Source: Brachyspira intermedia PWS/A (lineage in GTDB: Bacteria; Spirochaetota; Brachyspiria; Brachyspirales; Brachyspiraceae). Taken from it: a stretch of 64,000 bases of DNA. Below the pieces are notes generated by a model. That model was not told the DNA's origin. It saw nothing but the letters and a program-made list of their open reading frames with translations, and ran no database searches. Positions 1-64,000 of the stretch are shown piece by piece; position 1 is the first letter of the stretch; the number at the start of each line of letters is the position of its first letter. The DNA is taken from assembly GCF_000223215.1 (NCBI RefSeq), contig NC_017243.1, positions 3,038,001 through 3,102,000 on the forward strand, given 5' to 3'. The position numbers were made by a program, and so were the translations under genes.

Positions 1-107
1 CATTAATATAAGAAAAATCAATTTTAAATATTTCATAGTGTTTATTTTCGTATTTTATCGTTATAATGTTAGAATTTTTTATACCGCAAATTATTTTAGC
101 GGATAAG

Positions 108-135
108 ATACCGGCTATATAATTATAACCGGTAT
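108..135 (-). terminator. Weak hairpin downstream of the 44-aa ORF
   Basis: ATACCGG (108-114) pairs with CCGGTAT (129-135) about 14 nt past the stop of the small ORF at 149-283. A second short inverted repeat (CCGC 84-87, GCGG 99-102) follows. Neither has a clear T-run on the minus strand, so a terminator role is only possible. Confidence 0.3.
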
Positions 136-148
136 TCCCATAATATTA

Positions 149-283
149 TTAAAGATTATCATTTTCTTTCTCGGATGTATTATCTTTAATAATATCATTG
201 TACTCTTCAATCAAAGAATTGTAGTCATCATCATTAAATATAACAGAATCATTATAATTATTATTTTTAAATTTTTTAATCAT
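149..283 (-). CDS. Small acidic hypothetical protein, 44 aa
   Basis: A 44-codon ORF begins MIKKFKNNNYND and ends SEKENDNL. It has a basic first few residues, then an Asp/Glu/Asn-rich body with no membrane segment, Cys or known motif. It is called because a very strong Shine-Dalgarno (GGGGAGG, 291-297) lies just upstream of its ATG. It lies downstream of rpsT on the same strand, beyond the rpsT terminator and about 250 bp of AT-rich spacer, so it probably has its own promoter. I do not recognise a family. A chance ORF is the alternative, but the ribosome binding site argues against it. Confidence 0.5.
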   Translation of the reverse strand: MIKKFKNNNYNDSVIFNDDDYNSLIEEYNDIIKDNTSEKENDNL

Positions 284-532
284 AATCAATCCTCCCCATT
301 ATTATATTTTTTTGTGATAATATTATCAAAATAGCACAGAATAATTTACCTTTATATACTATCAAAGCTCATAAACTTAAACAATAAAAACTGTATATAT
401 CATTTAATAAACTCAAACTGTATATTATAATAATAACAAAAATTTTCTATTAGGAAATAAAAAATATATATTTTTTTACAAAAATGTAATTTTTTTTATT
501 TTTTTAAAATAAATTGACATTTATGATTAAAA
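284..532. other. AT-rich spacer, nothing recognised
   Basis: Very AT-rich intergenic DNA between the 44-aa ORF and the rpsT terminator. It should hold the promoter of the small ORF. I see no further gene or clear repeat. Confidence 0.4.
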
Positions 533-568
533 TCATAAAAAAAGGTCTATACATTTCTGTATAGACCT
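533..568 (-). terminator. Rho-independent terminator of rpsT
   Basis: Perfect 11-bp stem AGGTCTATACA (543-553) / TGTATAGACCT (558-568) with a 4-nt loop. On the minus strand it is followed by a run of seven T. It lies 25 bp past the rpsT stop. Confidence 0.9.
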
Positions 569-593
569 CATTATTTTTTAGTAACAATCAAAA

Positions 594-857
594 TTAATTC
601 ATAGCATTAATTTTTTTCATCATATCTGATTTTTTAGCAGCTGCTCTATTAGAATGAATAACTGATTTTCTAGCAGCTTTATCTAAAGCACTCGCATATT
701 TTTTGAATTCTTCTGAAGCAAGATTTTTATCATTGCTTTCTACTGCTTTAATTACTTTCTTTTTCTGAGTATTTAAGAAACTTTTAATTTTTCTATTGTA
801 AAGATTTCTAACTTCATTTTGTCTTAATCTTTTAGATGCTGAAGCTATATTAGGCAT
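594..857 (-). CDS. rpsT: 30S ribosomal protein S20
   Basis: The 87-aa basic protein has the S20 pattern: an N-terminal MPNIASASKRLRQNE, a Lys/Arg-rich helical hairpin and the closing segment IHSNRAAAKKSDMMKKINA. S20 binds 16S rRNA early in 30S assembly. Length is normal (85-90 aa). The start is supported by GGAGAG 6 nt upstream of the ATG. The tRNA-Asp gene lies 27 bp upstream on the same strand with no terminator between, so both may come from one transcript. A strong terminator follows the stop. Confidence 0.97.
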   Translation of the reverse strand: MPNIASASKRLRQNEVRNLYNRKIKSFLNTQKKKVIKAVESNDKNLASEEFKKYASALDKAARKSVIHSNRAAAKKSDMMKKINAMN

Positions 858-884
858 TATCGCTCTCCATGTTAAAATAAAAAG

Positions 885-959
885 CGGAGTTGACGGGGCT
901 CGAACCCGCGGCCTCCTGCGTGACAGGCAGGCGCTCTAACCAAACTGAGCTACAACTCC
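885..959 (-). tRNA. tRNA-Asp (GTC)
   Basis: Full cloverleaf on the minus strand. The acceptor is GGAGTTG/CAACTCC with discriminator G. The anticodon arm is CCTGC-CTGTCAC-GCAGG, giving anticodon GTC, and the T-arm contains GGGTTCGAGCCCC. It closely matches bacterial tRNA-Asp. The 3' CCA is not encoded. It lies just upstream of rpsT. Confidence 0.97.
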
Positions 960-1064
960 AAATTAGTTAAGGATTGCTTTGTATTATATACCAATTCTGT
1001 TTTTTGTCAACTACTAAATTTAAAAATTTTAAAAAAATTATAAATTTATCACCATTATTTATTA

Positions 1065-1262
1065 AACGCACGCTAAAAATAACATAAAATATAAACAAAT
1101 TAACAATTACAAGCATAACAACATACAAAAAATAGATAATACGTGCGCTAAATTATATTCTAAATTAAAAACAGCTTGGGTGGGAAGCTAAAAATTCTAT
1201 TTAGACTGTTAAAAATATAAAGGTTTATAATTCAAAATATATCAAGAAGTATAAAGGGCGGG
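1065..1262. repeat. Family A repeat, truncated left half
   Basis: Contains the arm AACGCACGC (from 1065) closing near CGTGCGC (1141), then CTTGGGTGGG (about 1175) and AAAGGGCGGG ending at 1262. The copy stops near where the symmetry axis should be and runs into the fabV terminator, so the mirrored right half is missing. Confidence 0.75.
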
Positions 1263-1273
1263 ATTTAAAATAA

Positions 1274-1312
1274 TACAAAAAAGAAAAGCGAAGGAAATAT
1301 TAACTCCTCCGC
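1274..1312 (-). terminator. Terminator of fabV
   Basis: On the minus strand GCGGAGGA pairs with TCCTTCGC (one G-T pair) around a 9-nt loop and is followed by a T-rich tract. It lies 28 bp past the fabV stop. Confidence 0.8.
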
Positions 1313-1339
1313 CTTAATTTTATATTTAATAATTAGTTA

Positions 1340-2518
1340 TCATATCTGAACATCTTGGCTATAATCAATACCTTCTTCATCAAAGCCATGCATATTCATA
1401 TAATCTTTTCTGAATAATGCTAAATCAGCTATTTCTTTTAGATTATCTTTTGTTAATTTATTCCAAGAATCCAAAACTTCTTTTTGAACATCTTCTCTCA
1501 ATTCCCAATCATCTAATCTTATTCTGTTTTCACTGTCAACAGGTACTTCTCCGCCATTATAGAGTTTTTCGTTCAAAAGTCTATACATTTGCTCTATACA
1601 GCCCTCATGAAGGCCTTTATTTTTCATTACCTTGAACAATATGCCTATATAAAGTGGAACTGTAGGGATAACTGCTGAAGATCTAGTTACTACGGCCTTG
1701 TTTACTGACACATATGCGTGTCCTTTGATTTTATCCTGCATCTCTTTATCCAATTCATGAGCTGTTGCCTCTAAATGATCCTTAGCTTTTCCTATAGTAC
1801 CTTCTCTATATACTGCTTTTGTCATTTCAGGGCCTATATAAGAGTAAGCTACATTGATAGCATTTTCAGCTAATAGATCAGCATTAAGTAAGGCATCTGT
1901 CCATAATTTCCAATCTTCTCCGCCCATAACTTTTACAGTAGATTTTATATCATCTTCATTAGCAGGGTCAATAGATACCTCTAATAACTCCTCTGTAAGG
2001 AAATCTACACCTATACCATTATATTTTTTTCCTATAGGTTTTAAAGATGAACGGTAAAGTGTTCCTGTTGATTCGTCCATTCTTACTGGAGCTGCCAAAC
2101 TGTATATAAGCAAATCTATTTTTTCACCATTAAAGAATGTTTTAGCTTCTTTAATAACTTCTTCTTTTGAAGCGTTTAAAAAAGCATCTAATATTAAGTT
2201 TTTATCCTCTATTCCGTCTTTTTTAGCGAAAGAAGAAAAAGCCTCATTATTATACCAGCCTGGTGTAGCTGTTCTTCTTGCTGTAGCTTCTTTTTCAAAT
2301 GACACACTCATAGTTTTAGCACCTAATCCATAAGCTATAGCTATTCTGCTTGCTAGTCCGTATCCGCCTGAAGCTCCTAATATAAGAGCATTTTTTACAT
2401 TAGATTTTACTTTTGGCTGTGATTTCACATAATTAATTTGATTTTCTACTTCTTTAGCACAGCCTAATGGATGAGCTGTTATACATATATTATTTAATAT
2501 TTTTGGCTCTACTACCAT
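1340..2518 (-). CDS. fabV: Trans-2-enoyl-CoA/ACP reductase (FabV/TER family)
   Basis: NADH-dependent reduction of trans-2-enoyl thioesters, in fatty-acid synthesis or in the crotonyl-CoA to butyryl-CoA step of fermentation. The 392-aa length fits the family (about 400). Visible motifs are the N-terminal PKILNNICITAHPLGC, the Rossmann segment LILGASGGYGLASRIA, and the catalytic Y-x8-K (Y in NVAYSYIG, K in MTKAVY). The start is set at 2518 because AGGAG lies 10 nt upstream and MVVEPK matches the family start; the frame is open 33 nt further upstream. It stands alone between family A repeats and has its own terminator. Which substrate, CoA or ACP, cannot be settled from sequence. Confidence 0.95.
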   Translation of the reverse strand: MVVEPKILNNICITAHPLGCAKEVENQINYVKSQPKVKSNVKNALILGASGGYGLASRIAIAYGLGAKTMSVSFEKEATARRTATPGWYNNEAFSSFAKKDGIEDKNLILDAFLNASKEEVIKEAKTFFNGEKIDLLIYSLAAPVRMDESTGTLYRSSLKPIGKKYNGIGVDFLTEELLEVSIDPANEDDIKSTVKVMGGEDWKLWTDALLNADLLAENAINVAYSYIGPEMTKAVYREGTIGKAKDHLEATAHELDKEMQDKIKGHAYVSVNKAVVTRSSAVIPTVPLYIGILFKVMKNKGLHEGCIEQMYRLLNEKLYNGGEVPVDSENRIRLDDWELREDVQKEVLDSWNKLTKDNLKEIADLALFRKDYMNMHGFDEEGIDYSQDVQI

Positions 2519-2665
2519 ATCGTTTATTCTCCTATCGTTTTTTATTTTCAAAATATATTACAAACTAATTTTATAATACTTTATAATAAAATTGCTTTTT
2601 TTTCAATGAAAATGAAATTAAAATAATTATTAATTTAATAAATATACAAATAAAATATTAATATA

Positions 2666-3080
2666 AACGTATGGTAAATATAATATGAATAACATTAATT
2701 AATAGCTCTACATATATACAAAAAAATAATACATACGGTATATAAATTCTAAATCCTAATCACATTAGGGCGGGTATGCTTTTTCTAAATTCGCAATAGA
2801 TAAATTTAAGTCATAATTTTTAATTTTACATAAAATATAAAAGGGCGGGCATTTAAATTAATACAAAAAATCAAATTATACTTGCCCACCCTATAGGCTT
2901 TCAGCATAATATACAATTTTCATACTATCTTTCTTTTTAGTTTTTCAAAGTTATTTCAGCTACCCACCCAAGATTTTTTTTAATTTATAGTCTATACACC
3001 GCACGTTAAGCAACATTATAAATATTGATTTAATGCAATTTTAATTTTTATTAAATTTATAATTTCATTAACCGTGCGTT
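2666..3080. repeat. Family A nested palindrome, full copy
   Basis: In order: left arm AACGTATGG (2666) to ACATACGG (about 2731), GGGCGGG (2768-2774), AAGGGCGGGC (2843-2849), central axis, GCCCACCC (2885-2891), GCTACCCACCCAAG (2963-2969), right arm ACCGCACG (about 2998) to ACCGTGCGTT (3071-3080). In the left arm the core CGCACG/CGTGCG reads CGTATG/CATACG, a paired change that keeps the stem. Confidence 0.88.
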
Positions 3081-3094
3081 CAAAAAATTCTTAA

Positions 3095-4453
3095 TCAAAA
3101 TTTATTTAAAACTTTTATTAATTCATTTTCAATATTTCTCATAACTTCAGCAAATTCTTTTATGTTTTGAAAATCTTCCCCGTTTGATTTTGTTGAAGGA
3201 ATTTTTAAAGCATATTTGTATATACCGCAATCAGCATATCCATTATAAGCATTATTTAAAACGCCTATTTTTATAATTTTATTTGCATCGGTACAATTAA
3301 CTTCTTCTAATGGATAAATAAAACCTGCCTTTTTAGCATTAAGTGTATAAGCATAAGAAACTATTTGATGCTTGTCATTTCTGTCTATGCTTTCATTATC
3401 ATAATAGTTTAATCTTTTGTATTTGGCATCAAGAACTATATTATTATCATTTTCTAATTTATAGAAGTCCGGATAAACCCTCCAAGCATTATCAAGTAAT
3501 TTAATACCATTTTTTGAATTTCTATTTTCAGCATGAATAAAATTTTCTTTGCTTAAAAAAGTATTTAAATACTCTTCAAAAAGCCAAGCTCCGTCAAATA
3601 ATAATCCGTATACAGTATTATCATTACTGCCGTATTTTAATTTTTCATGCCTTAATATTTGAATGCATATTTTTCTTAAAGGCTCATATTCATAATAGTA
3701 AGGGTGAGATAATTTTTTTAAGTTTTTATTTATAATACTTTCTCTTTTATTTCTCTCATAACTAGAAGTAGAATAAAATACCTGCTGAACATAATTTTTT
3801 ATTTCACTATCATAACTTAAAAGATATCTGTTTTTATTGTTTATATATTCTATAGTGTGCCTTATTAATTGTGTGATATTATTATCATAGCTGTATTCTC
3901 TAGTATTGTACGAAATTTTACCATTGAAAGGAATATTATTTTTAATGTATCTATTAATATCAATAGTTCCTTTAACATTAGCATCATTATGCTTTATTAA
4001 TTTGTATTGTTTAAAAAGGCCCTGTCTTAATGCTCTTTTGAAAAAACTAATAAACATATAAATTAAAAAATCAAATGAATCGTCATAATCCTTACTATGC
4101 TCTAAATTAACAATATTAATAGAAAGTACTTTCATAAGCATATAATGCAGAAAATAATCTTCATTATCATTTACAGCGAACCTTGAAGATATTTTTATTT
4201 GCGTATTATTATAGCTTATAAATCCCATTATATTATTAGTTAATAAACTGTCATTAATAATATCAAATATTCTGCTGTCTTCTTCTAAGTCCTTACTTTC
4301 TTTTATAGAGTTAGGAAATATTATAATATTATCTTTCACATCAGAAAGAGTTTTACTAGCAATTTCTTTGATTGAAATTATATCTTCTTCAGAAATATTT
4401 TCTTTTATATTTATTAATTTTTCATGTTTAGTATTATCTTTTAATTTAATCAT
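3095..4453 (-). CDS. mcrC: McrC-like subunit of an McrBC restriction system
   Basis: McrC is the nuclease partner that joins the McrB GTPase ring to cut modified (usually methylated) DNA. The 452-aa protein has an N-terminal region resembling the McrB-interacting part of McrC and a C-terminal PD-(D/E)xK nuclease: VYPDFYK near residue 328 and VLDAKYKRL near 340. These are the expected D and DxK residues, so the nuclease looks intact. It lies 172 bp downstream of mcrB on the same strand; this pair usually overlaps, so the gap is unusual. No good Shine-Dalgarno precedes the ATG. No methyltransferase is nearby, as expected for a modification-dependent enzyme. Confidence 0.9.
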   Translation of the reverse strand: MIKLKDNTKHEKLINIKENISEEDIISIKEIASKTLSDVKDNIIIFPNSIKESKDLEEDSRIFDIINDSLLTNNIMGFISYNNTQIKISSRFAVNDNEDYFLHYMLMKVLSINIVNLEHSKDYDDSFDFLIYMFISFFKRALRQGLFKQYKLIKHNDANVKGTIDINRYIKNNIPFNGKISYNTREYSYDNNITQLIRHTIEYINNKNRYLLSYDSEIKNYVQQVFYSTSSYERNKRESIINKNLKKLSHPYYYEYEPLRKICIQILRHEKLKYGSNDNTVYGLLFDGAWLFEEYLNTFLSKENFIHAENRNSKNGIKLLDNAWRVYPDFYKLENDNNIVLDAKYKRLNYYDNESIDRNDKHQIVSYAYTLNAKKAGFIYPLEEVNCTDANKIIKIGVLNNAYNGYADCGIYKYALKIPSTKSNGEDFQNIKEFAEVMRNIENELIKVLNKF

Positions 4454-4493
4454 TTTATTGTTTGTGTTAATTTTTTATTATAAATTTCTTCAA

Positions 4494-4518
4494 CTTTTTT
4501 GTAGTGCAAAAAAGTTGC
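4494..4518. repeat. Perfect inverted repeat between mcrB and mcrC
   Basis: AACTTTTTTG (4494-4503) and CAAAAAAGTT (4509-4518) form a 10-bp stem with a 5-nt loop. The stem resembles the CAACTTTT/AAAAGTTG hairpin at one end of a family B copy, so it may be a B remnant. It could also weaken transcription into mcrC. Confidence 0.6.
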
Positions 4519-4625
4519 AAAAAACACAATTACCATAGCTTATTATTATTTTGCATTGAAATAAATATATTAAAAAATTATTAATTGTTATAATATCAAT
4601 TACTATCATTTTGTTTATTTAAATT

Positions 4626-7073
4626 TTAATTATTACTATCTTGTGATGTATTACTATCAGATTGTGTATTATTATCGCAACCTGAATTATAAGACTTTTT
4701 TAATTCATCAAGTTTATTTTCAGCATCAGGCATTCCTCTCAAATACTCATACAAAAGTCCTCTCAAATGATTCTCCCATAGCATATCAAATGCTTTGTTT
4801 TTATTATCACTTGAACTCTTATAATAATTTTCTAATTTCAAGAAATAAGAAGCTCCTATATGATAAGAGGAATTAAAACTTTCTATTTCGCTAATTGCAT
4901 TATTTAAAGCATTCATTCTATCAATTGCATTTTGTTTTATATTTGAATCTAAGCTTTTTAATATATTCTCTTGTGTTTCTTTGGCATTAACCTCTTTCCA
5001 AGCGAATCTTCTACGCATAGCAAAGTCCATACTCTCAACGCTTCTGTCAATATCATTCATTGTACCTATTATATAAACATTCTCTGGTATATAAAAATAT
5101 TTTTCTGATTCCTCATCTATCAAATTAGAGTATTGAGTAAGAACTTTTCCTTTAATACCTCTGTATCCGGGATCAACAGCAAAGAATAATTCTCCGAAAA
5201 TCTTTGAAATCTCCCCTCTGTTAATTTCATCTATTATAAATACAAAATTTTTCTTTTGAACTTTTTCTACTGTATTGGTATTATTTTTAACTTCTTCTTC
5301 TATTTTAGAATTATATTTTTCATAGAATGCTTTTAAAAAACCATATACATATGTTATAAAAGATTCAAATCCAAATGCTGATATTAACATACTTCTATTC
5401 CATTCACTAATGGATTTACTAATAAATATTTTATATAATCTAACCATGTCATCTAAATTTTTCTTAATCTTATGAGCACTTTTAGTATCAATATCAAATG
5501 ACATATCCGTATCATATAAGTTTATTTCTTTTAATGGTGCTGCTTTCCTATCAATACCATCAATTTTAAAATATCCTTTTTCATTTATTATATTGGAAAC
5601 ATCATCTATGAATCTAATCAAATTATTTTTTATAATAGTATCTTTATTTAATTCTGATACTTCTTTCTTACTATCAATTAAATTCTTGAGTGCCTTTTTA
5701 CAAAACTCTTTAAAAACTCCGTCCTTTCTTTCAAAACCAATTTTTCCGTCACTATCTTTAATAGGTCTTAACCCCTCAACAAAATCTGTATAATCATAAG
5801 ATGGGTGAAACTGCACAAATCCATAGTCTAATTCTTTAGAATTAATATTTTCAGTATTTCCTTCTAATAGCTTAATATTCTCCGATAATATTATTTTAAT
5901 TATATATGAATCAATATCTTTTAAATTATTATCAAAAAAACTTTTTATATTTTTATTTAGTTTATATATATTATTATCTTTTTCTATACTAAATATATCA
6001 CATATACTAAGAATGTCTTCATTTGACATCATAGGAAAATATGTATATGGGTGATATGTATTATATATTTTTATTGACAAATAATTCTTACGTTTATTAA
6101 ATACTGAATCTTTGTCATCATAATTTTCTATTGTAGCCATTTTATATAATTCTTCGCCTATTTCTTTTATAAGTTCATCATCAGTTTTATCAGTTTCATT
6201 TACCAAATTACCTGTTTTTTTATCATAATATAAAATATATGATGATTTAGAACCTAGCGCAGAAAAGTTATCCAATAATTCCCTTTTAAGTCCGTATTCA
6301 ATCCAATAACAAAAAGAATTTTTATCTCCTCTGCCTACAGCATAATCATCTATGCTTATATTTTTCAAACTCTCTATAGGAAATTTTTTTCTAAATTGTT
6401 CTCTTAATTCATCTCCTTCTTTTTTCAATTTTTCTAAACGATCTTTATTTTTATTATAATAGTCAATTATAAATTGTTTATAGTCTTTAATTTGTGTAGT
6501 ATTATCCTTCATCATTTCTTTAGCTATTTCTTTAGCCAAATAGGTTTTTCCTGTTCCCGGTGCTCCTGTGAGTATAAGATTATAATTTTGTTCTAACAGT
6601 TCTTTACATTCTTTTATCATATTTATATCCATTATTTTTTTTATTTCATCTATTAATATTTTATCCTTATCATTGCTTGTTTTTAATTTATAAATAGGTT
6701 GTACAGTTGGATAAGATATACTATCTTCTTTAAATGTTAGTTTTTTGCCTTTCAATGAAATGAATTTTTTTATTTTTCTAGCTTGAAAATCATTATCGTA
6801 GTAGCGACATAAATAAGCATCTGAATTTACTATACCTGAAAAATAATTATGTTCAGGATCTCTTTTATAAGCTTCTCTAATTCCTCTTTGACTTACTATT
6901 ATAATATCACCTAATTCTATTTTATTTTTAAATGTTTGACCGCTACTATCGAAATATCCAAATAAACATATATGTTCTCTTTCCATAATATCTAAAAAAC
7001 TAGGAATTTGGTTTTCATTTATATTTTTACTATATTTTAAATTGCTTGTATTTATTACCCAGAAATTATTCAT
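4626..7073 (-). CDS. mcrB: McrB-like AAA+ GTPase of an McrBC restriction system
   Basis: This 815-aa protein is the motor and modified-DNA-recognition subunit. The first ~130 residues start MNNFWVINTSN and include ELGDIIIVSQRGIREAYK; they look like a PUA/EVE-type fold that could read a modified base (inference). The AAA+ domain follows: Walker A GAPGTGKT (residues 170-177), Walker B FVFIIDEINRG (about 608-617), sensor-like GTMNDIDRS (about 668-676) and MRRRFAW (about 687). E. coli McrB has NTAD at the position where this protein has NDID. A long insert separates Walker A and B, as in other McrB proteins. The C-terminus is Asn/Ser-rich and disordered. The mcrBC pair is bracketed by family A repeats. 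Confidence 0.9.
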   Translation of the reverse strand: MNNFWVINTSNLKYSKNINENQIPSFLDIMEREHICLFGYFDSSGQTFKNKIELGDIIIVSQRGIREAYKRDPEHNYFSGIVNSDAYLCRYYDNDFQARKIKKFISLKGKKLTFKEDSISYPTVQPIYKLKTSNDKDKILIDEIKKIMDINMIKECKELLEQNYNLILTGAPGTGKTYLAKEIAKEMMKDNTTQIKDYKQFIIDYYNKNKDRLEKLKKEGDELREQFRKKFPIESLKNISIDDYAVGRGDKNSFCYWIEYGLKRELLDNFSALGSKSSYILYYDKKTGNLVNETDKTDDELIKEIGEELYKMATIENYDDKDSVFNKRKNYLSIKIYNTYHPYTYFPMMSNEDILSICDIFSIEKDNNIYKLNKNIKSFFDNNLKDIDSYIIKIILSENIKLLEGNTENINSKELDYGFVQFHPSYDYTDFVEGLRPIKDSDGKIGFERKDGVFKEFCKKALKNLIDSKKEVSELNKDTIIKNNLIRFIDDVSNIINEKGYFKIDGIDRKAAPLKEINLYDTDMSFDIDTKSAHKIKKNLDDMVRLYKIFISKSISEWNRSMLISAFGFESFITYVYGFLKAFYEKYNSKIEEEVKNNTNTVEKVQKKNFVFIIDEINRGEISKIFGELFFAVDPGYRGIKGKVLTQYSNLIDEESEKYFYIPENVYIIGTMNDIDRSVESMDFAMRRRFAWKEVNAKETQENILKSLDSNIKQNAIDRMNALNNAISEIESFNSSYHIGASYFLKLENYYKSSSDNKNKAFDMLWENHLRGLLYEYLRGMPDAENKLDELKKSYNSGCDNNTQSDSNTSQDSNN

Positions 7074-7194
7074 ATAAAAACTCTTAATGTTTTATATAAC
7101 TATTAAAACTTTAACTATTATATAAATATTTCTTATAAATTCAATGTACTATATAATACTTCCTTATACAAATTATGTTTTAAAACTTTATTTA

Positions 7195-7615
7195 CATACC
7201 ACGCCCTATAAAATTTAAAGCTTAATTATAAATTTAAGCTTCATTTATTTTGGTATTTAAATTGAAAAAGCATACCCACCCAATCGTTAATTAAATCGAA
7301 AATATATTTAACGCACGATTAACTGATTTATAAATATAATAAAAATTTTAATTGCAAATGATTCTATATTTTTAGCTTTGCTATAGAGGCGGTGAATAGA
7401 CTATAATTAAAAAAACTTGTGGGGCAGCTAAAATAATAGTTGATAAATATTGTAAAGCTAATTATAAAAATTGTGAGCCTCTGGCAAGTTTACTTTACAT
7501 AGCCTTTGCCGTAGCACGCATAGCAAACGAACAATTTTTATTAGCAATAATAAAAAATAATAATACAAAAATATCAGAAATAGCTGAAAGCCTAAAGTAC
7601 GGGCAAATGTAAATC
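7195..7615. repeat. Family A repeat, rearranged copy
   Basis: The modules are in a different phase. It starts with the right-half motifs (CACGCCCT near 7201, then CATACCCACCCAATC), continues with one arm (AACGCACGATTA to GAGGCGGTGAATAG), then left-half motifs (CTTGTGGGGCAGCTAAAA and GCCTAAAGTACGGGC). This is what recombination between two copies sharing one arm would leave. It lies between mcrB and the broken lipoprotein gene. Confidence 0.7.
7463..7543. repeat. Small insert bounded by inverted repeats inside family A
   Basis: TAAAAATTGT and ACAATTTTTA bound a GC-richer core of about 56 bp (7475-7530) that the other family A copies lack. It may be a tiny palindromic insertion. I do not recognise the core. 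Confidence 0.5.
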
Positions 7616-7621
7616 AAATTA

Positions 7622-8376
7622 TTATAAATACTTATCTACTAATTTTTGATAAGTGCCATTAGTCATTATTTCTTGAAGACCTTTGTTAATCTTATTAAGT
7701 AAAATAGTATCCTCTTTTCTTACAGCTATACCATATCCCATTTTTGGGAATTCTATAGTTTCAACTATTTCTAAATCTTTATCATATTGAAGATAGTTAA
7801 TACAAGTAAGTTTATCAACTACCATAGCATCTATTTTACCTGTTTTCAAAGACAGAAAAGCACTTCCGGCAATATCAAATCTTATCACTTGACGAACACC
7901 TTCTATTTTTGATGCTGTAATATCAGAAACAGTATTTTTTATAGCACCTATAGTTTTTCCTATCAAATCATTAGTTGTTATTATATTCGTATTTCCTTTA
8001 TTTACTACAATGCTTTGACCAGCTGTTAGATAGCTGTCAGAAAAATTCACAAGTTTTTCTCTATCTTCTGTTATTGTCATAGCAGCTATAATAATATCTA
8101 TACGTTTTTTATTAAGTGCCGAAATAAGATCATCAAACTGCATTGTAACAAATTGAATTTTTAAATCTGATACTTTAGCTACCTCTTTCATTAAATCATA
8201 ATCAAAACCGCCTATATCATCAGTATCTGAATGAGGCATAGGATAATCATAAATATATATACCTACTTTTAATGCTTCATTAGTTGCAATATTTTCTGAA
8301 TTATTTGTATTGGAATAATTACTACAGGCGGTAAAAGTTATTAAAGTAAATAGTAAAAAATAATAATCTTTTTCAT
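7622..8376 (-). pseudogene. Amino-acid ABC transporter solute-binding lipoprotein, frameshifted near the start
   Basis: The main frame (from 8239) encodes a bacterial family-3 solute-binding domain: GGFDYDLMKEVAK, then DIIIAAMTITEDREKLVNFS and a GYGIAVRKED segment. Upstream in the same frame is a lipoprotein signal (FLLFTLITFTAC followed by Ser-Asn) and the first strand EALKVGIYIYD, but no start codon. An ATG at 8376 is one base out of frame. Restoring one A to the five-A tract after it (8369-8373) gives MKKDYYFLLFTLITFTAC, a textbook lipoprotein start. The gene is therefore either broken, switched off by slippage, or affected by a sequencing error. No permease or ATPase gene is adjacent. Family A repeats flank it. 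Confidence 0.7.
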
Positions 8377-8474
8377 TTGTACAAAAATATTTTTAGATAT
8401 GCATTTAACAATAATGTATATCTGAAAAAAGTCAAGCAATTATTTTTATATAATAGATGTATAGTATTATAAAT

Positions 8475-8885
8475 AACGCACGGGGAGCTAATTTATAAAT
8501 ATAATAAAAATTTTAATTTCAAATAATTCTATATTTTTAGCTTTGCTTTGCGTGCGGAGTATAGACTTTAAATTTCAAAACTCTTGGGCGGGCAGCTAAA
8601 ATAACAGTTGATATTGTTAAAAAATAATTATTCAAAAATATCAGAATTAACTAAAATCCTAAAGGGCGGGCAAGTGTAATTAAATTTTAAAACTTATTTT
8701 AATTCCCCACCCTTAAAAATTTAAAACTATATTTTTAATTATAATATTGATTATATTTAAAATTTTAATTAGAAATTAAAGCACCCACCCAAGTGTTTTG
8801 TAATTTTTTGATTTATATTAACGCACGATTAAATTATTATGATATAGAATTTCAATTGAATTACTCATATAAATTACCGTGCGTT
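8475..8885. repeat. Family A nested palindrome, full copy
   Basis: Left arm AACGCACGG (8475) to GCGTGCGG, then CTTGGGCGGGCAGCTAAAAT, AAAGGGCGGGCAAGTGTAAT, axis, CCCACCCTT, GCACCCACCCAAG, and right arm AACGCACGA to ACCGTGCGTT (8876-8885). One of the best-preserved copies. Confidence 0.88.
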
Positions 8886-8900
8886 TTGAATATTTATGAT

Positions 8901-9863
8901 TTAAAAAGCCTTTATCTTCAAAATATCATGTATATGCACTATACCAATAGGATTATTATTATTGTTTACTACTACCAAATTGGTAATCTTTCCTTCCATG
9001 ATATGTAAAGCCTCTCCGATAAGAGTATCCTCATAAATGACTTTAGGAGAAGTGTTCATAATATATTTAACTTCTTTAGAAAGTATATTTTTTATATCAT
9101 CATCTTTGACAAGAAGCCTTTTTAAATCCCCATCTACTATTATTCCTTTTAAAACGTTCTTATCATCGACAACAATGGCTATTCCGAGCTTGCATTCTAT
9201 GATTTTAAATAAAGCCTCCTGCAATGAAGTATCCGGAAAAATAATAGGCAAATTTTCAGTATGCATAATAGATTTAACTTTTGCAAGCTGTCTTCCCAAA
9301 CTTCCTCCCGGATGGAACACTGCAAAATCTTCCGCTCTGAATCCTCTCAATTCCATTAATGCAGTAGCCAAAGCATCAGATAAAGCTAAAGATGCTGTAG
9401 TGCTTACAGTAGGAGCTAATTTTAAAGGACAAGCCTCTTCTTTAACATAAGTAAGCAATGTAATTTTAGCATTCTTAGAAAGTGTAGAATTAATATCATT
9501 TGTAATTGCAATGTATGGTATGTTCTGTCTGCATAACCAATTTACAAGCTCTATAATCTCACGTGATTCACCGCCTTTAGAATATAGCAAACAATAATCA
9601 TCTTTTGTAATCATACCGAAATCACCATGCATACATTCATTAGGATCAACAAAAAAACTTGGAGTACCAGTGGATGCAAAAGTGGCCGCTGCCTTTCTTG
9701 CTACATGTCCGCTCTTTCCTACTCCTGAAGTTATGACTCTGCCTCTAATATTAAATAACTCTTTTACTGCATTTTCAAAATTGCTATCTAATTTATCCGA
9801 CAACATTTTAAGATTTTCACTTTCAAGTAAAAGAGTAGTTTTTCCTCGTTCAATTATATTCAT
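8901..9863 (-). CDS. kdsD: Arabinose-5-phosphate isomerase (KpsF/GutQ family)
   Basis: Interconverts ribulose-5-phosphate and arabinose-5-phosphate, the first step toward Kdo for lipopolysaccharide-type glycans. The 320-aa protein has an N-terminal SIS domain (VITSGVGKSGHVARKAAATF, then FVDPNECMHGDFG and SKGGESREI) and two C-terminal CBS domains (from about residue 205). Length matches the family (320-330). It is the last gene of a six-gene minus-strand operon; the 42-aa ORF ends 31 bp upstream of its start. The ribosome binding site is weak. The CBS pair could sense a nucleotide, as in homologues. Confidence 0.93.
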   Translation of the reverse strand: MNIIERGKTTLLLESENLKMLSDKLDSNFENAVKELFNIRGRVITSGVGKSGHVARKAAATFASTGTPSFFVDPNECMHGDFGMITKDDYCLLYSKGGESREIIELVNWLCRQNIPYIAITNDINSTLSKNAKITLLTYVKEEACPLKLAPTVSTTASLALSDALATALMELRGFRAEDFAVFHPGGSLGRQLAKVKSIMHTENLPIIFPDTSLQEALFKIIECKLGIAIVVDDKNVLKGIIVDGDLKRLLVKDDDIKNILSKEVKYIMNTSPKVIYEDTLIGEALHIMEGKITNLVVVNNNNNPIGIVHIHDILKIKAF

Positions 9864-9894
9864 ACAAATGCACCAAAATCCGCTTATTAATTAT

Positions 9895-10023
9895 TTAATC
9901 TATTACTGCACTTATTAAGTGTCCAGCTAATCTCTCTATAGCTTTATCTATATACTTTTCATCTTTTAATTTTTTCTTATAAAGATCTATTTTTTCAGGG
10001 TTAATTTTTACTGCTGTTTTCAT
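9895..10023 (-). CDS. Small conserved-looking protein in the yraN-kdsD gap, 42 aa
   Basis: A 42-codon ORF reads MKTAVKINPEKIDLYKKKLK and closes IERLAGHLISAVID. It has a charged helical first half and an amphipathic end, with no Cys or membrane segment. AGGGG lies 7 nt before the ATG. The gene starts 11 bp after yraN stops and ends 31 bp before kdsD, so it is a tight member of the operon. The product is unknown. A short two-helix regulator or adaptor is possible, but nothing in the sequence proves it. Confidence 0.6.
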   Translation of the reverse strand: MKTAVKINPEKIDLYKKKLKDEKYIDKAIERLAGHLISAVID

Positions 10024-10033
10024 GTCGATACCC

Positions 10034-10399
10034 CTAAATAAATATATCTTCAATGAATGATATTTCACGATTATAATGGGTATCGTCTATTAGAACTGCC
10101 CCAAAGGAACATTTTTGATTAAAACTTAATCCTTTTTCAATTAAGTATTCTTCAGCTGTCTCATATAGCTTCTTCTTTTTGCGATCTGATATTGAGCAAG
10201 CTGCATATCCAAAACTTCCCTGTCTTCGATATTTAACTTCTATAAACACAATAACAACTCCTTTTGTCATTACTAAATCTATCTCTCCTCTTGTCTTCTT
10301 ACCTTTAAAATTCCTTTCTACTAAGGTATATCCAAGTCCTTCGAGATATTTTAAGGCAATATCCTCTCCTAGATTGCCTATAATTTTTTTGTTAGCCAT
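10034..10399 (-). CDS. yraN: YraN family (UPF0102) nuclease-fold protein
   Basis: The 121-aa protein has the family pattern: GNLGEDIALKYLEGLGY, then RNFKGKKTRGEIDLV and FIEVKYRR. The E, D and ExK residues form a PD-(D/E)xK-like core related to Holliday-junction resolvases; activity has not been clear for most members. It lies between the HD-GYP gene (9-bp gap) and the 42-aa ORF. The Shine-Dalgarno is weak, consistent with translation coupled to the gene upstream. Confidence 0.9.
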   Translation of the reverse strand: MANKKIIGNLGEDIALKYLEGLGYTLVERNFKGKKTRGEIDLVMTKGVVIVFIEVKYRRQGSFGYAACSISDRKKKKLYETAEEYLIEKGLSFNQKCSFGAVLIDDTHYNREISFIEDIFI

Positions 10400-10408
10400 T
10401 TTTTAATA

Positions 10409-11641
10409 TTACTTTTCTTCTTCAGTGTCTAATATTTTAGTTCTTACCTCCTCTAAGAAATTATTATCTTTATCAACACCTGCTATAAACAGCTGATTAG
10501 TTTCTAATAAATTAATAGTTTCTCCATCATCAGTAAATTCACCATTCTCATTTGAAACTATTTTTATTATAGGTCTTATAGGAAAATTAGGATTAGTAGC
10601 AAAAACAAATCCTTTTCTTTTATCATTCAAAAGAACTATAGAACCTATAGGATATACAGTGAATATACTCACAAAAGTTTTTGATATATTAGGATCATAC
10701 TTGGTATTCGCTCCATGTATAATCTCTTTAACTGCATCGTATAATGATATATCTTTCTTTTTATTTGCATTACTCTTTTCAAGCATTAAACTAAATGTAG
10801 ATTTATTATCTTTTATTTTAGTATTAGAAGATGCTATTCTTATAGGTTTAAGCATCTTTTCAACAGCATGAGCTATTGCAATTATTCTTGAATATAAATT
10901 TATCTGATTGCCGGAAAGTCCTCTAGGATATCCTTTACCATTATAGTACTCATGATGCATAAGAGATATCATAGCCAAATCTTCTTCAAACCTGAAACTA
11001 GTTTTAAGAATTTTATATCCGTAAACTGTATGTTTTTTTATTTCAGTATATTCTTCCGGAGTGAATTTTCCTATTTTTTCCAATATTTTATCTGGAACTT
11101 TTACAAGCCCTATATCATAAAGTATAGCACCTATACCTAATTTTTTTACCCTGTTTTCGGAGAACTTCATGGCACGTCCGATAATCATAGATATTAAAGA
11201 AACATTTAAAGACCTTATATAATATTCATCGGCTCTAGGCAAACCAGTTAAATTAAGAAGCTGAAGTACACTGCTTAAATTTCTATTAACTATATCCAAA
11301 ACCTCGTCCAAAATTTCATTTAGTTCATTCATATTAACTAAATTATTATTTTTATATCCGCCCAAATTATTTCTAACTTTTTTAATTACATTTAAATATA
11401 TTTTTTTGAATACTTTATATTCCCTCAAAAATTTATCAAAGTCAGCAGATACTTCCATATCTAAAGAAGTATTATCCTCCATAAATACTTCATTGATATC
11501 CCATTTCTGAAACCTTTGCATATCATCTTCTTTGAGGTCTATATATCCTGTAGATGCAAGAAAATCATTATACAAGTATATATCTTTCTTTTCAGCTTTT
11601 GTTTTGATATCTTGGATATTTATTTTTATTAATTTTGCCAT
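10409..11641 (-). CDS. Degenerate HD-GYP domain protein
   Basis: The 410-aa protein has an HD-GYP-like domain at about residues 150-290. The HD motif is altered: LYDIGLVKVPDKIL (near residue 175) has Tyr in place of His. HTVYGYKIL and HHEYYNGKGYPRGL (near 234) are kept, and IAHAVEKML has His where Asp is usual. HD-GYP enzymes degrade cyclic di-GMP; with the first metal ligand gone, this one may bind the nucleotide or act structurally (inference). The N-terminal ~150 residues are unassigned and a ~90-residue C-terminal region follows. It sits 3 bp after the FlhB-like gene, tying it to flagellar genes. Confidence 0.85.
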   Translation of the reverse strand: MAKLIKINIQDIKTKAEKKDIYLYNDFLASTGYIDLKEDDMQRFQKWDINEVFMEDNTSLDMEVSADFDKFLREYKVFKKIYLNVIKKVRNNLGGYKNNNLVNMNELNEILDEVLDIVNRNLSSVLQLLNLTGLPRADEYYIRSLNVSLISMIIGRAMKFSENRVKKLGIGAILYDIGLVKVPDKILEKIGKFTPEEYTEIKKHTVYGYKILKTSFRFEEDLAMISLMHHEYYNGKGYPRGLSGNQINLYSRIIAIAHAVEKMLKPIRIASSNTKIKDNKSTFSLMLEKSNANKKKDISLYDAVKEIIHGANTKYDPNISKTFVSIFTVYPIGSIVLLNDKRKGFVFATNPNFPIRPIIKIVSNENGEFTDDGETINLLETNQLFIAGVDKDNNFLEEVRTKILDTEEEK

Positions 11642-11644
11642 TAT

Positions 11645-11914
11645 TTATTCTGCCTTTAATTTATATATATATTTTAATATTATACTCACAGCTTCATAAA
11701 GTGAATAAGGTATCTCCTCCCCTATTTCTAACTGCATCAAATGCTTAGCCGTATTCTCATCAGAAATAACAGGCACTTTATGCTTTCTTGCAATATCAAC
11801 CATTCTTTTAGCTAAATAATTATTTCCTTTGGATATAACTATAGGAGCATTATGCATTTCTCTATTATATAATAAAGCAGCAGCATTTTTTATATCCTTA
11901 TTATCTTTGCTCAT
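11645..11914 (-). CDS. FlhB-like cytoplasmic export-switch protein
   Basis: This 89-aa protein equals the cytoplasmic C-terminal domain of FlhB without the membrane part. It runs AALLYNREMHNAPIVISKG, then a KHKVPVISDENTAKHLM segment and an EIGEEIPYSLYEAV end, matching the family pattern of small FlhB homologues such as B. subtilis YlqH. The NPTH autocleavage site of true FlhB is absent, as in other small homologues. Such proteins may substitute for cleaved FlhB_C in setting export specificity. It lies between the YlqG-like gene (4-bp gap) and the HD-GYP gene (3-bp gap). Confidence 0.88.
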   Translation of the reverse strand: MSKDNKDIKNAAALLYNREMHNAPIVISKGNNYLAKRMVDIARKHKVPVISDENTAKHLMQLEIGEEIPYSLYEAVSIILKYIYKLKAE

Positions 11915-11918
11915 TTAC

Positions 11919-12995
11919 TTAGCCTTCATAATTCATTTTTATATTATCAAAAATACTTAATTCTTTTTCCATATCTTCTTTTATACGGTTTAATTTATTA
12001 TACAACTTTTTATCAAAAAATTTAACTGTAATCAAATATTTATTCTCATATTCATCTTTAGTGATATCTATTTTACATAGTTCTTTATCATCATTATAAA
12101 CTACAAATGTTAATCTGTTTTTATTATTTTCATCTTTACTAATATATAATAATACATCTTTAATTTCGCCGTCTATAACAAATGGTATAGGAATCATAAA
12201 TGCAGTTTCATTAAAATTTCTGTTTTTCCTATTTGCGGATAGAATTTTCAGCATAAGCATCATCATATTAGAATTATCAGAAGATAACTCACCATGAAGC
12301 ATATCAAAGAGCATAAACCATATATTAAAACTAGCATTTGTATTTATATAGTTATTCAAATTTTCTGCAATGGTATTATTGGAGTTATTATCATCACCCT
12401 GAATAACACTATTAGCAAGCATTAGTAATATTTCGGTTATTTCAGTATTTTTGTTAGAGTTTTTTATATAGCCTATTATGTCGTTAAATTGTTTAAAAAT
12501 ATTTCCTAAAGAGTTTATTTCTTCTACCGTTAAATATACACCGTTAGACATTGCATTTAGTATGAACTTTTTTTTATCGCTGTCCAAATCCGGAAGGTAT
12601 TTAAGTATAGTTTCAAAATATCTTATATTTTCATGACTGGGCTTTATACCTTTCTGAGACAGCATAGTTGAAACTTCTGAATTATTCTCAGTTATGTTAA
12701 GTAAAACATTCGCATTGTTCTTATTTTGTATGCCTTCTCTTGCTTCTTTCAAACTTTCCGCATTTTTGAGTATAGTTAAAGTTACTTCACCGTTTTTTTT
12801 ACTAACTAAAGCAAAGCCTTTATCCGTCATGCCGTTTTTAAATAATGCTATTAATTTATTGCCCATAACATTTATTAATGCTTTATCATTATCTAATTTC
12901 CTCATTATAGAATATCTTACCACATCGCCGTCTTTGATTTGAGCATTATTTTTATTGGTTATGAGATTAAAATATTTACTATTTATATTAAGCAT
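11919..12995 (-). CDS. YlqG-like flagella-associated protein
   Basis: About 358 aa, first gene of the operon ending in kdsD. The N-terminal ~90 residues (QIKDGDVVRYSIMRKLDNDKAL, then NGEVTLTIL) look like a beta-rich domain, and a C-terminal beta region runs IPIPFVIDGEIKDVLLYIS. This layout, directly before an FlhB-like gene, resembles the ylqG-ylqH pair of Bacillus, where YlqG is distantly FliK-like. The start is uncertain: the frame is open to a TTG at 13028, and none of the candidate starts has a clear Shine-Dalgarno. I chose the ATG at 12995. Function is inferred from context. Confidence 0.65.
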   Translation of the reverse strand: MLNINSKYFNLITNKNNAQIKDGDVVRYSIMRKLDNDKALINVMGNKLIALFKNGMTDKGFALVSKKNGEVTLTILKNAESLKEAREGIQNKNNANVLLNITENNSEVSTMLSQKGIKPSHENIRYFETILKYLPDLDSDKKKFILNAMSNGVYLTVEEINSLGNIFKQFNDIIGYIKNSNKNTEITEILLMLANSVIQGDDNNSNNTIAENLNNYINTNASFNIWFMLFDMLHGELSSDNSNMMMLMLKILSANRKNRNFNETAFMIPIPFVIDGEIKDVLLYISKDENNKNRLTFVVYNDDKELCKIDITKDEYENKYLITVKFFDKKLYNKLNRIKEDMEKELSIFDNIKMNYEG

Positions 12996-13046
12996 ATTAT
13001 CATTATAAAACATAAAAATAATTTTCAAATATTATGTTATTTTTTA

Positions 13047-13073
13047 TAAAGGAAATTTATATACTTCCGAATA
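13047..13073 (+). promoter_or_regulatory. Sigma-28-like promoter upstream of fliK
   Basis: TAAAGGAA, exactly 11 nt, then TCCGAATA. The flagellar sigma-28 consensus is TAAAGTTT-N11-GCCGATAA; each half matches 5 of 8 with the right spacing. The setting before fliK supports it. Confidence 0.5.
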
Positions 13074-13107
13074 TTAATATAGTAATAAAACTAATAATTA
13101 GGAAGTA
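13062..13107 (+). promoter_or_regulatory. fliK: Inverted repeat covering the fliK ribosome binding site
   Basis: TACTTCC (13062-13068) is complementary to GGAAGTA (13101-13107), which contains the fliK Shine-Dalgarno 5 nt before the ATG. If both arms are transcribed, the leader could fold and hide the ribosome binding site. The left arm overlaps the putative promoter -10, so only starts upstream of it would carry the hairpin. Confidence 0.4.
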
Positions 13108-13111
13108 AATT

Positions 13112-14716
13112 ATGGTAAATGGATTAGGCAACTTATTATCTTTTGTTGATACTAATGTTTCATCTAATAATAGCCCTTATAATTTGAATAATTATAGCTA
13201 TGATGATTCTTTTGCTAATATGCTAAATAAAACTCAAACAGATTATTCTGCTCCTTCAAGTGTTTCTAATAAAATAGAAAGACACTTAAATACTGAAGAA
13301 AATCAAACAGAAAATAATTATAATAGTTATGATGATTACTATAACGATTATAATCAATATGATGCTGAAGAAAATACTACTATAGAAGAAAAGGTTTCTT
13401 CATCTAGCGAAAATGCTGCTAAAAAAACAGATGAAACTTCAGACAATGCTGAAGAAGCAAAATCTGTTAATAATGCTGAAGAACAGGCAGAAAATAAATC
13501 AGAAGAATTAAATGCTTCATCTAATAAAGATAATATAGAAGCAAAAGCAGAAAAATTAGCTTCAGGCAATAAAGAAGAAAATGTATCAGCTAAAGAAAAA
13601 TTGGCACTAACAAAAGAAAAAGCAAAACTCCTTTTACAAAATACTTCTAATGATAAAAAAGCTGATGCAAAAGAAGTTAATACATCTGATACTAAAGAAA
13701 ATATTCTAGCTAAAGCTGATAAAAAAGAAAATACAAAAAATACTGAAGAAATAGAAAAAATAAAAAAACAAATAGAATCTTTGAATGCAGAAGAATTAAG
13801 CGAAGAAGATGAGAAAGAATTAGAAGATTTAATTGACTCTTTAGAAGCTTTAAAAGCAATGATAGAAAATGAAGGCAGCGAAGATAAAAAAGAAGTTTTA
13901 GCTGAAAATACTGAAGAAAATATAGAAGTAAAAGATATTGATAATCCAGAAGTTAAAGAAATAAAAGTTGCTTCCAATAAAGATAATGACAAAAATATAG
14001 AAACAAAAGATATTAACGATATCAATATAGAAGATAATGCTATGCAAGTTGATAATAATGCTATGGCAGATGCTAATATTGATATGAATATAGAAAATAA
14101 ATATGCAGATAAAAAAGATGCTGCTGAAATGAAAAATAATAACAGCACTGTAAATAATACTATTTCAGATGATAAAGGTGCAGAACTTACTATAATCAAT
14201 ATGAAAGACTCTGCAGAGGGTGCTAATTTGAAAGGATATAATCATTATAACAATAATGTATCCAAAACTCATAACAGCACAAACCTTACTGATAATATGA
14301 TAAAATTCCAAGACTTAATGGGTAAATTGGTAGAGAAAGCTCAAGTTGCTGTTAATAATGGAAAAAGCGAAGTATTAATGAGTCTTAATCCTGAATATCT
14401 TGGTAAAGTAAGATTAAAAATCAGCATGGACGGAGACAATTTAATAGGTAAAATATTTGTAGATAATGCAGATGTTAAAGATATTTTCACTAAGAATTTA
14501 GATACTGTTATAACTTCATTAAGCGAGATAGGCATTAATATAGAAGGTTTTGATGTAATGCTTAGACAGGATATGCCTAATGATGGAGGCTTTGGCGAGG
14601 AATTAGAAGCTATAGGAAACAGATTCGCTTCTGAAAATAGTAATAATGTAGAAGAAGTAAAAGCCGATATAAAAGCATATATAGTACCTGAAAGAAAGTT
14701 GAATTTACTTATTTAA
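13112..14716 (+). CDS. fliK: Flagellar hook-length control protein FliK
   Basis: Exported ruler that measures the hook and triggers the switch to filament export. The 534-aa protein has a long Asn/Glu/Lys/Ala-rich disordered region (about 20-390) typical of the ruler part, then the conserved C-terminal Flg_hook domain (about 395-500): GKSEVLMSLNPEYLGKVRLK, then GKIFVDN and SLSEIGINIEGFDV. GGAAG lies 6 nt upstream of the ATG. It is divergent from the YlqG-like/FlhB-like genes and 74 bp upstream of flgD, a common order. The repetitive middle is AT- and repeat-rich and may vary in length. Confidence 0.92.
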   Translation: MVNGLGNLLSFVDTNVSSNNSPYNLNNYSYDDSFANMLNKTQTDYSAPSSVSNKIERHLNTEENQTENNYNSYDDYYNDYNQYDAEENTTIEEKVSSSSENAAKKTDETSDNAEEAKSVNNAEEQAENKSEELNASSNKDNIEAKAEKLASGNKEENVSAKEKLALTKEKAKLLLQNTSNDKKADAKEVNTSDTKENILAKADKKENTKNTEEIEKIKKQIESLNAEELSEEDEKELEDLIDSLEALKAMIENEGSEDKKEVLAENTEENIEVKDIDNPEVKEIKVASNKDNDKNIETKDINDINIEDNAMQVDNNAMADANIDMNIENKYADKKDAAEMKNNNSTVNNTISDDKGAELTIINMKDSAEGANLKGYNHYNNNVSKTHNSTNLTDNMIKFQDLMGKLVEKAQVAVNNGKSEVLMSLNPEYLGKVRLKISMDGDNLIGKIFVDNADVKDIFTKNLDTVITSLSEIGINIEGFDVMLRQDMPNDGGFGEELEAIGNRFASENSNNVEEVKADIKAYIVPERKLNLLI

Positions 14717-14790
14717 TAGGTTTATTGGCTTATTGTATTTATAAAGATAAAAAATAAATTATGAAGAAATAACTTTGAAGGAGTGTATAA

Positions 14791-15585
14791 ATGATATCAG
14801 CAGATGCTTTAAGAATGTCAGATAAAGAGATAAAAATATTAAAACAAGAGGTAGGAGCTTTTAACTTACAGCATAATTTCCAAAGAGATCCTACACAAAA
14901 TTCTTTGGGTAAAGATGCTTTCTTGAAACTCCTTACAGTACAAATGAGCCATCAGGACCCTCTTGCTCCAATGGACAACAGAGATATGATTGCACAATTA
15001 GCACAATTCTCATCTGTTGAACAAATGACAGAGGTTAATAAGAACCTTGACTCTATGAAAACTTTCTATTCAAGCCAAACAGGCTACTCTATGCTTGGTA
15101 AGAGTGTTGAGGTTATGGATGAGGCTGGAAACAGATTCTTAGGCCCTGTTGAAATGGTTATGGAAAATGATACAGGAGTGGCACTTGCCGTTAGAACTGA
15201 TAACGGACTTATAACTGTTCGTCCTGAAGATGTTATGATAGTACATTCAAGCGGTGATTTAATGGCTTCTGAGGCTGCTGCAGTTTCTCAGGTGAGAGAA
15301 GCTCAAAGCGAAGACGAGGCTGCTAAAGTATTTGAATCTTCTTTAATTGATAAGGCTCAAATTATAAGACCTTCAGGCGATGAAAATAACGGCGAAGGAA
15401 TCAATAATGAGTTTGGTGATATGAGAGCTGCTATTGAAGCTGAAATCAATTCTGCTACTCAAAGCGAGGTTTCAAAAACTGATAATGCTAATCTTAATAA
15501 AACAGAAAAAACTGTTGGTATGATGAAAGCTGAAGAAGCATTGATGAACAGCAAAGAAAGCGGAAATAAAACTATTAAGAAATAA
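14791..15585 (+). CDS. flgD: Flagellar hook capping protein FlgD
   Basis: Scaffold that caps the growing hook in the periplasm/cell exterior. The 264-aa protein has the FlgD N-terminal signature: GKDAFLKLLTVQMSHQDPLA followed by MDNRDMIAQLAQFSSVEQM. A short Tudor/FnIII-like middle follows (SMLGKSVEVMDEAGNRFLGP). The last ~100 residues are acidic, Ala/Glu-rich and probably disordered. GGAG lies 9 nt upstream of the ATG. It is the second gene after fliK and is followed by a terminator, so the operon ends here rather than continuing into flgE. Confidence 0.95.
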   Translation: MISADALRMSDKEIKILKQEVGAFNLQHNFQRDPTQNSLGKDAFLKLLTVQMSHQDPLAPMDNRDMIAQLAQFSSVEQMTEVNKNLDSMKTFYSSQTGYSMLGKSVEVMDEAGNRFLGPVEMVMENDTGVALAVRTDNGLITVRPEDVMIVHSSGDLMASEAAAVSQVREAQSEDEAAKVFESSLIDKAQIIRPSGDENNGEGINNEFGDMRAAIEAEINSATQSEVSKTDNANLNKTEKTVGMMKAEEALMNSKESGNKTIKK

Positions 15586-15600
15586 AATTGTTGATAAATT

Positions 15601-15646
15601 AAAGCCTATGGAATTATATTTTATATATTCTGTGGGCTTTATTTTT
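15601..15646 (+). terminator. Terminator of fliK-flgD
   Basis: AAAGCCTATGGAAT (15601-15614) pairs with ATTCTGTGGGCTTT (15627-15640) through two G-T pairs, followed by ATTTTTG. Confidence 0.75.
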
Positions 15647-15674
15647 GTATATTTTAACAATTATATAATAATAT

Positions 15675-15709
15675 AAAAAAGCTCCTGTTATATAAGCATG
15701 GGCTTTTTT
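15675..15709. terminator. Bidirectional terminator between flgD and the broken lipoprotein gene
   Basis: AAAAAAGCTC and GGGCTTTTTT form a stem with an A-run on one side and a T-run on the other, so it can work on both strands. Confidence 0.7.
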
Positions 15710-15749
15710 ATTTTTAGAAGTTACTATAATAAAAAAGTTTTTTCTTATA

Positions 15750-16140
15750 TTAAGAAGCTGTCTTTGTCAATTTATCAGCTGTATATTTTTCAGATGTTCC
15801 GCTGCTAGTATCTTGTATAATAAGAATAGCATTAACATTTCCATCAAATGTTAAAGATAATATTAGATTTGCATTATTTTCAGTTTTTGTAGAATTATAA
15901 TTTTTATCATCTTCTTTTGAGTTTTAAAAGTTAATGTAGAATCTTTATTTACTATTAAGTTTACATTTTCTTCTATACTATCCGTTCCAGTAGATGGTAT
16001 TACTGTGTATTTTGCTTTTCCTGTATATGTTCCTTCATAGCTTCTAATCGTAATGTTATTTGAAGAGTTTAAAGGGTTGTTTTTAGCACAAGAAAAAACC
16101 AATACTAACAAAGCTAACAATAAAAATATTTTCTATTCAT
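15750..16140 (-). pseudogene. Lipoprotein gene with two frameshifts
   Basis: The ATG at 16140 (MNRK) runs into a stop within nine codons, while the next frame gives a lipoprotein signal LLALLVLVFSCAKNN. A second shift lies after STLTFKT: the main frame stops at 15863, but the next frame continues EDDKNYNSTKTENNANLILS to LTKTAS at 15750. Restoring one base at each point gives a single lipoprotein of about 130 aa. The middle (EGTYTGKAK, then VNLIVNKDSTLTFKT) matches the neighbour at 16199-16795 (AGTYTGKAV, VILVVNKDSTAIFKT), so the two are paralogues and this one is decaying. Function unknown. Confidence 0.75.
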
Positions 16141-16198
16141 TTTTTAATGCTTAACTTTATAAATAAAACCTAACTATTTTTATTTATATATATTTAAA

Positions 16199-16795
16199 TT
16201 AATAATCTGCCTTAGTCAAATCACCGTATCCCTTATCATATTCATGACCATTTCCATATATTATGCTTTCTCTTGATGATTCTTTTTTTATAAAATTAAC
16301 AGTTACAGTATTTTTATCAAATGATAAAAATAACATTGTATCGCTTTTAATAGATTCATATAAACTGTCATTGTTAGCTATTTTTTCAAATTTTTCAAAT
16401 GTATAATCTCCTAAAGAAGCTGTTTTGAATATTGCAGTTGAATCTTTATTAACTACTAAAATTACATCTTCTACTACTTTTTCTTCTTCAGTTATATTAT
16501 TTATTCTGGTTTTTACAGCTTTTCCTGTATATGTTCCGGCATAGATTATTCCAATAGTAGTTTCACCGGTATCAGTTCCTCCTGTATCTCCTTCTCCAGT
16601 TCCTGTACCAGTGTCTTCCCCTCCAGTGCCTGTTCCTGTGTCTTCTCCTCCACTACCTTCTTCTGTACCAGTATCAGTGCCGCCGCTTTCTATACCTGTA
16701 TCACTTCCTGTACCTAAAGCACTTACAGGGTTATTTTTAGAACAAGAAAAAGCCAATATTAAAATCATTAATAATATAAATATTTTTGTCTTCAT
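16199..16795 (-). CDS. Lipoprotein with a Gly/Thr/Asp/Glu repeat linker
   Basis: The 198-aa protein starts with a lipoprotein signal (FILLMILILAFSCSKNN, Cys about 18). Residues ~28-80 are a low-complexity linker built from GxDTGTGTG-type units, giving locally GC-rich DNA unlike its surroundings. The C-terminal ~115 residues (YAGTYTGKAV, then VVEDVILVVNKDSTAIFKTA) form the beta-rich domain shared with the adjacent pseudogene. Probably exposed on the membrane, with the linker as a stalk. The in-frame repeat could change length by slippage. AAGGTG precedes the start. Function unknown. Confidence 0.8.
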   Translation of the reverse strand: MKTKIFILLMILILAFSCSKNNPVSALGTGSDTGIESGGTDTGTEEGSGGEDTGTGTGGEDTGTGTGEGDTGGTDTGETTIGIIYAGTYTGKAVKTRINNITEEEKVVEDVILVVNKDSTAIFKTASLGDYTFEKFEKIANNDSLYESIKSDTMLFLSFDKNTVTVNFIKKESSRESIIYGNGHEYDKGYGDLTKADY

Positions 16796-16837
16796 TTTTA
16801 CACCTTACTAATAAATAAAACAAATTAATTATAAAAA

Positions 16838-17245
16838 CTATCTTTTTAAATAATCGACAAATCTTTGAGGCAAATAAACATTATCATATTCATCTTTTAA
16901 AGCCTCTCTAAAAAGCTCTGCCATTTCCTCAACTTTAAAACCAGCTATACCGCATCCTATTTCTGTTACTAAGAATTTTAAATCTTTATGCTCTAAAGTA
17001 AAGGCTAAAAACTTATCAACATATTTTTTTATTTCAGATACTGCCATCTTTCCGCTTTTTGTATAATCAACCGTTGGTATAGCAAATGTTTTACCCTGAA
17101 GCCCAAATGCCTTACCATATACAGCACCGAAATTCATAGCAAATCTTGCTGCCCCTCCTCCATGCGCTCCTTGAGTATTGCTTCCAAATACAAATACTTC
17201 ATTATCCTCTAATTTTGTTATATTGCTTGATGATATTCTATTCAT
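16838..17245 (-). CDS. Macro-like protein (A1S_2505 phage non-structural family)
   Basis: The 135-aa protein carries NEVFVFGSNTQGAHGGGAARF, then VTEIGCGIAGFKVEEMAELF. The Gly-rich loop and the GCGIAGF turn resemble macro-domain ligand loops. This family is often annotated from phage genomes; an ADP-ribose or nucleotide ligand is plausible but unproven. The start is set at 17245 because GGAG lies 7 nt upstream; an in-frame ATG further upstream lacks one. It is 38 bp downstream of a DUF1232 gene on the same strand. No phage genes adjoin it. Confidence 0.8.
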   Translation of the reverse strand: MNRISSSNITKLEDNEVFVFGSNTQGAHGGGAARFAMNFGAVYGKAFGLQGKTFAIPTVDYTKSGKMAVSEIKKYVDKFLAFTLEHKDLKFLVTEIGCGIAGFKVEEMAELFREALKDEYDNVYLPQRFVDYLKR

Positions 17246-17283
17246 AAAAGAACTCCTTATATAAATATTCAAAAAAGAAAAAA

Positions 17284-17670
17284 CTATAATAATGCAGCAA
17301 GTATATATATTATGATCATCATAACAAATCCTGTAATAGTGATTGATAATATAATATTTCTAATAATTATATTTATTATAGGATTATAAGAAAAATTAGC
17401 TCTTTTAATACCATACATAAATGATATAACTAAAAGAAGTATATCATCTAATTTTCCTATTGGTATTCTATCCGGAATTAAGTCTATAGGCGATAAAGTA
17501 TAAATAACAGCAGTAATAAAAGGAAGCCAATATCTTAACTTCATCTTATTTTTATTTTGATATCTTTTATATACTTCGTACTTTCTATATATTCCGTCTT
17601 CGCCTAATATTTCAATATCATCTTCATTTATTTCAACATAATCTTCTTTGTTATTTTTATCATTTGCCAT
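17284..17670 (-). CDS. DUF1232 (YkvA-like) membrane protein
   Basis: The 128-aa protein has the family core YWLPFITAVIYTLSPIDLIP followed by DRIPIGKLDDILLLVISF, with one membrane segment there and a second near the C-terminus (IIIRNIILSITITGFVMMII). The N-terminal ~45 residues are acidic and cytoplasmic. The role of the family is not known. It lies between the EcsC-like gene (18 bp upstream) and the macro-like gene, probably one transcript. Confidence 0.82.
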   Translation of the reverse strand: MANDKNNKEDYVEINEDDIEILGEDGIYRKYEVYKRYQNKNKMKLRYWLPFITAVIYTLSPIDLIPDRIPIGKLDDILLLVISFMYGIKRANFSYNPIINIIIRNIILSITITGFVMMIIIYILAALL

Positions 17671-17688
17671 ATAATTATCCGTAAAATA

Positions 17689-18396
17689 TCAGCTTATTGA
17701 ATACTTGCTTTCCTTAATTTTATTATAAAGTCTGTTAGACATTTTATTTAAACTAGTATATGTAAAACCTGCAGACACTGCACCGCCTATTAGAGGAACA
17801 GCCTTTGAAACAGATTTCATAAAACTCTTAGAACCTATTTTTATACCTATAGATTTTAATATGCTTGAAATAACTGCATATCCTACTACAGAACTTACTC
17901 TAAAACCTATTCTTGCACTTTTTTCAGCTATAGCTTTCCATATGCTATTTAAAGCAAATATAGCTTCCTTATCTTCAAACATCACCCCAATATATACGGC
18001 AGCAAGACAAGCTTCATCATCTGTCATCGAATCGCCTAAAGTAAAACTAGGAAGTCCTGAGATATAACATAGTTTCTGTACTATTCTTAAAGCATGACAT
18101 AAAAATTGAGCAGTATCTGCCGGAACTGCCCCTATACCAACGATGCCTCCGGGAAGTCCTGAAACAAATGATATGGCTGATGATTTGGCTATTTCATAAT
18201 TAATAGCTTCTCTTAATTTTGTATCTATTATATTTAATGGTACTCCTGCATCATAAGCTCCTTTCTCTAATATAGTCTGAAGAAGTGAAGGATATTCTGA
18301 TGCAAATGCTGCAACTAAATATTTATGCTTATCTATCTTTACAAGAGGCATATTGGATACCATCTTTATAAACGATAAAATACTTTTTTCTTCCAT
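17689..18396 (-). CDS. EcsC family protein
   Basis: About 235 aa. Two Gly-rich hydrophobic stretches (ISFVSGLPGGIVGIGAVPAD and VPLIGGAVSAGFTYTSLNKM) match the EcsC family, which is named from a gene next to an ABC transporter in Bacillus; its role is unresolved and it may associate with membranes. The start is placed at 18396, where GGAG lies 10 nt upstream; the frame is open 42 nt further. No ABC transporter is adjacent here. Confidence 0.78.
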   Translation of the reverse strand: MEEKSILSFIKMVSNMPLVKIDKHKYLVAAFASEYPSLLQTILEKGAYDAGVPLNIIDTKLREAINYEIAKSSAISFVSGLPGGIVGIGAVPADTAQFLCHALRIVQKLCYISGLPSFTLGDSMTDDEACLAAVYIGVMFEDKEAIFALNSIWKAIAEKSARIGFRVSSVVGYAVISSILKSIGIKIGSKSFMKSVSKAVPLIGGAVSAGFTYTSLNKMSNRLYNKIKESKYSIS

Positions 18397-18467
18397 AAAT
18401 AATAAACTCCAACTTTTCAAATTATATAGTATATACATTAATAGTCAATTAAATATTTATTATGTAT

Positions 18468-18504
18468 AAAAAAAGAATAGCTGAAATAATAGCTACTCTT
18501 TTTT
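18468..18504 (-). terminator. Terminator of the DUF438-like gene
   Basis: Minus strand: AAGAGTAGCT pairs with AGCTATTCTT (one G-T pair), followed by a T-run. It lies 25 bp past the stop at 18529. Confidence 0.8.
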
Positions 18505-18528
18505 ATATATATAATCATTTTTTGTATT

Positions 18529-19401
18529 TTAACTATACTTTATTTCTATATTATCAAAATCTTCTTTTGAAAGTATAGAAACACAAAGAGGTATTAATAT
18601 ATTTTCTTCTTTGAATATCATATCTGAAATATGCTCTTTTAATAAAATTATATTTTCTGAATTAATTTTATTATTTTTACCATAATCAATAATATCTTTT
18701 AACTCATTTAATATATCTTTATCAACTCTGCTCATCACCTTTGAAGGCTCATCATTACCATATTTTTTTAAAGATGCAATAAATAAACTTTCCTTTTTGA
18801 TGTAGTGCCTATTAAGATTATCATAAAGCTCATTTAATATATTAATATTATCATAACTTTTAATTTCATTTAATAATTTTTCTATACATCTGTTTTCTTC
18901 TTCAAAAATATCTATGGCCTTATGATTAGTTTCTGTATTATTATCCATAGCATCTTTTAAAACTAGCGTTCTTATATAGAAAAATCTTTTAGCTTCATCT
19001 ATACTCATACCATTATCTATAAGCTCATGCATAGCATTATGAACTTCCTCTGCTGACACTTTAATCAATTTATCTTCAAACTCTCTTTTTATAGTTTCTA
19101 TATCTCCTGTACAATGGAGTTTTACTATAAGCGATTTCAGTATATCATTTCTATCTTCTTTATTTGATATACTATTCAATTCAAAACCATATTCATTTAA
19201 TTTTTTTCTTAATTCATTATTATCAATATTTTTCATTTTTGCTGCTTTTTCCAAAGTCATAATCTTTGATACAGTATTAAACATTATTGGATTTTTTATC
19301 TTATCAAATCCCAAATCAAATAATGCTTCTTTAATTTTTGGATATTTAGTGCATAGATCATATATGCTATCAGAAATATTTATAAATTCTAAAGTTGTCA
19401 T
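18529..19401 (-). CDS. DUF1858-DUF438 protein with hemerythrin-like C-terminus
   Basis: The 290-aa protein begins with a DUF1858-like domain (residues ~1-65, DLCTKYPKIKEALFDLGF). A DUF438-like region follows (~85-150: KSLIVKLHCTGDIETIKREF and VSAEEVHNAMHELIDNGMSI). The rest (~160-285) is helical with spaced His and Glu (NHKAIDIFEEENR, NRHYIKKESLFIASLKKYG, LLKEHISDMIFKEENIL), like a four-helix hemerythrin bundle that binds a di-iron centre. Such proteins are thought to sense or handle O2/NO. The PAS domain often present at the end of longer relatives is absent. GGAG precedes the ATG. Confidence 0.8.
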   Translation of the reverse strand: MTTLEFINISDSIYDLCTKYPKIKEALFDLGFDKIKNPIMFNTVSKIMTLEKAAKMKNIDNNELRKKLNEYGFELNSISNKEDRNDILKSLIVKLHCTGDIETIKREFEDKLIKVSAEEVHNAMHELIDNGMSIDEAKRFFYIRTLVLKDAMDNNTETNHKAIDIFEEENRCIEKLLNEIKSYDNINILNELYDNLNRHYIKKESLFIASLKKYGNDEPSKVMSRVDKDILNELKDIIDYGKNNKINSENIILLKEHISDMIFKEENILIPLCVSILSKEDFDNIEIKYS

Positions 19402-19518
19402 ATATATTTTACTCCTACTTTATTATTGTTAGATTACTCTAACATATTGTATATAATATCTAAAAAATAGTCAACTTTTATAAAATAAAAATATTTTTTT
19501 AATTATTGTTTTTATATA

Positions 19519-19547
19519 TTGCTTTTATGATATCAATCTGTTAATAT
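19519..19547 (+). promoter_or_regulatory. Sigma-70-type promoter of the AGE epimerase gene
   Basis: TTGCTT (19519-19524), 17 nt, TAATAT (19542-19547). The spacing is ideal and the site is 39 bp upstream of the ATG. Confidence 0.55.
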
Positions 19548-19585
19548 TATTATATTATGTTAAATAAAATCTAAGGAATTTTTAT

Positions 19586-20767
19586 ATGAGTAATTTAAAC
19601 GAAGTAAAAAACGAGTATCTTCACATGTTAAAAGACAATATCATTCCATTTTGGCTAAAAAACGGACTTGATAAAAAGCATGGCGGATACTACACTGCCT
19701 TAGACAGAAAAGGTGGACTTATAGAAACCGATAAATCTGTATGGTTTCAGGGAAGATTTGCTTGGGTATTATCAACTCTTTATGCTGATTTTGAGAAAAA
19801 ACAAGAATATCTTGATGCTGCAAAATCAGGAATAGAGTTCTTAGAAAAATATTGTTTTGATAAAGCAGGCGACGGAAGAATGTATTTCAGAGTTACTGAA
19901 GACGGAAAGCCTATCATAAAAAGATTGAGATATTACTTTTCAGAAACATTCTGCTTAGTTGCTATGGCTGCATATTCAAGAGCGAGCGGAGATAAAAGCT
20001 ATGTTAAAAAGGCTAGAGAAATACTTGATAATATAGACCGCTATCAAAAAGAAGGTCTTCTTATACCAAAATTTGATGCAGGCAACAGACCTACTATAGC
20101 TTTCGGACCTCCTATGATAATGCTTGCTACTGTTCAGGAATTAAGAAAAGCTGATCCTGAAAATAAAGATTATTACAACAAATATATTGATAATCTTCTT
20201 AAAAACATACAGCTCTTCCTATACGAAGATAAAAAAGCAGTTCTTGAACAATGCAATCCTGACGGTACTTTACAAGATCACTTTGAAGGAAGATTATTAA
20301 ATCCAGGTCATGCTATAGAATCATCTTGGTTTATATTAAGAGAAGCTATAGAAAGAGGACATGATGAAACATTAAAAGCCCTAGGAGTTAAAATATTCGA
20401 CTGGATGTGGGAATGGGGCTGGGACAAAGAGTACGGCGGAATCATTCAATATATGGACGTACTTGGAAAGCCTAAAAGCGAATATCACCATGACATGAAA
20501 TTCTGGTGGCCTCAGACTGAAGCTGCTATTGCTGCTTTATACTGCTATTATTTCACTAAAGATGACAAATATTTAGAAAAGCATGACATGGTAAAAGAAT
20601 ATACTAAAAAATTCATTGATACAGAATACGGAGAATGGTTCGGATATCTTCACAGAGATGGAAGAATATCTACTGACTTAAAAGGCAATATGTATAAAGG
20701 ACCTTTCCATATTCCTAGAATGTATATGAAATGTGCTGAAATAATAGATGCTATCAATGCAAAATAA
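19586..20767 (+). CDS. AGE-family epimerase (N-acylglucosamine 2-epimerase)
   Basis: Interconverts N-acetylglucosamine and N-acetylmannosamine, or a related sugar pair such as glucose/mannose. The 393-aa length is right for the (alpha/alpha)6 barrel. Visible features include HGGYYTALDRKG, SVWFQGRFAWVLSTLY, the active-site His in LLNPGHAIESSWF and the second His region EYHHDMKFWWPQTEA. AAGGA precedes the ATG. It is a single-gene unit with its own promoter and the terminator in the downstream repeat. No sialate lyase or kinase gene is nearby, so the substrate is open. Confidence 0.9.
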   Translation: MSNLNEVKNEYLHMLKDNIIPFWLKNGLDKKHGGYYTALDRKGGLIETDKSVWFQGRFAWVLSTLYADFEKKQEYLDAAKSGIEFLEKYCFDKAGDGRMYFRVTEDGKPIIKRLRYYFSETFCLVAMAAYSRASGDKSYVKKAREILDNIDRYQKEGLLIPKFDAGNRPTIAFGPPMIMLATVQELRKADPENKDYYNKYIDNLLKNIQLFLYEDKKAVLEQCNPDGTLQDHFEGRLLNPGHAIESSWFILREAIERGHDETLKALGVKIFDWMWEWGWDKEYGGIIQYMDVLGKPKSEYHHDMKFWWPQTEAAIAALYCYYFTKDDKYLEKHDMVKEYTKKFIDTEYGEWFGYLHRDGRISTDLKGNMYKGPFHIPRMYMKCAEIIDAINAK

Positions 20768-20796
20768 TTTTTAAAAATATAATTAGTTAATTAAGG

Positions 20797-20829
20797 CTAG
20801 GTTTTCTAAATGAAGCCTAGTCTTTTTAT
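20797..20829 (+). terminator. Terminator of the AGE epimerase gene
   Basis: CTAGGTTT (20797-20804) pairs with AAGCCTAG (20813-20820, one G-T pair), followed by TCTTTTTATT. Confidence 0.8.
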
Positions 20830-20853
20830 TTGCATGATTTTTTAATAAGTTTA

Positions 20854-20870
20854 GGGGGTGGGCGGGCGGG
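20854..20870 (+). other. G-quadruplex motif (copy 1)
   Basis: GGGGGTGGGCGGGCGGG has four runs of three or more G separated by single bases, the most stable class of G4 motif. It is striking in such AT-rich DNA. It sits 140 bp upstream of the TPR gene start. Confidence 0.8.
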
Positions 20871-21010
20871 CTAATAAAAACATTTAATTAAATAAAATTC
20901 ATAATTTCAATCATTACCTTATATACTAAAAATTTTTAAAAGTAATATTTATATTGTTTGATAAAATAAGTTTGCAGTTTATAATATATAAAAAATATTT
21001 GGATTATTTT

Positions 21011-23515
21011 ATGACAGATGCATTAAAATATAAAATAGAAAAATTAATATCATCAAAAAAAATAGAAGATGCTATAAAATTAGTTAATAGAGCTATAGAA
21101 GAATATAATAATGATGAGGATTTATATTTTAATAGAGGAAAGCTTTATTCAATTATTAATATGTATGATGAAGCTATAGAAGATTTTAATAAAGCTATAA
21201 AATTAAATCCAAATAATGAAAAGGCATACTTTAACAGAGGAATTACAAAAGTAAAATTAGAAAAATATGAAGAAGCCATAGAAGATTTTAATAAAATTAT
21301 AAAATTAAATCCTAAGAATGAAAGAGGATATTTTAATATAGGATTTGCAAAAGCATCTTTAGAAAAATATGAAGAAGCTATAAAAGATTTTAATGAAGTT
21401 ATAAAATTAAATACTAAAAATGAAGAAGCATATTTTTTTAGAGGACTTGCAAAAGTAAAATTAGAAAAAGATAAAGAAGCCATAGAAGATTTTAATAAAT
21501 CTATAAAATTAAATTCTAAAAATGAAGAAGCATATTTTAATAGAGGAATCGCAAAAACAAAATTGGAAATATATGAAGAGGCTATAAAAGATTTTAATGA
21601 AGTTATAAAATTAAATCCTAATAATGAAAAAGCATATTTAGCAAGAGGAATTGCAAAATCATATTTAGAAGAATATGAAGAGGCTATAAAAGATTTTAAT
21701 GAAGTTATAAAATTAAATCCTAATAATGAAAAAGCATATTTAGCAAGAGGAATTGCAAAAATAGAATCAGGAAAACATGAAGAAGTTATAGAAGATTTTA
21801 ATAAAGCTATAGAATTAAATCCCAATAATGAAAATGCATATTTCAATAGAGGAATTGCAAAAGCAAAATTAGAAAAATATGAAGAAGCTGTAGTAGATTT
21901 TAATAAAGCTATAAAGTTAAATAAAAACAATGAAAAAACATATTTTAGTAGAGGAATTACAAAAGTAAAATTAGAAAAATATGAAGAAGCTATAGAAGAT
22001 TTTAATAAGGCTATAGGACTAAATAAAAGTTATAATAAGGCATATTTTAATAGAGGAATCTTAAAAATAAATTTTGGAAAATATAAGGAAGCTATTAATG
22101 ATTTTAATAAGGCTATAGGACTAAATAAAAATTATAATAAGGCATATTTTAATAGAGGAATCTTAAAAACAAATTTTGGAAAATATAAGGAAGCTATTAA
22201 TGATTTTAAAATATTTTCTAAAGATAATAATGATACTTCCAAGATAATTATCATAAAAATAGTTCAGGAATTTGATAAGTATAATGATATTGATAAATTT
22301 TTTAAGCTATTAATTATGGATGAAAATAAAGAATTATGGAAAAATGAACCTATTACTAATTTAATTTTTCATTTTAAAGAGAGCAAAAAATTTGATGATG
22401 AACTTATAAAAAATATTAAATATTTAATTTTATATGAATATTTTTTACTTAAAATATTATCTTTCGATACTGATGATGAAAATATAGAAATATCTCATTA
22501 TACATCATTAGATCTTTTATTAATATTATTAGGGTGTAAAAATGAAAATTCAGATGAAATAGGGAATATAAGAATAAATAATATATCAACTGCTAATGAT
22601 CCTAAAGAAGGAAATATTTTAGAAAGTATTTTCAATAGGAATGATATAGATATAAAAATAGGAAGCGATGAAAAAATTGTAACATTGCAAACATCATATT
22701 CAAGAAACAGAGATTCTCTTACAATGTTTAGATTATATGGTAAAAGAGAAGATAAAGAAGCTACTGGTATATGTTTAGTTTTGGACAATAAATATTTTAC
22801 TGATTCATATACTTCTCCTTTTTCTTATTATGACTTTAATGTAAATAATATAAGTATTAAAAATGATGAATATTTTACTGATTCATATACTTCATCTTAT
22901 GATTCAAATGTAAGCAACATAAATATTGAATATAAGTCGAATATAAAAAAAGAAAAAGAAGAAAATAAAAGAAATTTATATTGGGTGCTTTATTATAATG
23001 AAAAATTAAATAAACTTGTTTTCAATAAAGAAGATTTAAAATATTCAAGTAATATTATAGATTTAAACGAAATAAAGAAGTATAGAAAAAAATTAAAAGA
23101 AGACGATACTATTGAAGATAAGATTAAATATGCATTTTCAAAAATATTTGAATATACTAGAAAAATTAAAGAGAAAAATATTGATCCTAAACTATATAAT
23201 TATTTATTTGAAAATATAAAATACATAATAAAGCATGAAGCATTTTTTGAAGAACAGGAATTAAGAATGCTTGTAACTTCTGATTATAAATCTAAAGAAA
23301 TAAAAGCAGATAAAATCAATAATAAACTTTATATAGATTATTTAAAACTTTTTGATCAAAACACAAATTATATAAAAGAAATTATAATAGGTTCTAAAGT
23401 TGAAAATAATGAATCGCTTGCTGAATATATAAGAAAAATTTTACATGAAAAAAATACTGATAAAAATAAATTAGATGATATAAAAGTTCTTATATCAGAA
23501 GCTCCTTTAAGATAA
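21011..23515 (+). CDS. TPR-repeat protein with a DUF2971-like C-terminal domain
   Basis: About 834 aa. Residues ~5-420 are 11-12 tandem 34-residue TPRs (consensus KYEEAIEDFNKAIKLNPNNE, then KAYFNRGIAK), a protein-binding superhelix. The C-terminal half holds a DUF2971-like region: ISHYTSLDLLLILLGC, then IRINNISTANDPKEG and RDSLTMFRLYG. The function of that family is unknown. A short internal duplication repeats YFTDSYTS about 25 residues apart. The start at 21011 (MTDALKYKIEK) follows the first likely TPR helix; the frame is open 57 nt upstream without a better signal. Several TPRs are almost identical at DNA level, so their number may vary. The gene is flanked by ~150-bp direct repeats, hinting at insertion or duplication as a unit. 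Confidence 0.82.
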   Translation: MTDALKYKIEKLISSKKIEDAIKLVNRAIEEYNNDEDLYFNRGKLYSIINMYDEAIEDFNKAIKLNPNNEKAYFNRGITKVKLEKYEEAIEDFNKIIKLNPKNERGYFNIGFAKASLEKYEEAIKDFNEVIKLNTKNEEAYFFRGLAKVKLEKDKEAIEDFNKSIKLNSKNEEAYFNRGIAKTKLEIYEEAIKDFNEVIKLNPNNEKAYLARGIAKSYLEEYEEAIKDFNEVIKLNPNNEKAYLARGIAKIESGKHEEVIEDFNKAIELNPNNENAYFNRGIAKAKLEKYEEAVVDFNKAIKLNKNNEKTYFSRGITKVKLEKYEEAIEDFNKAIGLNKSYNKAYFNRGILKINFGKYKEAINDFNKAIGLNKNYNKAYFNRGILKTNFGKYKEAINDFKIFSKDNNDTSKIIIIKIVQEFDKYNDIDKFFKLLIMDENKELWKNEPITNLIFHFKESKKFDDELIKNIKYLILYEYFLLKILSFDTDDENIEISHYTSLDLLLILLGCKNENSDEIGNIRINNISTANDPKEGNILESIFNRNDIDIKIGSDEKIVTLQTSYSRNRDSLTMFRLYGKREDKEATGICLVLDNKYFTDSYTSPFSYYDFNVNNISIKNDEYFTDSYTSSYDSNVSNINIEYKSNIKKEKEENKRNLYWVLYYNEKLNKLVFNKEDLKYSSNIIDLNEIKKYRKKLKEDDTIEDKIKYAFSKIFEYTRKIKEKNIDPKLYNYLFENIKYIIKHEAFFEEQELRMLVTSDYKSKEIKADKINNKLYIDYLKLFDQNTNYIKEIIIGSKVENNESLAEYIRKILHEKNTDKNKLDDIKVLISEAPLR

Positions 23516-23550
23516 TAATATTTAGTGCTTTTAATATTAGTTAATTAAGG

Positions 23551-23583
23551 CTAGGTTTTCTAAATGAAACCTAGTCTTTTTAT
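23551..23583 (+). terminator. Terminator of the TPR-DUF2971-like gene
   Basis: Perfect 8-bp stem CTAGGTTT / AAACCTAG with an 8-nt loop and a T-run. Confidence 0.82.
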
Positions 23584-23607
23584 TTGCATGATTTTTTAAT
23601 AAGTTTA

Positions 23608-23624
23608 GGGGGTGGGTGGGCGGG
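23608..23624 (+). other. G-quadruplex motif (copy 2)
   Basis: GGGGGTGGGTGGGCGGG: four G-runs with 1-nt loops. One loop base differs from copy 1 but every G-run is kept. Confidence 0.8.
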
Positions 23625-23791
23625 CTAATAAAAACATTTAATTAAATAAAATTTATAATTTTAATCATCACTTTATATACAAAAATATATTTGTAATTTA
23701 AATTACTATAGGTTAAAATTATTATAAAATTTTAATTTATATATAATTATACGATAATAAAAAGTACATTTTTAATTTTATAAGGAAATAT

Positions 23792-24625
23792 ATGTTTTCA
23801 TTAAGAAATGAATTAAGAAAAAGAGATCTTGAAACTTTAGATTTATTTACTCTTGCTTTTTCTTTGTTTAAACAAAACTTTATTAATTTTATTATACTAT
23901 CTTTAATATGCTGTTTACCTTTGATACTAACAGGAATTTACTTTCCTATAAGCACATTTGATCCTGAAAAATTAAAAACTTATGAGGACCTTATAAATTG
24001 GTTCAAAAATGATGTTACCATAGGGTTTTATATAAATATATTTCTTTCTTTATTTTTGGATACAATTTCTATTATATCCGTATCATTATTAGTAGAAAGA
24101 TTAATTTATAGAAACGTAAAAAGTGCTACTTGGGCTATCATAAGAAGCTTTAAATTTTTATTGCCTACTATATTTACAACTTTTATATATTTCATATTAG
24201 TATTTTTAGGACTTACTTTCTTTATAGTGCCTGGTATTGCTTTTATTGTATTTTTTGTGTTCATTAAAAATATATGTGCTTTAAGACATACTTGGGGAAT
24301 AGATGCTTTAAAATATTCTTTTTATTTAGTAAAGCCTAAATTCTTTAAAACATTATTTTTATTAGGATTTATATTTTTATTTCAACAAGTATTTGCTATG
24401 ACTCTTTTTCCATCATCTCTAGAAAACAGAGAGGGGTTATTATCATATTTTATTGCTATGATAGTTTTATATATATTTAATACATATTTTCAGATTATTA
24501 CAACATTATTCTTCTTAAATAGAGATTATGTATCAAGCAGTATGCAAGAAAATGAAGATGATGAATATGATGACGAAGAAGAAAATGATGGAAATGATAA
24601 TGATGAAAATGATATAGAAAAATAA
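23792..24625 (+). CDS. Polytopic membrane protein with an acidic tail
   Basis: The 277-aa protein has about six hydrophobic segments (for example FINFIILSLICCLPLILTGI, then FIVPGIAFIVFFVFIKN) and a C-terminal Asp/Glu/Asn tail of ~30 residues (NEDDEYDDEEENDGNDNDEN). The segment VPGIAFIVFFVF...ALRHTWGIDALKYSFYLVK resembles the membrane domain found in glycerophosphodiester-phosphodiesterase-like and DUF975-like proteins. No catalytic motif is visible, so a function cannot be assigned. AAGGAAA precedes the ATG and a bidirectional terminator follows. Confidence 0.7.
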   Translation: MFSLRNELRKRDLETLDLFTLAFSLFKQNFINFIILSLICCLPLILTGIYFPISTFDPEKLKTYEDLINWFKNDVTIGFYINIFLSLFLDTISIISVSLLVERLIYRNVKSATWAIIRSFKFLLPTIFTTFIYFILVFLGLTFFIVPGIAFIVFFVFIKNICALRHTWGIDALKYSFYLVKPKFFKTLFLLGFIFLFQQVFAMTLFPSSLENREGLLSYFIAMIVLYIFNTYFQIITTLFFLNRDYVSSSMQENEDDEYDDEEENDGNDNDENDIEK

Positions 24626-24640
24626 AAATCATTTAATAAT

Positions 24641-24670
24641 AAAAAACCCCATATTAAAATGGGGCTTTTT
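24641..24670. terminator. Bidirectional terminator
   Basis: AAAAAACCCCAT / ATGGGGCTTTTT. The stem CCCCAT/ATGGGG has an A-run before and a T-run after, and it sits between convergent genes. Confidence 0.88.
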
Positions 24671-24697
24671 AGAGACATTATGACATTTGAATATTTA

Positions 24698-25072
24698 TTA
24701 TTCTGATTTTGCTAAAGTACCTATTCCTAAATTATCATCTTCAACTGTTCCTTCAGTATCTGATTTAAATTTCAATGTAACTGAAAAAGTTTTATCTGCT
24801 GATATAGTCATTTTATATCTATCATTTCCTAAATCTTCTATAGATGAAGCTTTTAAATCATTATATAGTACATTTTCTCCGTTTTCTATTACAATGCTTG
24901 ATTCATTATTTGGAAATTTTGCATTCCAAATACCTGTAAAATTAGTTAAGCCTTTACTTTCTCTTGGAGCTTCTTTATATTTTGCAGATGCTGATGTAGA
25001 TCCGTCGCTATTAGCATTACAAGATATTAAAGCAAATAAAAATAAATAAAATAATGCTATTTTCTTAATCAT
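24698..25072 (-). CDS. Small lipoprotein, 124 aa
   Basis: The signal IALFYLFLFALISCNANSDG has the lipobox Cys at about residue 18. The mature part is beta-rich (GLTNFTGIWNAKFPNNES, then KMTISADKTFSVTLKFKSDT), with alternating strands like a small beta-sandwich or lipocalin-like fold. AGGG lies upstream of the ATG. It is one of several small lipoproteins in the window with a similar NDG/strand pattern (for example 50549-50962). Function unknown. Confidence 0.8.
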   Translation of the reverse strand: MIKKIALFYLFLFALISCNANSDGSTSASAKYKEAPRESKGLTNFTGIWNAKFPNNESSIVIENGENVLYNDLKASSIEDLGNDRYKMTISADKTFSVTLKFKSDTEGTVEDDNLGIGTLAKSE

Positions 25073-25226
25073 AGATATAACCCTCTAATCTATTAATATT
25101 TATTATTATATAATAATTATTATTTATAGCAACATCTTTTTTAAAATTATAACAATATAAAAATGATTATAATCACTTATATTTTTTAATTATTTTATAA
25201 CATAAATTTTTTTTAAGGATATTGTT

Positions 25227-25700
25227 ATGAATACAAAATATAATAAAGAAATAGAAAATCAAATATATGAAATAATAAAAAAAGATAATCCTACATTTGA
25301 GGAAATAAGCAAAAAACTAAATATAAATTATGATGATTTAAAAAACTATATAAATAAATCAAGCAAAAAATATAAAAAGAGTTTAGTAAAAAAAATAAGA
25401 AAGGCAAAAGAAGAATATTTGAAAGATGTTAAAATAAAAATAGAAAATGCCTTGATAAAAAAAGCATTAGGATATTATAGTAAAGAAATAGTAAGAGAAA
25501 TAAAAACTGATAAAGACGGTAAAGAATCAAAAACTAAAAAAATAATAAATAAATATAATCCGCCAAGCGAAAGAGCTATCATAGTATTTTTTGAAATTTT
25601 AAAAAATAGAAACAATAAAAGATTGGAGAAAGCAGAATTAAAAAGAAATATTCAAGAAGAAGATAGTAGAATTAACATAAAAGTTGGATTCGATAATTAA
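25227..25700 (+). CDS. Phage-type terminase small subunit (orphan)
   Basis: Binds DNA for packaging and hands it to the large subunit. The 157-aa protein has an N-terminal helix-turn-helix (PTFEEISKKLNINYDDLKNY), a charged helical middle, and a C-terminal segment typical of small terminases: ALIKKALGYYSKEIVREIKT, a KDGKESKTKKIINKYNPPSE linker, and RAIIVFFEILKNR. AAGGATATT precedes the ATG. No phage gene is adjacent. The matching large-subunit-like gene is 30 kb away at 55393-56763. Another DNA-binding role is the alternative. Confidence 0.68.
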   Translation: MNTKYNKEIENQIYEIIKKDNPTFEEISKKLNINYDDLKNYINKSSKKYKKSLVKKIRKAKEEYLKDVKIKIENALIKKALGYYSKEIVREIKTDKDGKESKTKKIINKYNPPSERAIIVFFEILKNRNNKRLEKAELKRNIQEEDSRINIKVGFDN

Positions 25701-25831
25701 AGCAATAAAGGATCAGCTGATAACTTTAGTTGTCGGCTAATTACAAATAAAAAATCGAGTGAGTGATAGAGATTTTAAAACAAGATTTTTTTATTAAATA
25801 AATAATTCTAGTTATTAGTTACTTCTTTTAA

Positions 25832-25904
25832 CAAATTATAATAATACTTTTTAATATGAAAAATATCCTAATATAATATTTCCTTGAGCGTTTTTATATT
25901 AGTA
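25832..25904 (-). pseudogene. Remnant of an LTA-synthase-like gene 3' end
   Basis: These ~73 bp align at roughly 78% with the last ~70 bp of the sulfatase gene at 29613-32009 (the part encoding QRTLSQDIFQGKKHYYNF). The reading frame is broken. It ends where the GT2 gene stop begins, so an older sulfatase copy probably lay here and was lost by deletion. Confidence 0.65.
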
Positions 25905-26810
25905 TTACTTTACAGAATTATATTTAAATCTTCTGTTTTCTGATATAACTCTGCCTATAGCATTCATTATTAACCCTATAGCAAAAGATAATGCGGATAA
26001 TATTAGTAAGCATATAGTTAGTATTGCTGTTGGAAATCTATCTACTTTTAATGTTTCAAAATATTCTATAGTTATGCTTATTCCTAAAGCCATACCAATA
26101 ATAAACAATATAATGCTTATTATATTAAAAAATATTATTGGTTTTTCTGTCATCATTAAATATATAATAGTAAATAATATTCTAAATCCATCTCTAAAAG
26201 TATTAAGTTTAGAATGTGAACCTTCAGGTCTTTTAAAATACTTAGCGGGAACTTCTCCTACAGACAAACGCATTTGCAGAGCATATATTGTAAGTTCTGT
26301 TTCTATTTCAAAACCTTTAGAAGCAGCAGGAAAACTTTTTACAAATCTTTTAGAAAATATTCTATATCCGCTTAACATATCATTAAATCTTTTTCCAAAT
26401 AATATATTTGCAAAACCTGTAAGCATAGCATTTCCAAAAGTATGTCCCTTTCTATGTACATCTTCATCTACTACTTCACGTGCAATGTTTAGCATATCAA
26501 GTTTTTTATCTAAAAAATACTCTATATGTTTTTTTATTTCAGATATATCGTACTGCATATCAGCATCAACCATTATATATATATCAGCATCAATATCAGA
26601 AAAAGCTCTTCTTACAACTTCTCCTTTTCCTTGATAATTAACCTCAGTAACTATAGTTCCAGCTTCTTTTGCTAATTTTACAGAATTATCTTTACTATTA
26701 TTGTCAAATACATTTATTTCAGCTTCAGGTAAATATTTTCTAAATTCTTCTATTACTTGTTTAATTGTTATTTCTTCATTATAGCATGGTATTATCACAG
26801 ATATTTTCAT
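25905..26810 (-). CDS. Family 2 glycosyltransferase with C-terminal membrane anchor
   Basis: The 301-aa protein has the GT-A start ISVIIPCYNEEITIKQVIEE, the acidic VDADMQYD (DxD-type nucleotide-sugar/metal site) and DMLSGYRIFSKRFVKSFP, like polyprenyl-phosphate mannosyl/glucosyltransferases. Two C-terminal membrane segments (IIFFNIISIILFIIGMALGI, then TICLLILSALSFAIGLIMNA) match the DPM1/ArnC type. It probably makes a lipid-linked sugar donor. Its ATG overlaps the stop of the upstream GT-C-like gene by 4 bp, so the two are translationally coupled, and the GT-C partner is the likely user of the donor. Confidence 0.88.
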   Translation of the reverse strand: MKISVIIPCYNEEITIKQVIEEFRKYLPEAEINVFDNNSKDNSVKLAKEAGTIVTEVNYQGKGEVVRRAFSDIDADIYIMVDADMQYDISEIKKHIEYFLDKKLDMLNIAREVVDEDVHRKGHTFGNAMLTGFANILFGKRFNDMLSGYRIFSKRFVKSFPAASKGFEIETELTIYALQMRLSVGEVPAKYFKRPEGSHSKLNTFRDGFRILFTIIYLMMTEKPIIFFNIISIILFIIGMALGISITIEYFETLKVDRFPTAILTICLLILSALSFAIGLIMNAIGRVISENRRFKYNSVK

Positions 26811-29371
26811 ATATTGCTATTACTCCTTAATTTTTTAATAAAAATTTTTAATCCTCCAATATCATATATAAAAGTAATGAATGATATTAAAGAAATAATA
26901 GAAATATGTACTACAGGACTTATATACCTATATAGAGGAGCAGGAGAAAATAAAAGAACTATTATACATGTGGCCGCTGATGAAAAAGATACCAAAAAAG
27001 AAAATATTAAAAAATTATTATTAAATTTAAACATACAAAATAATGATATAAAAAATAAAACAAAAGATAATATAACAAAAAATGATATATTTATATCAGG
27101 TAAATATCTATAGAAAAAAGAATATATTTTTTCTTTATTTTTATCAAATTGTATGTTTTTATTATGTATTGAATTATAATATTCATTTGACATAAATGGA
27201 AATTTATATGTTTGTTGTATGTATTCAGGATCAAATCTATAATTTAATTTTCTTAAAAATGTACTCCAATCTTCTGTAGTGAATATGTATTTTGCATAAT
27301 TATAAATATGTTTCATATAACTAATAGGGTGACTAATTATTGCTTTTACCCATACTTTTTTTATATTCTTTTTTATATTTGGATTAGGTGGTAATATTTT
27401 AAATGGGGCATTTCTATCAAAATTAACAGCATACAAATCAGCCAAAACGCTACCTCTTTCTGTATTATATATTTTTTTTACATCCTCAAAATTTCTTCCA
27501 TCTAAGTACCAATTTTTAGGAATTAGATTTGAATCATTTGAATCAACTGCACAAGCTGATATTTGTATTAAAAAAGTATGATAAGTAGCTGTTTTTGCCC
27601 TATCTTCATCTATAAAAAATAAAGGAAAAATTTTTACCATAATTATTAATGATATTCCTAATACAAACATTATTGAAATTATTGATAGTATAAACTTTTT
27701 TACATTATTTATCTTCTCTATATTAATAAATAGATATATAAATAATATAGGATATACTGTAACAATAAAATTATGTCTCCATAATAATGCTATTAATGCT
27801 ATAAATATAGATAATGCTTTTGTAAAAAATAATATTTTAGGATTTTTTATATTTCCTGTTATAGAATAGAAAATAATAGAAAGAGATAGCCATAAAATTA
27901 AAGTTGCCGTAAAATCTTTTTCAGAATTAATTTTAGTAAAAAAAATGTTTCCAAGAAAAGAAAGAAATATCAATAATATTACTAATTTATTTTTGAATTT
28001 TGTATAAAGTGAAACTATTATTAAATATAATCCAATGAACCATGATAAAATATTTATTAAAAATAGATAATATGTATCATATCCAAATATACTGTATAAT
28101 ATTCTTAATACTAAAGAAATAATTATAGGTCTCCAATTATCATAATTTTCTGTATATGCTCTCCATATAACCTCTGAGGTATCCCAGTATTGGTAATAAC
28201 CTGGAAAAAATAACCAATATATAAAATAGAATAGAAATATAAAAATCAATATTAATGAGAATAAAAAATAATAATCATTTTTTAACATATATACTATATT
28301 ATCTTCTTTTATAATTAATCCATTTATATTATTACTTTTGAATGATGTAATTGAACAATATACTTTAATTAAATAACATAGTATCAAAATAAAAAATATC
28401 AAGAATATAGCATATATAATATGACTTTTTATTTTTAAGGTATAAATAATATTATCAATCTTATTTTCATTTATTACTTTATCAGAGGCCAATATACCAA
28501 AAGGAGTGCCTATTGTATTATTCATATCTATTTTTTTTATGAATATATTATTATTAATAGATTTATTTGTATCGATGTAAACTTCATAAAAATCACTATT
28601 TTTAAATATTTTACTATAATATTTTATTTCAAAATTATAGCTATAGTTTGTAATTGAATCATTAGTATATATGTAATTTAGAAGCTCTTTATTATTTAAA
28701 GTATTTTTTAATGTAAATAATTTTTTTGTAGCATTTACATTAAAATTATTTATTTTTAATGTATTATCTATATTTAGATTCAAATCAGATAAATATCCTA
28801 TCCTATCATTCTTTCCTAAAATAAATAATAAAACAAATATGAATATAAATAATGGTACAGAAACTATTATAATTTTTTTAATGATATTTCTATAATTGAA
28901 GTTATTAAAATAATAGATTATTTTCATTATATTTTTATATATATTGAATGATTTTAAGTTACATATTATATATATGATAGATATACAAAATATCAGAAAA
29001 AATATTGGTTTTATTTGTAATTTATAATCGATATTATCAATTTTTTCATCAACATTTAATTTCTTTGCAGTTACCAAAGTACCGAATGGAGTTCCATTAT
29101 AATCATTCATATCTATTTTTTTTATATGTTTATTATTATTTAAAATACTTTGAATATTAGGATATACTCCATATATGTCATTATTCCTAAAAATTTTATT
29201 ATAATAATTTATTCTAAAAGCGTAAGTATATTTTCCTTCATTATGAGATTTCAAATTGAAGTCAGAAAAATATCCTTTTCTAGAAATATTTCCTAATACG
29301 ATTAAAAATAATATAAATATTAATAGAATTATACTAGTAGTTAATGAAATTTTCTTTAATTTATTTTTCAT
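26807..29371 (-). CDS. Large membrane protein, GT-C-like with duplicated N-terminal module
   Basis: About 854 aa with 11 or more membrane segments. The central part (PGYYQYWDTSEVIWRAY, then ENYDNWRPIIISLVLRILY) resembles DUF6020-type GT-C transferases, which use lipid-linked sugars in the periplasm; the acidic residues in that loop would be catalytic. The N-terminus holds two copies (about 1-125 and 175-345) of a module made of a membrane helix, GYFSD/GYLSD, an extracytoplasmic beta region ending NGTPFGTLV or IGTPFGILA, and another helix. The same module starts the sulfatase at 29613-32009. The start at 29371 follows GGGGT. A 7-bp tandem repeat lies 90 bp upstream. Confidence 0.75.
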   Translation of the reverse strand: MKNKLKKISLTTSIILLIFILFLIVLGNISRKGYFSDFNLKSHNEGKYTYAFRINYYNKIFRNNDIYGVYPNIQSILNNNKHIKKIDMNDYNGTPFGTLVTAKKLNVDEKIDNIDYKLQIKPIFFLIFCISIIYIICNLKSFNIYKNIMKIIYYFNNFNYRNIIKKIIIVSVPLFIFIFVLLFILGKNDRIGYLSDLNLNIDNTLKINNFNVNATKKLFTLKNTLNNKELLNYIYTNDSITNYSYNFEIKYYSKIFKNSDFYEVYIDTNKSINNNIFIKKIDMNNTIGTPFGILASDKVINENKIDNIIYTLKIKSHIIYAIFLIFFILILCYLIKVYCSITSFKSNNINGLIIKEDNIVYMLKNDYYFLFSLILIFIFLFYFIYWLFFPGYYQYWDTSEVIWRAYTENYDNWRPIIISLVLRILYSIFGYDTYYLFLINILSWFIGLYLIIVSLYTKFKNKLVILLIFLSFLGNIFFTKINSEKDFTATLILWLSLSIIFYSITGNIKNPKILFFTKALSIFIALIALLWRHNFIVTVYPILFIYLFINIEKINNVKKFILSIISIMFVLGISLIIMVKIFPLFFIDEDRAKTATYHTFLIQISACAVDSNDSNLIPKNWYLDGRNFEDVKKIYNTERGSVLADLYAVNFDRNAPFKILPPNPNIKKNIKKVWVKAIISHPISYMKHIYNYAKYIFTTEDWSTFLRKLNYRFDPEYIQQTYKFPFMSNEYYNSIHNKNIQFDKNKEKIYSFFYRYLPDINISFFVILSFVLFFISLFCMFKFNNNFLIFSFLVSFSSAATCIIVLLFSPAPLYRYISPVVHISIISLISFITFIYDIGGLKIFIKKLRSNSNI

Positions 29372-29460
29372 AACTACCCCATAATAATACAAGAATTGTA
29401 TTTTAATTGATAAATTTTTTTTGTATTTTTTTTAGAAATTATATTTATTAAAGAATAAAT

Positions 29461-29552
29461 GTTTGCTGTTTGCTGTTTGCTGTTTGCTGTTTGCTGTTTG
29501 CTGTTTGCTGTTTGCTGTTTGCTGTTTGCTGTTTGCTGTTTGCTGTTTGCTG
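29461..29552. repeat. Heptanucleotide tandem repeat (GTTTGCT)n, about 13 copies
   Basis: 92 bp of perfect 7-bp repeats in the 241-bp gap between the sulfatase stop and the GT-C-like start, 90-181 bp upstream of that start. A perfect array of this kind is prone to slippage and could tune expression of the gene downstream. Confidence 0.97.
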
Positions 29553-29612
29553 CATAAACATTCCTATATTTAGATGATACTTAGAATATCATAATTACTA
29601 AAATTGTCAACA

Positions 29613-32009
29613 TTATTTTATAAAATTATAATAATGCTTTTTACCCTGAAAAATATCCTGTGATAATGTTCTTTGAGCATTCTCATATTTAAATATCATC
29701 ATATTTGAAACTTCACTATTATCTATAAGAGAATCATTTGTTGTATGATAAAATTTATTATAAGTGCTGATAGTATCATCAATTTCTTCTTTATATAAAA
29801 GAGATATCACACTATTTGTATAATCAACATTCAAATTAGCAGCTATGAATAAAGGTATATTTTCAGGAGTAAAATTTTCAGGTGCTTTATATGCTCCGTT
29901 GGTACCATCCCAAATAAGTACAGGAGAAGGTTTATAATCATTTAGAAAATTAGTTTTTATTTTCTCATCTATACTGGAACGTTCTATTATAGCTTTCAAA
30001 TAAGGATAAAGATGATCATGTTTAAATATTATAATTGCATTAGGAGAATGTTTTAAAATGGTGTCTCTTATCTCTATAATATTTATAGCAGTCATTGCAG
30101 AATTATCAATGGTTTCTATTATATGAAGTTTATCATTACCTTCAAAATTATCCAAAAACTTTTTATTGTTTTCAGCAAAGTTTAAATCATTAGATAAATG
30201 CGAATCGGTATGTCCTAAAATAGTAAAGCCTGCAGCAAATACAGGACTTCCTAAATTATCAATATTTGTTCCCAAATATGTATTAATATTTGTAGTTCCT
30301 AATCCGAACAACTGAGATTTAAAACCTATTGAAGGATAGAAAGTTTTTAAATTATAAGTATTCAATGCTTCTTCTAATGCTATTGTATTATATCCGTTTT
30401 TTGAAAGAATATCCGGTAAAGTATTTTCTATCTTTTCTGACTGAGTTTTTGGATAAAGTGGAGATGATCCTGTAAGTCCTGAAAGCCTTGCATAAAAACT
30501 TCCGTTATTAACATTAGGAGCTATTTTTCTTGATGAGTCAGCCCATTTTCTGTATTCTTTTGGGAAAGGGTCTTTATTAAATAATTTTCTAAAATGTGAA
30601 TAATCATAAAAAGATTCTAAGAATATTAAATATACATCTCTTTTTAAACCTTTTTTTAATTCCTCTATTTTTGATAAATCATTTGTGATTGATATTTCAA
30701 AATTAGTGTATACATCATAATAATTATTTTTTAACTGCTCTATATATTCATAATCTATATTTTCATTATTATAAACAAAATTACTGTTTTTAGATGAAGC
30801 CTCAATCAATATAGAATGCATATCATCTTCTATTTTTTTTATATTGTCAAAAATATTCTTTGTGGATTTTAAATAAAGTTTTGATACATCTCTTTTTGAT
30901 TCATATTCTTTTAATAATTTTATAGAATCTGATACTAGTTCTTTGCTTGGCTTTATATTATTTAATCTGTCATAATTTATTCTATAATTGAGTGTATTTA
31001 TTATACCATTTCTTTTAGCATTTCTTACAAAATCTATGCTCCATATATCTATATTCTTGGGCTTTAAAAATAAATAAAATACTGTGAATATTATAAAAGC
31101 TATCATCACTAAAGATGCTATTTTATTTCTCTCTACAAATATTTTATATATATTAAAAATAAATAATATTACAAAAGCTAGTAAAGAAGAAAAATATATT
31201 ATGCTCACTGTGATAGTAATAATTTTTAAATGCATTGGAAGAACTGTAATAAGCGATGAATAAAGATTAGGCATATCTGAAAACAATATCACCATACTAA
31301 GTACAGTTAAACTTATTGACTCTATAGCAAAAAATGAAAATATTGACACTACACAAAATAAAGCTGTTAGTATTATCCTAATATTTTTAATATTGCCTAA
31401 ATTAAAAGGATAGTGCACAAGCAAATTATAAGCTATCATTACAAAAAGATAAGTATATAAAAAATCATATATATTAAAATCAAGCTTCATCATAGAAAAT
31501 AAAGGCATTATTAAATTTGAAGTTATCAAATATAATAAAGAATTAAGCACAAAAAAGAAAATATATGATTTATGATGATAATATATATTAGGTATTACAT
31601 AAAAATAAATTGCCGGAAAAACTATTATAATAAAGAGCAGAAATAAAAATACATTTTTTTGTATTTTAACTGTATATTTAATATTTTCTATTTTATCATT
31701 TTCTTTTAATTGTATGCTTGAATCGCCTAAAACTAAATTTCCATAATAGCTTCCGCTCCATCTTATATTTGTAACATTATCAGGCATTTCATTTGTATTT
31801 GGATATACTCTATATATTTTATTGTTCTTAAAAATACTGCTTTCAAATTTCAATGTGAAATAATATTTATTTTCCAATATATGATTGAAATTTGATAAAT
31901 ATCCTACCCTCTCCACACTTCCAAGAATAGAAAAAATTACAATAAATAGAATTATTGCTAATATAAATACTAAATATGATAATAAGAATGTTTTTTTATT
32001 TTGTTTCAT
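29613..32009 (-). CDS. LTA-synthase-like sulfatase-family membrane protein
   Basis: The 798-aa protein has an N-terminal module (GYLSN, then a beta region ending SGSYYGNLVLGD), about six membrane segments to residue ~310, a linker, and a periplasmic alkaline-phosphatase-fold domain (~465-760): KRDVYLIFLESFYDYSHF, NNGSFYARLSGLTGSSPLYP, AIIIFKHDHLYPYLKA. Relatives transfer phosphoglycerol or phosphoethanolamine to envelope glycans. The metal-site Glu and His are visible; the catalytic Thr/Ser is probably in the NNGSFYARLSG segment but is not certain. No clear Shine-Dalgarno precedes the ATG. It lies upstream of the GT-C/GT2 pair in one orientation, so all three probably decorate a surface glycan. 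Confidence 0.85.
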   Translation of the reverse strand: MKQNKKTFLLSYLVFILAIILFIVIFSILGSVERVGYLSNFNHILENKYYFTLKFESSIFKNNKIYRVYPNTNEMPDNVTNIRWSGSYYGNLVLGDSSIQLKENDKIENIKYTVKIQKNVFLFLLFIIIVFPAIYFYVIPNIYYHHKSYIFFFVLNSLLYLITSNLIMPLFSMMKLDFNIYDFLYTYLFVMIAYNLLVHYPFNLGNIKNIRIILTALFCVVSIFSFFAIESISLTVLSMVILFSDMPNLYSSLITVLPMHLKIITITVSIIYFSSLLAFVILFIFNIYKIFVERNKIASLVMIAFIIFTVFYLFLKPKNIDIWSIDFVRNAKRNGIINTLNYRINYDRLNNIKPSKELVSDSIKLLKEYESKRDVSKLYLKSTKNIFDNIKKIEDDMHSILIEASSKNSNFVYNNENIDYEYIEQLKNNYYDVYTNFEISITNDLSKIEELKKGLKRDVYLIFLESFYDYSHFRKLFNKDPFPKEYRKWADSSRKIAPNVNNGSFYARLSGLTGSSPLYPKTQSEKIENTLPDILSKNGYNTIALEEALNTYNLKTFYPSIGFKSQLFGLGTTNINTYLGTNIDNLGSPVFAAGFTILGHTDSHLSNDLNFAENNKKFLDNFEGNDKLHIIETIDNSAMTAINIIEIRDTILKHSPNAIIIFKHDHLYPYLKAIIERSSIDEKIKTNFLNDYKPSPVLIWDGTNGAYKAPENFTPENIPLFIAANLNVDYTNSVISLLYKEEIDDTISTYNKFYHTTNDSLIDNSEVSNMMIFKYENAQRTLSQDIFQGKKHYYNFIK

Positions 32010-32207
32010 TTGTATTTTTTATATTTCAATTTCAATATTATAACAATAATTATTCATTTAGGTTAAATTAACGATTTATAAATATAGTATATATTTACTC
32101 GTTTTAATTTTATATATTATTTAAAGGTATTATTTTACTATTAAAAATGATTTCTTATAAGCAAAATGAACAATTTAGTATTGATGTTTTTATTTTAGCT
32201 TTTTTCA

Positions 32208-32235
32208 TTGACAAACAGCCTTATTATGTTAAACT
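32208..32235 (+). promoter_or_regulatory. Sigma-70-type promoter of the Bor-like lipoprotein gene
   Basis: TTGACA (32208-32213), 16 nt, TAAACT (32230-32235), 50 bp upstream of the start codon. The -35 is a perfect match. Confidence 0.65.
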
Positions 32236-32247
32236 GAACAATGTTCA
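32235..32247 (+). promoter_or_regulatory. Palindrome at the predicted transcription start
   Basis: TGAACAATGTTCA is a perfect 5-bp inverted repeat with a 3-nt centre, running from the last base of the -10 across the expected +1. It is placed as a repressor operator would be. Confidence 0.45.
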
Positions 32248-32284
32248 CTAAATGTGAAAAATTAAACCAATTTAAGGAGTTTTT

Positions 32285-32575
32285 ATGGTAAAAATGATAA
32301 TTTTACTATCAATCATTTCTATATTTGCCGTTTCCTGCTCTTATCAGCATAGGCATTTAGTAGGCAACGGACCTCAGACAGGAGTTACTTTAACAAGAAA
32401 ACAATGGTATGCTTTATGGGGATTAGTACCTGTAAACGATGTAGATGTTGAAAAACTTGCTGGAGGAAGTGAAAATTATGAAATATATACTAGAAGTAAT
32501 GCCGGAGATTTCTTCATTAATCTATTTACAGGAATAATTGGTTTCACAAGCAGAACTGTAACTGTGAGAAAATAA
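32285..32575 (+). CDS. Bor-like small lipoprotein
   Basis: The 96-aa protein has the signal IILLSIISIFAVSCSYQHRH (lipobox Cys about residue 18). The mature part HLVGNGPQTGVTLTRKQWYA followed by LWGLVPVNDVDVEKLAGG resembles the Bor/Iss family of phage-lambda-type outer-membrane lipoproteins, and it ends with a hydrophobic INLFTGIIGFTSRTVTVRK. AAGGAG precedes the ATG. It has a strong promoter with an operator-like palindrome and a second lipoprotein gene 21 bp downstream. In Brachyspira its role is not known; surface exposure is likely. Confidence 0.78.
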   Translation: MVKMIILLSIISIFAVSCSYQHRHLVGNGPQTGVTLTRKQWYALWGLVPVNDVDVEKLAGGSENYEIYTRSNAGDFFINLFTGIIGFTSRTVTVRK

Positions 32576-32596
32576 TCAAATAGAAAAATACAAAAA

Positions 32597-33172
32597 ATGA
32601 AAACACTATATTTTATAATAACACTATTTTTAATATCATGCACAAATAATTCGTACAAAGATATATTTTCTAACAGAGATATAAATTTTAAAAAGTTAAG
32701 TTTAGATAATGATATATTATATCAAAACAAATACGATATATCGGATATTAAAGTAAAACTTATGCCTTTAAATAATTCTGTAAGATTAACTGATGAAGAT
32801 AAAAATCATATAATAAAAAATACAGGTTATGTTAAAGATTTATATCATATAGAAAGTATATTTTGGGAAGAAAATACGCAAACCACTTGTTTAGTAGGTT
32901 ATATGAAAAAAGATAATAATTCTTTAGAAAAACTTATAAACTATATAAACAAAATGGAAAGAGATAACAATATATTAAAAAACTATTTCTATATCAATGG
33001 GAAAAAGAATATACAGTATAAAATACAATTAGAAAATACAGTTCTATTTTATACTATATTCGAGGCTAAAGATTCTAAATATTTAGTTCTTAGTTACACT
33101 TTTCCAGAAAAGAATGAATACGCTTCAATGTATAATATTGCCAATTCTATCAATTCAGTAGAGTTTTATTAA
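32597..33172 (+). CDS. Putative lipoprotein, 191 aa
   Basis: It begins MKTLYFIITLFLISCTNNSY, a short lipoprotein signal with Cys near residue 15. The mature protein has a charged, mixed helix/strand body (VRLTDEDKNHIIKNTGYVKD, LVLSYTFPEKNEYASMYN) and no motif I recognise. It starts 21 bp after the Bor-like gene and is probably co-transcribed. The ribosome binding site is weak. Confidence 0.72.
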   Translation: MKTLYFIITLFLISCTNNSYKDIFSNRDINFKKLSLDNDILYQNKYDISDIKVKLMPLNNSVRLTDEDKNHIIKNTGYVKDLYHIESIFWEENTQTTCLVGYMKKDNNSLEKLINYINKMERDNNILKNYFYINGKKNIQYKIQLENTVLFYTIFEAKDSKYLVLSYTFPEKNEYASMYNIANSINSVEFY

Positions 33173-33262
33173 CAATAAACACCGTTTGGGGGAATTTTTT
33201 AAGTTCCCCCCACTAAAATATTATTATCAATTAAAGCCTATTAACAATACATTAATTCTTTT

Positions 33263-33945
33263 AACGCACGGTAAGCAAAATTTCTAATATAATAGAATTT
33301 ATATTTCAAATTAATTTTATATATTTATACCCATTTGGCGTGCGGTGAGAATACAATAAATTTTAAAAAATTCTTGGGTGGGCAGCTATAATAACTGAAC
33401 AAATTAATAAGACAAATGAAATTTAAATACCAGAAAAAACTATACCCTAAAGGGTGGGCAACTGTAATTCAATTCTAAAATTTTTATTATATACCCAGCC
33501 CTTTATTTTTTATAACTATATTTTAATTTTAGTTTTTTCAATTTTATTGTTTGTTGTGGATTTGCCCCCACACCCCCACTTCTTTTGCGACCGAAGGAAG
33601 TGCCTGTGGTATTACCACAAAGAAGCAGGCACAGCCCGCCTGTGGCGAAAGGCTACATTTGGGCTTTAATTTAACAAATTATCTTACATGTAAGACAATT
33701 TTAGTATTATTTAGTACTAATTTTTTACACTTGCACTTTTTGGTTCTTTTTGCGGCGGGAAAAAGAACAACCAAAAATTGAGAAACTTAAAAATTTTTAG
33801 TATAACTTATCTAGAAATTTTAGCACCCGCCCAAGTGTTGATTAAGTTTATAATTTATTTAACGCACGGTGAGTAAAATTTATATAATACAATAAGATTT
33901 GAATTATAGATAAAATTATATTTTAGGCTTTATTTAGCGTGCTGT
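33263..33945. repeat. Family A nested palindrome, split by a family B copy
   Basis: All A modules are present in order: AACGCACGG (33263), GCGTGCGGT, CTTGGGTGGGCAGC, AAAGGGTGGGCAACTGTAAT, CCAGCCCTT, then (after ~270 bp of family B) GCACCCGCCCAAG, AACGCACGG and GCGTGCTGT (33937-33945). Without the insert the copy would be about 410 bp, the normal length. No gene lies in this 790-bp gap. Confidence 0.88.
33535..33806. mobile_element. Family B element nested in family A
   Basis: Shares with the other B copies CCCCACTTCTTTTG, the GGCTACATTTGGGCTTTAAT segment, AGTATTATTTAGTACTAAT, the hairpin GTTCTTTTT-GCGGCGGG-AAAAAGAAC (33743-33768) and the end AAACTTAAAAATTTTTAGTATA. It interrupts a family A copy between its C2 and C1 motifs, so it arrived after A. 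Edges are accurate to about 10 bp. No transposase is encoded. Confidence 0.82.
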
Positions 33946-33960
33946 GAATGTACTACAAAT

Positions 33961-34734
33961 TTAAAAAAACATTAGTTCAGTAATCGGTTTAAAATTAAAA
34001 TCCCAATCACTATTTACTAGTATTGTATGTCCGTCAATATCATCAAAATAAAATGTTATGCAGTTTTTGGAATATATACTTATAGATTCTAAACTTATTA
34101 ATTTTATGAATTCTTCTCTTTCCATATTATGAGGTTTAAATATACTTTCTGCAGCACACTCTTTTAATTTACTGTCAATATCTTTTTTATTAGAGAATAT
34201 TTTTTTGATTATATCAACGCTTTGTTTATTAAACTCTTCATCAATATTATCAAAGAAAATTGAAATATTACTCTCAGTCCAAGTCATCTCTTTCTTAAAA
34301 CTGTTTATATCCTTATTAAGCACAAAATCACCTAATTCTTCATCTTTATAATAAATAATCTCTGAATATTTTTCTAATATAATATTTAAATCATTATCTT
34401 TATAGTTGGTATCAATAATATCTTCAAGTAAAAATCTAATATAGAAATCATCAGGATCTTTTTCTTTTCTTACTTTTAATTTTACTATGCTCTCATCTTT
34501 AAGAATTTTTAAATATTCTTCAGGTTCTTTAACTTTTTTATGAATGATAATATGAGTGTTTTCTATAATGACATTAGCGGAAATATTTTTTAAAGCTATA
34601 GCTGAAACAAATAAAGTATAATATTTATCCCAAGGTATTTTATTATATTTGCAGCATGACCTTTTTAGTACGAATGCCATGTCAAAAATTTCATCATCAA
34701 AATCTTTATTAAAATCTTCAATTTCTTTATCCAT
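33961..34734 (-). CDS. DUF2262 domain protein, copy 1
   Basis: The 257-aa protein has a poorly known N-terminal region (DEIFDMAFVLKRSCCKYNKI) and a C-terminal DUF2262-like domain (~125-257): LGDFVLNKDINSFKKEMTWT, an IEFFxDNIDEE-type strand pattern, and NCITFYFDDIDGHTILVNSD. The family's function is unknown. It is a tandem paralogue of 34928-35731; the stretch ending RFLLEDIIDTNYKDNDLNII is identical in both, and the DNA there matches for about 70 bp. AGGAT precedes the ATG. The 193-bp gap to its neighbour holds a family B remnant. Confidence 0.82.
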   Translation of the reverse strand: MDKEIEDFNKDFDDEIFDMAFVLKRSCCKYNKIPWDKYYTLFVSAIALKNISANVIIENTHIIIHKKVKEPEEYLKILKDESIVKLKVRKEKDPDDFYIRFLLEDIIDTNYKDNDLNIILEKYSEIIYYKDEELGDFVLNKDINSFKKEMTWTESNISIFFDNIDEEFNKQSVDIIKKIFSNKKDIDSKLKECAAESIFKPHNMEREEFIKLISLESISIYSKNCITFYFDDIDGHTILVNSDWDFNFKPITELMFF

Positions 34735-34859
34735 TTATATATCCTGTTAATATTGTAATATACTAGTATAAAATATCAATAATAATTTTTAAGACTTTAT
34801 TAATATCACACCATTTATTATATATAAATAGAGTAGTAAATTTAATTTGTAAATATGTG

Positions 34860-34900
34860 CTTTTGCAACTTTGACGAAGTCCGGGAAAAGTTGATATAAA
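34860..34900. repeat. Family B fragment between the DUF2262 genes
   Basis: CAACTTT, then GACGAAGTCCGGG, then AAAAGTTGATATAAAAA: the end-hairpin of family B without the rest. A similar fragment lies near 44945-44990 upstream of ligA. Confidence 0.5.
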
Positions 34901-34927
34901 AATAAAATATAACTTATATGTTAATAA

Positions 34928-35731
34928 TTATCCTTCTATATGAGCATCTTCAAAATTAAAATCATAGTCGCTGTCTACTGCTATTACATGTCTAGAGAAA
35001 ATATCGCCGTCATCAAAATAAAATGTTATATTATTTTCGTATATAATAGTTATAGATGTTAATGTTATTAATTTTACAAACTCTTCTTTGCTTATATGAG
35101 GTTTGTCATCATCATCGTTCCAAGTGTTGGCATCTTCAATCAGGTTTTCTGATATATACTCTTTTAGTTTTTTATCAATATCTTTTTTACTAGCAAATAT
35201 TTTTCTGATTATATCAACACTTTTTTTATTAACTTCTTCATCAATGTTTTCAAATGATATTGAAATATTATTATTATCCCACTCTATATTTTTATTAAAC
35301 ATGTTTATAGACTTATCAAGTTCAAAATCTCCCAATTCTTCATCTTTATAATAAACAGGCTTAGAATATTTTTCTAATATAATATTTAAATCATTATCTT
35401 TATAGTTGGTATCAATAATATCTTCAAGTAAAAATCTCATATATAAACCAGATGAATCTTTTTCTTTTCTTACTTTTAATCTTACTATTGTTTTGTTTCT
35501 GAATATTTGAAAATAATGCTTTGTATCTTCAATTTCTTTTACTATAAGTAAATTTTCATTTTCTATAATTTCATTGGTAATAATATTTTTATATGCAATT
35601 GCAGATACCAATAAAGTATAATATTTTCCTTTTGATTTACCGGCGGATAAATTTTGCTTTTTTAAAACGAATGCTATGTCTAAAATTTCATCGTCAAAAT
35701 TTTTATTAAAATCTTCAATTTCTTTATCCAT
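34928..35731 (-). CDS. DUF2262 domain protein, copy 2
   Basis: The 267-aa paralogue of the gene at 33961-34734 has the clearer DUF2262 pattern: LGDFELDKSINMFNKNIEW, then ISFENIDEEVNKKSVDIIRK, SKEEFVKLITLTSITI, NITFYFDDGDIFSRHVIAVD and the closing DFNFEDAHIEG. No catalytic residue is evident. It starts 27 bp after the stop of the large HEAT-like protein gene (35759-38242) with AGGAT in the gap, so the two are probably one operon, linking DUF2262 to the DUF4132-family system. Function unknown. Confidence 0.85.
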   Translation of the reverse strand: MDKEIEDFNKNFDDEILDIAFVLKKQNLSAGKSKGKYYTLLVSAIAYKNIITNEIIENENLLIVKEIEDTKHYFQIFRNKTIVRLKVRKEKDSSGLYMRFLLEDIIDTNYKDNDLNIILEKYSKPVYYKDEELGDFELDKSINMFNKNIEWDNNNISISFENIDEEVNKKSVDIIRKIFASKKDIDKKLKEYISENLIEDANTWNDDDDKPHISKEEFVKLITLTSITIIYENNITFYFDDGDIFSRHVIAVDSDYDFNFEDAHIEG

Positions 35732-35758
35732 TTTTATATCCTATTATTAAGTAGTTTA

Positions 35759-38242
35759 TTATAGTATATCTAATACTTTACCGGCCTTTTTTAATACATT
35801 TTTAGCGGCCTTTTTAACCTTCTTATTTTTAACTTCTAAATATATTTTATTTATTAATGATAATGCAAAGCTGCTTCCATTCAAAGCCATAGCATATACT
35901 GCATAAGCTGCTAATTCTTCACTATCATTCATATCACTTGAAGCCCAATCTTCAATTTGTATCTTTAATTGTAAGAGTTTATCTTCAGTCTGGAAAATAC
36001 AATATGGAATAAGTATGTTTTTTAATTTTATATCATATGTTGTATAAGATATATTAGTAGTCTCCGACGGTAATTGTAATAGTTTATCTTCAGTTAAATT
36101 ATTATATTGAATAAATATATTTTTGATTTCTGTATTTGATTTATTTTTAATCCAATTTGTATATATATTATTAAGTGCATTTCTAAATGAATCAATATCA
36201 AAAAACTCTGCTATTTTGTTGCAGTCTTTTAGTATAGAAGGTTCTTTTAATGCAGCATATTCCATAAATACATACTTAACTATTTTTAATGGAGATACAG
36301 TTTTCTTGTCTTTTAAGAGAATATTAGAAAGTATATTTTCGTCTATATCTTTTATTAAAATTTCATGTTCTTTATTATACTGTTTATTTACATATTCTTC
36401 TATTTCATCAATATTTTTGAATTTGAAATCAGCATCAATTTTTTGTAAGTCCCAATATTTAATTATTTCTTGATAAATTTTTATTGATGATTTTTTTCCT
36501 TCAACTGCTAATTTTTCTACTTCGCTTCTTATAGAAATTCCGTAATTCTTTATTATTAATATGCAGTGATTTTGTATTCTTTGATCTCTTTCTGTATCAA
36601 GAACTTTGAAAACAAAATCAAATTTATTATCTATTAAACTCCTTAATTCATCACTAAAAATAGCATTAATAAATGATATAGTACATTTAGTATTTTCTGT
36701 TATAGAGTTTATGAATGCTTCTTCTTTTATAATATTTTTTGTTTCTTCTAAATTGTTTTTTATAAGAGTTATAATATCATCTTCCGACTTTATAAATAAA
36801 TATATATCTTTTAATTGTACCTCTTTCTCATTAACCAATTTTTCTTTAATTTCTAAAATATTTTTATTATAGAATATTTTCTGAATATAAATATAAATTT
36901 TGATGTATATTCTATAATACTTTAATAATATATCCGTAATTTTTGATGCTTCATCATTTATTTCATCAAATAACATTATAGCTGATAAATAAGCACTATA
37001 ACTGCCATTAGGCTTTTCTTTTATATATTTAATACTTTTGGAAATTATATCATCAAAACTTTTAATAGATTCTCTTTTCTTTAAGAACTCTAAAGATATT
37101 TCTTTTAACTTTTCTATAATAGAATTAGCATTTATATTATATTTATTATCATTTACTGCAAGCATAATTGCTGAAAGCACAACATAATCAAGATATAAAC
37201 ATTCTAATTTTGATTTTTCTATTATCTCATAAAGTTTATAGAATGTTGTTTTGTCTTCAATATATAGTTTTTTTAATTCCACTGTTAAAGATGAAGTACA
37301 ATGGGTATTTCCGCCGCAATATATTTTGTTTAAGAAAATATATTCTTTAGGGAAAGAGCATATTTCTAAATATTCATCTGCAACTTCTCTTGCTTCAAAA
37401 TAATGATATGTTGGATCTTCTGAATATTTTTTAAAGAATCTTTTACATAATTCTATATTAGTTATCATTACAGAATCTAAATTTACAATAAAATATATTA
37501 TGTTATTATCTTTATTTAAAATATTTATTAATCTTTTATAAACTTCTTCATCTTTATCAACTATAGTAAAAAGTAATGATATAGTTTCTTCATCATTTAT
37601 TTTTAGCAAGTCTATATAATTTAATAATTGTTTAATGAGGCTTTTATCATCATCTCTATTTATGATATATACCAAAATAGTTAATAATAAATGAGGCTCT
37701 TTTTCTAATAATACTTTACTATCATTTTTTACTTTTTCTAAATATTCATTAAACTCTTTACCTATATAATTTTCTAATATTAAAAACCTATTAAAATTCT
37801 TATTTTGTATTTTTATGTATTCATATCCTTTATTATTTTTTAACTGAGATTTAGAATATTTTTTATCATCTATATATATTTCTTCAATATCAATATTATA
37901 ACTTTCTATTAAAACTTTTTCTAAATCTTCCCCAGAGCATAATCTTACAATCATATAAGTAGTAATTATTATATAATTAGGATTAGGATTACCTTTGTAT
38001 ATATCTTTAATTATTACTTTGGCATACCTAGACAGTACTTCTTTATCTCCTTTTGAAGTATTTTCATCAAAATAAAATTTGAAAATTTCTTCTGCATAAT
38101 AAAGATAATTTTTACTTAAAGTAGGACAGCTATTTGATTTTCCGTAAAAATAATCAAGGAATGCATCCTTATTATTTTCATGAGAAAACATTTCTTCAAA
38201 CTTATTTCTTATTTTTTCTTCATTACTAATACTATTTTTCAT
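35759..38242 (-). CDS. Large HEAT-like protein, paralogue lacking the DUF4132 end
   Basis: About 827 aa. It is homologous along its length to residues ~1-780 of the protein at 38901-42227 (shared NEEKIRNKFE...LDYFYGKSNSCPTL, DDDKSLIKQLLNYIDLLKIN, KIVKYVFMEYAALKEPSILK) but ends at KNVLKKAGKVLDIL, just where the DUF4132 domain begins in the longer protein. The body is helical, HEAT/ARM-like. It has an extra ~30-residue insert near residue 735. The start at 38242 follows AGGTTGG; an in-frame start 30 nt upstream lacks a signal. It may be a regulatory or competing partner of the full-length paralogue (inference). Confidence 0.75.
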   Translation of the reverse strand: MKNSISNEEKIRNKFEEMFSHENNKDAFLDYFYGKSNSCPTLSKNYLYYAEEIFKFYFDENTSKGDKEVLSRYAKVIIKDIYKGNPNPNYIIITTYMIVRLCSGEDLEKVLIESYNIDIEEIYIDDKKYSKSQLKNNKGYEYIKIQNKNFNRFLILENYIGKEFNEYLEKVKNDSKVLLEKEPHLLLTILVYIINRDDDKSLIKQLLNYIDLLKINDEETISLLFTIVDKDEEVYKRLINILNKDNNIIYFIVNLDSVMITNIELCKRFFKKYSEDPTYHYFEAREVADEYLEICSFPKEYIFLNKIYCGGNTHCTSSLTVELKKLYIEDKTTFYKLYEIIEKSKLECLYLDYVVLSAIMLAVNDNKYNINANSIIEKLKEISLEFLKKRESIKSFDDIISKSIKYIKEKPNGSYSAYLSAIMLFDEINDEASKITDILLKYYRIYIKIYIYIQKIFYNKNILEIKEKLVNEKEVQLKDIYLFIKSEDDIITLIKNNLEETKNIIKEEAFINSITENTKCTISFINAIFSDELRSLIDNKFDFVFKVLDTERDQRIQNHCILIIKNYGISIRSEVEKLAVEGKKSSIKIYQEIIKYWDLQKIDADFKFKNIDEIEEYVNKQYNKEHEILIKDIDENILSNILLKDKKTVSPLKIVKYVFMEYAALKEPSILKDCNKIAEFFDIDSFRNALNNIYTNWIKNKSNTEIKNIFIQYNNLTEDKLLQLPSETTNISYTTYDIKLKNILIPYCIFQTEDKLLQLKIQIEDWASSDMNDSEELAAYAVYAMALNGSSFALSLINKIYLEVKNKKVKKAAKNVLKKAGKVLDIL

Positions 38243-38459
38243 AAAAACCAACCTATTAACAATATTTTTCATGTAGTATAATTATTTTTTTTATTCTGTC
38301 AAATTTTATTATTATGTTTGTTTACTGTAATATTAAATAATTGATATAAATTGTTTTTAAGATATGCATAATATCTTTATATATAATTTTTTATTGTATC
38401 ACAAGTTAAAGTGTTATTATATTAAAAATTTATTTAACGCACGCTGAGTAAATTTAGTA

Positions 38460-38778
38460 TATACCTAAACAACTATACTCTGTCAAAAAATAAAATTATA
38501 TTTTCTTTTTTATATCTGGGGCTTTGCTGCGAAGCACACAGTCGTGCCATACCCCACTTCTTTTGTTGCCACAGGCGAAGCCCGCCTACAGCGAGAAGCA
38601 AAAAGGCTACATTTGGGCTTTAATTTAATAAATTATATTACAGGCAAGATAATTTTAGTATTATTTAGTACTAATTCTATCCTTGCATTTTTTGGTTCTT
38701 TGACGCTGTCCGCCTTTGGCGTGCGGCGGGAAAAAGAACAACAAAAAAATTGGCAAACTTAAAAATTGTTAGTATATA
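38460..38778. mobile_element. Family B element, full copy
   Basis: Starts TATACCTAAACAACTATACT, ends ATTGTTAGTATATA. The hairpin arm GGTTCTTT is separated from AAAAAGAAC by a longer GC-rich loop (GACGCTGTCCGCC, GGCGTGCGGCGGG) than in the nested copy. A fragment of a family A arm (AACGCACGC) lies just before it near 38436. Confidence 0.8.
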
Positions 38779-38851
38779 ATAAAAATTTAAGTTTCTAACA
38801 CATACAATTTTTACATTTAGTTTATTTTCAGAACTAGCCCACGAAAATTAT

Positions 38852-38891
38852 AAAACCTGCATACATTTTTATAATAAATATATGCAGGTTA
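38852..38891 (-). terminator. Terminator of the DUF4132-family gene
   Basis: Perfect 10-bp stem AACCTGCATA (38854-38863) / TATGCAGGTT (38881-38890), 10 bp past the stop at 38901, followed on the minus strand by a short T-rich tract. Confidence 0.75.
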
Positions 38892-38900
38892 TAAAAGTCT

Positions 38901-41900
38901 TTACTTCATAAAATAAGATTTTACTGTTCCGTATATTGATGAAGTAAATCTTTTGTTAATGTCTAAAGGATTTATATATTCTTCTGCATTGCAGTTTCCG
39001 TTTTCATCTAGCCTGTGGAAAGCAATATTTTTAAATGTTACTTTTTCGTTAGCCTCTATTCCAAACCACATATATTCAAAATCTATACGGCATGCAATAT
39101 TTAATATAGAGTCTTTTAATTCATAATAAGTATAGCTTCCGCCGTCTTCAATATCTCTGCTTCTTTCAAATGACATTTTATTTGCCATTGACATTATTTC
39201 GCCTGCTGTTATTTCCTGATCTTCAAAGGAAATGATTTTGTTGTTTTTTATATGCTCTTCTTTTACTTCTTCAAATAATAAGTCAAGCTGATTTATAGGC
39301 TGTGATATTTCGTAGTCGCTTAATTGAGTTTTCCATTTTGATAATTGTTCTTCGTCTAATTCTATAGGGTGAACTAAAGTAATATTCTTTTTGTTTTTAA
39401 GACTGTCTTCAAATATATATTCTTCTTCATCAAAAGTGTTGAAAGAACCGTCTTCCATGTATCTAAAACTTTCTATCAAATTATTCTTTTCATCATAAAC
39501 GCCCCATATAAGTTTTAAAGCAAATATATTCATTATAGGGTTTTCTACAAAAAGCTCAGTAAAAGTTTTATAAGACCATTTTCTTCCGTTTAATAAAACT
39601 TTATTTAATCTTGTTATTTGATTAGAAGTTATCATTTTTATATTTTTCTTTATCAAAGTTAATTCTTTTTTAGATGCATCTGCAGTTTCTTTATCGTCTT
39701 TGCTGTTTGGTGCAGGAAGTGATTTTAAAACTTTGTCATTTGAATCTGTTACTTCGATAGTGAAATCATTTTTTATTTGAAGTTTAAATACTCTGTTTGC
39801 TTCTCCTCCATAATGAAGTTCTCTCATTCCTTTTTTATCAAAGTCCAAATCTGGAATTATTTTGTCTATTAGTTCATCTTCTGAAATCTCTAATGCTTTT
39901 GCAGTCTTTTTTAATGCATCTTTAGCAGCATTTTTTACTTGATTATTTTTAATTTTTACAGACATTGTATCAACTAAAACCAATGCAAATTTGCTTGCAT
40001 TTAATGCTATAGCATATACTGCATGAGCGGCTAATGCTCCTCTTGCATTCAATGCCCATTCTTCAATTTGTGTTTTTAATTTTAATAGTTTATCTTCAGG
40101 CTGGAAAATACAATATGGAATAAGTATATTTTTTAATTTTGTATCTGCTTTGTTGTTGAGCCAATTTGTATATATATTATCAAGTGCATTTCTAAATGAA
40201 TCAATATCAAAGAACTCTGCTATCTTGTTGCAGTCTTTTAATATAGAAGGTTCTTTTAATGCAACATATTCCATAAACACATACTGAACTATTTTTAAAG
40301 GTGCTTTAGTTTTCTTGTCTTTTAATAAAATATTAGAAAGTATATTTTCGTCTATATCTTTTATTAAACTTTCATGTCCTTCATTATAGTATTTATTTAA
40401 ATATTCGTTTATTTCGTCAACACTTGTAAATTGGAAATCATCATCAAACTTTTGTAAGTCCCAATATTTAATTATTTCTTTATAAACTGTTCTTGATGCT
40501 TCTTTTCCTTCATTCGCTAATTTTTCTACTTTGCTTCTTACAATGCTTTCATTATTACTGATTACTGATACACAATGCTTTTTTATTTCTTTTGATTTTG
40601 CTGTATCAAGAACTTTGAAAACAAAATCAAATTTATTATCAATTAAACCGCTTAATTCATCACTGAAAATACAATTAATAAATGATATAGTACCGCTAAT
40701 ATTTGCTGTTATAGAAGTGATAAACGATTTTTCTTCCATAATAGATTTTGTTTCTTCAACATTATTTTTTATAAGTGTGATAATATTATCTTTTGAATCT
40801 AATAATGATAAATAAATATCTTTTAATGGTACTTTTTTATCATTAACTAATTTTTCTTTAGCTTCCAAAATATTTCTATTATAGAATATTTTCTGAATAG
40901 AAACATAAATTGAAATTTTGCCGTATATTCCGTAATGCTTTAATAATTTAGTAGTAATTTCTGATGCTTCATCATTTATACCGTCAAAGGACATTATAGC
41001 TGATAAATAATGACTATGATTAGTGTAAGGTTCTTCTTTTACATATTTAAAGCTTTTAGAAGTTATTTCATCAAAACTTTGAATAGGCTGCATTATCTTT
41101 AATAGCTCAACGCACATTGTTTTGAGAGTTTCTACAATAGAATTAGTATCGATATTATATTTGTTATCACCGCTTGCAAGCATAATTGATGAAAGCATAG
41201 CATAATCAAGATATAAATTTTCCAATTTTGATTTTTCTATTATCTCATAAAGCTTATAAAAAGTTTCTTTGTCTTCATCATATAATTTTTTTGCTTCTAC
41301 TGTTAAATATGAAATAAAAAGAGTGTTATTATTAACTATTGTGTTTAACAAAATACATTCTTTAGGGAAATTGCATAGTTCTAAATATTCAGGTATAAGT
41401 TTTTGTGTGTAGTAATAATAGCCTTTATCCTCTGAATATCCTTTAAATAATCTTTTATATAGTTTTATAGTTCTTGTCATATCTTTGTATATATTCACAA
41501 GAAAATAAATCATATTATTATCTTTATTTAAAATATTCATTAATCTTTTATAAACTTCTTCATCTTTATCAACTATAGTAAAAAGTAATGATATAGTTTC
41601 TTCATAATTGATTTTTAGTAAGTCTATATAATTTAATAATTGTTTTATGAGGCTTTTATCATCATCTCTATTTATGAGGTATACTAAAATAGTTAATAAT
41701 AAACGAGGTTCTTTATTCAATAATGCTTTATTGTCATTTTTTACTTTTTCTAAGTATTGATTAAAGTCTTTATACACATAGGCTTCTAATTCTGAAAACT
41801 TATAAAAATTATTTACTTGTATTTGTATATATTTAGATGCTTCATTATTAAGCAAAGTTGCTTTAGAATATTTTTTATCATATATAGTTCTTTCATACGT

Positions 41901-42227
41901 ATTATTATAACTTTCTATTAATGCTTTTTCTAAATCTTCACCAGTGGATAATCTCAAAATTATATGAACATTTTGGTTTTTGTATATATCTTTTATTATA
42001 GCTTCAGCGTATCTTGACAGTGCTTTTTTATCTTCTTCTTTAGTATTTTCATCAAAATAAAACTTAAAAATATCTTCAGCTTCATAACCATAATAATTTC
42101 TTAAAGTAGGGCAGCTGTTTGATCTTCCGTAAAAATAATCAAGGAATGCATTCTTATTGTTTTCGTATTGGAATATTCTTTCAAACTTATTTCTTATTTG
42201 TTCTTCATTACTGATATTATTCTCCAT
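38901..42227 (-). CDS. HEAT-like protein with C-terminal DUF4132 domain
   Basis: The 1108-aa protein has an N-terminal ~790-residue helical region and a C-terminal DUF4132 domain (~830-1020): LNGRKWSYKTFTELFVENPI, then ALKLIWGVYDEKNNLIESFR, ITLVHPIELDEEQLSKWKTQ and YEISQPINQLDLLF. DUF4132 occurs in MolR/WGR-type proteins and in gene sets with MoxR ATPases and von Willebrand proteins; its biochemistry is not settled. No MoxR or vWA gene is present here. GAGGTGA precedes the ATG, a strong signal. The truncated paralogue and two DUF2262 genes lie downstream, and a membrane coiled-coil/TPR protein upstream. Confidence 0.85.
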   Translation of the reverse strand: MENNISNEEQIRNKFERIFQYENNKNAFLDYFYGRSNSCPTLRNYYGYEAEDIFKFYFDENTKEEDKKALSRYAEAIIKDIYKNQNVHIILRLSTGEDLEKALIESYNNTYERTIYDKKYSKATLLNNEASKYIQIQVNNFYKFSELEAYVYKDFNQYLEKVKNDNKALLNKEPRLLLTILVYLINRDDDKSLIKQLLNYIDLLKINYEETISLLFTIVDKDEEVYKRLMNILNKDNNMIYFLVNIYKDMTRTIKLYKRLFKGYSEDKGYYYYTQKLIPEYLELCNFPKECILLNTIVNNNTLFISYLTVEAKKLYDEDKETFYKLYEIIEKSKLENLYLDYAMLSSIMLASGDNKYNIDTNSIVETLKTMCVELLKIMQPIQSFDEITSKSFKYVKEEPYTNHSHYLSAIMSFDGINDEASEITTKLLKHYGIYGKISIYVSIQKIFYNRNILEAKEKLVNDKKVPLKDIYLSLLDSKDNIITLIKNNVEETKSIMEEKSFITSITANISGTISFINCIFSDELSGLIDNKFDFVFKVLDTAKSKEIKKHCVSVISNNESIVRSKVEKLANEGKEASRTVYKEIIKYWDLQKFDDDFQFTSVDEINEYLNKYYNEGHESLIKDIDENILSNILLKDKKTKAPLKIVQYVFMEYVALKEPSILKDCNKIAEFFDIDSFRNALDNIYTNWLNNKADTKLKNILIPYCIFQPEDKLLKLKTQIEEWALNARGALAAHAVYAIALNASKFALVLVDTMSVKIKNNQVKNAAKDALKKTAKALEISEDELIDKIIPDLDFDKKGMRELHYGGEANRVFKLQIKNDFTIEVTDSNDKVLKSLPAPNSKDDKETADASKKELTLIKKNIKMITSNQITRLNKVLLNGRKWSYKTFTELFVENPIMNIFALKLIWGVYDEKNNLIESFRYMEDGSFNTFDEEEYIFEDSLKNKKNITLVHPIELDEEQLSKWKTQLSDYEISQPINQLDLLFEEVKEEHIKNNKIISFEDQEITAGEIMSMANKMSFERSRDIEDGGSYTYYELKDSILNIACRIDFEYMWFGIEANEKVTFKNIAFHRLDENGNCNAEEYINPLDINKRFTSSIYGTVKSYFMK

Positions 42228-42283
42228 ATATCACCTCGTCAATAGTATTTTTATATAGTATAATTAATTTTCTTTATTCTGTC

Positions 42284-42409
42284 AACTGCGAGCTGTTATC
42301 GTAGGTATGCTTCGCAGCAAAGCCCTGCAAATATTTTAAATTAAAAAAATTATTTTGGCAAAATATAATTGTTTAGGTATATACTGAAAATTTTTAAATT
42401 TTCAGTATA
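42284..42409. mobile_element. Truncated family B copy ending in a perfect palindrome
   Basis: Carries the B segments GCTTCGCAGCAAAGCCCTGC and AATTGTTTAGGTATA in reverse. It ends with a 30-bp perfect palindrome, TATACTGAAAATTT-TT-AAATTTTCAGTATA (42380-42409), which is two B ends joined tail to tail. The palindrome also lies 17 bp past the stop of the coiled-coil/TPR gene and may serve as its terminator. Confidence 0.7.
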
Positions 42410-42425
42410 TTTTAGATACTAAAAA

Positions 42426-44093
42426 TTATTTATCCATAAAATGCTTATATCCTAAATCTTTTGACTTTTGAAGATACTCTTTACTTTTCTTTTCGCATTC
42501 TTCTTTTGAATATCCGCTTATATTTTCATCAAGTTTAGCATATTCATCGTATACAAGATGTAAATAGTAGTAGGTTTCTCCTATGTTTTCTTTAGTTCTA
42601 GTATTTCCTATAGATTTATTAAAATACATTTCAGAATTATTTAAATCAACAGTTTTTTTATCTTCTTTATATTTGAAATACAATAATATACCATAATTAT
42701 TTATTAATTCTAAATCATTAGTATATAGTTTTAAACCTTCATTTAAATATTTTTCTGCTTGTGTCAAACTTTCTTTGTTTTCTTTATTTATTTCATAATG
42801 ATTTAAATATAAGAATGACATATTTATATATGTACCATAATCATTGTTATCAATTCTTAAAATATGATTATAATCTTCTAATGCTTTATCAAAATATTCT
42901 TCATCTTTAGTTTCTTTATATTTATCTGAATATAAAACACCTCTATTGTTCAAAGAATCTGTATCATTTGAATTATATTCATTTATTATTTCTGTATAAA
43001 GTTTTATAGCTTTTTCTTTATTATTTTTATCATTTTCTCTCAAAGCTCTATTAAATAATTCACTTACTTTAGCTCTGTCAGCATTTATTTTTGACTGTTT
43101 GGTTTGTTTTTCTATTTTCTTTAATGTTGATTCTATTTCTTTGGCTTTTTTATTTAATTCTTCTAGAGTTTGTTCAGATTCTTCTTTTTGTACTTCTCTT
43201 TCTTCTTTCATTTCTTTTAACATTTTTTCTGCTTCTTCTTTTATTCTCTCTATTTCAGATTTTAAATCTTTAGCTTCTTCTTTTTGAGTATTTCCTTCTA
43301 TTTTTATTTTCTCTATAATATTTTTACCTTCTTCGCTTTGAGCCTTTCTTTCTTCTCTCATTTCTTTTAATAGTTTTTTTGATTCATCTCTTATTTCATA
43401 TATTTCAGATTTTAAATCTTCAGATTCTTTTTTATTACTGTCTATTTCTTTTTTTATACTATTTACTTCATTTAGAGTATTATCTTTTGTCTTTATTGCA
43501 TCATCTTTTATTGTTTCCATTTCACTAAGCAGACTATTTTTTATATTGTCAAAATCCGATTTTAGATTTTCAATATACTCCTTATTTTCTTTTACTAATT
43601 CTCCAATATTATTAAAACTATTTTCCGCTTTTGATTCTAAGTCTTTTATAATAAGTTCCGACTGCTTTTGATTGCTTTCCATTATTTTATTATTGGCGTA
43701 TATGCCTAAAATTGTGAATATTATCATTATTAATGATAAAAATGCGAGCCAGAAAGTTACTGTATTTATTGAAAAGTCTTTACTGTCTTTTAGAGTTTCT
43801 CTAAGTAAATCTATATTAGGTTTGAATGCTTCTTCTAATGTATTTTTTATAAACTCTTTATTTTCAAAACTTTCATTTGTAACCATTTCTTTCAAGAACT
43901 CATAATAATTGCTTAATTGTATTTGTGAATTTGTTTCAAACTTTCCAATACTATAATCCATTGATTTTTTTATTGAAGAAGAAAATAATAAATATATTAT
44001 AATCAATGCTATTAAAAATATTGAACATACAACAATATATAATATGAATGTGGTATTATTTCTATTATTTAAGTTATTTGTATTATCAGACAT
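42426..44093 (-). CDS. Membrane-anchored coiled-coil/TPR protein
   Basis: The 555-aa protein has two membrane segments (TFILYIVVCSIFLIALIIIY at ~14-35 and VTFWLAFLSLIMIIFTILGI at ~106-128) with a ~65-residue loop between. A ~200-residue Lys/Glu coiled coil follows (for example KEEAKDLKSEIERIKEEAEK), then about five TPR-like units to the C-terminus (KAIKLYTEIINEYNSNDTDS, LNNRGVLYSDKYKETKDEEY). It probably presents a cytoplasmic scaffold. It lies upstream of the DUF4132-family gene on the same strand, but a family B fragment separates them. Function unknown. Confidence 0.78.
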   Translation of the reverse strand: MSDNTNNLNNRNNTTFILYIVVCSIFLIALIIIYLLFSSSIKKSMDYSIGKFETNSQIQLSNYYEFLKEMVTNESFENKEFIKNTLEEAFKPNIDLLRETLKDSKDFSINTVTFWLAFLSLIMIIFTILGIYANNKIMESNQKQSELIIKDLESKAENSFNNIGELVKENKEYIENLKSDFDNIKNSLLSEMETIKDDAIKTKDNTLNEVNSIKKEIDSNKKESEDLKSEIYEIRDESKKLLKEMREERKAQSEEGKNIIEKIKIEGNTQKEEAKDLKSEIERIKEEAEKMLKEMKEEREVQKEESEQTLEELNKKAKEIESTLKKIEKQTKQSKINADRAKVSELFNRALRENDKNNKEKAIKLYTEIINEYNSNDTDSLNNRGVLYSDKYKETKDEEYFDKALEDYNHILRIDNNDYGTYINMSFLYLNHYEINKENKESLTQAEKYLNEGLKLYTNDLELINNYGILLYFKYKEDKKTVDLNNSEMYFNKSIGNTRTKENIGETYYYLHLVYDEYAKLDENISGYSKEECEKKSKEYLQKSKDLGYKHFMDK

Positions 44094-44116
44094 ATTTTAT
44101 CCTATTATATTTTGAA

Positions 44117-44398
44117 TATACTGAAAATTTTTAAGTTTGTCAATGTTTTTGTTGTTCTTTTTCCCGCCGCACGCCACAGGCGGACTTCGTCAAGAACCAA
44201 AAAGTGCAAATGTTAAATTATTACTAAATCATACTAAATTTGTCTTACAGGTAAGATAATTTACTACATTTAAGTTCAAATGTAGCCTTTTTGCTTCTCG
44301 CCGTAAGTGTACTTCGTATGTGGCAACAAAAGAAGTGGGGGCTAGTCCCCACAAATAATAAAATAATTTTTGGCAAAATATCATTGTTTAGGTATATA
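44117..44398. mobile_element. Family B element, inverted copy
   Basis: Reverse orientation relative to the copies at 33535 and 38460. It begins TATACTGAAAATTTTTAAG, has GTTCTTTTTCCCGCCGC, then GTAGCCTTTTTGCTTCTC and CAAAAGAAGTGGGGGCTAG, and ends ATTGTTTAGGTATATA. It is the first part of a ~1-kb gene-free gap that also holds a family A copy. Confidence 0.8.
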
Positions 44399-44471
44399 TT
44401 ATATAACTAAATGAAAAAATATAAACAATATTTAGTTCATGATTTAGTTTGATAATGTTTATTCTATACTA

Positions 44472-44894
44472 ACCGCACGGAGAACAAAGCTATAAATATA
44501 ATTTGATTGTCATTTATAATTTTTCTATATTTAAAATTTGGTTTAGCGTGCGTTAGATAAATTCTAAATTTAATTAATGCTTGGGCGGGTGCTGAAATTT
44601 ATAAGTAAGCTATAAAGATAGTTAATATTAAAATTCAAAAATTAGTTATAAAGTATAAAGGGCGGGGAATGTAATAAAGTTTTAAAATTTAATTACACTG
44701 CCCCACCCTCTAGGCTTTTTATTTTTTCTGCTATTTAAATGTCATTTTTCTTTTTGATTTGTTCAGTTATTATAGCTACCCACCCAAGATTTTTTAAATT
44801 TATAGTATACTCACCGCACGAAAAACAATTATAAAAAATACAGTTTAATAAAGTAATACAATTTAATTATATTTACAATCTCTTTACCGTGCGT
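44472..44894. repeat. Family A nested palindrome, full copy
   Basis: ACCGCACGG (44472) to GCGTGCGTT, GCTTGGGCGGGTGC, AAAGGGCGGGGAATGTAAT, axis, GCCCCACCCTCTAGGC, GCTACCCACCCAAG, ACCGCACG to ACCGTGCGT (44886-44894). It lies upstream of ligA; another full copy lies downstream. Confidence 0.88.
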
Positions 44895-45027
44895 CAAAGT
44901 AAATAAAGTATAAATATAATTATTTTATTAGTATTTTCGAAAATTTGACGAAGTTTGATTTAGCATAGGTAAAAAAAGTTGATATAAAAAAATATTTTAT
45001 TAAAATAATTGAAATATATTTAGATAA

Positions 45028-47082
<2,055 letters not shown>

Positions 47083-47120
47083 TAACAATTTTTAAATACT
47101 AGAAATTAAATATAAAAATT

Positions 47121-47154
47121 AAGACTGCAAATAAAAGTGTTTGCAGTCTTTTTT
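47121..47154 (+). terminator. Terminator of ligA
   Basis: Perfect 11-bp stem AAGACTGCAAA / TTTGCAGTCTT with an 8-nt loop, followed by TTTT. Confidence 0.93.
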
Positions 47155-47269
47155 ATTATATCCTAATTTATCACACTTTAATAGTTAAAACTGTATATGC
47201 AAAATTATATTTTTATTTTAATATAAGAAGTATGTCTGATAAAGTTTTTATTATATTTCAAATCTATTT

Positions 47270-47696
47270 AACGCACGGTTAGCTAAATTTATTATGAAAT
47301 TTAAATGTTATTATTAATTGACTTATATTTATAATTTTACTCTTTGTGCGGTTAATAGATTATAAATTTAAATAAACTAGGGCGGGTACTAAAAAATTCT
47401 TAATTAAACCAAAAAAGAAATTAAAACAAAATTAAAAAGTAAATCAATAAAAATAAAGGGTGGGGTATGTAATAAAAGTTTTAAAATTTAATTACACTTG
47501 CCCACCCTTTAGGCTTATAGTCTTTTATGATATTTAAATTTTATTTTTCTTGTTAATTTGTTCTGGTATTATAGCTTCCCACCCAAGAATTTTTTAAATT
47601 TATTGTATTCTCAGCGCACGTTGAATTGGTATAAATATATAAATTAATTTGAAATATAGACTTTATTATATTTTGAAATTTTACTTACCGTGCGTT
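47270..47696. repeat. Family A nested palindrome, full copy
   Basis: AACGCACGG (47270) to TTGTGCGGTTAATAG, CTAGGGCGGGTAC, AAAGGGTGGGGTATGTAAT, axis, CTTGCCCACCCTTTAGGC, GCTTCCCACCCAAG, AGCGCACGT to ACCGTGCGTT (47687-47696). Confidence 0.88.
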
Positions 47697-47725
47697 AATA
47701 AAAATTGTTATTGGAATTAAATAAA

Positions 47726-47800
47726 TGGAGCGGGCGAACGGAATCGAACCGTCATCTTTAGATTGGAAGTCTAAGGTAATAACCATTATATGACGCCCGC
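47726..47800 (-). tRNA. tRNA-Gly (TCC), with encoded CCA
   Basis: Minus-strand cloverleaf. The acceptor is GCGGGCG/CGCCCGC with discriminator T and CCA in the genome. The anticodon arm is TTAGA-CTTCCAA-TCTAA, giving anticodon TCC, and the T-arm contains GACGGTTCGATTCCGTT. Without CCA the gene is 47729-47800. Confidence 0.97.
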
Positions 47801-47883
47801 GATAAAAACAACTTACTTTTAAGTATTAAAATTATAGCATAATAAAATAAAAAAATCAAGGGCTAAATTATTTTTTTTATCTA

Positions 47884-48795
47884 TTAAATATTGAGTAATT
47901 TTATGCCGTATTTACTGGAAAGCTCCTCATATTTTTGTTCGCATGCCTTATTATCGCCTATAGCACTGCTGCAATTCATCATTATATTAATAGTCTCTGT
48001 TACACTTTTATCGTTATGATATATTTCACAAAACTGCTTCACACTCTCATAAACACAATAATCCTTAGCTTCTCCGCATATATATATCTTATCAGCATTA
48101 GCTATATCGTAAACCCAAGAAGTATCATAGTTTTTTGTATACTCTGTAGGTACTTCAGGCCTTATTACACCATACATCTCACTGAATGAATCTTGCCCTT
48201 TTAATATTTTATTTATATAAACTCTTCTTGAAGTTTCAAAGAATAAAAGAATATTTGCAAGCTGTTTATCTATAAGCCAGCCGTCTGTAGCATATATACA
48301 ATGATAAGGCCATATCATCAAATTCTGAGCATTCTTTTCTTTTAATGCTTTCACATAATTAATTTGTATCTCCTCATCATAAACAGGTATTATTTCATCA
48401 TTCAAAATTTTTTCTAAAGTTATTTCTGTAAACGGAGCAACAGGCTTATCATTAAAATCATTCCACATAATAGAATGAAATATAGAATCATATCTGTGAG
48501 TATCCAAAGTAACATATATACTTGAAAGCCTTTCCATATTGTCGTATATGAATCTTATTATATTTTTAATATCATCAACGGCACCCTTTACAGGCAAAGC
48601 ACCTTTCTCCATATCTATAAAATCTCTTTGAGGATCTACTATAAGAAGATTAATACTTTCATCTTCAAACTCTTTAATAACTTCATTACTGTATTCTAAA
48701 GCTATTTTATAAATATCCTGCTGATTGATAGGATTAACTTCTTTTCCTATAAAATCCTCATTTACTATTTTCTCATACGGTATTTTAACTGACAT
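47884..48795 (-). CDS. Nicotinamidase-like cysteine hydrolase
   Basis: The 303-aa protein belongs to the isochorismatase/nicotinamidase superfamily. Key residues are the Asp in LLIVDPQRDFID, the metal-site pattern TLDTHRYDSIFH, WPYHCIYATDGW, and the nucleophilic Cys in ICGEAKDYCVYESV. Nicotinamidases turn nicotinamide into nicotinate for NAD salvage, which would suit a strain with NAD-dependent LigA, but the protein is ~90 residues longer than simple nicotinamidases (extra N-terminus and a helical insert), so the substrate is uncertain. GAGGA precedes the ATG. The tRNA-Gly gene follows on the same strand. Confidence 0.85.
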   Translation of the reverse strand: MSVKIPYEKIVNEDFIGKEVNPINQQDIYKIALEYSNEVIKEFEDESINLLIVDPQRDFIDMEKGALPVKGAVDDIKNIIRFIYDNMERLSSIYVTLDTHRYDSIFHSIMWNDFNDKPVAPFTEITLEKILNDEIIPVYDEEIQINYVKALKEKNAQNLMIWPYHCIYATDGWLIDKQLANILLFFETSRRVYINKILKGQDSFSEMYGVIRPEVPTEYTKNYDTSWVYDIANADKIYICGEAKDYCVYESVKQFCEIYHNDKSVTETINIMMNCSSAIGDNKACEQKYEELSSKYGIKLLNI

Positions 48796-48877
48796 AAAAA
48801 ATCCTCATTTAGTGCTTTTAAAATAGTATATAAAATTTTTATTTAAAGTAAATTATTTTTTTATATTATTTTTTATA

Positions 48878-49209
48878 TATACTGAAACAAATATATTTTG
48901 TCAAAAATTATTTTATTATTTTTATTATTTGTTGGGACTAGCCCCCCGCTGTGCGTGCCTTCGGCAACCCACACTTCTTTTGTTGCCACAGGCGAAGCCC
49001 GCCTACGGCGAGAAGCAAAAAGGCTACATTTTGGCTTTAATTTTATGAATTACCTTACATTTAGGATAATTTTAGTATGATTTAGTATTAATTTTATACT
49101 TGCACTTTCGCAAAGCGTGCCGACGAAGTCCACCTATGATGTCGGCAGCAACTTTTTGCGGCGGGAAAAGTTGAATAAAAAATTGACAAACTTAAAAATT
49201 TTCAGTATA
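48878..49209. mobile_element. Family B element, full copy
   Basis: Begins TATACTGAAACAAATATATT, ends AAATTTTCAGTATA (inverted ends). Its hairpin stem is CAACTTTT (49149-49156) / AAAAGTTG (49166-49173) around GCGGCGGG-like loop bases, whereas the copy at 33535 has GTTCTTTTT / AAAAAGAAC at the same place. Confidence 0.82.
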
Positions 49210-49217
49210 AACTAAAT

Positions 49218-49246
49218 AAAAAAAGAGCCCCAATAATAGGGACTCT
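49218..49246 (-). terminator. Terminator of the Asn/Tyr-rich protein gene
   Basis: Minus strand: AGAGTCCC pairs with GGGGCTCT (one G-T pair) around a short loop, followed by a T-run. It lies 23 bp past the stop. Confidence 0.82.
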
Positions 49247-49268
49247 CTTTGCAAAAACAAAAATATGT

Positions 49269-50426
49269 TTAATAATCTACTATTTCTCGAAGGAAGTTTC
49301 CATTTCTATCAATATAAAGTCTCATACTATTTGCCATTCTCACTTCAAAAGTACCTATCTCTTTTACTTCTACATCTAATATTTGAACATTAGGATATTT
49401 TGCAGCAGCTGTATCCAAAACTACTTGAGGTACTTTGAAAGGAGTATAAAAATCCTGAACATATAATGGTGCATTTTTAGTATTTGCCGCAGGCTGATTA
49501 TTATTGTTTAAATTTTGATTAGCAGTATTATTTTGATTAGGCATACCATTTGCTTTTATAGTCAATTCTTCGGCCGCCTTTATTAAAGCTTCAGCAGCTA
49601 GCTTGTAAGGATCATCTGACATGTTATTATTTGTTTGAGTATAAGCATTATAATCATATCCAGTATAATATCCGTTTTGATACTGATCCTGTGCAGTATT
49701 GTCATAAGCACTATAATAATTATTTTGATAAGTATTATCATAAGCATTATAGTCATTATAATAATTATTTTGTGCAGTACCATCATAACTTTCATTATAT
49801 CCATTCTGATTTGCATTAGGGCTATAGTACGGACTGTTAGGATTTTTAGCTTCTCTTTCCAACATTTTCATCAATTCTTCATAAGGATTTACATAGCTTG
49901 CTGTATTATTATATGCTTGATTATTATAATTGTCATAACCGCTTTGATATGTATTTTGTGCAGTATTGTCATAACCGCCATAATAATTATTTTGGTATGG
50001 ATCTTGATAAGTATTATCATAGCCATTATAATAATTATTTTGATATGGATTTTGTGCAGTACTACCTTCATTATAATAAGAATGAGCATTATAATTTTGA
50101 GAAGCCCAATTCATAGCATTCATAGTATCCTGATATGGATTTCCATGCATAGCATTATAATCATTATATTGTTCATAAAATCCAGGACTATAATAAATAC
50201 TGTTAGGGTTATTTGCTTCCTCGGATAAAGTTCTCATAAACTCCTGATAATAATTATTATAGTAGTTATTTGCAGGAATATTATTATTCTGATATGCATT
50301 ATAATTATTCTGATTATTTTGATAGTTATAACCATTCTGATAATTATATGGATCATAATATTGAGCAAACAACATACCTGAAGATATTATCAAGGCAGGT
50401 ATTGCTTTAAAAATTATTTTTCTCAT
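49269..50426 (-). CDS. Secreted Asn/Tyr/Gln-rich repeat protein with PepSY-like C-terminus
   Basis: About 385 aa. The signal peptide is MRKIIFKAIPALIISSGMLF (cleavage likely after FA). Residues ~22-290 are low-complexity Asn/Tyr/Gln/Asp repeats (units like YQNNYYNGYDNT), with two longer copies of a helix motif (QEFMRTLSEEANNPNSIYYS and EELMKMLEREAKNPNSPYYS). The C-terminal ~65 residues (VPQVVLDTAAAKYPNVQILD, then EVRMANSMRLYIDRNGNFLR) look like a PepSY/BLIP-type domain. The start at 50426 follows AAGGA at 7 nt. The prion-like region could self-assemble or act as a flexible surface layer (inference). Confidence 0.8.
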   Translation of the reverse strand: MRKIIFKAIPALIISSGMLFAQYYDPYNYQNGYNYQNNQNNYNAYQNNNIPANNYYNNYYQEFMRTLSEEANNPNSIYYSPGFYEQYNDYNAMHGNPYQDTMNAMNWASQNYNAHSYYNEGSTAQNPYQNNYYNGYDNTYQDPYQNNYYGGYDNTAQNTYQSGYDNYNNQAYNNTASYVNPYEELMKMLEREAKNPNSPYYSPNANQNGYNESYDGTAQNNYYNDYNAYDNTYQNNYYSAYDNTAQDQYQNGYYTGYDYNAYTQTNNNMSDDPYKLAAEALIKAAEELTIKANGMPNQNNTANQNLNNNNQPAANTKNAPLYVQDFYTPFKVPQVVLDTAAAKYPNVQILDVEVKEIGTFEVRMANSMRLYIDRNGNFLREIVDY

Positions 50427-50548
50427 AAACATATCCTTTTGTAAATATATTGTAAATTTAATATTTGATATATTTACATTATAATACATTTATAGCTAGA
50501 TGTCAATTTTTTTTACAAAAAATTTTAATTAAATTTACATTTTTAAAT

Positions 50549-50962
50549 TTAATTAGACTCAGTTAATTGACCTGATGTTACTGAATTATCTTCATTTACT
50601 ATATTAAGCTCAAGCATATTATTATTGAATGTAAAAGTATATTTTTTTAATCCTGTAAAATTTATTTCAGCACTGTAGCTATTATCAGAATTTTTAATAA
50701 TAATTTCTTTAGATAATTCTACATCCTCTGGATTAGAACCTCCATAATATGTTACTGAACCTTTTACAGAACCATCATTATTAATTGTGAATGTAGCTCT
50801 TCCATCTTCAATGCCGTTTTGATGTTTTCTATTTATTGCCCCAGAATATTTTCCTTGATATTTTGAGTCTATGCCGCTTCCTGTTTTTGTAATATCATTA
50901 GAACAAGATGCCAAAAATATTATCATCAAAGTTAAAGAAATTGTTTTTAATAATGTTTTCAT
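50549..50962 (-). CDS. Small lipoprotein, 137 aa
   Basis: The signal ISLTLMIIFLASCSNDITKT has the lipobox Cys at about residue 20. The mature part is beta-rich (YQGKYSGAINRKHQNGIEDG, then ATFTINNDGSVKGSVTYYGG) and resembles the strand pattern of the lipoproteins at 24698-25072 and 16199-16795. AAGGAT precedes the ATG. It is 59 bp upstream, in transcription order, of nothing obvious in its own operon except the Asn/Tyr-rich gene 122 bp further on. Function unknown. Confidence 0.8.
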   Translation of the reverse strand: MKTLLKTISLTLMIIFLASCSNDITKTGSGIDSKYQGKYSGAINRKHQNGIEDGRATFTINNDGSVKGSVTYYGGSNPEDVELSKEIIIKNSDNSYSAEINFTGLKKYTFTFNNNMLELNIVNEDNSVTSGQLTESN

Positions 50963-51076
50963 TTTTTATCCTTTTATTATTTAATATTTATAAATATAAT
51001 AAAAAAATATTTTATATTGAAAAAATTAAGCATTATTATATGATACTAAAAATTATAATACAAAGGAAATATATAA

Positions 51077-51577
51077 ATGAAAGCATTGATTATTACAGAT
51101 AATTTTTTTGAGGATTCAGAATTATTTTATCCATACTTCAGACTTGTAGAGGAAGGCATTGAAGTTGATATAGCAGCTTTAAATAAAGGCGAGATTAAAG
51201 GAGAATATTTTTTCAAAGTTGAAGCAAAATTAGATTTCTCAGAAGTAGACCCTTCAAATTATAAAGCATTAATAATACCCGGCGGAAGAGCACCTGAAGC
51301 TATAAGAGGAAATGAAAACGTAAAGAAAATAATTAAATACTTTGTTGATAATAATCTTACTATAGGAGCTATTTGTCATGGACAGCAAACTTTAATATCA
51401 GCAAAAGTATTAGAAGGAAAAGATGCTACTTGCTATATAGGCATAAGAGATGATTTGATGAATGCCAAAGCTAATTATAAAGATGAAAAAGTTGTGGTAT
51501 GCGGAAATATTATAACTTCAAGATGTCCTGATGATTTACCATATTTCGCTAAAGAGATAATAAAAAAATTAAAATAA
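51077..51577 (+). CDS. DJ-1/PfpI family protein
   Basis: The 166-aa protein has the PfpI core: ALIITDNFFEDSELFYPYFR, KALIIPGGRAPEAIRGNENV, the nucleophile elbow IGAICHGQQTLISAKVLEG with Cys next to His, and the Glu region near the start. Members act as cysteine-type proteases, glyoxalases or deglycases; the PfpI-like Cys-His pair is present. AAGGA precedes the ATG. It is a single-gene unit with a hairpin terminator and is divergent from the lipoprotein gene at 50549-50962. Confidence 0.9.
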   Translation: MKALIITDNFFEDSELFYPYFRLVEEGIEVDIAALNKGEIKGEYFFKVEAKLDFSEVDPSNYKALIIPGGRAPEAIRGNENVKKIIKYFVDNNLTIGAICHGQQTLISAKVLEGKDATCYIGIRDDLMNAKANYKDEKVVVCGNIITSRCPDDLPYFAKEIIKKLK

Positions 51578-51593
51578 TATAAAGATATTTAAA

Positions 51594-51623
51594 AAACCTC
51601 ATACTTATAAAAGCATGAGGTTT
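51594..51623. terminator. Bidirectional terminator after the DJ-1/PfpI gene
   Basis: Perfect 9-bp stem AAACCTCAT / ATGAGGTTT between convergent genes, with an A-run upstream and T-rich DNA downstream. Confidence 0.8.
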
Positions 51624-51654
51624 ATATATTTGATTGATCTAATTTATAAATAGA

Positions 51655-52560
51655 TTAATATTCTTTCCAATTACCAGTACCATTTAATTTTAAACTTAAT
51701 TTAATTCCATCTTTATTAACAAATGCATAGTTACTATCTTCTATTTCGTATCCGTCTTTAAATTGTAATGTTATAGTGAAATCAGCTGTTTTGCCATCTC
51801 CGCTTATTGGTGAAGTTTTAGCAGAAGGACTGTATTTTAAATTATCATCTGTTATTTTCCAAAATAATTCTGCTGCTTCTTGAGCTTTATAAGTTCCGCC
51901 ATTATCTCCTGTTGAAGTTATTGTTGAGCCTGATTGATTTAACTGGAAACTATTTAAATCAAAACTAGCATCACCTCCACTAATAGTAATTGTTCCGCCA
52001 TTAGCTTTTTTTATGATATTTTCTATATCAGTTTTTGTTACATTCTTTATCACTAATATTTTTATTGGTACTGTAACTACAGCTTCTTTATTTTTTAACT
52101 TCTCATTATCTGATGTGAATGTAATATCAACATTGTATATATATTCTGTTGCAGCTGTAAGATTAGCATTTTTTACTTTATTAATACCTGACTGAGTTAA
52201 TGTTAAAACAGATTCAGTAAGATCGGTTATTGTACTATCAATAGTAAAATCTGAAATATCTAATACTAAAGAAGATGCATTATCTTTTTTTACATCTGTT
52301 ATTCTAGCTTGTGCTTCTTTTACTATTCCAGGTGTCATAGAAAATTCTAGTGATGATGCTTTAGAAACTTTAGTCTTATCTGAAGACACATTTATTCTAT
52401 CATAATTTGGTGCAGTACTAACTGTGGATAAATATACTTTAAAATCATAAGTATCATCCATAATAGGTGGGTTTGTAACAGTATTTGCATCATTTCCGCA
52501 GCTTACCGCAAATAATACTGCTGTAAAACAAACAGCAATTTTAATAATGGCTTTTTTCAT
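51655..52560 (-). CDS. Lipoprotein with Ig-like/beta domains, 301 aa
   Basis: Signal IIKIAVCFTAVLFAVSCGND with the lipobox Cys near residue 21, then Thr/Asn/Ser-rich beta sequence. There are at least two strand-rich segments (TDLTESVLTLTQSGINKVKN and TADFTITLQFKDGYEIEDSN), with a Gly/Ser-rich part between (NGGTITISGGDASFDLNSFQ). No enzyme motif. AGGAG precedes the ATG. It lies 52 bp after the 691-aa gene on the same strand, so co-transcription is possible. Probably surface-exposed; function unknown. Confidence 0.78.
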   Translation of the reverse strand: MKKAIIKIAVCFTAVLFAVSCGNDANTVTNPPIMDDTYDFKVYLSTVSTAPNYDRINVSSDKTKVSKASSLEFSMTPGIVKEAQARITDVKKDNASSLVLDISDFTIDSTITDLTESVLTLTQSGINKVKNANLTAATEYIYNVDITFTSDNEKLKNKEAVVTVPIKILVIKNVTKTDIENIIKKANGGTITISGGDASFDLNSFQLNQSGSTITSTGDNGGTYKAQEAAELFWKITDDNLKYSPSAKTSPISGDGKTADFTITLQFKDGYEIEDSNYAFVNKDGIKLSLKLNGTGNWKEY

Positions 52561-52612
52561 TTTTTATTCTCCTAATTTTTTATAACAAATGAAGTTTTTA
52601 TTCTTCAGTTAG

Positions 52613-54688
52613 TTATTCATTATTATTTGAGTTGGGATTATTAATAATCAAATATTCTTTGTAGTATGATACCCTATACATATACTCAAGAGCATTTATA
52701 AAATGTTCCTCTAAATATTTTTCATCGTATTTAAAATCTTCTGATTCTTTTACTTTGATGTAATACATGATTGCTTTGTATATAGTTTTATAATTGGCAT
52801 CAAAAAATATTTTTCTCTCCCTTTTTTCTTCCTCCTGAAATTTTCTTTCTTTTTCTTCCATTTTTTTCAATTTTTCTTCATCTTCTTCGCTATAAATAAT
52901 TTCCTGATTATAAATAAAGAAAGAATTATTTATAAATATATCCTCATACCTTTTTACATCTTTCAATTCTTCAAAAGTTTTCAAAAAGTCAATTACTTCT
53001 TTATTAGAGTTTACTGAAATATCATCAATGCATTTATGTTCTTCAGCAATTTTTAGCATTAAATTGAATTCATCAATATAATTTCTAAATTCAATATCAT
53101 TACTATTTAAATACTCTTTTAATAATTCATAATTCAAACAAGATAATTTCACTATACAAGAATGCAGAGAATTAAGTATATCTTTGTAAGATTTTATACT
53201 GTAAAGATTAAAAAAGTATAAAGTTTCGGCTATATAGAAAGATGTATTTATATCATCTATAATAGAAGCTATATTGTAGATTTTATTATTGCTGTACTTT
53301 TTACTTTCTAAATTAGAAAATACAATTTCTTCTCCGCCCTCAACTATATCATAATCAATTCTAAATCTTATGAATGAACATAAGAATTTTAGAAAATCAT
53401 AATTAAATAAAATTAAACTCACATAATGCTGTCCGTCATTTAAAATAGATTTGAATTTATTTTCATTGTCAAAATAGTTTTCATGACTCAAATTATGCAT
53501 TCTGTACATTTTAGAATTATCATCTGAATATAGTTCAGAAAATAAGTCTTTTAATTCATTCTTCATTTCATTGTACTTATCTATACATAATTTTATCACT
53601 TCATTATATTGGTACTCTATGTATTCTTCTAAGCCTATAAACAAACAGTCAAACTTTATATCCATTTTAAGATATAAATATTTGATCCTATGTACGAAAT
53701 GATAAAACATCTTATCAAAATATATAGCATCATTAGAAAAATATTCTGATAATGATAAATGTTCTTCCATTTCCGGATCTAGTATTATACTAATAGAACT
53801 AATATAACTATCTCTTAATACACTATCATGCTGCAAAACATAATATAAGCAGAATATATGTTCTATTATTTTAGATAAAGAAATTTCTTCAAGATATTTA
53901 AAATTATCTATCCTTTTTGTTAATTCAGTATAGTTCAAATGCTTAACAGATTCTTCTATCAACTTTATTTTATTTAAAGTGATCTTCTTTACTAAAGATT
54001 TATTTATATTTTCTTTATTATCATTACTGAAAAAAATATCTGCTATATCTTTTAAATTTAATTTCATATTTTCAAGTTCAGATATTTTTTCAAGCACAGG
54101 AAGATGATACATAGAATAAAGCACTTTGTTAGAAGGCTTTTTATCTTCTTCAAAAATGCTATCATGAACTTTGTAGGCTGGAAGTATACAGTTTTTATTA
54201 TCATCATAATAGTTTTGCATTCTTTTTATGAGTTTATCTTTCTTGATAGGAAGTTTATCAAATATATTATCTTTAATACTAGAAATATCTATGATGCCGT
54301 CATTTGAAAAACAGTTTATTATATCAAATTGTAAATGGCTTCTTAAATAGCTGTATATATCTGCAAAAACTCCTATTTCAAAAAATAATATTGTATCTTT
54401 ATAATTTGTCATTATGCCTTTTATATCTTCTTTAATCGATCCTATATCTATAAAATTATATACAAATGTATTATCATCTGTTTTTGAAATTTTTACTCTT
54501 TCAACATTGTAAGGCTTATCATGTAATTTATTTCCTGATATTTTAGAAACTATATAGCACTCTTTACATTTTGATATCAATGTTTTTAATGAAGGAAGTA
54601 TATATGGATATTTTGCTTTTTCATCTGAAATACTATAATACTTTATATTATACTTTCTATCCGATATATTTATGCTTTCTTTTTTCAT
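52613..54688 (-). CDS. Unknown 691-aa cytoplasmic protein
   Basis: No family recognised. The N-terminus (SDRKYNIKYYSISDEKAKYP) leads into a long, mainly helical protein with many Ile/Leu/Tyr and clustered acidic residues; there is no signal peptide or membrane segment. A highly charged coiled coil lies near residues 620-650 (EEDEEKLKKMEEKERKFQEE), and the last residues are Asn-rich. CKECYIVSK has two close Cys but no metal site is evident. AAGGAAAT precedes the ATG. It lies next to a family A repeat and the orphan terminase, in accessory-looking DNA, and upstream of a lipoprotein gene. Confidence 0.7.
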   Translation of the reverse strand: MKKESINISDRKYNIKYYSISDEKAKYPYILPSLKTLISKCKECYIVSKISGNKLHDKPYNVERVKISKTDDNTFVYNFIDIGSIKEDIKGIMTNYKDTILFFEIGVFADIYSYLRSHLQFDIINCFSNDGIIDISSIKDNIFDKLPIKKDKLIKRMQNYYDDNKNCILPAYKVHDSIFEEDKKPSNKVLYSMYHLPVLEKISELENMKLNLKDIADIFFSNDNKENINKSLVKKITLNKIKLIEESVKHLNYTELTKRIDNFKYLEEISLSKIIEHIFCLYYVLQHDSVLRDSYISSISIILDPEMEEHLSLSEYFSNDAIYFDKMFYHFVHRIKYLYLKMDIKFDCLFIGLEEYIEYQYNEVIKLCIDKYNEMKNELKDLFSELYSDDNSKMYRMHNLSHENYFDNENKFKSILNDGQHYVSLILFNYDFLKFLCSFIRFRIDYDIVEGGEEIVFSNLESKKYSNNKIYNIASIIDDINTSFYIAETLYFFNLYSIKSYKDILNSLHSCIVKLSCLNYELLKEYLNSNDIEFRNYIDEFNLMLKIAEEHKCIDDISVNSNKEVIDFLKTFEELKDVKRYEDIFINNSFFIYNQEIIYSEEDEEKLKKMEEKERKFQEEEKRERKIFFDANYKTIYKAIMYYIKVKESEDFKYDEKYLEEHFINALEYMYRVSYYKEYLIINNPNSNNNE

Positions 54689-54849
54689 AAAATATTTCCT
54701 TGCAATAGATACTTTCTGATTATAACAGAATTATAAAAAATAATTTCCTATGTCTTCCGAAAGACAGTATTAATTTTTGTAATTTTTTTGAAAAATACGA
54801 ATTTTTATAACTAAAATATATTAATACAGTATACATATTAATATTATAT

Positions 54850-55277
54850 AACGCACGGTAAATAGACAATATAATAATATAAATTTAATTTTTTATTTTC
54901 ACTGTATAATTATACATTTTTTATCGTGCGGTAAGCTAACTATAAAATTAAAAAAATCTTGGGCGGGTGCTATATCAACTAATTTAAATAAAAAGAAAAA
55001 TAAAAGCAAAAATGAATAATTAAGCAGAAAGTATAAAGGGCGGGCAAGTGTAATTAAATTTTAAAACTTTATTTACATACCCCACCCTATAGATTTTCTG
55101 CTTTATTATAAATTTATAATATCATTTATCTTACCGCTTAATACATAAAATATGGCTGCCAACCCAAGTTGTTATTGGATTTAAAATCTATTCAACGCAC
55201 GGTCAATCAACTATTCTTTATAATTAAAATTTTATTATTTAACTTATTTATATTTTTTATTTAGCTTAGCGTGCGTG
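54850..55277. repeat. Family A nested palindrome, full copy
   Basis: The clearest example of the mirror layout: left arm AACGCACGG (54850) to CGTGCGGT (54932), GGGCGGG at 54961, GGGCGGG at 55038, axis near 55062, CCCACCC at 55081, CCAACCC at 55159, right arm AACGCACGG (55194) to GCGTGCGTG (55277). G1 and C1 lie ~98 and ~100 bp from the axis, G2 and C2 ~21 and ~22 bp. Confidence 0.9.
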
Positions 55278-55392
55278 AAATTAATTCAAAAATCAACTTT
55301 ACTTATAATGACTTATAATTTTTGATTTTTATATGGAGGTATTATTTTTTATATAAAAGAATATCTATCAAATAAAATTATGAGCAAAAATT

Positions 55393-56763
55393 ATGAATAT
55401 AAAATTTGATATACTAAAACCTTTTGAAAAATGGGCAAATACTGAAAAGAGATTGAAAATAGCTTATGGAGGACGAGGAGGTGGAAAAAGTGAATCCATA
55501 GCAAGAATATTGATAGCTAAAAGTTTTGAAAAAAGCGGAGTAATACTATGCTCAAGAGAAATACAAAAATCAATATCCTACTCAACCTACCCTCTTTTAA
55601 TAAGTATCATAAAAGAATTGAAATTAGAAAAGTTTTTTAATATAAAAAGAAATGAAATCATTAATAAAATTACAAACTGCAAATTTATATTTTTAGGTAT
55701 TAGAGAATGTTCTATAGAGGAAATTAAATCTATTTATAATGTGAGAATATGCTTTATAGAAGAAGCCCAAACTCTCACTCAAAGAAGCTACGAAATATTA
55801 GAGCCTTCAATAAGAGCTGAAAAAAGTGAAATATGGATAGCATTTAATCCTAGATTTGAAACAGATTTTATTTATCAAACAGTAAGTAAATTTAATTTGG
55901 AAAATAAATTCTATACAGATAAAAATAATAATAAATATAATTATCAAGAATATGAAGATAATAATATTTTAATTACATTTATAAATTATGATGGTAATTA
56001 TTATTTCAGTGATATATTAAATAAATCAAGACTTTCTACTTTAAAACTCATGCCTAAAATGTATGATCATATTTGGCTTGGAAAAATAAAAAATAAACAA
56101 GGTAAAATTTTCTTATATTCAAAATTAAAATTCTATGATGATAATTTAAAAGAAAATATAAATAAAATCAATTCATCAGAACATAAAGCAGTGGTAGATC
56201 CCGCATTCGGTGAATATAATTGTTTTACTTCAGCAATAATATATACACAAATAGGAGAAGATATTTATTTAATAGACTCCGGACTTATAAGAAATGATTC
56301 CAACTCCACTACAGATGAAAGCATAATAAATTTTCTATCAAATAAAAACATAAAAAAAATATTATGCGAATCAAATTTTGCACAAAAAGAATTGGTAAAA
56401 AGATTAGAAAAACATTTTGAAGTTACTCCGTTTTATGTGCATAAAAATAAGGCAGAGAGAATTGTAAATGCAAGCTATTTAATATACGATAAAGTTTATT
56501 TTCCAAAGAGCTGGCAGAAAGTACCAGAAGGCTCCGATACAGATAAATGGCTTAAAACTAATAATGGACGAGGTTATATAGCTTTAAGGCAGCTGCTTAA
56601 TTTCGATGATTCACTTGTTGGAAGCAGTATTAAAGGAGATGCATTTAGTTATTTAGATTTTCCGGATGCTTTATCTAGTTTAATATTCTTTGGTATTGAA
56701 GAAATAATAAATGAAGAAAATGATGATAAAATGAATTTAGTTAATGCTATTTTCGGAGAATAG
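55393..56763 (+). CDS. Phage-type terminase large subunit (orphan)
   Basis: Powers DNA packaging into a capsid and cuts the concatemer. The 456-aa protein has the PBSX-type layout: ATPase with Walker A GGRGGGKS (residues 26-33), Walker B VRICFIEEAQ (117-126) and coupling motif WIAFNPRFETDF; then an RNase-H-like nuclease with D269 (VVDPAFG), E326 (LCESN) and D425 (DFPDA). All catalytic residues are present and the length is full, so the gene looks selected rather than decayed. No portal, capsid or tail gene is adjacent. Family A repeats bracket it. A GGAGG lies 54 nt upstream of the ATG, before a short overlapping ORF, and the local Shine-Dalgarno is weak. Confidence 0.92.
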   Translation: MNIKFDILKPFEKWANTEKRLKIAYGGRGGGKSESIARILIAKSFEKSGVILCSREIQKSISYSTYPLLISIIKELKLEKFFNIKRNEIINKITNCKFIFLGIRECSIEEIKSIYNVRICFIEEAQTLTQRSYEILEPSIRAEKSEIWIAFNPRFETDFIYQTVSKFNLENKFYTDKNNNKYNYQEYEDNNILITFINYDGNYYFSDILNKSRLSTLKLMPKMYDHIWLGKIKNKQGKIFLYSKLKFYDDNLKENINKINSSEHKAVVDPAFGEYNCFTSAIIYTQIGEDIYLIDSGLIRNDSNSTTDESIINFLSNKNIKKILCESNFAQKELVKRLEKHFEVTPFYVHKNKAERIVNASYLIYDKVYFPKSWQKVPEGSDTDKWLKTNNGRGYIALRQLLNFDDSLVGSSIKGDAFSYLDFPDALSSLIFFGIEEIINEENDDKMNLVNAIFGE

Positions 56764-56769
56764 AATTTT

Positions 56770-57344
56770 ATTTAGCTTAAATTTAAAAACTTTCATTTAA
56801 TCCCCGCCCTTTTATCTTTATTGCTATTTTATGAATTTCAATATTAATCATCTTTATAGTTTAATTAGAATTTTTAGCACCCGCCCAAACTTTATTTAAA
56901 AAATTGAATTTCTTTAACGCACGGTTAGTAAAATTTAAAAATATAATAAAATCTGCATTTCAAATAAATTTATATTTTTAGTTTCGCTCTGCGTGCGTGT
57001 AAATAAGCAGCAAATTTAAAAAAATTTTGGGTGGGTTACTATAATTACAGTGAAAACTAAAAAGAAAAATTATACAAAAATAACAGTTAATAATTAAAAG
57101 CCTAAAGGGTGGGAAGTGAGAATAATTTTTAAAAACTTATTTTCATTCCCCGCCCTTTATTCTTTATTACTAAATTTATAATTTTAGTATTAATTATCTT
57201 TATAGTTTAATTAGAATTTTTAGCACCCACCCAAGCGTTTTTTAAATTTAGAATATATGCACCGCACGGATAACGCATTTTTATTTATTATTTTAATTAG
57301 AGTAAAAAATAAGCGTAAGTTTAAAACTTTATTCTGCGTGCGTT
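56770..57344. repeat. Family A half copy followed by a full copy
   Basis: First a right half (CCCCGCCCTTTT at 56802, GCACCCGCCCAA near 56878), then a full copy: AACGCACGG (56916) to CTGCGTGCGTG, TTTGGGTGGG, AAAGGGTGGG, axis, CCCCGCCCTTT, GCACCCACCCAAG, ACCGCACGG to GCGTGCGTT (57336-57344). The two right halves share long stretches such as TTTATAGTTTAATTAGAATT, so this is a partial tandem duplication. Confidence 0.88.
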
Positions 57345-57349
57345 AAATA

Positions 57350-57380
57350 AAAAGGGAAGCATTAATAAAAATACTTCCCC
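57350..57380 (-). terminator. Terminator of fsa
   Basis: Minus strand: GGGAAG...CTTCCC stem followed by TTTTTATTT, 33 bp past the stop. Confidence 0.85.
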
Positions 57381-57412
57381 AAAAATAAAAACAATTATTA
57401 AAATATAATCAA

Positions 57413-58066
57413 TTATTTACCAAAAACAGCCTCGTAATCTTTTTTGAATTTTTCTATACCTTGATCAGTTAAAGGGTGTTTAGTCATTTGAAGTATAACA
57501 CTGTATGGAACAGTAGCAATATCAGCACCAGCTAAAGCACATTCAGTAACATGTATAGGATGTCTTACGCTTGCAGAAATAATTTCAGTCTCTATTGCAT
57601 GAGTAGCAAAAATTTCTGAAATAGTTCTTATAAGTTCAAGTCCGTCCATTGATATATCATCAAGTCTTCCAATGAAAGGAGAAACATAAGTAGCACCAGC
57701 TCTTGCAGCAAGTAATGCCTGATTAGCAGAGAATATTAAAGTAACATTAGTTTTAATTCCTTCTTTAGCAAGAACCTTTACAGCTTTTAAACCTTCATCA
57801 GTCATAGGAATTTTAACTACCATGTTTTTATGTATTTTAGCTATTTCTCTAGCCTCTGCAATCATGTCTTCAGCTTTAACAGTAGTAGCTTTAACTTCAC
57901 CAGATATAGGACCGTCAACTATAGTAGTAATTTCTTCTATAGTTTTTTTGAAATCCCTTCCTTCTTTAGCTATTAAAGATGGGTTTGTAGTAACTCCGCA
58001 AATTACACCCATATCATTAGCTTTTTTAATCTCATCAACATTTGCTGTATCTATAAAAAATTTCAT
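57413..58066 (-). CDS. fsa: Fructose-6-phosphate aldolase / transaldolase-like (FSA/MipB type)
   Basis: The 217-aa protein is a short transaldolase-family TIM barrel. It has [20 protein letters not shown], the [13 protein letters not shown] loop, and Schiff-base Lys85 in [12 protein letters not shown]; length and Lys position match FSA rather than the longer TalA/TalB. It could split fructose-6-phosphate or serve as the pentose-pathway transaldolase in an organism lacking a long one. GGGGA precedes the ATG and a terminator follows. The AKR gene lies 84 bp upstream on the same strand. Confidence 0.92.
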
Positions 58067-58150
58067 TAAAAAATCCCCTTAATAAATTTTTGCGTTATTA
58101 TATATCTTAAATAATATTTTATCAATATATATTATTTAAGAATAATATAA

Positions 58151-59002
58151 TCAAAAATTAACCTTATCAGGATGATGTCCGGAACCGCCGCAATATTCCA
58201 TAGCATTAATTGTTTTCATATCCTCATCGCTTATAACAAAATCAAAAATTTCAGTATTCTCTTTTATACGTGAAGCAGTTACAGATTTAGGCAAAGGCAA
58301 AGTATTATTCTGTAAACACCATCTTATACAAATTTGGGCTACAGATTTATTATATTTAGAAGCTACTATCTTTAATGTTTCATTATCAAGCATCTTGCCT
58401 GTACCAAGAGGACTCCATGCCTCTACCAATATATTATTATCATTACAGTATTTGAAAGTTTCTTCCTGCATAAAACCGGGATGAAACTCTATTTGATCAA
58501 CCATAGGCTTAACTTCTGTTTCCATCAATGATTTCAAATGATGAGGCATGAAATTTGAAACTCCTATTGATTTTATTTTACCAGCTTTATAAAGTTCTGT
58601 CATAGCTCTCCAAGTTTCTAAATTAATATTATCCCAATCATTGAATTTATTTACCGATGCAGGCCAATGAATAAGATATAAATCTAAATAATCAATCTGT
58701 AAATCATTAATAGTTTTTTCAAAAGCAGCTAATGTTGTTTTGTATCCTCTATCCTTATTCCAAACCTTACTTGTTATAAAAAGTTCATTTCTGTTTATGC
58801 CGCTTTCTTTAATAGCTTTTCCTATACTCTTTTCATTTCCGTAAATTGCCGCAGTATCAATATGTTTGTATCCTGACTTTATAGCTTCTATTACAGAGTT
58901 AACAGCAGTTTCACCATCAGGAGTCTGCCAAGTACCAAATCCTATACATGGAATCTTATAACCATTATTTAAAGTGAATGTATCTTTCAAACTATCAAAC
59001 AT
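58151..59002 (-). CDS. Aldo/keto reductase
   Basis: The 283-aa NADPH-type oxidoreductase has the full tetrad: Asp49 and Tyr54 (HIDTAAIYGNE), Lys79 (FITSKVWN) and His112 (LYLIHWP). The family signatures YLDLYLIHWPAS, IGVSNFMPHHL and LPKSVTASRIKENTEIFDF are all present. It reduces aldehydes or ketones, with close relatives acting on 2,5-diketo-D-gluconate or small carbonyls. AGGAG precedes the ATG. Substrate cannot be told from sequence. Confidence 0.93.
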   Translation of the reverse strand: MFDSLKDTFTLNNGYKIPCIGFGTWQTPDGETAVNSVIEAIKSGYKHIDTAAIYGNEKSIGKAIKESGINRNELFITSKVWNKDRGYKTTLAAFEKTINDLQIDYLDLYLIHWPASVNKFNDWDNINLETWRAMTELYKAGKIKSIGVSNFMPHHLKSLMETEVKPMVDQIEFHPGFMQEETFKYCNDNNILVEAWSPLGTGKMLDNETLKIVASKYNKSVAQICIRWCLQNNTLPLPKSVTASRIKENTEIFDFVISDEDMKTINAMEYCGGSGHHPDKVNF

Positions 59003-59136
59003 GTATTTTACTCCTAAGTAATTTTTTATTGACTAATAGTGTATTGAATAATAATATATTAAAAATAGATTTATTTAAATATTTTTATTATGTATAATTA
59101 ATAATCATATTAAAATATTAAATTAAGGGATAGTTT

Positions 59137-59730
59137 ATGAATATAGTTTGTTTAGGCGACAGCACCACTTACGGATATATGGTTGGAAGGAATAAGGTTT
59201 GGACTAAAATTTTAAATGATAAATTTCATAAAGAAAATAAAAATATTAAATTTATAAATAAAGGTATTAATGGCGATATGATTTCCGGTATGCTTGTTCG
59301 TTTTGATATGGACTGCATAAAAGAAAATGCTGACACTGTTATTTTGATGGGCGGAGTTAATGATATATTCACTTGTAAGCCTTTAGAAAAAATAGAAAAT
59401 AATTTTATAAATATAATAAACAAAGCTTTAGAAAATAATATTGATATAATTGTTTTTACTCCTATAACTTTTGTCAAAGAGGCTTTCAGCTTTTTTGAAT
59501 CTAATAATATAGAAGAATTTGAAAATATTCTAAAAGAGTATGTTAATTTTATAAATGATTATACTTCTAAAAACAATATTAAAAGTATAGATGTTTATGA
59601 TTTATTTACTAATAAAATTTTAAAAGAAAATAATTATTATGATATATTCTTTGATGGTGTTCATTTAAGTGAAAACGGACATAGTGTATTTGCTTCAGAA
59701 ATTTATAAAGAATTAAATAAATATTTATAA
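59137..59730 (+). CDS. SGNH/GDSL hydrolase
   Basis: The 197-aa protein has block I VCLGDSTTYGY (nucleophile Ser), block II KGINGDMISGML (oxyanion Gly), block III LMGGVNDIF (Asn) and block V FDGVHLSENGH (Asp and His), so the four blocks and catalytic triad are complete. There is no signal peptide, so it acts in the cytoplasm, probably on esters or acylated sugars. AAGGGA precedes the ATG. It is convergent with a small TPR gene. Confidence 0.92.
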   Translation: MNIVCLGDSTTYGYMVGRNKVWTKILNDKFHKENKNIKFINKGINGDMISGMLVRFDMDCIKENADTVILMGGVNDIFTCKPLEKIENNFINIINKALENNIDIIVFTPITFVKEAFSFFESNNIEEFENILKEYVNFINDYTSKNNIKSIDVYDLFTNKILKENNYYDIFFDGVHLSENGHSVFASEIYKELNKYL

Positions 59731-59733
59731 TTT

Positions 59734-60000
59734 TTATTTTTTATTTAAAAATTCATTAAATATATTAAAAAATTCTATATGCTTATTTATATTATCTGAA
59801 GCATCATCATTTTTTAATTCTTTTTCCATTTCAATATATGAATTAATTAAATTAAGTCCAAAATAGGCTTCTATATTATCAGGATCTTCTTCTATAGATT
59901 TTTCATAATATTCTAATGCCTCTTTATATTCTCCAATTTCCTCTTTCTCTTTTGCCAATTCTAAATATTTTAATGAAGTATTTTCATTTGATTTTTTCAT
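59734..60000 (-). CDS. Small TPR protein, 88 aa
   Basis: Contains about two TPR units: KYLELAKEKEEIGEYKEALE, then YYEKSIEEDPDNIEAYFGLN, with the usual Y/G/A/P spacing. Soluble, with no signal peptide. AGGTT precedes the ATG. Only 3 bp separate its stop from the SGNH gene stop on the other strand. Probably an adaptor; partner unknown. Confidence 0.75.
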   Translation of the reverse strand: MKKSNENTSLKYLELAKEKEEIGEYKEALEYYEKSIEEDPDNIEAYFGLNLINSYIEMEKELKNDDASDNINKHIEFFNIFNEFLNKK

Positions 60001-60119
60001 AAATAATATAACCTATTTTCAATTTTTAATTAAAAATTTACTAAATAAATCATATATTATAATTGAATTTTTTTCAAAAAAGGTATAGAACTAATGCAAT
60101 TATTTTTAAGAGTTTATTT

Positions 60120-61334
60120 ATGTCTAATATAGATAATATAGATAATAATGTAAGTAATGTTTCAGAAAATAAATTACTAGCCATAATTGCTTTAGTGCTT
60201 CTTAGTTTTGCATTAGGTACAAGCGAGTTTATAGTTATAGGAGTATTAACGGAAATAGCCGAAGGTTTTAATATTACAGAGGTTAAAGCAGGCGGACTTG
60301 TATCTATGTTTGCCCTAGCCTATTCAATATGTACCCCATTTTCAGCAGCTTTTGCAGGTAAATTTAATAGATTTCATTTTATAATATTTGCAAGCATACT
60401 ATTTATAGCAGGAAATTTCTTATGTTCATTAGCCTCAAATTATACATTCCTTCTTATTATAAGAATGTTTATAGCTATAATATCAGGAGCATTAATATCA
60501 GTTTCAATATCATTCAGTCCTTATATATCAACAAAAGATAAAAGACCTATGGTTGTAGCTTGGATTTATTCAGGATTCAGTATAGCTTCAATATTCGGTG
60601 TCCCTATAGGCACAAGCATAAGTTATTATTTCGGATGGCGTGCTTCTTTTATATTTATCTCTATTTTCAGTGCTGTTATGCTTGTTTTAATGTTCGCTAC
60701 TCTTCCAAAAAACACACCTACTCATAAAGTTAAACTATTAGGACAATTTATATTATTCAAAGATACTAGATTCATATTAAGCACTTTCACAATACTTTTT
60801 GGTGCCGCTTCTTCTTATGTGCTTTATACATATTTAAAGCCTATTTTCCTTGACTATATTCATATACCTAATAAATATATAAGTGCCGCATTATTAGTTT
60901 TCGGAGTTACAGTTCTTTTCAGTAATCTTCTTTCTGGAAAATTAGCAGAGCATAATGGAGTATATAGATTAAGATATGTATTTATGATGCAGTTTATATG
61001 TATGATAGTATTGCCTTTTGCACTTCTTAATGCTATAAGTTCTTCTATTGTTATATTAATAATAGGATTTTTAATGTACTTAATGAACTCGCCTGTTCAA
61101 TTAAACATTTTGGACTTTACAGAGAGAGAATACCCCTCTTGTTTAACATTAGCTTCATCAAATAATTCATTTTCTTTCAACTTTGGTATAGCTTTAGGTT
61201 CTTTTGTAGGAAGTACCATATTTGATAATTTTGGCATAAGATGGGTAGGATTTGGAGGAGCTGTATTATCAACACTGGCTTTTCTTTGCATTGTCTATCT
61301 TTATAAAATCAATAGCAAAACAAATAATGTATGA
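60120..61334 (+). CDS. MFS transporter (AraJ/YdhP-like, DHA1)
   Basis: About 404 aa with 12 membrane segments. The N-terminal LSFALGTSEFIVIGVLTEIA, then FALAYSICTPFSAAFAGKF, matches the AraJ/YdhP/SotB group of proton-driven efflux carriers for sugars or drugs. A second half begins near ILSTFTILFGAASSYVLYTY. The start at 60120 (MSNIDNIDNN) has AAGAG upstream; the frame is open to an earlier TTG. Single gene; substrate unknown. Confidence 0.87.
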   Translation: MSNIDNIDNNVSNVSENKLLAIIALVLLSFALGTSEFIVIGVLTEIAEGFNITEVKAGGLVSMFALAYSICTPFSAAFAGKFNRFHFIIFASILFIAGNFLCSLASNYTFLLIIRMFIAIISGALISVSISFSPYISTKDKRPMVVAWIYSGFSIASIFGVPIGTSISYYFGWRASFIFISIFSAVMLVLMFATLPKNTPTHKVKLLGQFILFKDTRFILSTFTILFGAASSYVLYTYLKPIFLDYIHIPNKYISAALLVFGVTVLFSNLLSGKLAEHNGVYRLRYVFMMQFICMIVLPFALLNAISSSIVILIIGFLMYLMNSPVQLNILDFTEREYPSCLTLASSNNSFSFNFGIALGSFVGSTIFDNFGIRWVGFGGAVLSTLAFLCIVYLYKINSKTNNV

Positions 61335-61632
61335 TATGTACAATACTATAAACAGAAATATTTACTTATAAATAGATATACATGGTATTTGTATTTTTTA
61401 CGATATTAAGTCTTTTTTATTTTTAAATATCATTAATTCATAGAAATAAACATGTTTATAGTATAGCATAGTATATGTATATTTATAACAATTTCATAAA
61501 TAATGTTAATATTCATATAACGATTTTTTATTTAAAAAAATATAAAAATTCTTTTTTTTCATATTTTTATATATTTAGTCAATAAAAATTTCTATACTAG
61601 TTAACATGAAAACAAAATTTTAAGGAGGATAT
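61335..61632 (+). other. Intergenic region with the rubrerythrin promoter
   Basis: 298 bp of AT-rich DNA. TATACT (61593-61598) is a likely -10 about 35 bp upstream of the rubrerythrin ATG; the -35 is poor. No repeat or RNA structure seen. Confidence 0.4.
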
Positions 61633-62130
61633 ATGGATTTAAAAAATTCAAAAACAGCGGAAAATTTAAAAACTGCTTTTATGGGGGAAGCTATGGCTAG
61701 GTGCAAATATATGTACTATGCTGAAAAAGCTAGAGAAGATGGAATGGAAAATCTAGCATTAGCCTATGAAAAAGCTTCGAGAAATGAGCAGGAACATGGT
61801 AAATTATGGTTTGAAAGATACCATGGAATTTTATCAAAAGATGAAAATTTAAGAGATGCTATTGCAGGTGAAACTTATGAATCTGAGGATATGTATTTAA
61901 AATTTGCAAAAACTGCTAAAGATGAAGGATTCACAGATATAGCTATGCTTTTTGAACATGTTGCTAAAATAGAAGAAGGACATAAAAAGATGTTTGAGCA
62001 GTACCTAGATGGAAGCAACACTAATCTTGATAAATGGCAATGTCCAAAATGCGGATATGTACACAAAGATTCTAAAGCACCTAAAAGATGTCCTGTATGC
62101 GAACAATACAGAGTTGGGGGAAGTAATTAA
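61633..62130 (+). CDS. rbr: Rubrerythrin
   Basis: Peroxide-reducing non-haem iron protein that protects anaerobes from oxidants. The 165-aa protein has the ferritin-like four-helix bundle with Glu/His iron ligands (MGEAMARCKYMYYAEKA, ASRNEQEHGKLWF, AKIEEGHKKMFEQY) and a C-terminal rubredoxin-like knuckle (CPKCGYVH then CPVCEQY). This short form is shorter than classical rubrerythrins (~190). AAGGAGG is a near-perfect Shine-Dalgarno, suggesting high expression. It precedes glpF by 71 bp. Confidence 0.95.
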   Translation: MDLKNSKTAENLKTAFMGEAMARCKYMYYAEKAREDGMENLALAYEKASRNEQEHGKLWFERYHGILSKDENLRDAIAGETYESEDMYLKFAKTAKDEGFTDIAMLFEHVAKIEEGHKKMFEQYLDGSNTNLDKWQCPKCGYVHKDSKAPKRCPVCEQYRVGGSN

Positions 62131-62201
62131 TTTTTAATATATTTGGTTATAAAAATTAGTTATTAATTTATTATTATTTTTTATGTATGGAGGTTAATCT
62201 T

Positions 62202-62951
62202 ATGTATAGTAAAAAAGCTGAATTTTTAGCTGAATTAATAGGTTCTTTCTTTCTAATTTTATTGGGATGCGGAGTTGTTGCTTCAGTATTAATAGGAAAT
62301 AACGGAGCTCCAGTTAATATTCATATAGCTTGGGGACTTGCTGTTATGTTTGGTGCTTATGTATCCGGTAAAATAAGCGGTGCTCATTTAAATCCCGCTC
62401 TTACTTTAGCATTAGCCGTTACAGGCAGATTTCCTTGGAATAAAGTATGGTATTATGTTATAGCTCAGATGATAGGATGTTTCCTTGGTGCAGCTGTAGT
62501 ATTTGCTGTTTATTATGCTAAATGGATAGAAGTAGACCCTACATTAAGTACTACAGCAGGAGTATTTACAACTTTCCCAGCTGTTCCAGGATTCTTACCA
62601 GGTTTTATAGACCAGGTAGTAGGAACATTTATACTTGTATTCTTAATTCTTACAACAGGTGATGCTAATAATACACCAGCAGGTTCTAATTTAGGATACT
62701 TAATAGTTGGACTTATAATAGTTGTTATAGGTATGTCATTTGGATTTATGCATGGTTATGCTATAAACCCAGCTAGAGATTTAGGCCCTAGACTTTTTGC
62801 TGTTGTTGCAGGATTTAAAAATAATGGACTTACAGATGGAACTAATATATGGATAGTTCCTATAATAGGACCTATAGTAGGTGCTGTTTTAGGTGCTGTT
62901 TTATATGATTTCACAATAGGAAAGTCATTGGCTAAAGATAAACTTCAATAA
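62202..62951 (+). CDS. glpF: Glycerol uptake facilitator (aquaporin family)
   Basis: About 249 aa with six membrane segments and both NPA boxes: GAHLNPALTLALAVTG and GYAINPARDLGPRLF. The Asp after the second NPA (NPARD) marks the glycerol-facilitator branch. It lets glycerol cross the inner membrane. The start at 62202 has GGAGG 9 nt upstream; the frame is open 15 nt further but that ATG sits on the Shine-Dalgarno. glpK begins 50 bp downstream, so uptake and phosphorylation are coupled. Confidence 0.95.
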   Translation: MYSKKAEFLAELIGSFFLILLGCGVVASVLIGNNGAPVNIHIAWGLAVMFGAYVSGKISGAHLNPALTLALAVTGRFPWNKVWYYVIAQMIGCFLGAAVVFAVYYAKWIEVDPTLSTTAGVFTTFPAVPGFLPGFIDQVVGTFILVFLILTTGDANNTPAGSNLGYLIVGLIIVVIGMSFGFMHGYAINPARDLGPRLFAVVAGFKNNGLTDGTNIWIVPIIGPIVGAVLGAVLYDFTIGKSLAKDKLQ

Positions 62952-62977
62952 ATAGTTTATAGATTATTATTTTTTAA

Positions 62978-64000
<1,023 letters not shown>

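Follow-up and report, generated by a model that had tools for sequence, protein, structure and literature searches.

RUP, the pneumococcal repeat unit matched with IS630-Spn1, is described as a non-coding, intergenic element of 107 bp and simple structure, present in about 100 copies, which targets TA and has ends matching those of an IS630-family element (PMC2229807, PMC3049150). Nezha MITEs of cyanobacteria are proposed to be mobilised by a host insertion sequence (ISNpu3-like) through common ends (PMC3049150), and the Correia or NEMIS elements of Neisseria have a terminal TA, a duplication and inverted repeats (PMC2229807, PMC3049150), the passages on them in these papers giving repeats of 24-26 bp, with an IHF site in some forms, and naming no matching IS. 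A modular interior is known from BOX of Streptococcus pneumoniae, which is built from boxA, boxB and boxC and measures 67-637 bp (PMC3049150).

Here we describe a repeat family of Brachyspira intermedia PWS/A, starting from a stretch of 64,000 nucleotides (hereafter the window) in which an earlier note had picked out four copies of a MITE-like element, termed family B. The family resembles RUP in lacking coding capacity, in copy number, in its intergenic position and TA target and in its IS630-matching ends; however, its members are about 220-480 bp long and mosaic, carry GC-rich hairpin modules and form head-to-tail arrays that share a TA. By this analogy it belongs with IS630-mobilised MITEs such as RUP, while host and length keep it apart from RUP proper. 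Nezha, which has other hosts, is comparable by description only, and BOX as described is linked to ISSpn2 rather than IS630, its modules being repeated units and not alternative hairpins.

Family B copies, their ends and their empty sites

Copies 1 to 4 of family B are all present in the window sequence and, from the gene positions, all intergenic. Copy 4 is a 328 bp element on the plus strand (48880..49207; TACTGAAACA...TTTTCAGTA), with limits taken from an empty site in a close relative together with exact search, and it is flanked by TA at 48878..48879 and at 49208..49209. Exact search placed copy 2 at 38462..38774 (plus strand) and copy 3 at 44119..44394 (minus strand), each with TA on both sides, a GTTC/GAAC stem and, in the loop, an additional GC-rich insert of 21 nt. 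The common ends claimed for all four copies were thus recovered in copies 2 to 4, but copy 1 (33535..33802, plus strand, exact search), which has the GTTC/GAAC stem with a short loop, retains its right end only. Copies 2 and 3 have TACCTAAACAA as their left end whereas copy 4 has TACTGAAACAA, and the right ends of all the window copies are of the TTTTYAGTA type (TTGTTAGTA in copy 2). No ORF of more than 60 aa overlaps copy 4, in line with the claim that no copy encodes a transposase.

In a consensus over 165 copies the left end is TATACYTAAACAA...TTTTGTCAA and the right end TTGACAAACTTAAAAATTTTYAGTATA; this assigns 48880..48907 (TACTGAAA...TTTTGTCAAAAA) and 49178..49207 (AATTGACAAACTTAAAAATTTTCAGTA), both on the plus strand, as the terminal repeats of copy 4. 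The terminal inverted repeats are imperfect (TACYKAAA...TTTGTCAA / TTGACAAA...TTTYAGTA) and the two ends unequal (TACYTAAACAA versus TACTGAAAA).

A genome-wide search of B. intermedia PWS/A with the right-end pattern gave 139 matches at up to two mismatches, compared with one for the reversed control, and 152 compared with nine at up to three, so that the family comprises about 140-150 right ends. With copy 4 as query, 85 similar pieces were found in its own genome, many of them full length and with E down to 1e-86. Members are nevertheless variable, and most have no partner at more than 85% identity; the copies compared were sampled from fetched loci, rather than every genomic copy being inspected individually. 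The family is multi-copy, and its members are shorter than 600 bp and without a transposase gene, as is usual for MITEs. Across Brachyspira the number of right ends per species ranges from about 0 to 249, the highest count being that of genome G014. When 84,980 species genomes were scanned for the right end, at least 80 stretches were returned, and among the matches listed 80 of 80 were from Brachyspira.

In a close relative (locus L105, NZ_CALXYQ010000086.1; flanks 96% identical) copy 4 is absent from its site, which reads TTTTTTATATAAACTAAA. The occupied site reads TTTTTTATATA[TACTG..CAGTA]TAAACTAAA, or TTTTTTATA-TA-[TACTG...CAGTA]-TA-AACTAAA in the window, and the two differ by the element plus one TA, a single TA at the empty site standing against one on each side of the copy. 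A search of the genus with the joined flanking sequences of ten other copies gave, for three of these (L009, L022 and L024), empty sites with a single TA in 4, 3 and 8 relative loci, respectively, some of which carry a few flanking indels. Solitary copies are bordered by TA at either end. From the empty sites in relatives, at four loci with copy 4 included, we conclude that insertion is precise with a 2-bp TA duplication; the description of the element as MITE-like, with defined ends, is borne out by them. A 4-bp TATA duplication at the window copy was considered and ruled out, as it would require two more bases than the empty site has.

Many copies abut with one TA in common, and junctions between abutting copies (at L194, L081, L094 and other loci) are head-to-tail in 84 cases compared with roughly 20-25 inverted ones. 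Insertion into the palindromic junction CAGTATATACTG would give abutting copies, although it leaves the head-to-tail excess without explanation, since no orientation bias is predicted for plain insertion at a palindromic TA. A 30-nt palindrome that consists of two right ends with nothing between them (TATACTGAAAATTTAAAAATTTTCAGTATA; 42380..42409, minus strand) adjoins a truncated family copy reaching to about 42290, the two having a TATA in common; this stretch (42290-42409) is absent from the earlier list.

Several further repeats lie in the window. A second intergenic family, with AACGCACGG and ACCCRCCCAAG motifs, is present in direct and inverted copies at 7171-8758, 33260-33868, 44448-44812, 47242-47720, 54847-55216 and 56782-57288, and one of its units (about 33466-33535) sits in place of the left end of MITE copy 1. 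MITE copy 2 lies between two large ORFs of the minus strand (35759-38272 and 38901-42227), neighbours that have stretches in common with 77-89% identity. The 7-bp unit TGTTTGC is repeated in 13.3 perfect copies at 29460-29552, and this tandem array, which lies 68 bp upstream of an ORF on the minus strand (26807-29392), is a candidate phase-variable promoter region. Finally, ORF 20954-23515 contains ten tandem repeats of 102 bp (34 aa) at 21164-22209 and lies between the two copies of a 150-bp direct repeat (20782-20931 and 23536-23685; 95% identity).

An IS630-family relic with matching ends

In B. intermedia we found neither an IS630-type DDE_3 domain nor any relative of the transposase N-terminus, and hence no cognate in the same genome. 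The partner that the earlier note had envisaged, a transposase gene with matching terminal repeats, was instead found as a relic in one of 26 Brachyspira genomes, that of Brachyspira sp. G79. The decayed gene is of the DDE_3 type and IS630 family: PF13358 (DDE_3) is above its curated cut-off in the relic, and the C-terminal piece matches the NCBIfam IS630 model (NF033545) at 9.7e-8, which is below the whole-protein cut-off, and Pfam DDE_3 at 6e-7. The element is 1058 bp overall and runs from the 5' end (TATACTGAAAATTTTTAAGTTTATCAA) through the gene start and IS630-like motifs with stops and frameshifts to the 3' end (TATACCTAAACAACTA, reverse complement). Its 5' end is the right end of the MITE and its 3' end is the MITE left end, in the TACCTAAACAAC form of the latter. 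Decayed IS630 elements in this genome lie at 758-1815 of L200 and at 1501-2100 of L238, the second of which joins what remains of the gene to a family-B MITE body.

Both ends are therefore shared in the G79 relic, and the 5' end is shared in genomes G014, G023 and G024. Over about 33 nt the MITE right end is the same as the IS630 5' end of G014, and it is nearly identical to that of G023 and of G015. IS 5' ends with gene starts, 97-100% identical, number more than ten each in G014 and G024, with one in G023, and many of those in G014 and G024 stop exactly at a contig edge (base 1 or the last base of the contig), as would be expected when a multi-copy element breaks a short-read assembly. MAG contigs ending in the common IS630 5' region include L247-L249 and L253, along with further contig edges of G014 and G024. 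The gene starts suggest that these relatives probably carry a multi-copy autonomous IS630 and that the partner is still intact there; it is probably this autonomous element itself that breaks the G014 and G024 assemblies, and its copies in these species would run from TACTGAAAATTTTTAAG to GTTGTTTAGGTA, about 1.06 kb. Among spirochaetes, relatives of the transposase have open frames of about 350 aa; matches on plasmids were distant only and annotated as IS630 transposase, and viral contigs gave no relative.

Taken together, sequence comparison gives defined ends, a TA duplication, empty sites, no coding capacity and an IS630-family element with both MITE ends, and we regard it as highly probable that the family is a non-coding MITE mobilised by an IS630-family transposase. 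Some observations fit this less well: the ends differ from each other, most abutting copies lie head-to-tail, a few hairpins have mixed arms (see below), and Brachyspira yielded a decayed gene and gene starts but no intact full-length transposase. An IS630 transposase matching the ends would have done the moving, in trans, and the copies in B. intermedia would now be stranded, the species having kept no gene for such a transposase.

Covarying hairpins in a modular interior

The MITE interior, which is not derived from the IS, is a mosaic of GC-rich hairpin modules in which a change in one arm of a stem goes with a change in the other, and the same ends enclose several bodies: family B, one with a ...AAAAAGTAGATAA... 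ending, one bearing AATAATAAGTAATCAGCCGCACG and one resembling an inverted family B. Short GC-rich hairpin modules appear and disappear at fixed sites within family B. On the plus strand of copy 4, sequence reading gives a left GC-rich hairpin with arms CTTCT / AGAAG (48974..49015), which is paired in the minus-strand RNA fold, and a GC-rich module with the stem TGCCGAC / GTCGGCA (49118..49147), at a site that holds a variable module in other copies; next to these lies the right hairpin, CAAC-TTTTT-GCGGCGGG-AAAA-GTTG (49149..49173), the covarying stem recognised from the sequence and from pair counts. The idea that the GC-rich modules are independent mobile repeats was rejected for now, as 87 of the 88 module clusters are found no more than 450 nt from the end of an element, in loci fetched around elements and so biased toward this result.

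The stems GTTC..GAAC and CAAC..GTTG with a GCGGCGGG loop are as had been described, and a third class, CTAC..GTAG, was seen outside the window copies. Both arms could be assigned to a class in 118 hairpins; the arms are matched in 110 of these (CAAC/GTTG 57, GTTC/GAAC 42, CTAC/GTAG 11) and mixed in eight, while a null in which arms were dealt out within loop types gave a mean of 50 matched. The same loop inserts are found in all three stem classes, with the arms still matched. Among 34 distinct short-loop sequences, 97.7% of cells are paired compared with 83.7% in shuffles, and 36 cells are double changes compared with 14.8; none of 500 shuffles reached either value, although these counts are not probabilities because the shuffles ignore relatedness. 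Slid controls brought pairing down to 58-71%. In a tree built from the left part of the element, about five of six supported independent contrasts show a joint change of the two arms (median p 0.06). We conclude that the hairpin covariation is real. The earlier suggestion of a required structure goes a step further and is supported only in part, and on these data selection on the fold is inseparable from template-switch correction or block exchange.

On balance we lean towards the covariation being a by-product of template switching at the palindrome or of exchange of 30-60 nt blocks, with the fold itself functionless; this concerns the hairpin alone and is compatible with the IS630-MITE explanation. 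It can be seen that the stem classes shift as multi-base blocks (CAAC/GTTG to GTTC/GAAC) and not by single compensated pairs, that mixed-arm intermediates exist but are rare, and that modules recur inverted at the left hairpin, as foldback synthesis would yield. The pairing exceptions show no strand bias, G-U and A-C being equal at 3:3 and 2:2. Block-wise stem change, rare mixed forms and the lack of wobble bias fit correction or exchange at least as well as RNA selection. Against this, a nested mini-stem covaries between GAC-GAA-GTC and GGC-GAA-GCC, and such a single-pair change resembles ordinary compensation and keeps selection in play.

Selection for a functional structured nucleic acid (RNA, single-stranded DNA or a cruciform), for which the transposon ends would be a mere vehicle, seems to us unlikely. 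It would account for covariation far in excess of that in shuffles and slid controls, for the matched arms around common loop inserts, for the nested mini-stem, for the joint changes on the tree and for folds better than shuffles (z-scores of -4.2 and -3.1 for the two RNA strands and -3.8 for DNA). MITEs commonly fold better than shuffled sequences (PMC3049150). RNA function was also sought through a strand bias in wobble pairs, and there was none, numbers being small. Also against such a structure, Rfam gave no match to the element (at 30000-60000 of the window it gave one tRNA and two sub-threshold matches, none in the element), the copies are variable, and several same-end subfamilies have no covarying hairpin. 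The related proposal that the interior consists of combinatorial GC-rich hairpin cassettes, swapped at fixed sites and kept paired by selection on a DNA foldback or RNA fold, in a host whose intergenic DNA is otherwise poor in G+C, is similarly doubtful.

Elements of the IS200/IS605 type make no target duplication. Movement as single-stranded DNA through hairpins, in the manner of IS200/IS605 or REP/RAYT, would suit the conserved subterminal hairpins but is very improbable given the inverted ends, the 2-bp TA duplication and the IS630 element with matching ends, and is contradicted by the empty sites. Chance likeness of AT-rich intergenic DNA, conceivable in a window with only 25% G+C, is refuted by the excess of end matches over the reversed control and by the full-length alignments within the genome.

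We favour an IS630-mobilised MITE, the interior of which would be foldback DNA whose pairing is maintained by template-switch correction and by the swapping of entire hairpins among copies, selection on the hairpin fold being an added, unproven possibility. The type of element is ordinary, its interior unusual and unusually modular.

Significance for Brachyspira

The literature searched, from which subscription journals are mostly absent, contained no description of this family and no paper combining Brachyspira and IS630, and term searches of the B. intermedia genome paper (PMC3163572) gave no occurrence of 'transposase' and one of 'repeat', in an unrelated context. This is apparently an undescribed high-copy family, for which the likely transposase can now be named as IS630. 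Brachyspira, intestinal spirochaetes of pigs, poultry and people, thereby gain a high-copy repeat family together with its likely transposase, of use in genome annotation, in strain typing and in explaining broken assemblies. The three-way covariation of stems around common loops is a natural experiment on function versus template-switch repair in mobile DNA, a question that also bears on the use of covariation as evidence for structured RNA.

Follow-up and report, generated by a model that had tools for sequence, protein, structure and literature searches.

To our knowledge, few bacterial DNA sites are known to mark a domain of the chromosome, and the Noc-binding sites (NBS), SlmA-binding sites (SBS) and matS sites are all short. 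Both NBS and SBS comprise tens of dispersed sites, whose density is raised towards the origin and low around the terminus (PMC4726725, PMC5540599). In Escherichia coli, 23 matS sites of the matS/MatP system define a chromosome domain over 800 kb (PMC3330122), and the sites of the maoS/MaoP pair belong to a macrodomain system (PMC5441646).

The element described here, family A, was found in a window of 64,000 nucleotides (the whole stretch of DNA analyzed, C2:3038001-3102000) from the genome of Brachyspira intermedia PWS/A (G000; 3,308,048 bases in two contigs). It shares a dispersed, origin-biased distribution with NBS and SBS, but whereas an NBS is a palindrome of 14 bp to which a ParB paralogue binds, family A is a composite platform of ~420 bp. 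One match to PF02195 (ParB_N) is present per genome in 26 of 26 genomes and a second ParB-family protein (Noc) is absent, indicating that family A is not a Noc system. The likeness to matS and maoS lies in sites that define a chromosome domain; the 13-bp matS of the terminus region differs from family A in sequence, size and position. With parS, family A has a common chromosomal center, and one family A arm lies within the parS locus in ten species, but the sequence is another one and the copies lie scattered across hundreds of kb to either side of it. Repeats of the REP/BIME, REPIN and MITE types are likewise intergenic and of high copy number, with a palindromic skeleton, a mosaic of units and insertion as blocks. 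In contrast to these, family A combines two types of motif at rigid spacing with an obligate asymmetry, is centered on the origin, and has motifs conserved in orthologues; its period is ~345 bp, and the palindromic unit of 20–40 bp of REP/BIME is absent. The Noc and SlmA sites are its nearest working counterparts. As the initial annotation of this DNA had supposed, full-text literature searches (in a limited library) gave no description of the element.

Layout and copy number of the family A element

The window contains the following full, split and partial copies.

1067..1262, strand., half-element: arm, TTGGGTGGG at 1176 and AAGGGCGGG at 1254
2666..3080, strand., full element with a degenerate left arm (CGTATG..CATACG), 15 bp from the stop codon of the gene at 3095-4453
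7275..7395, strand., half-element: CCCACCCAA at 7275 and an arm from 7312, right end degenerate
8475..8885, strand., full element with a shortened right arm, 16 bp from the stop codon of the gene at 8901-9863
33263..33945, strand., element split by a family B insertion between the inner and outer right motifs
44472..44894, strand., full element between divergently oriented genes, upstream of ligA
47270..47696, strand., full element downstream of ligA, motif order confirmed
54850..55277, strand., full element (copy under study): arms at 54852-54930 and 55196-55275, outer G motif at 54959, inner G at 55036, inner C at 55081, outer C at 55159 (CCAACCC)
56803..57344, strand., full element (56916-57344) with an extra half-core that shares its left arm (CCCGCCC at 56803, CCCGCCCAA at 56880)

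Six full copies and one split copy had been annotated from the sequence, and their coordinates and motif order were confirmed. They are less uniform than originally described, given the degenerate left arm at 2666, the short right arm at 8475 and the outer right motif CCAACCC at 54850. The right-hand motif, first given as CCCACCC, reads CCCRCCC, of which CCCACCC is one form.

A full element carries eight short, rigidly spaced motifs in the layout CGCACG-74-CGTGCG / TTGGGYGGG-78-AAGGGYGGG-44-CCCRCCCTT-78-CCCRCCCAAG / arm. Spacings range over 75–79 bp between the outer and inner left motifs, mostly 41–44 bp between the inner left and inner right motifs, 76–80 bp between the inner and outer right motifs, and 72–76 bp between the arm hexamers. 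The exact four-motif core occurs five times in the window, versus 0.0 per mononucleotide shuffle. Across the B. intermedia genome we identified 107 strict half-cores (TTGGGYGGG-N60,85-AAGGGYGGG) and 129 exact arms (CGCACG-N68-CGTGCG), and reversed-pattern controls for half-core and arm gave 0 matches each. The proposal that the elements form a family of stereotyped design, intergenic and evenly spaced in their motifs from copy to copy, holds genome-wide, at ~100 repeats in ~80 loci (81 in the position analysis).

The repeating half-unit (~172 bp) spans the stretch between the arm center (CGCACG-N68-CGTGCG) and the core axis and includes TTGGGYGGG and then AAGGGYGGG. Half-units meet either arm to arm or axis to axis, which produces arm-core-arm and half-arm-half forms as well as lone halves, and arrays that share arms are arranged in tandem with the ~345-bp period. 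In the B. pilosicoli-like genome G007, half-units of 233 bp form a tandem array in direct orientation (L144, 4038-5630).

The family is genus-wide, with the strict three-motif core pattern in 22 of 25 Brachyspira genomes and in 0 of 16 genomes outside the genus. G010, G021 and G006 gave no strict core match, so that any function would be dispensable or replaced there. Viral carriage was considered and rejected, as the 38 single-pattern matches among 2.9 million viral contigs were estimated to be at chance level. The family B repeat (TGCACTTTTTGGTTCTTTTTGCG; window ~33500-33830) that interrupts one family A element is an unrelated intergenic repeat, with 33 copies spread evenly over the G000 chromosome.

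Motif conservation, asymmetry and pairing

Orthologous element pairs of G019 and G023 are mostly 94–96% identical overall. In the arms, 3.5% of hexamer positions differ, versus 13.8% of interior positions, and G-motif bases (without Y) differ at 0.9% versus 11.3%; the pairs were selected by strict G motifs, so that only the arm figures are free of ascertainment, and each pair was counted in both directions, which makes the p-values too small. Other G/C bases within the modules differ at 31%, and an earlier count gave the same direction. At one site common to nine species, 12 of 12 arm-hexamer columns are invariant, versus 48% of the filler columns. This site lies ~1.3 Mb from parS, and the constraint is therefore not limited to the origin region. 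The comparisons of orthologous copies suggest that the motifs are kept under selection while the filler changes.

The mirror symmetry described in the initial annotation applies to the skeleton, but the inner motif pair and the arm ends differ between the sides. Of 60 non-redundant full cores, 56 have an inner pair made up of one GGGCGGG (C-type) and one GGGTGGG (T-type). Exactly one end of the arm is CGCACGGT in 130 of 176 arms (both ends in 5 of 176), and next to a T-type half the GT end of the arm usually faces outward. The simplest reading of these sequences is that a single polar ancestor, whose two halves had diverged, would have given rise to all copies. The C/T polarity of full cores is random with respect to replication direction and flanking genes; a weak bias on half-cores (p = 0.03) was gone on full cores and was discarded. 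Cores are located between convergent (20), codirectional (21) and divergent (5) genes.

A cruciform, a structured RNA or a terminator had been among the functions first suggested. Core and arm do contain inverted repeats, and folding of the skeleton is still stronger than that of shuffled sequences (single-strand z-scores of -5.5 for RNA and -7.4 for DNA), but we found no compensatory pairing: complementarity within versus between copies was 0.608 vs 0.622 for the axis, 0.540 vs 0.570 for the fillers and 0.516 vs 0.542 for the arms. As copies are no more complementary to themselves than to one another, selection does not act to maintain a hairpin. Together with the differing arm ends and the C-type/T-type inner pair, which leaves the central motifs mismatched in those 56 cores, this speaks against a hairpin, a cruciform or a structured RNA as the feature under selection. 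Rfam gave no family A match, its matches in the window being two tRNAs only. Scanned intrinsic terminators near elements fall outside them (that of ligA at 47121-47150 lies outside the element 47270..47696), and elements occur in divergent gaps too. A cruciform, structured RNA or bidirectional terminator is scarcely credible as the explanation of the family and, barring a discrete transcript from the elements, is already refuted as the selected feature.

Position relative to parS and the origin

The origin position was taken from parS and GC skew as markers. Searching for the parS consensus located sites in G000 (14.7 and 15.3 kb), G019 (1.676 Mb), G016 (1.593 Mb), G007 (1.883 Mb) and G009 (3.038 Mb). 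Mapping of the family A copies revealed a clustering around parS that is not visible from the window alone: the circular mean lies within 3–69 kb of parS in four of five near-complete chromosomes, with offsets of -26 kb in G000 (81 loci), +13 kb in G009 (71), +3 kb in G019 (41) and +69 kb in G016 (38). The V-test for parS-centering gave p-values of 3e-13 to 7e-10 and the fitted origin:terminus density ratio was 24–90 for these four chromosomes, which are not independent samples since the genomes are related and share inherited copies. The element means of G016 and G019 were calculated before their parS positions were known. In the fifth chromosome, of the B. pilosicoli-like G007, the parS bias of the 32 loci is marginal (p = 0.048). 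Controls in G000, family B (33 copies, p = 0.13) and the Rpn genes (n = 13, p = 0.61), are not origin-centered.

Measured at 20 positions in each genome, GC skew switches from + to - opposite the family A cluster in G000, G016 and G019. The authors of the published B. intermedia genome sequence rotated it to place base 1 at the origin defined by skew, a point that they noted to be unlinked to dnaA (PMC3163572). In G000, dnaA lies at 1.33 Mb, far from parS (14.7 kb) and from the skew origin, and parB, at 2.417 Mb, is likewise far from parS. Clustering at the terminus was our first idea, since dnaA sits opposite, and was overturned by the parS search; dnaA was dropped as an origin marker once parS was seen to agree with the genome paper of 2011 (PMC3163572). 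In Brachyspira, where dnaA is distant from the skew-defined origin, parS provides an independent marker of the origin.

Family A motifs are also found inside the parS locus. Ten species (G000, G005, G008, G013, G004, G020, G019, G023, G009 and G003) carry an arm and, after it, GGGGYGGGNGGGCGGGC between their parS sites or next to them; the GGGGYGGGNGGGCGGGC motif is degenerate in G004, G009 and G023, and in G019 it consists of three G-runs. The arm starts ~6 bp from a parS-like site in several species, and in G012 an arm and a whole core are situated between two parS sites. In G007, G014, G018 and G041 the parS sites are 108–128 bp apart, with no arm. G-quadruplex-like sequences in the window (20854-20870 and 23608-23624; GGGGGTGGGCGGGCGGG and GGGGGTGGGTGGGCGGG, each followed by CTAATAAAAACATTTAATTAAATAAAATT) resemble the G-rich sequence within the parS locus, and these sites possibly represent a further dispersed family.

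The motif pair in the parS locus could be part of an origin that lacks a clear DnaA-box cluster, with the dispersed copies titrating or regulating the initiator. Its presence in ten species would fit such a role in replication control, as would the distance of dnaA from parS and the near absence of DnaA-box-like TTATCCACA (≤1 mismatch) near parS in the regions examined. However, ~100 copies are many for titration, the pilosicoli-type genomes retain parS pairs without the arm, and the origin is placed by markers rather than by mapping. We consider this explanation improbable.

Mobility and proposed role of the element

A convergent gene pair near dnaA (site L226) has a half-arm-half element in nine genomes, with 366–385 bp between the genes; in seven genomes 4–29 bp separate the genes and the element is absent. 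Family A is here a discrete block of ~370 bp in a gap of 4–29 bp, and a gain of the block in the ancestor of the nine carriers would be simpler than loss. The suggestion that the element is a MITE is supported in its dispersal as an inserted block, seen from the occupied and empty orthologous sites, but not in its ends: fixed terminal inverted repeats are absent, copies end at an arm or at the core axis, and units interchange. The empty sites are too highly diverged to define a target or a target duplication.

A selfish, MITE-like repeat is the strongest rival to the reading that we favor. Its motifs would be the binding sites of a trans-acting transposase, the origin bias would reflect biased insertion or better survival close to the origin, and there would be no host function. 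The discrete block present in nine species and absent in seven, the polar ancestor common to the copies, the tandem and half copies and the high copy number are all consistent with this. Motif conservation after insertion, while the filler drifts, would nevertheless be unexpected for dead copies, the ends are not of one type, and family B is flat in G000; moreover, in a slow-growing organism gene dosage alone hardly seems enough to explain so steep an origin:terminus density ratio. Rpn/PDDEXK_2 was considered as the mobilizing enzyme and rejected: there is one suggestive case (L188), but 0 of 13 G000 genes are near an element and their 3.4–3.7 kb loci contain no element motifs. Taken together, we regard a selfish repeat as possible but rather unlikely.

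Whole genes are located within the core axis, between the inner left and inner right motifs, at L188 (2521-4001), L197 (2958-4318) and L195 (7901-9301); they include an Rpn-type PDDEXK_2 gene with a shifted frame and an LCM-type methyltransferase gene. In the window, McrBC restriction genes lie between half-elements (1067-7395, where the full element 2666-3080 is also found), and a Terminase_3 gene of phage or gene-transfer-agent type (55393-56763) has family A elements on both flanks. Such arrangements would be expected of a cassette-capture or recombination site that gains genes at its core axis and bounds mobile gene blocks. The cases are few, however, the genes differ and are unrelated, no recombinase linkage was found and most axes are intact, which makes this role very unlikely.

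The reading we favor, with a probability of roughly 0.5, is that family A copies are dispersed binding platforms for a putative chromosomal protein, that they spread by insertion, and that they have been kept as markers of the origin domain. Phased motifs with free filler, conservation after insertion, the lack of pairing, scarcity in divergent gaps and parS-centering all fit binding platforms; from here we infer a binding protein, its action, and selection on the distribution of the copies. The element would act as double-stranded DNA, neither as RNA nor as a hairpin, presenting rigidly phased short protein-binding sites (paired CGCACG ~74 bp apart, paired GGGYGGG ~78 and ~44 bp apart) on a platform assembled from the ~172-bp half-units. 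It may have spread through the genus as blocks inserted into intergenic gaps, after which one or more candidate chromosomal proteins would bind it and mark the origin-proximal chromosome, with selection keeping the copies. Its likely role would be in origin-domain organization, segregation or nucleoid occlusion, like that of NBS, SBS or matS. More tentatively, family A may constitute a bacterial chromosome-organizing system, in which a putative protein reads the eight phased sites of platforms scattered for hundreds of kb to either side of parS and defines the origin domain, the parS-embedded arm serving as the nucleation site and the sites having been recruited from an insertion element.

These results suggest that family A is an undescribed way to mark the origin half of a bacterial chromosome. 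A large, modular, phased, origin-centered and genus-conserved element would be a different solution from that of NBS, SBS and matS, and makes the hunt for its binding protein straightforward.
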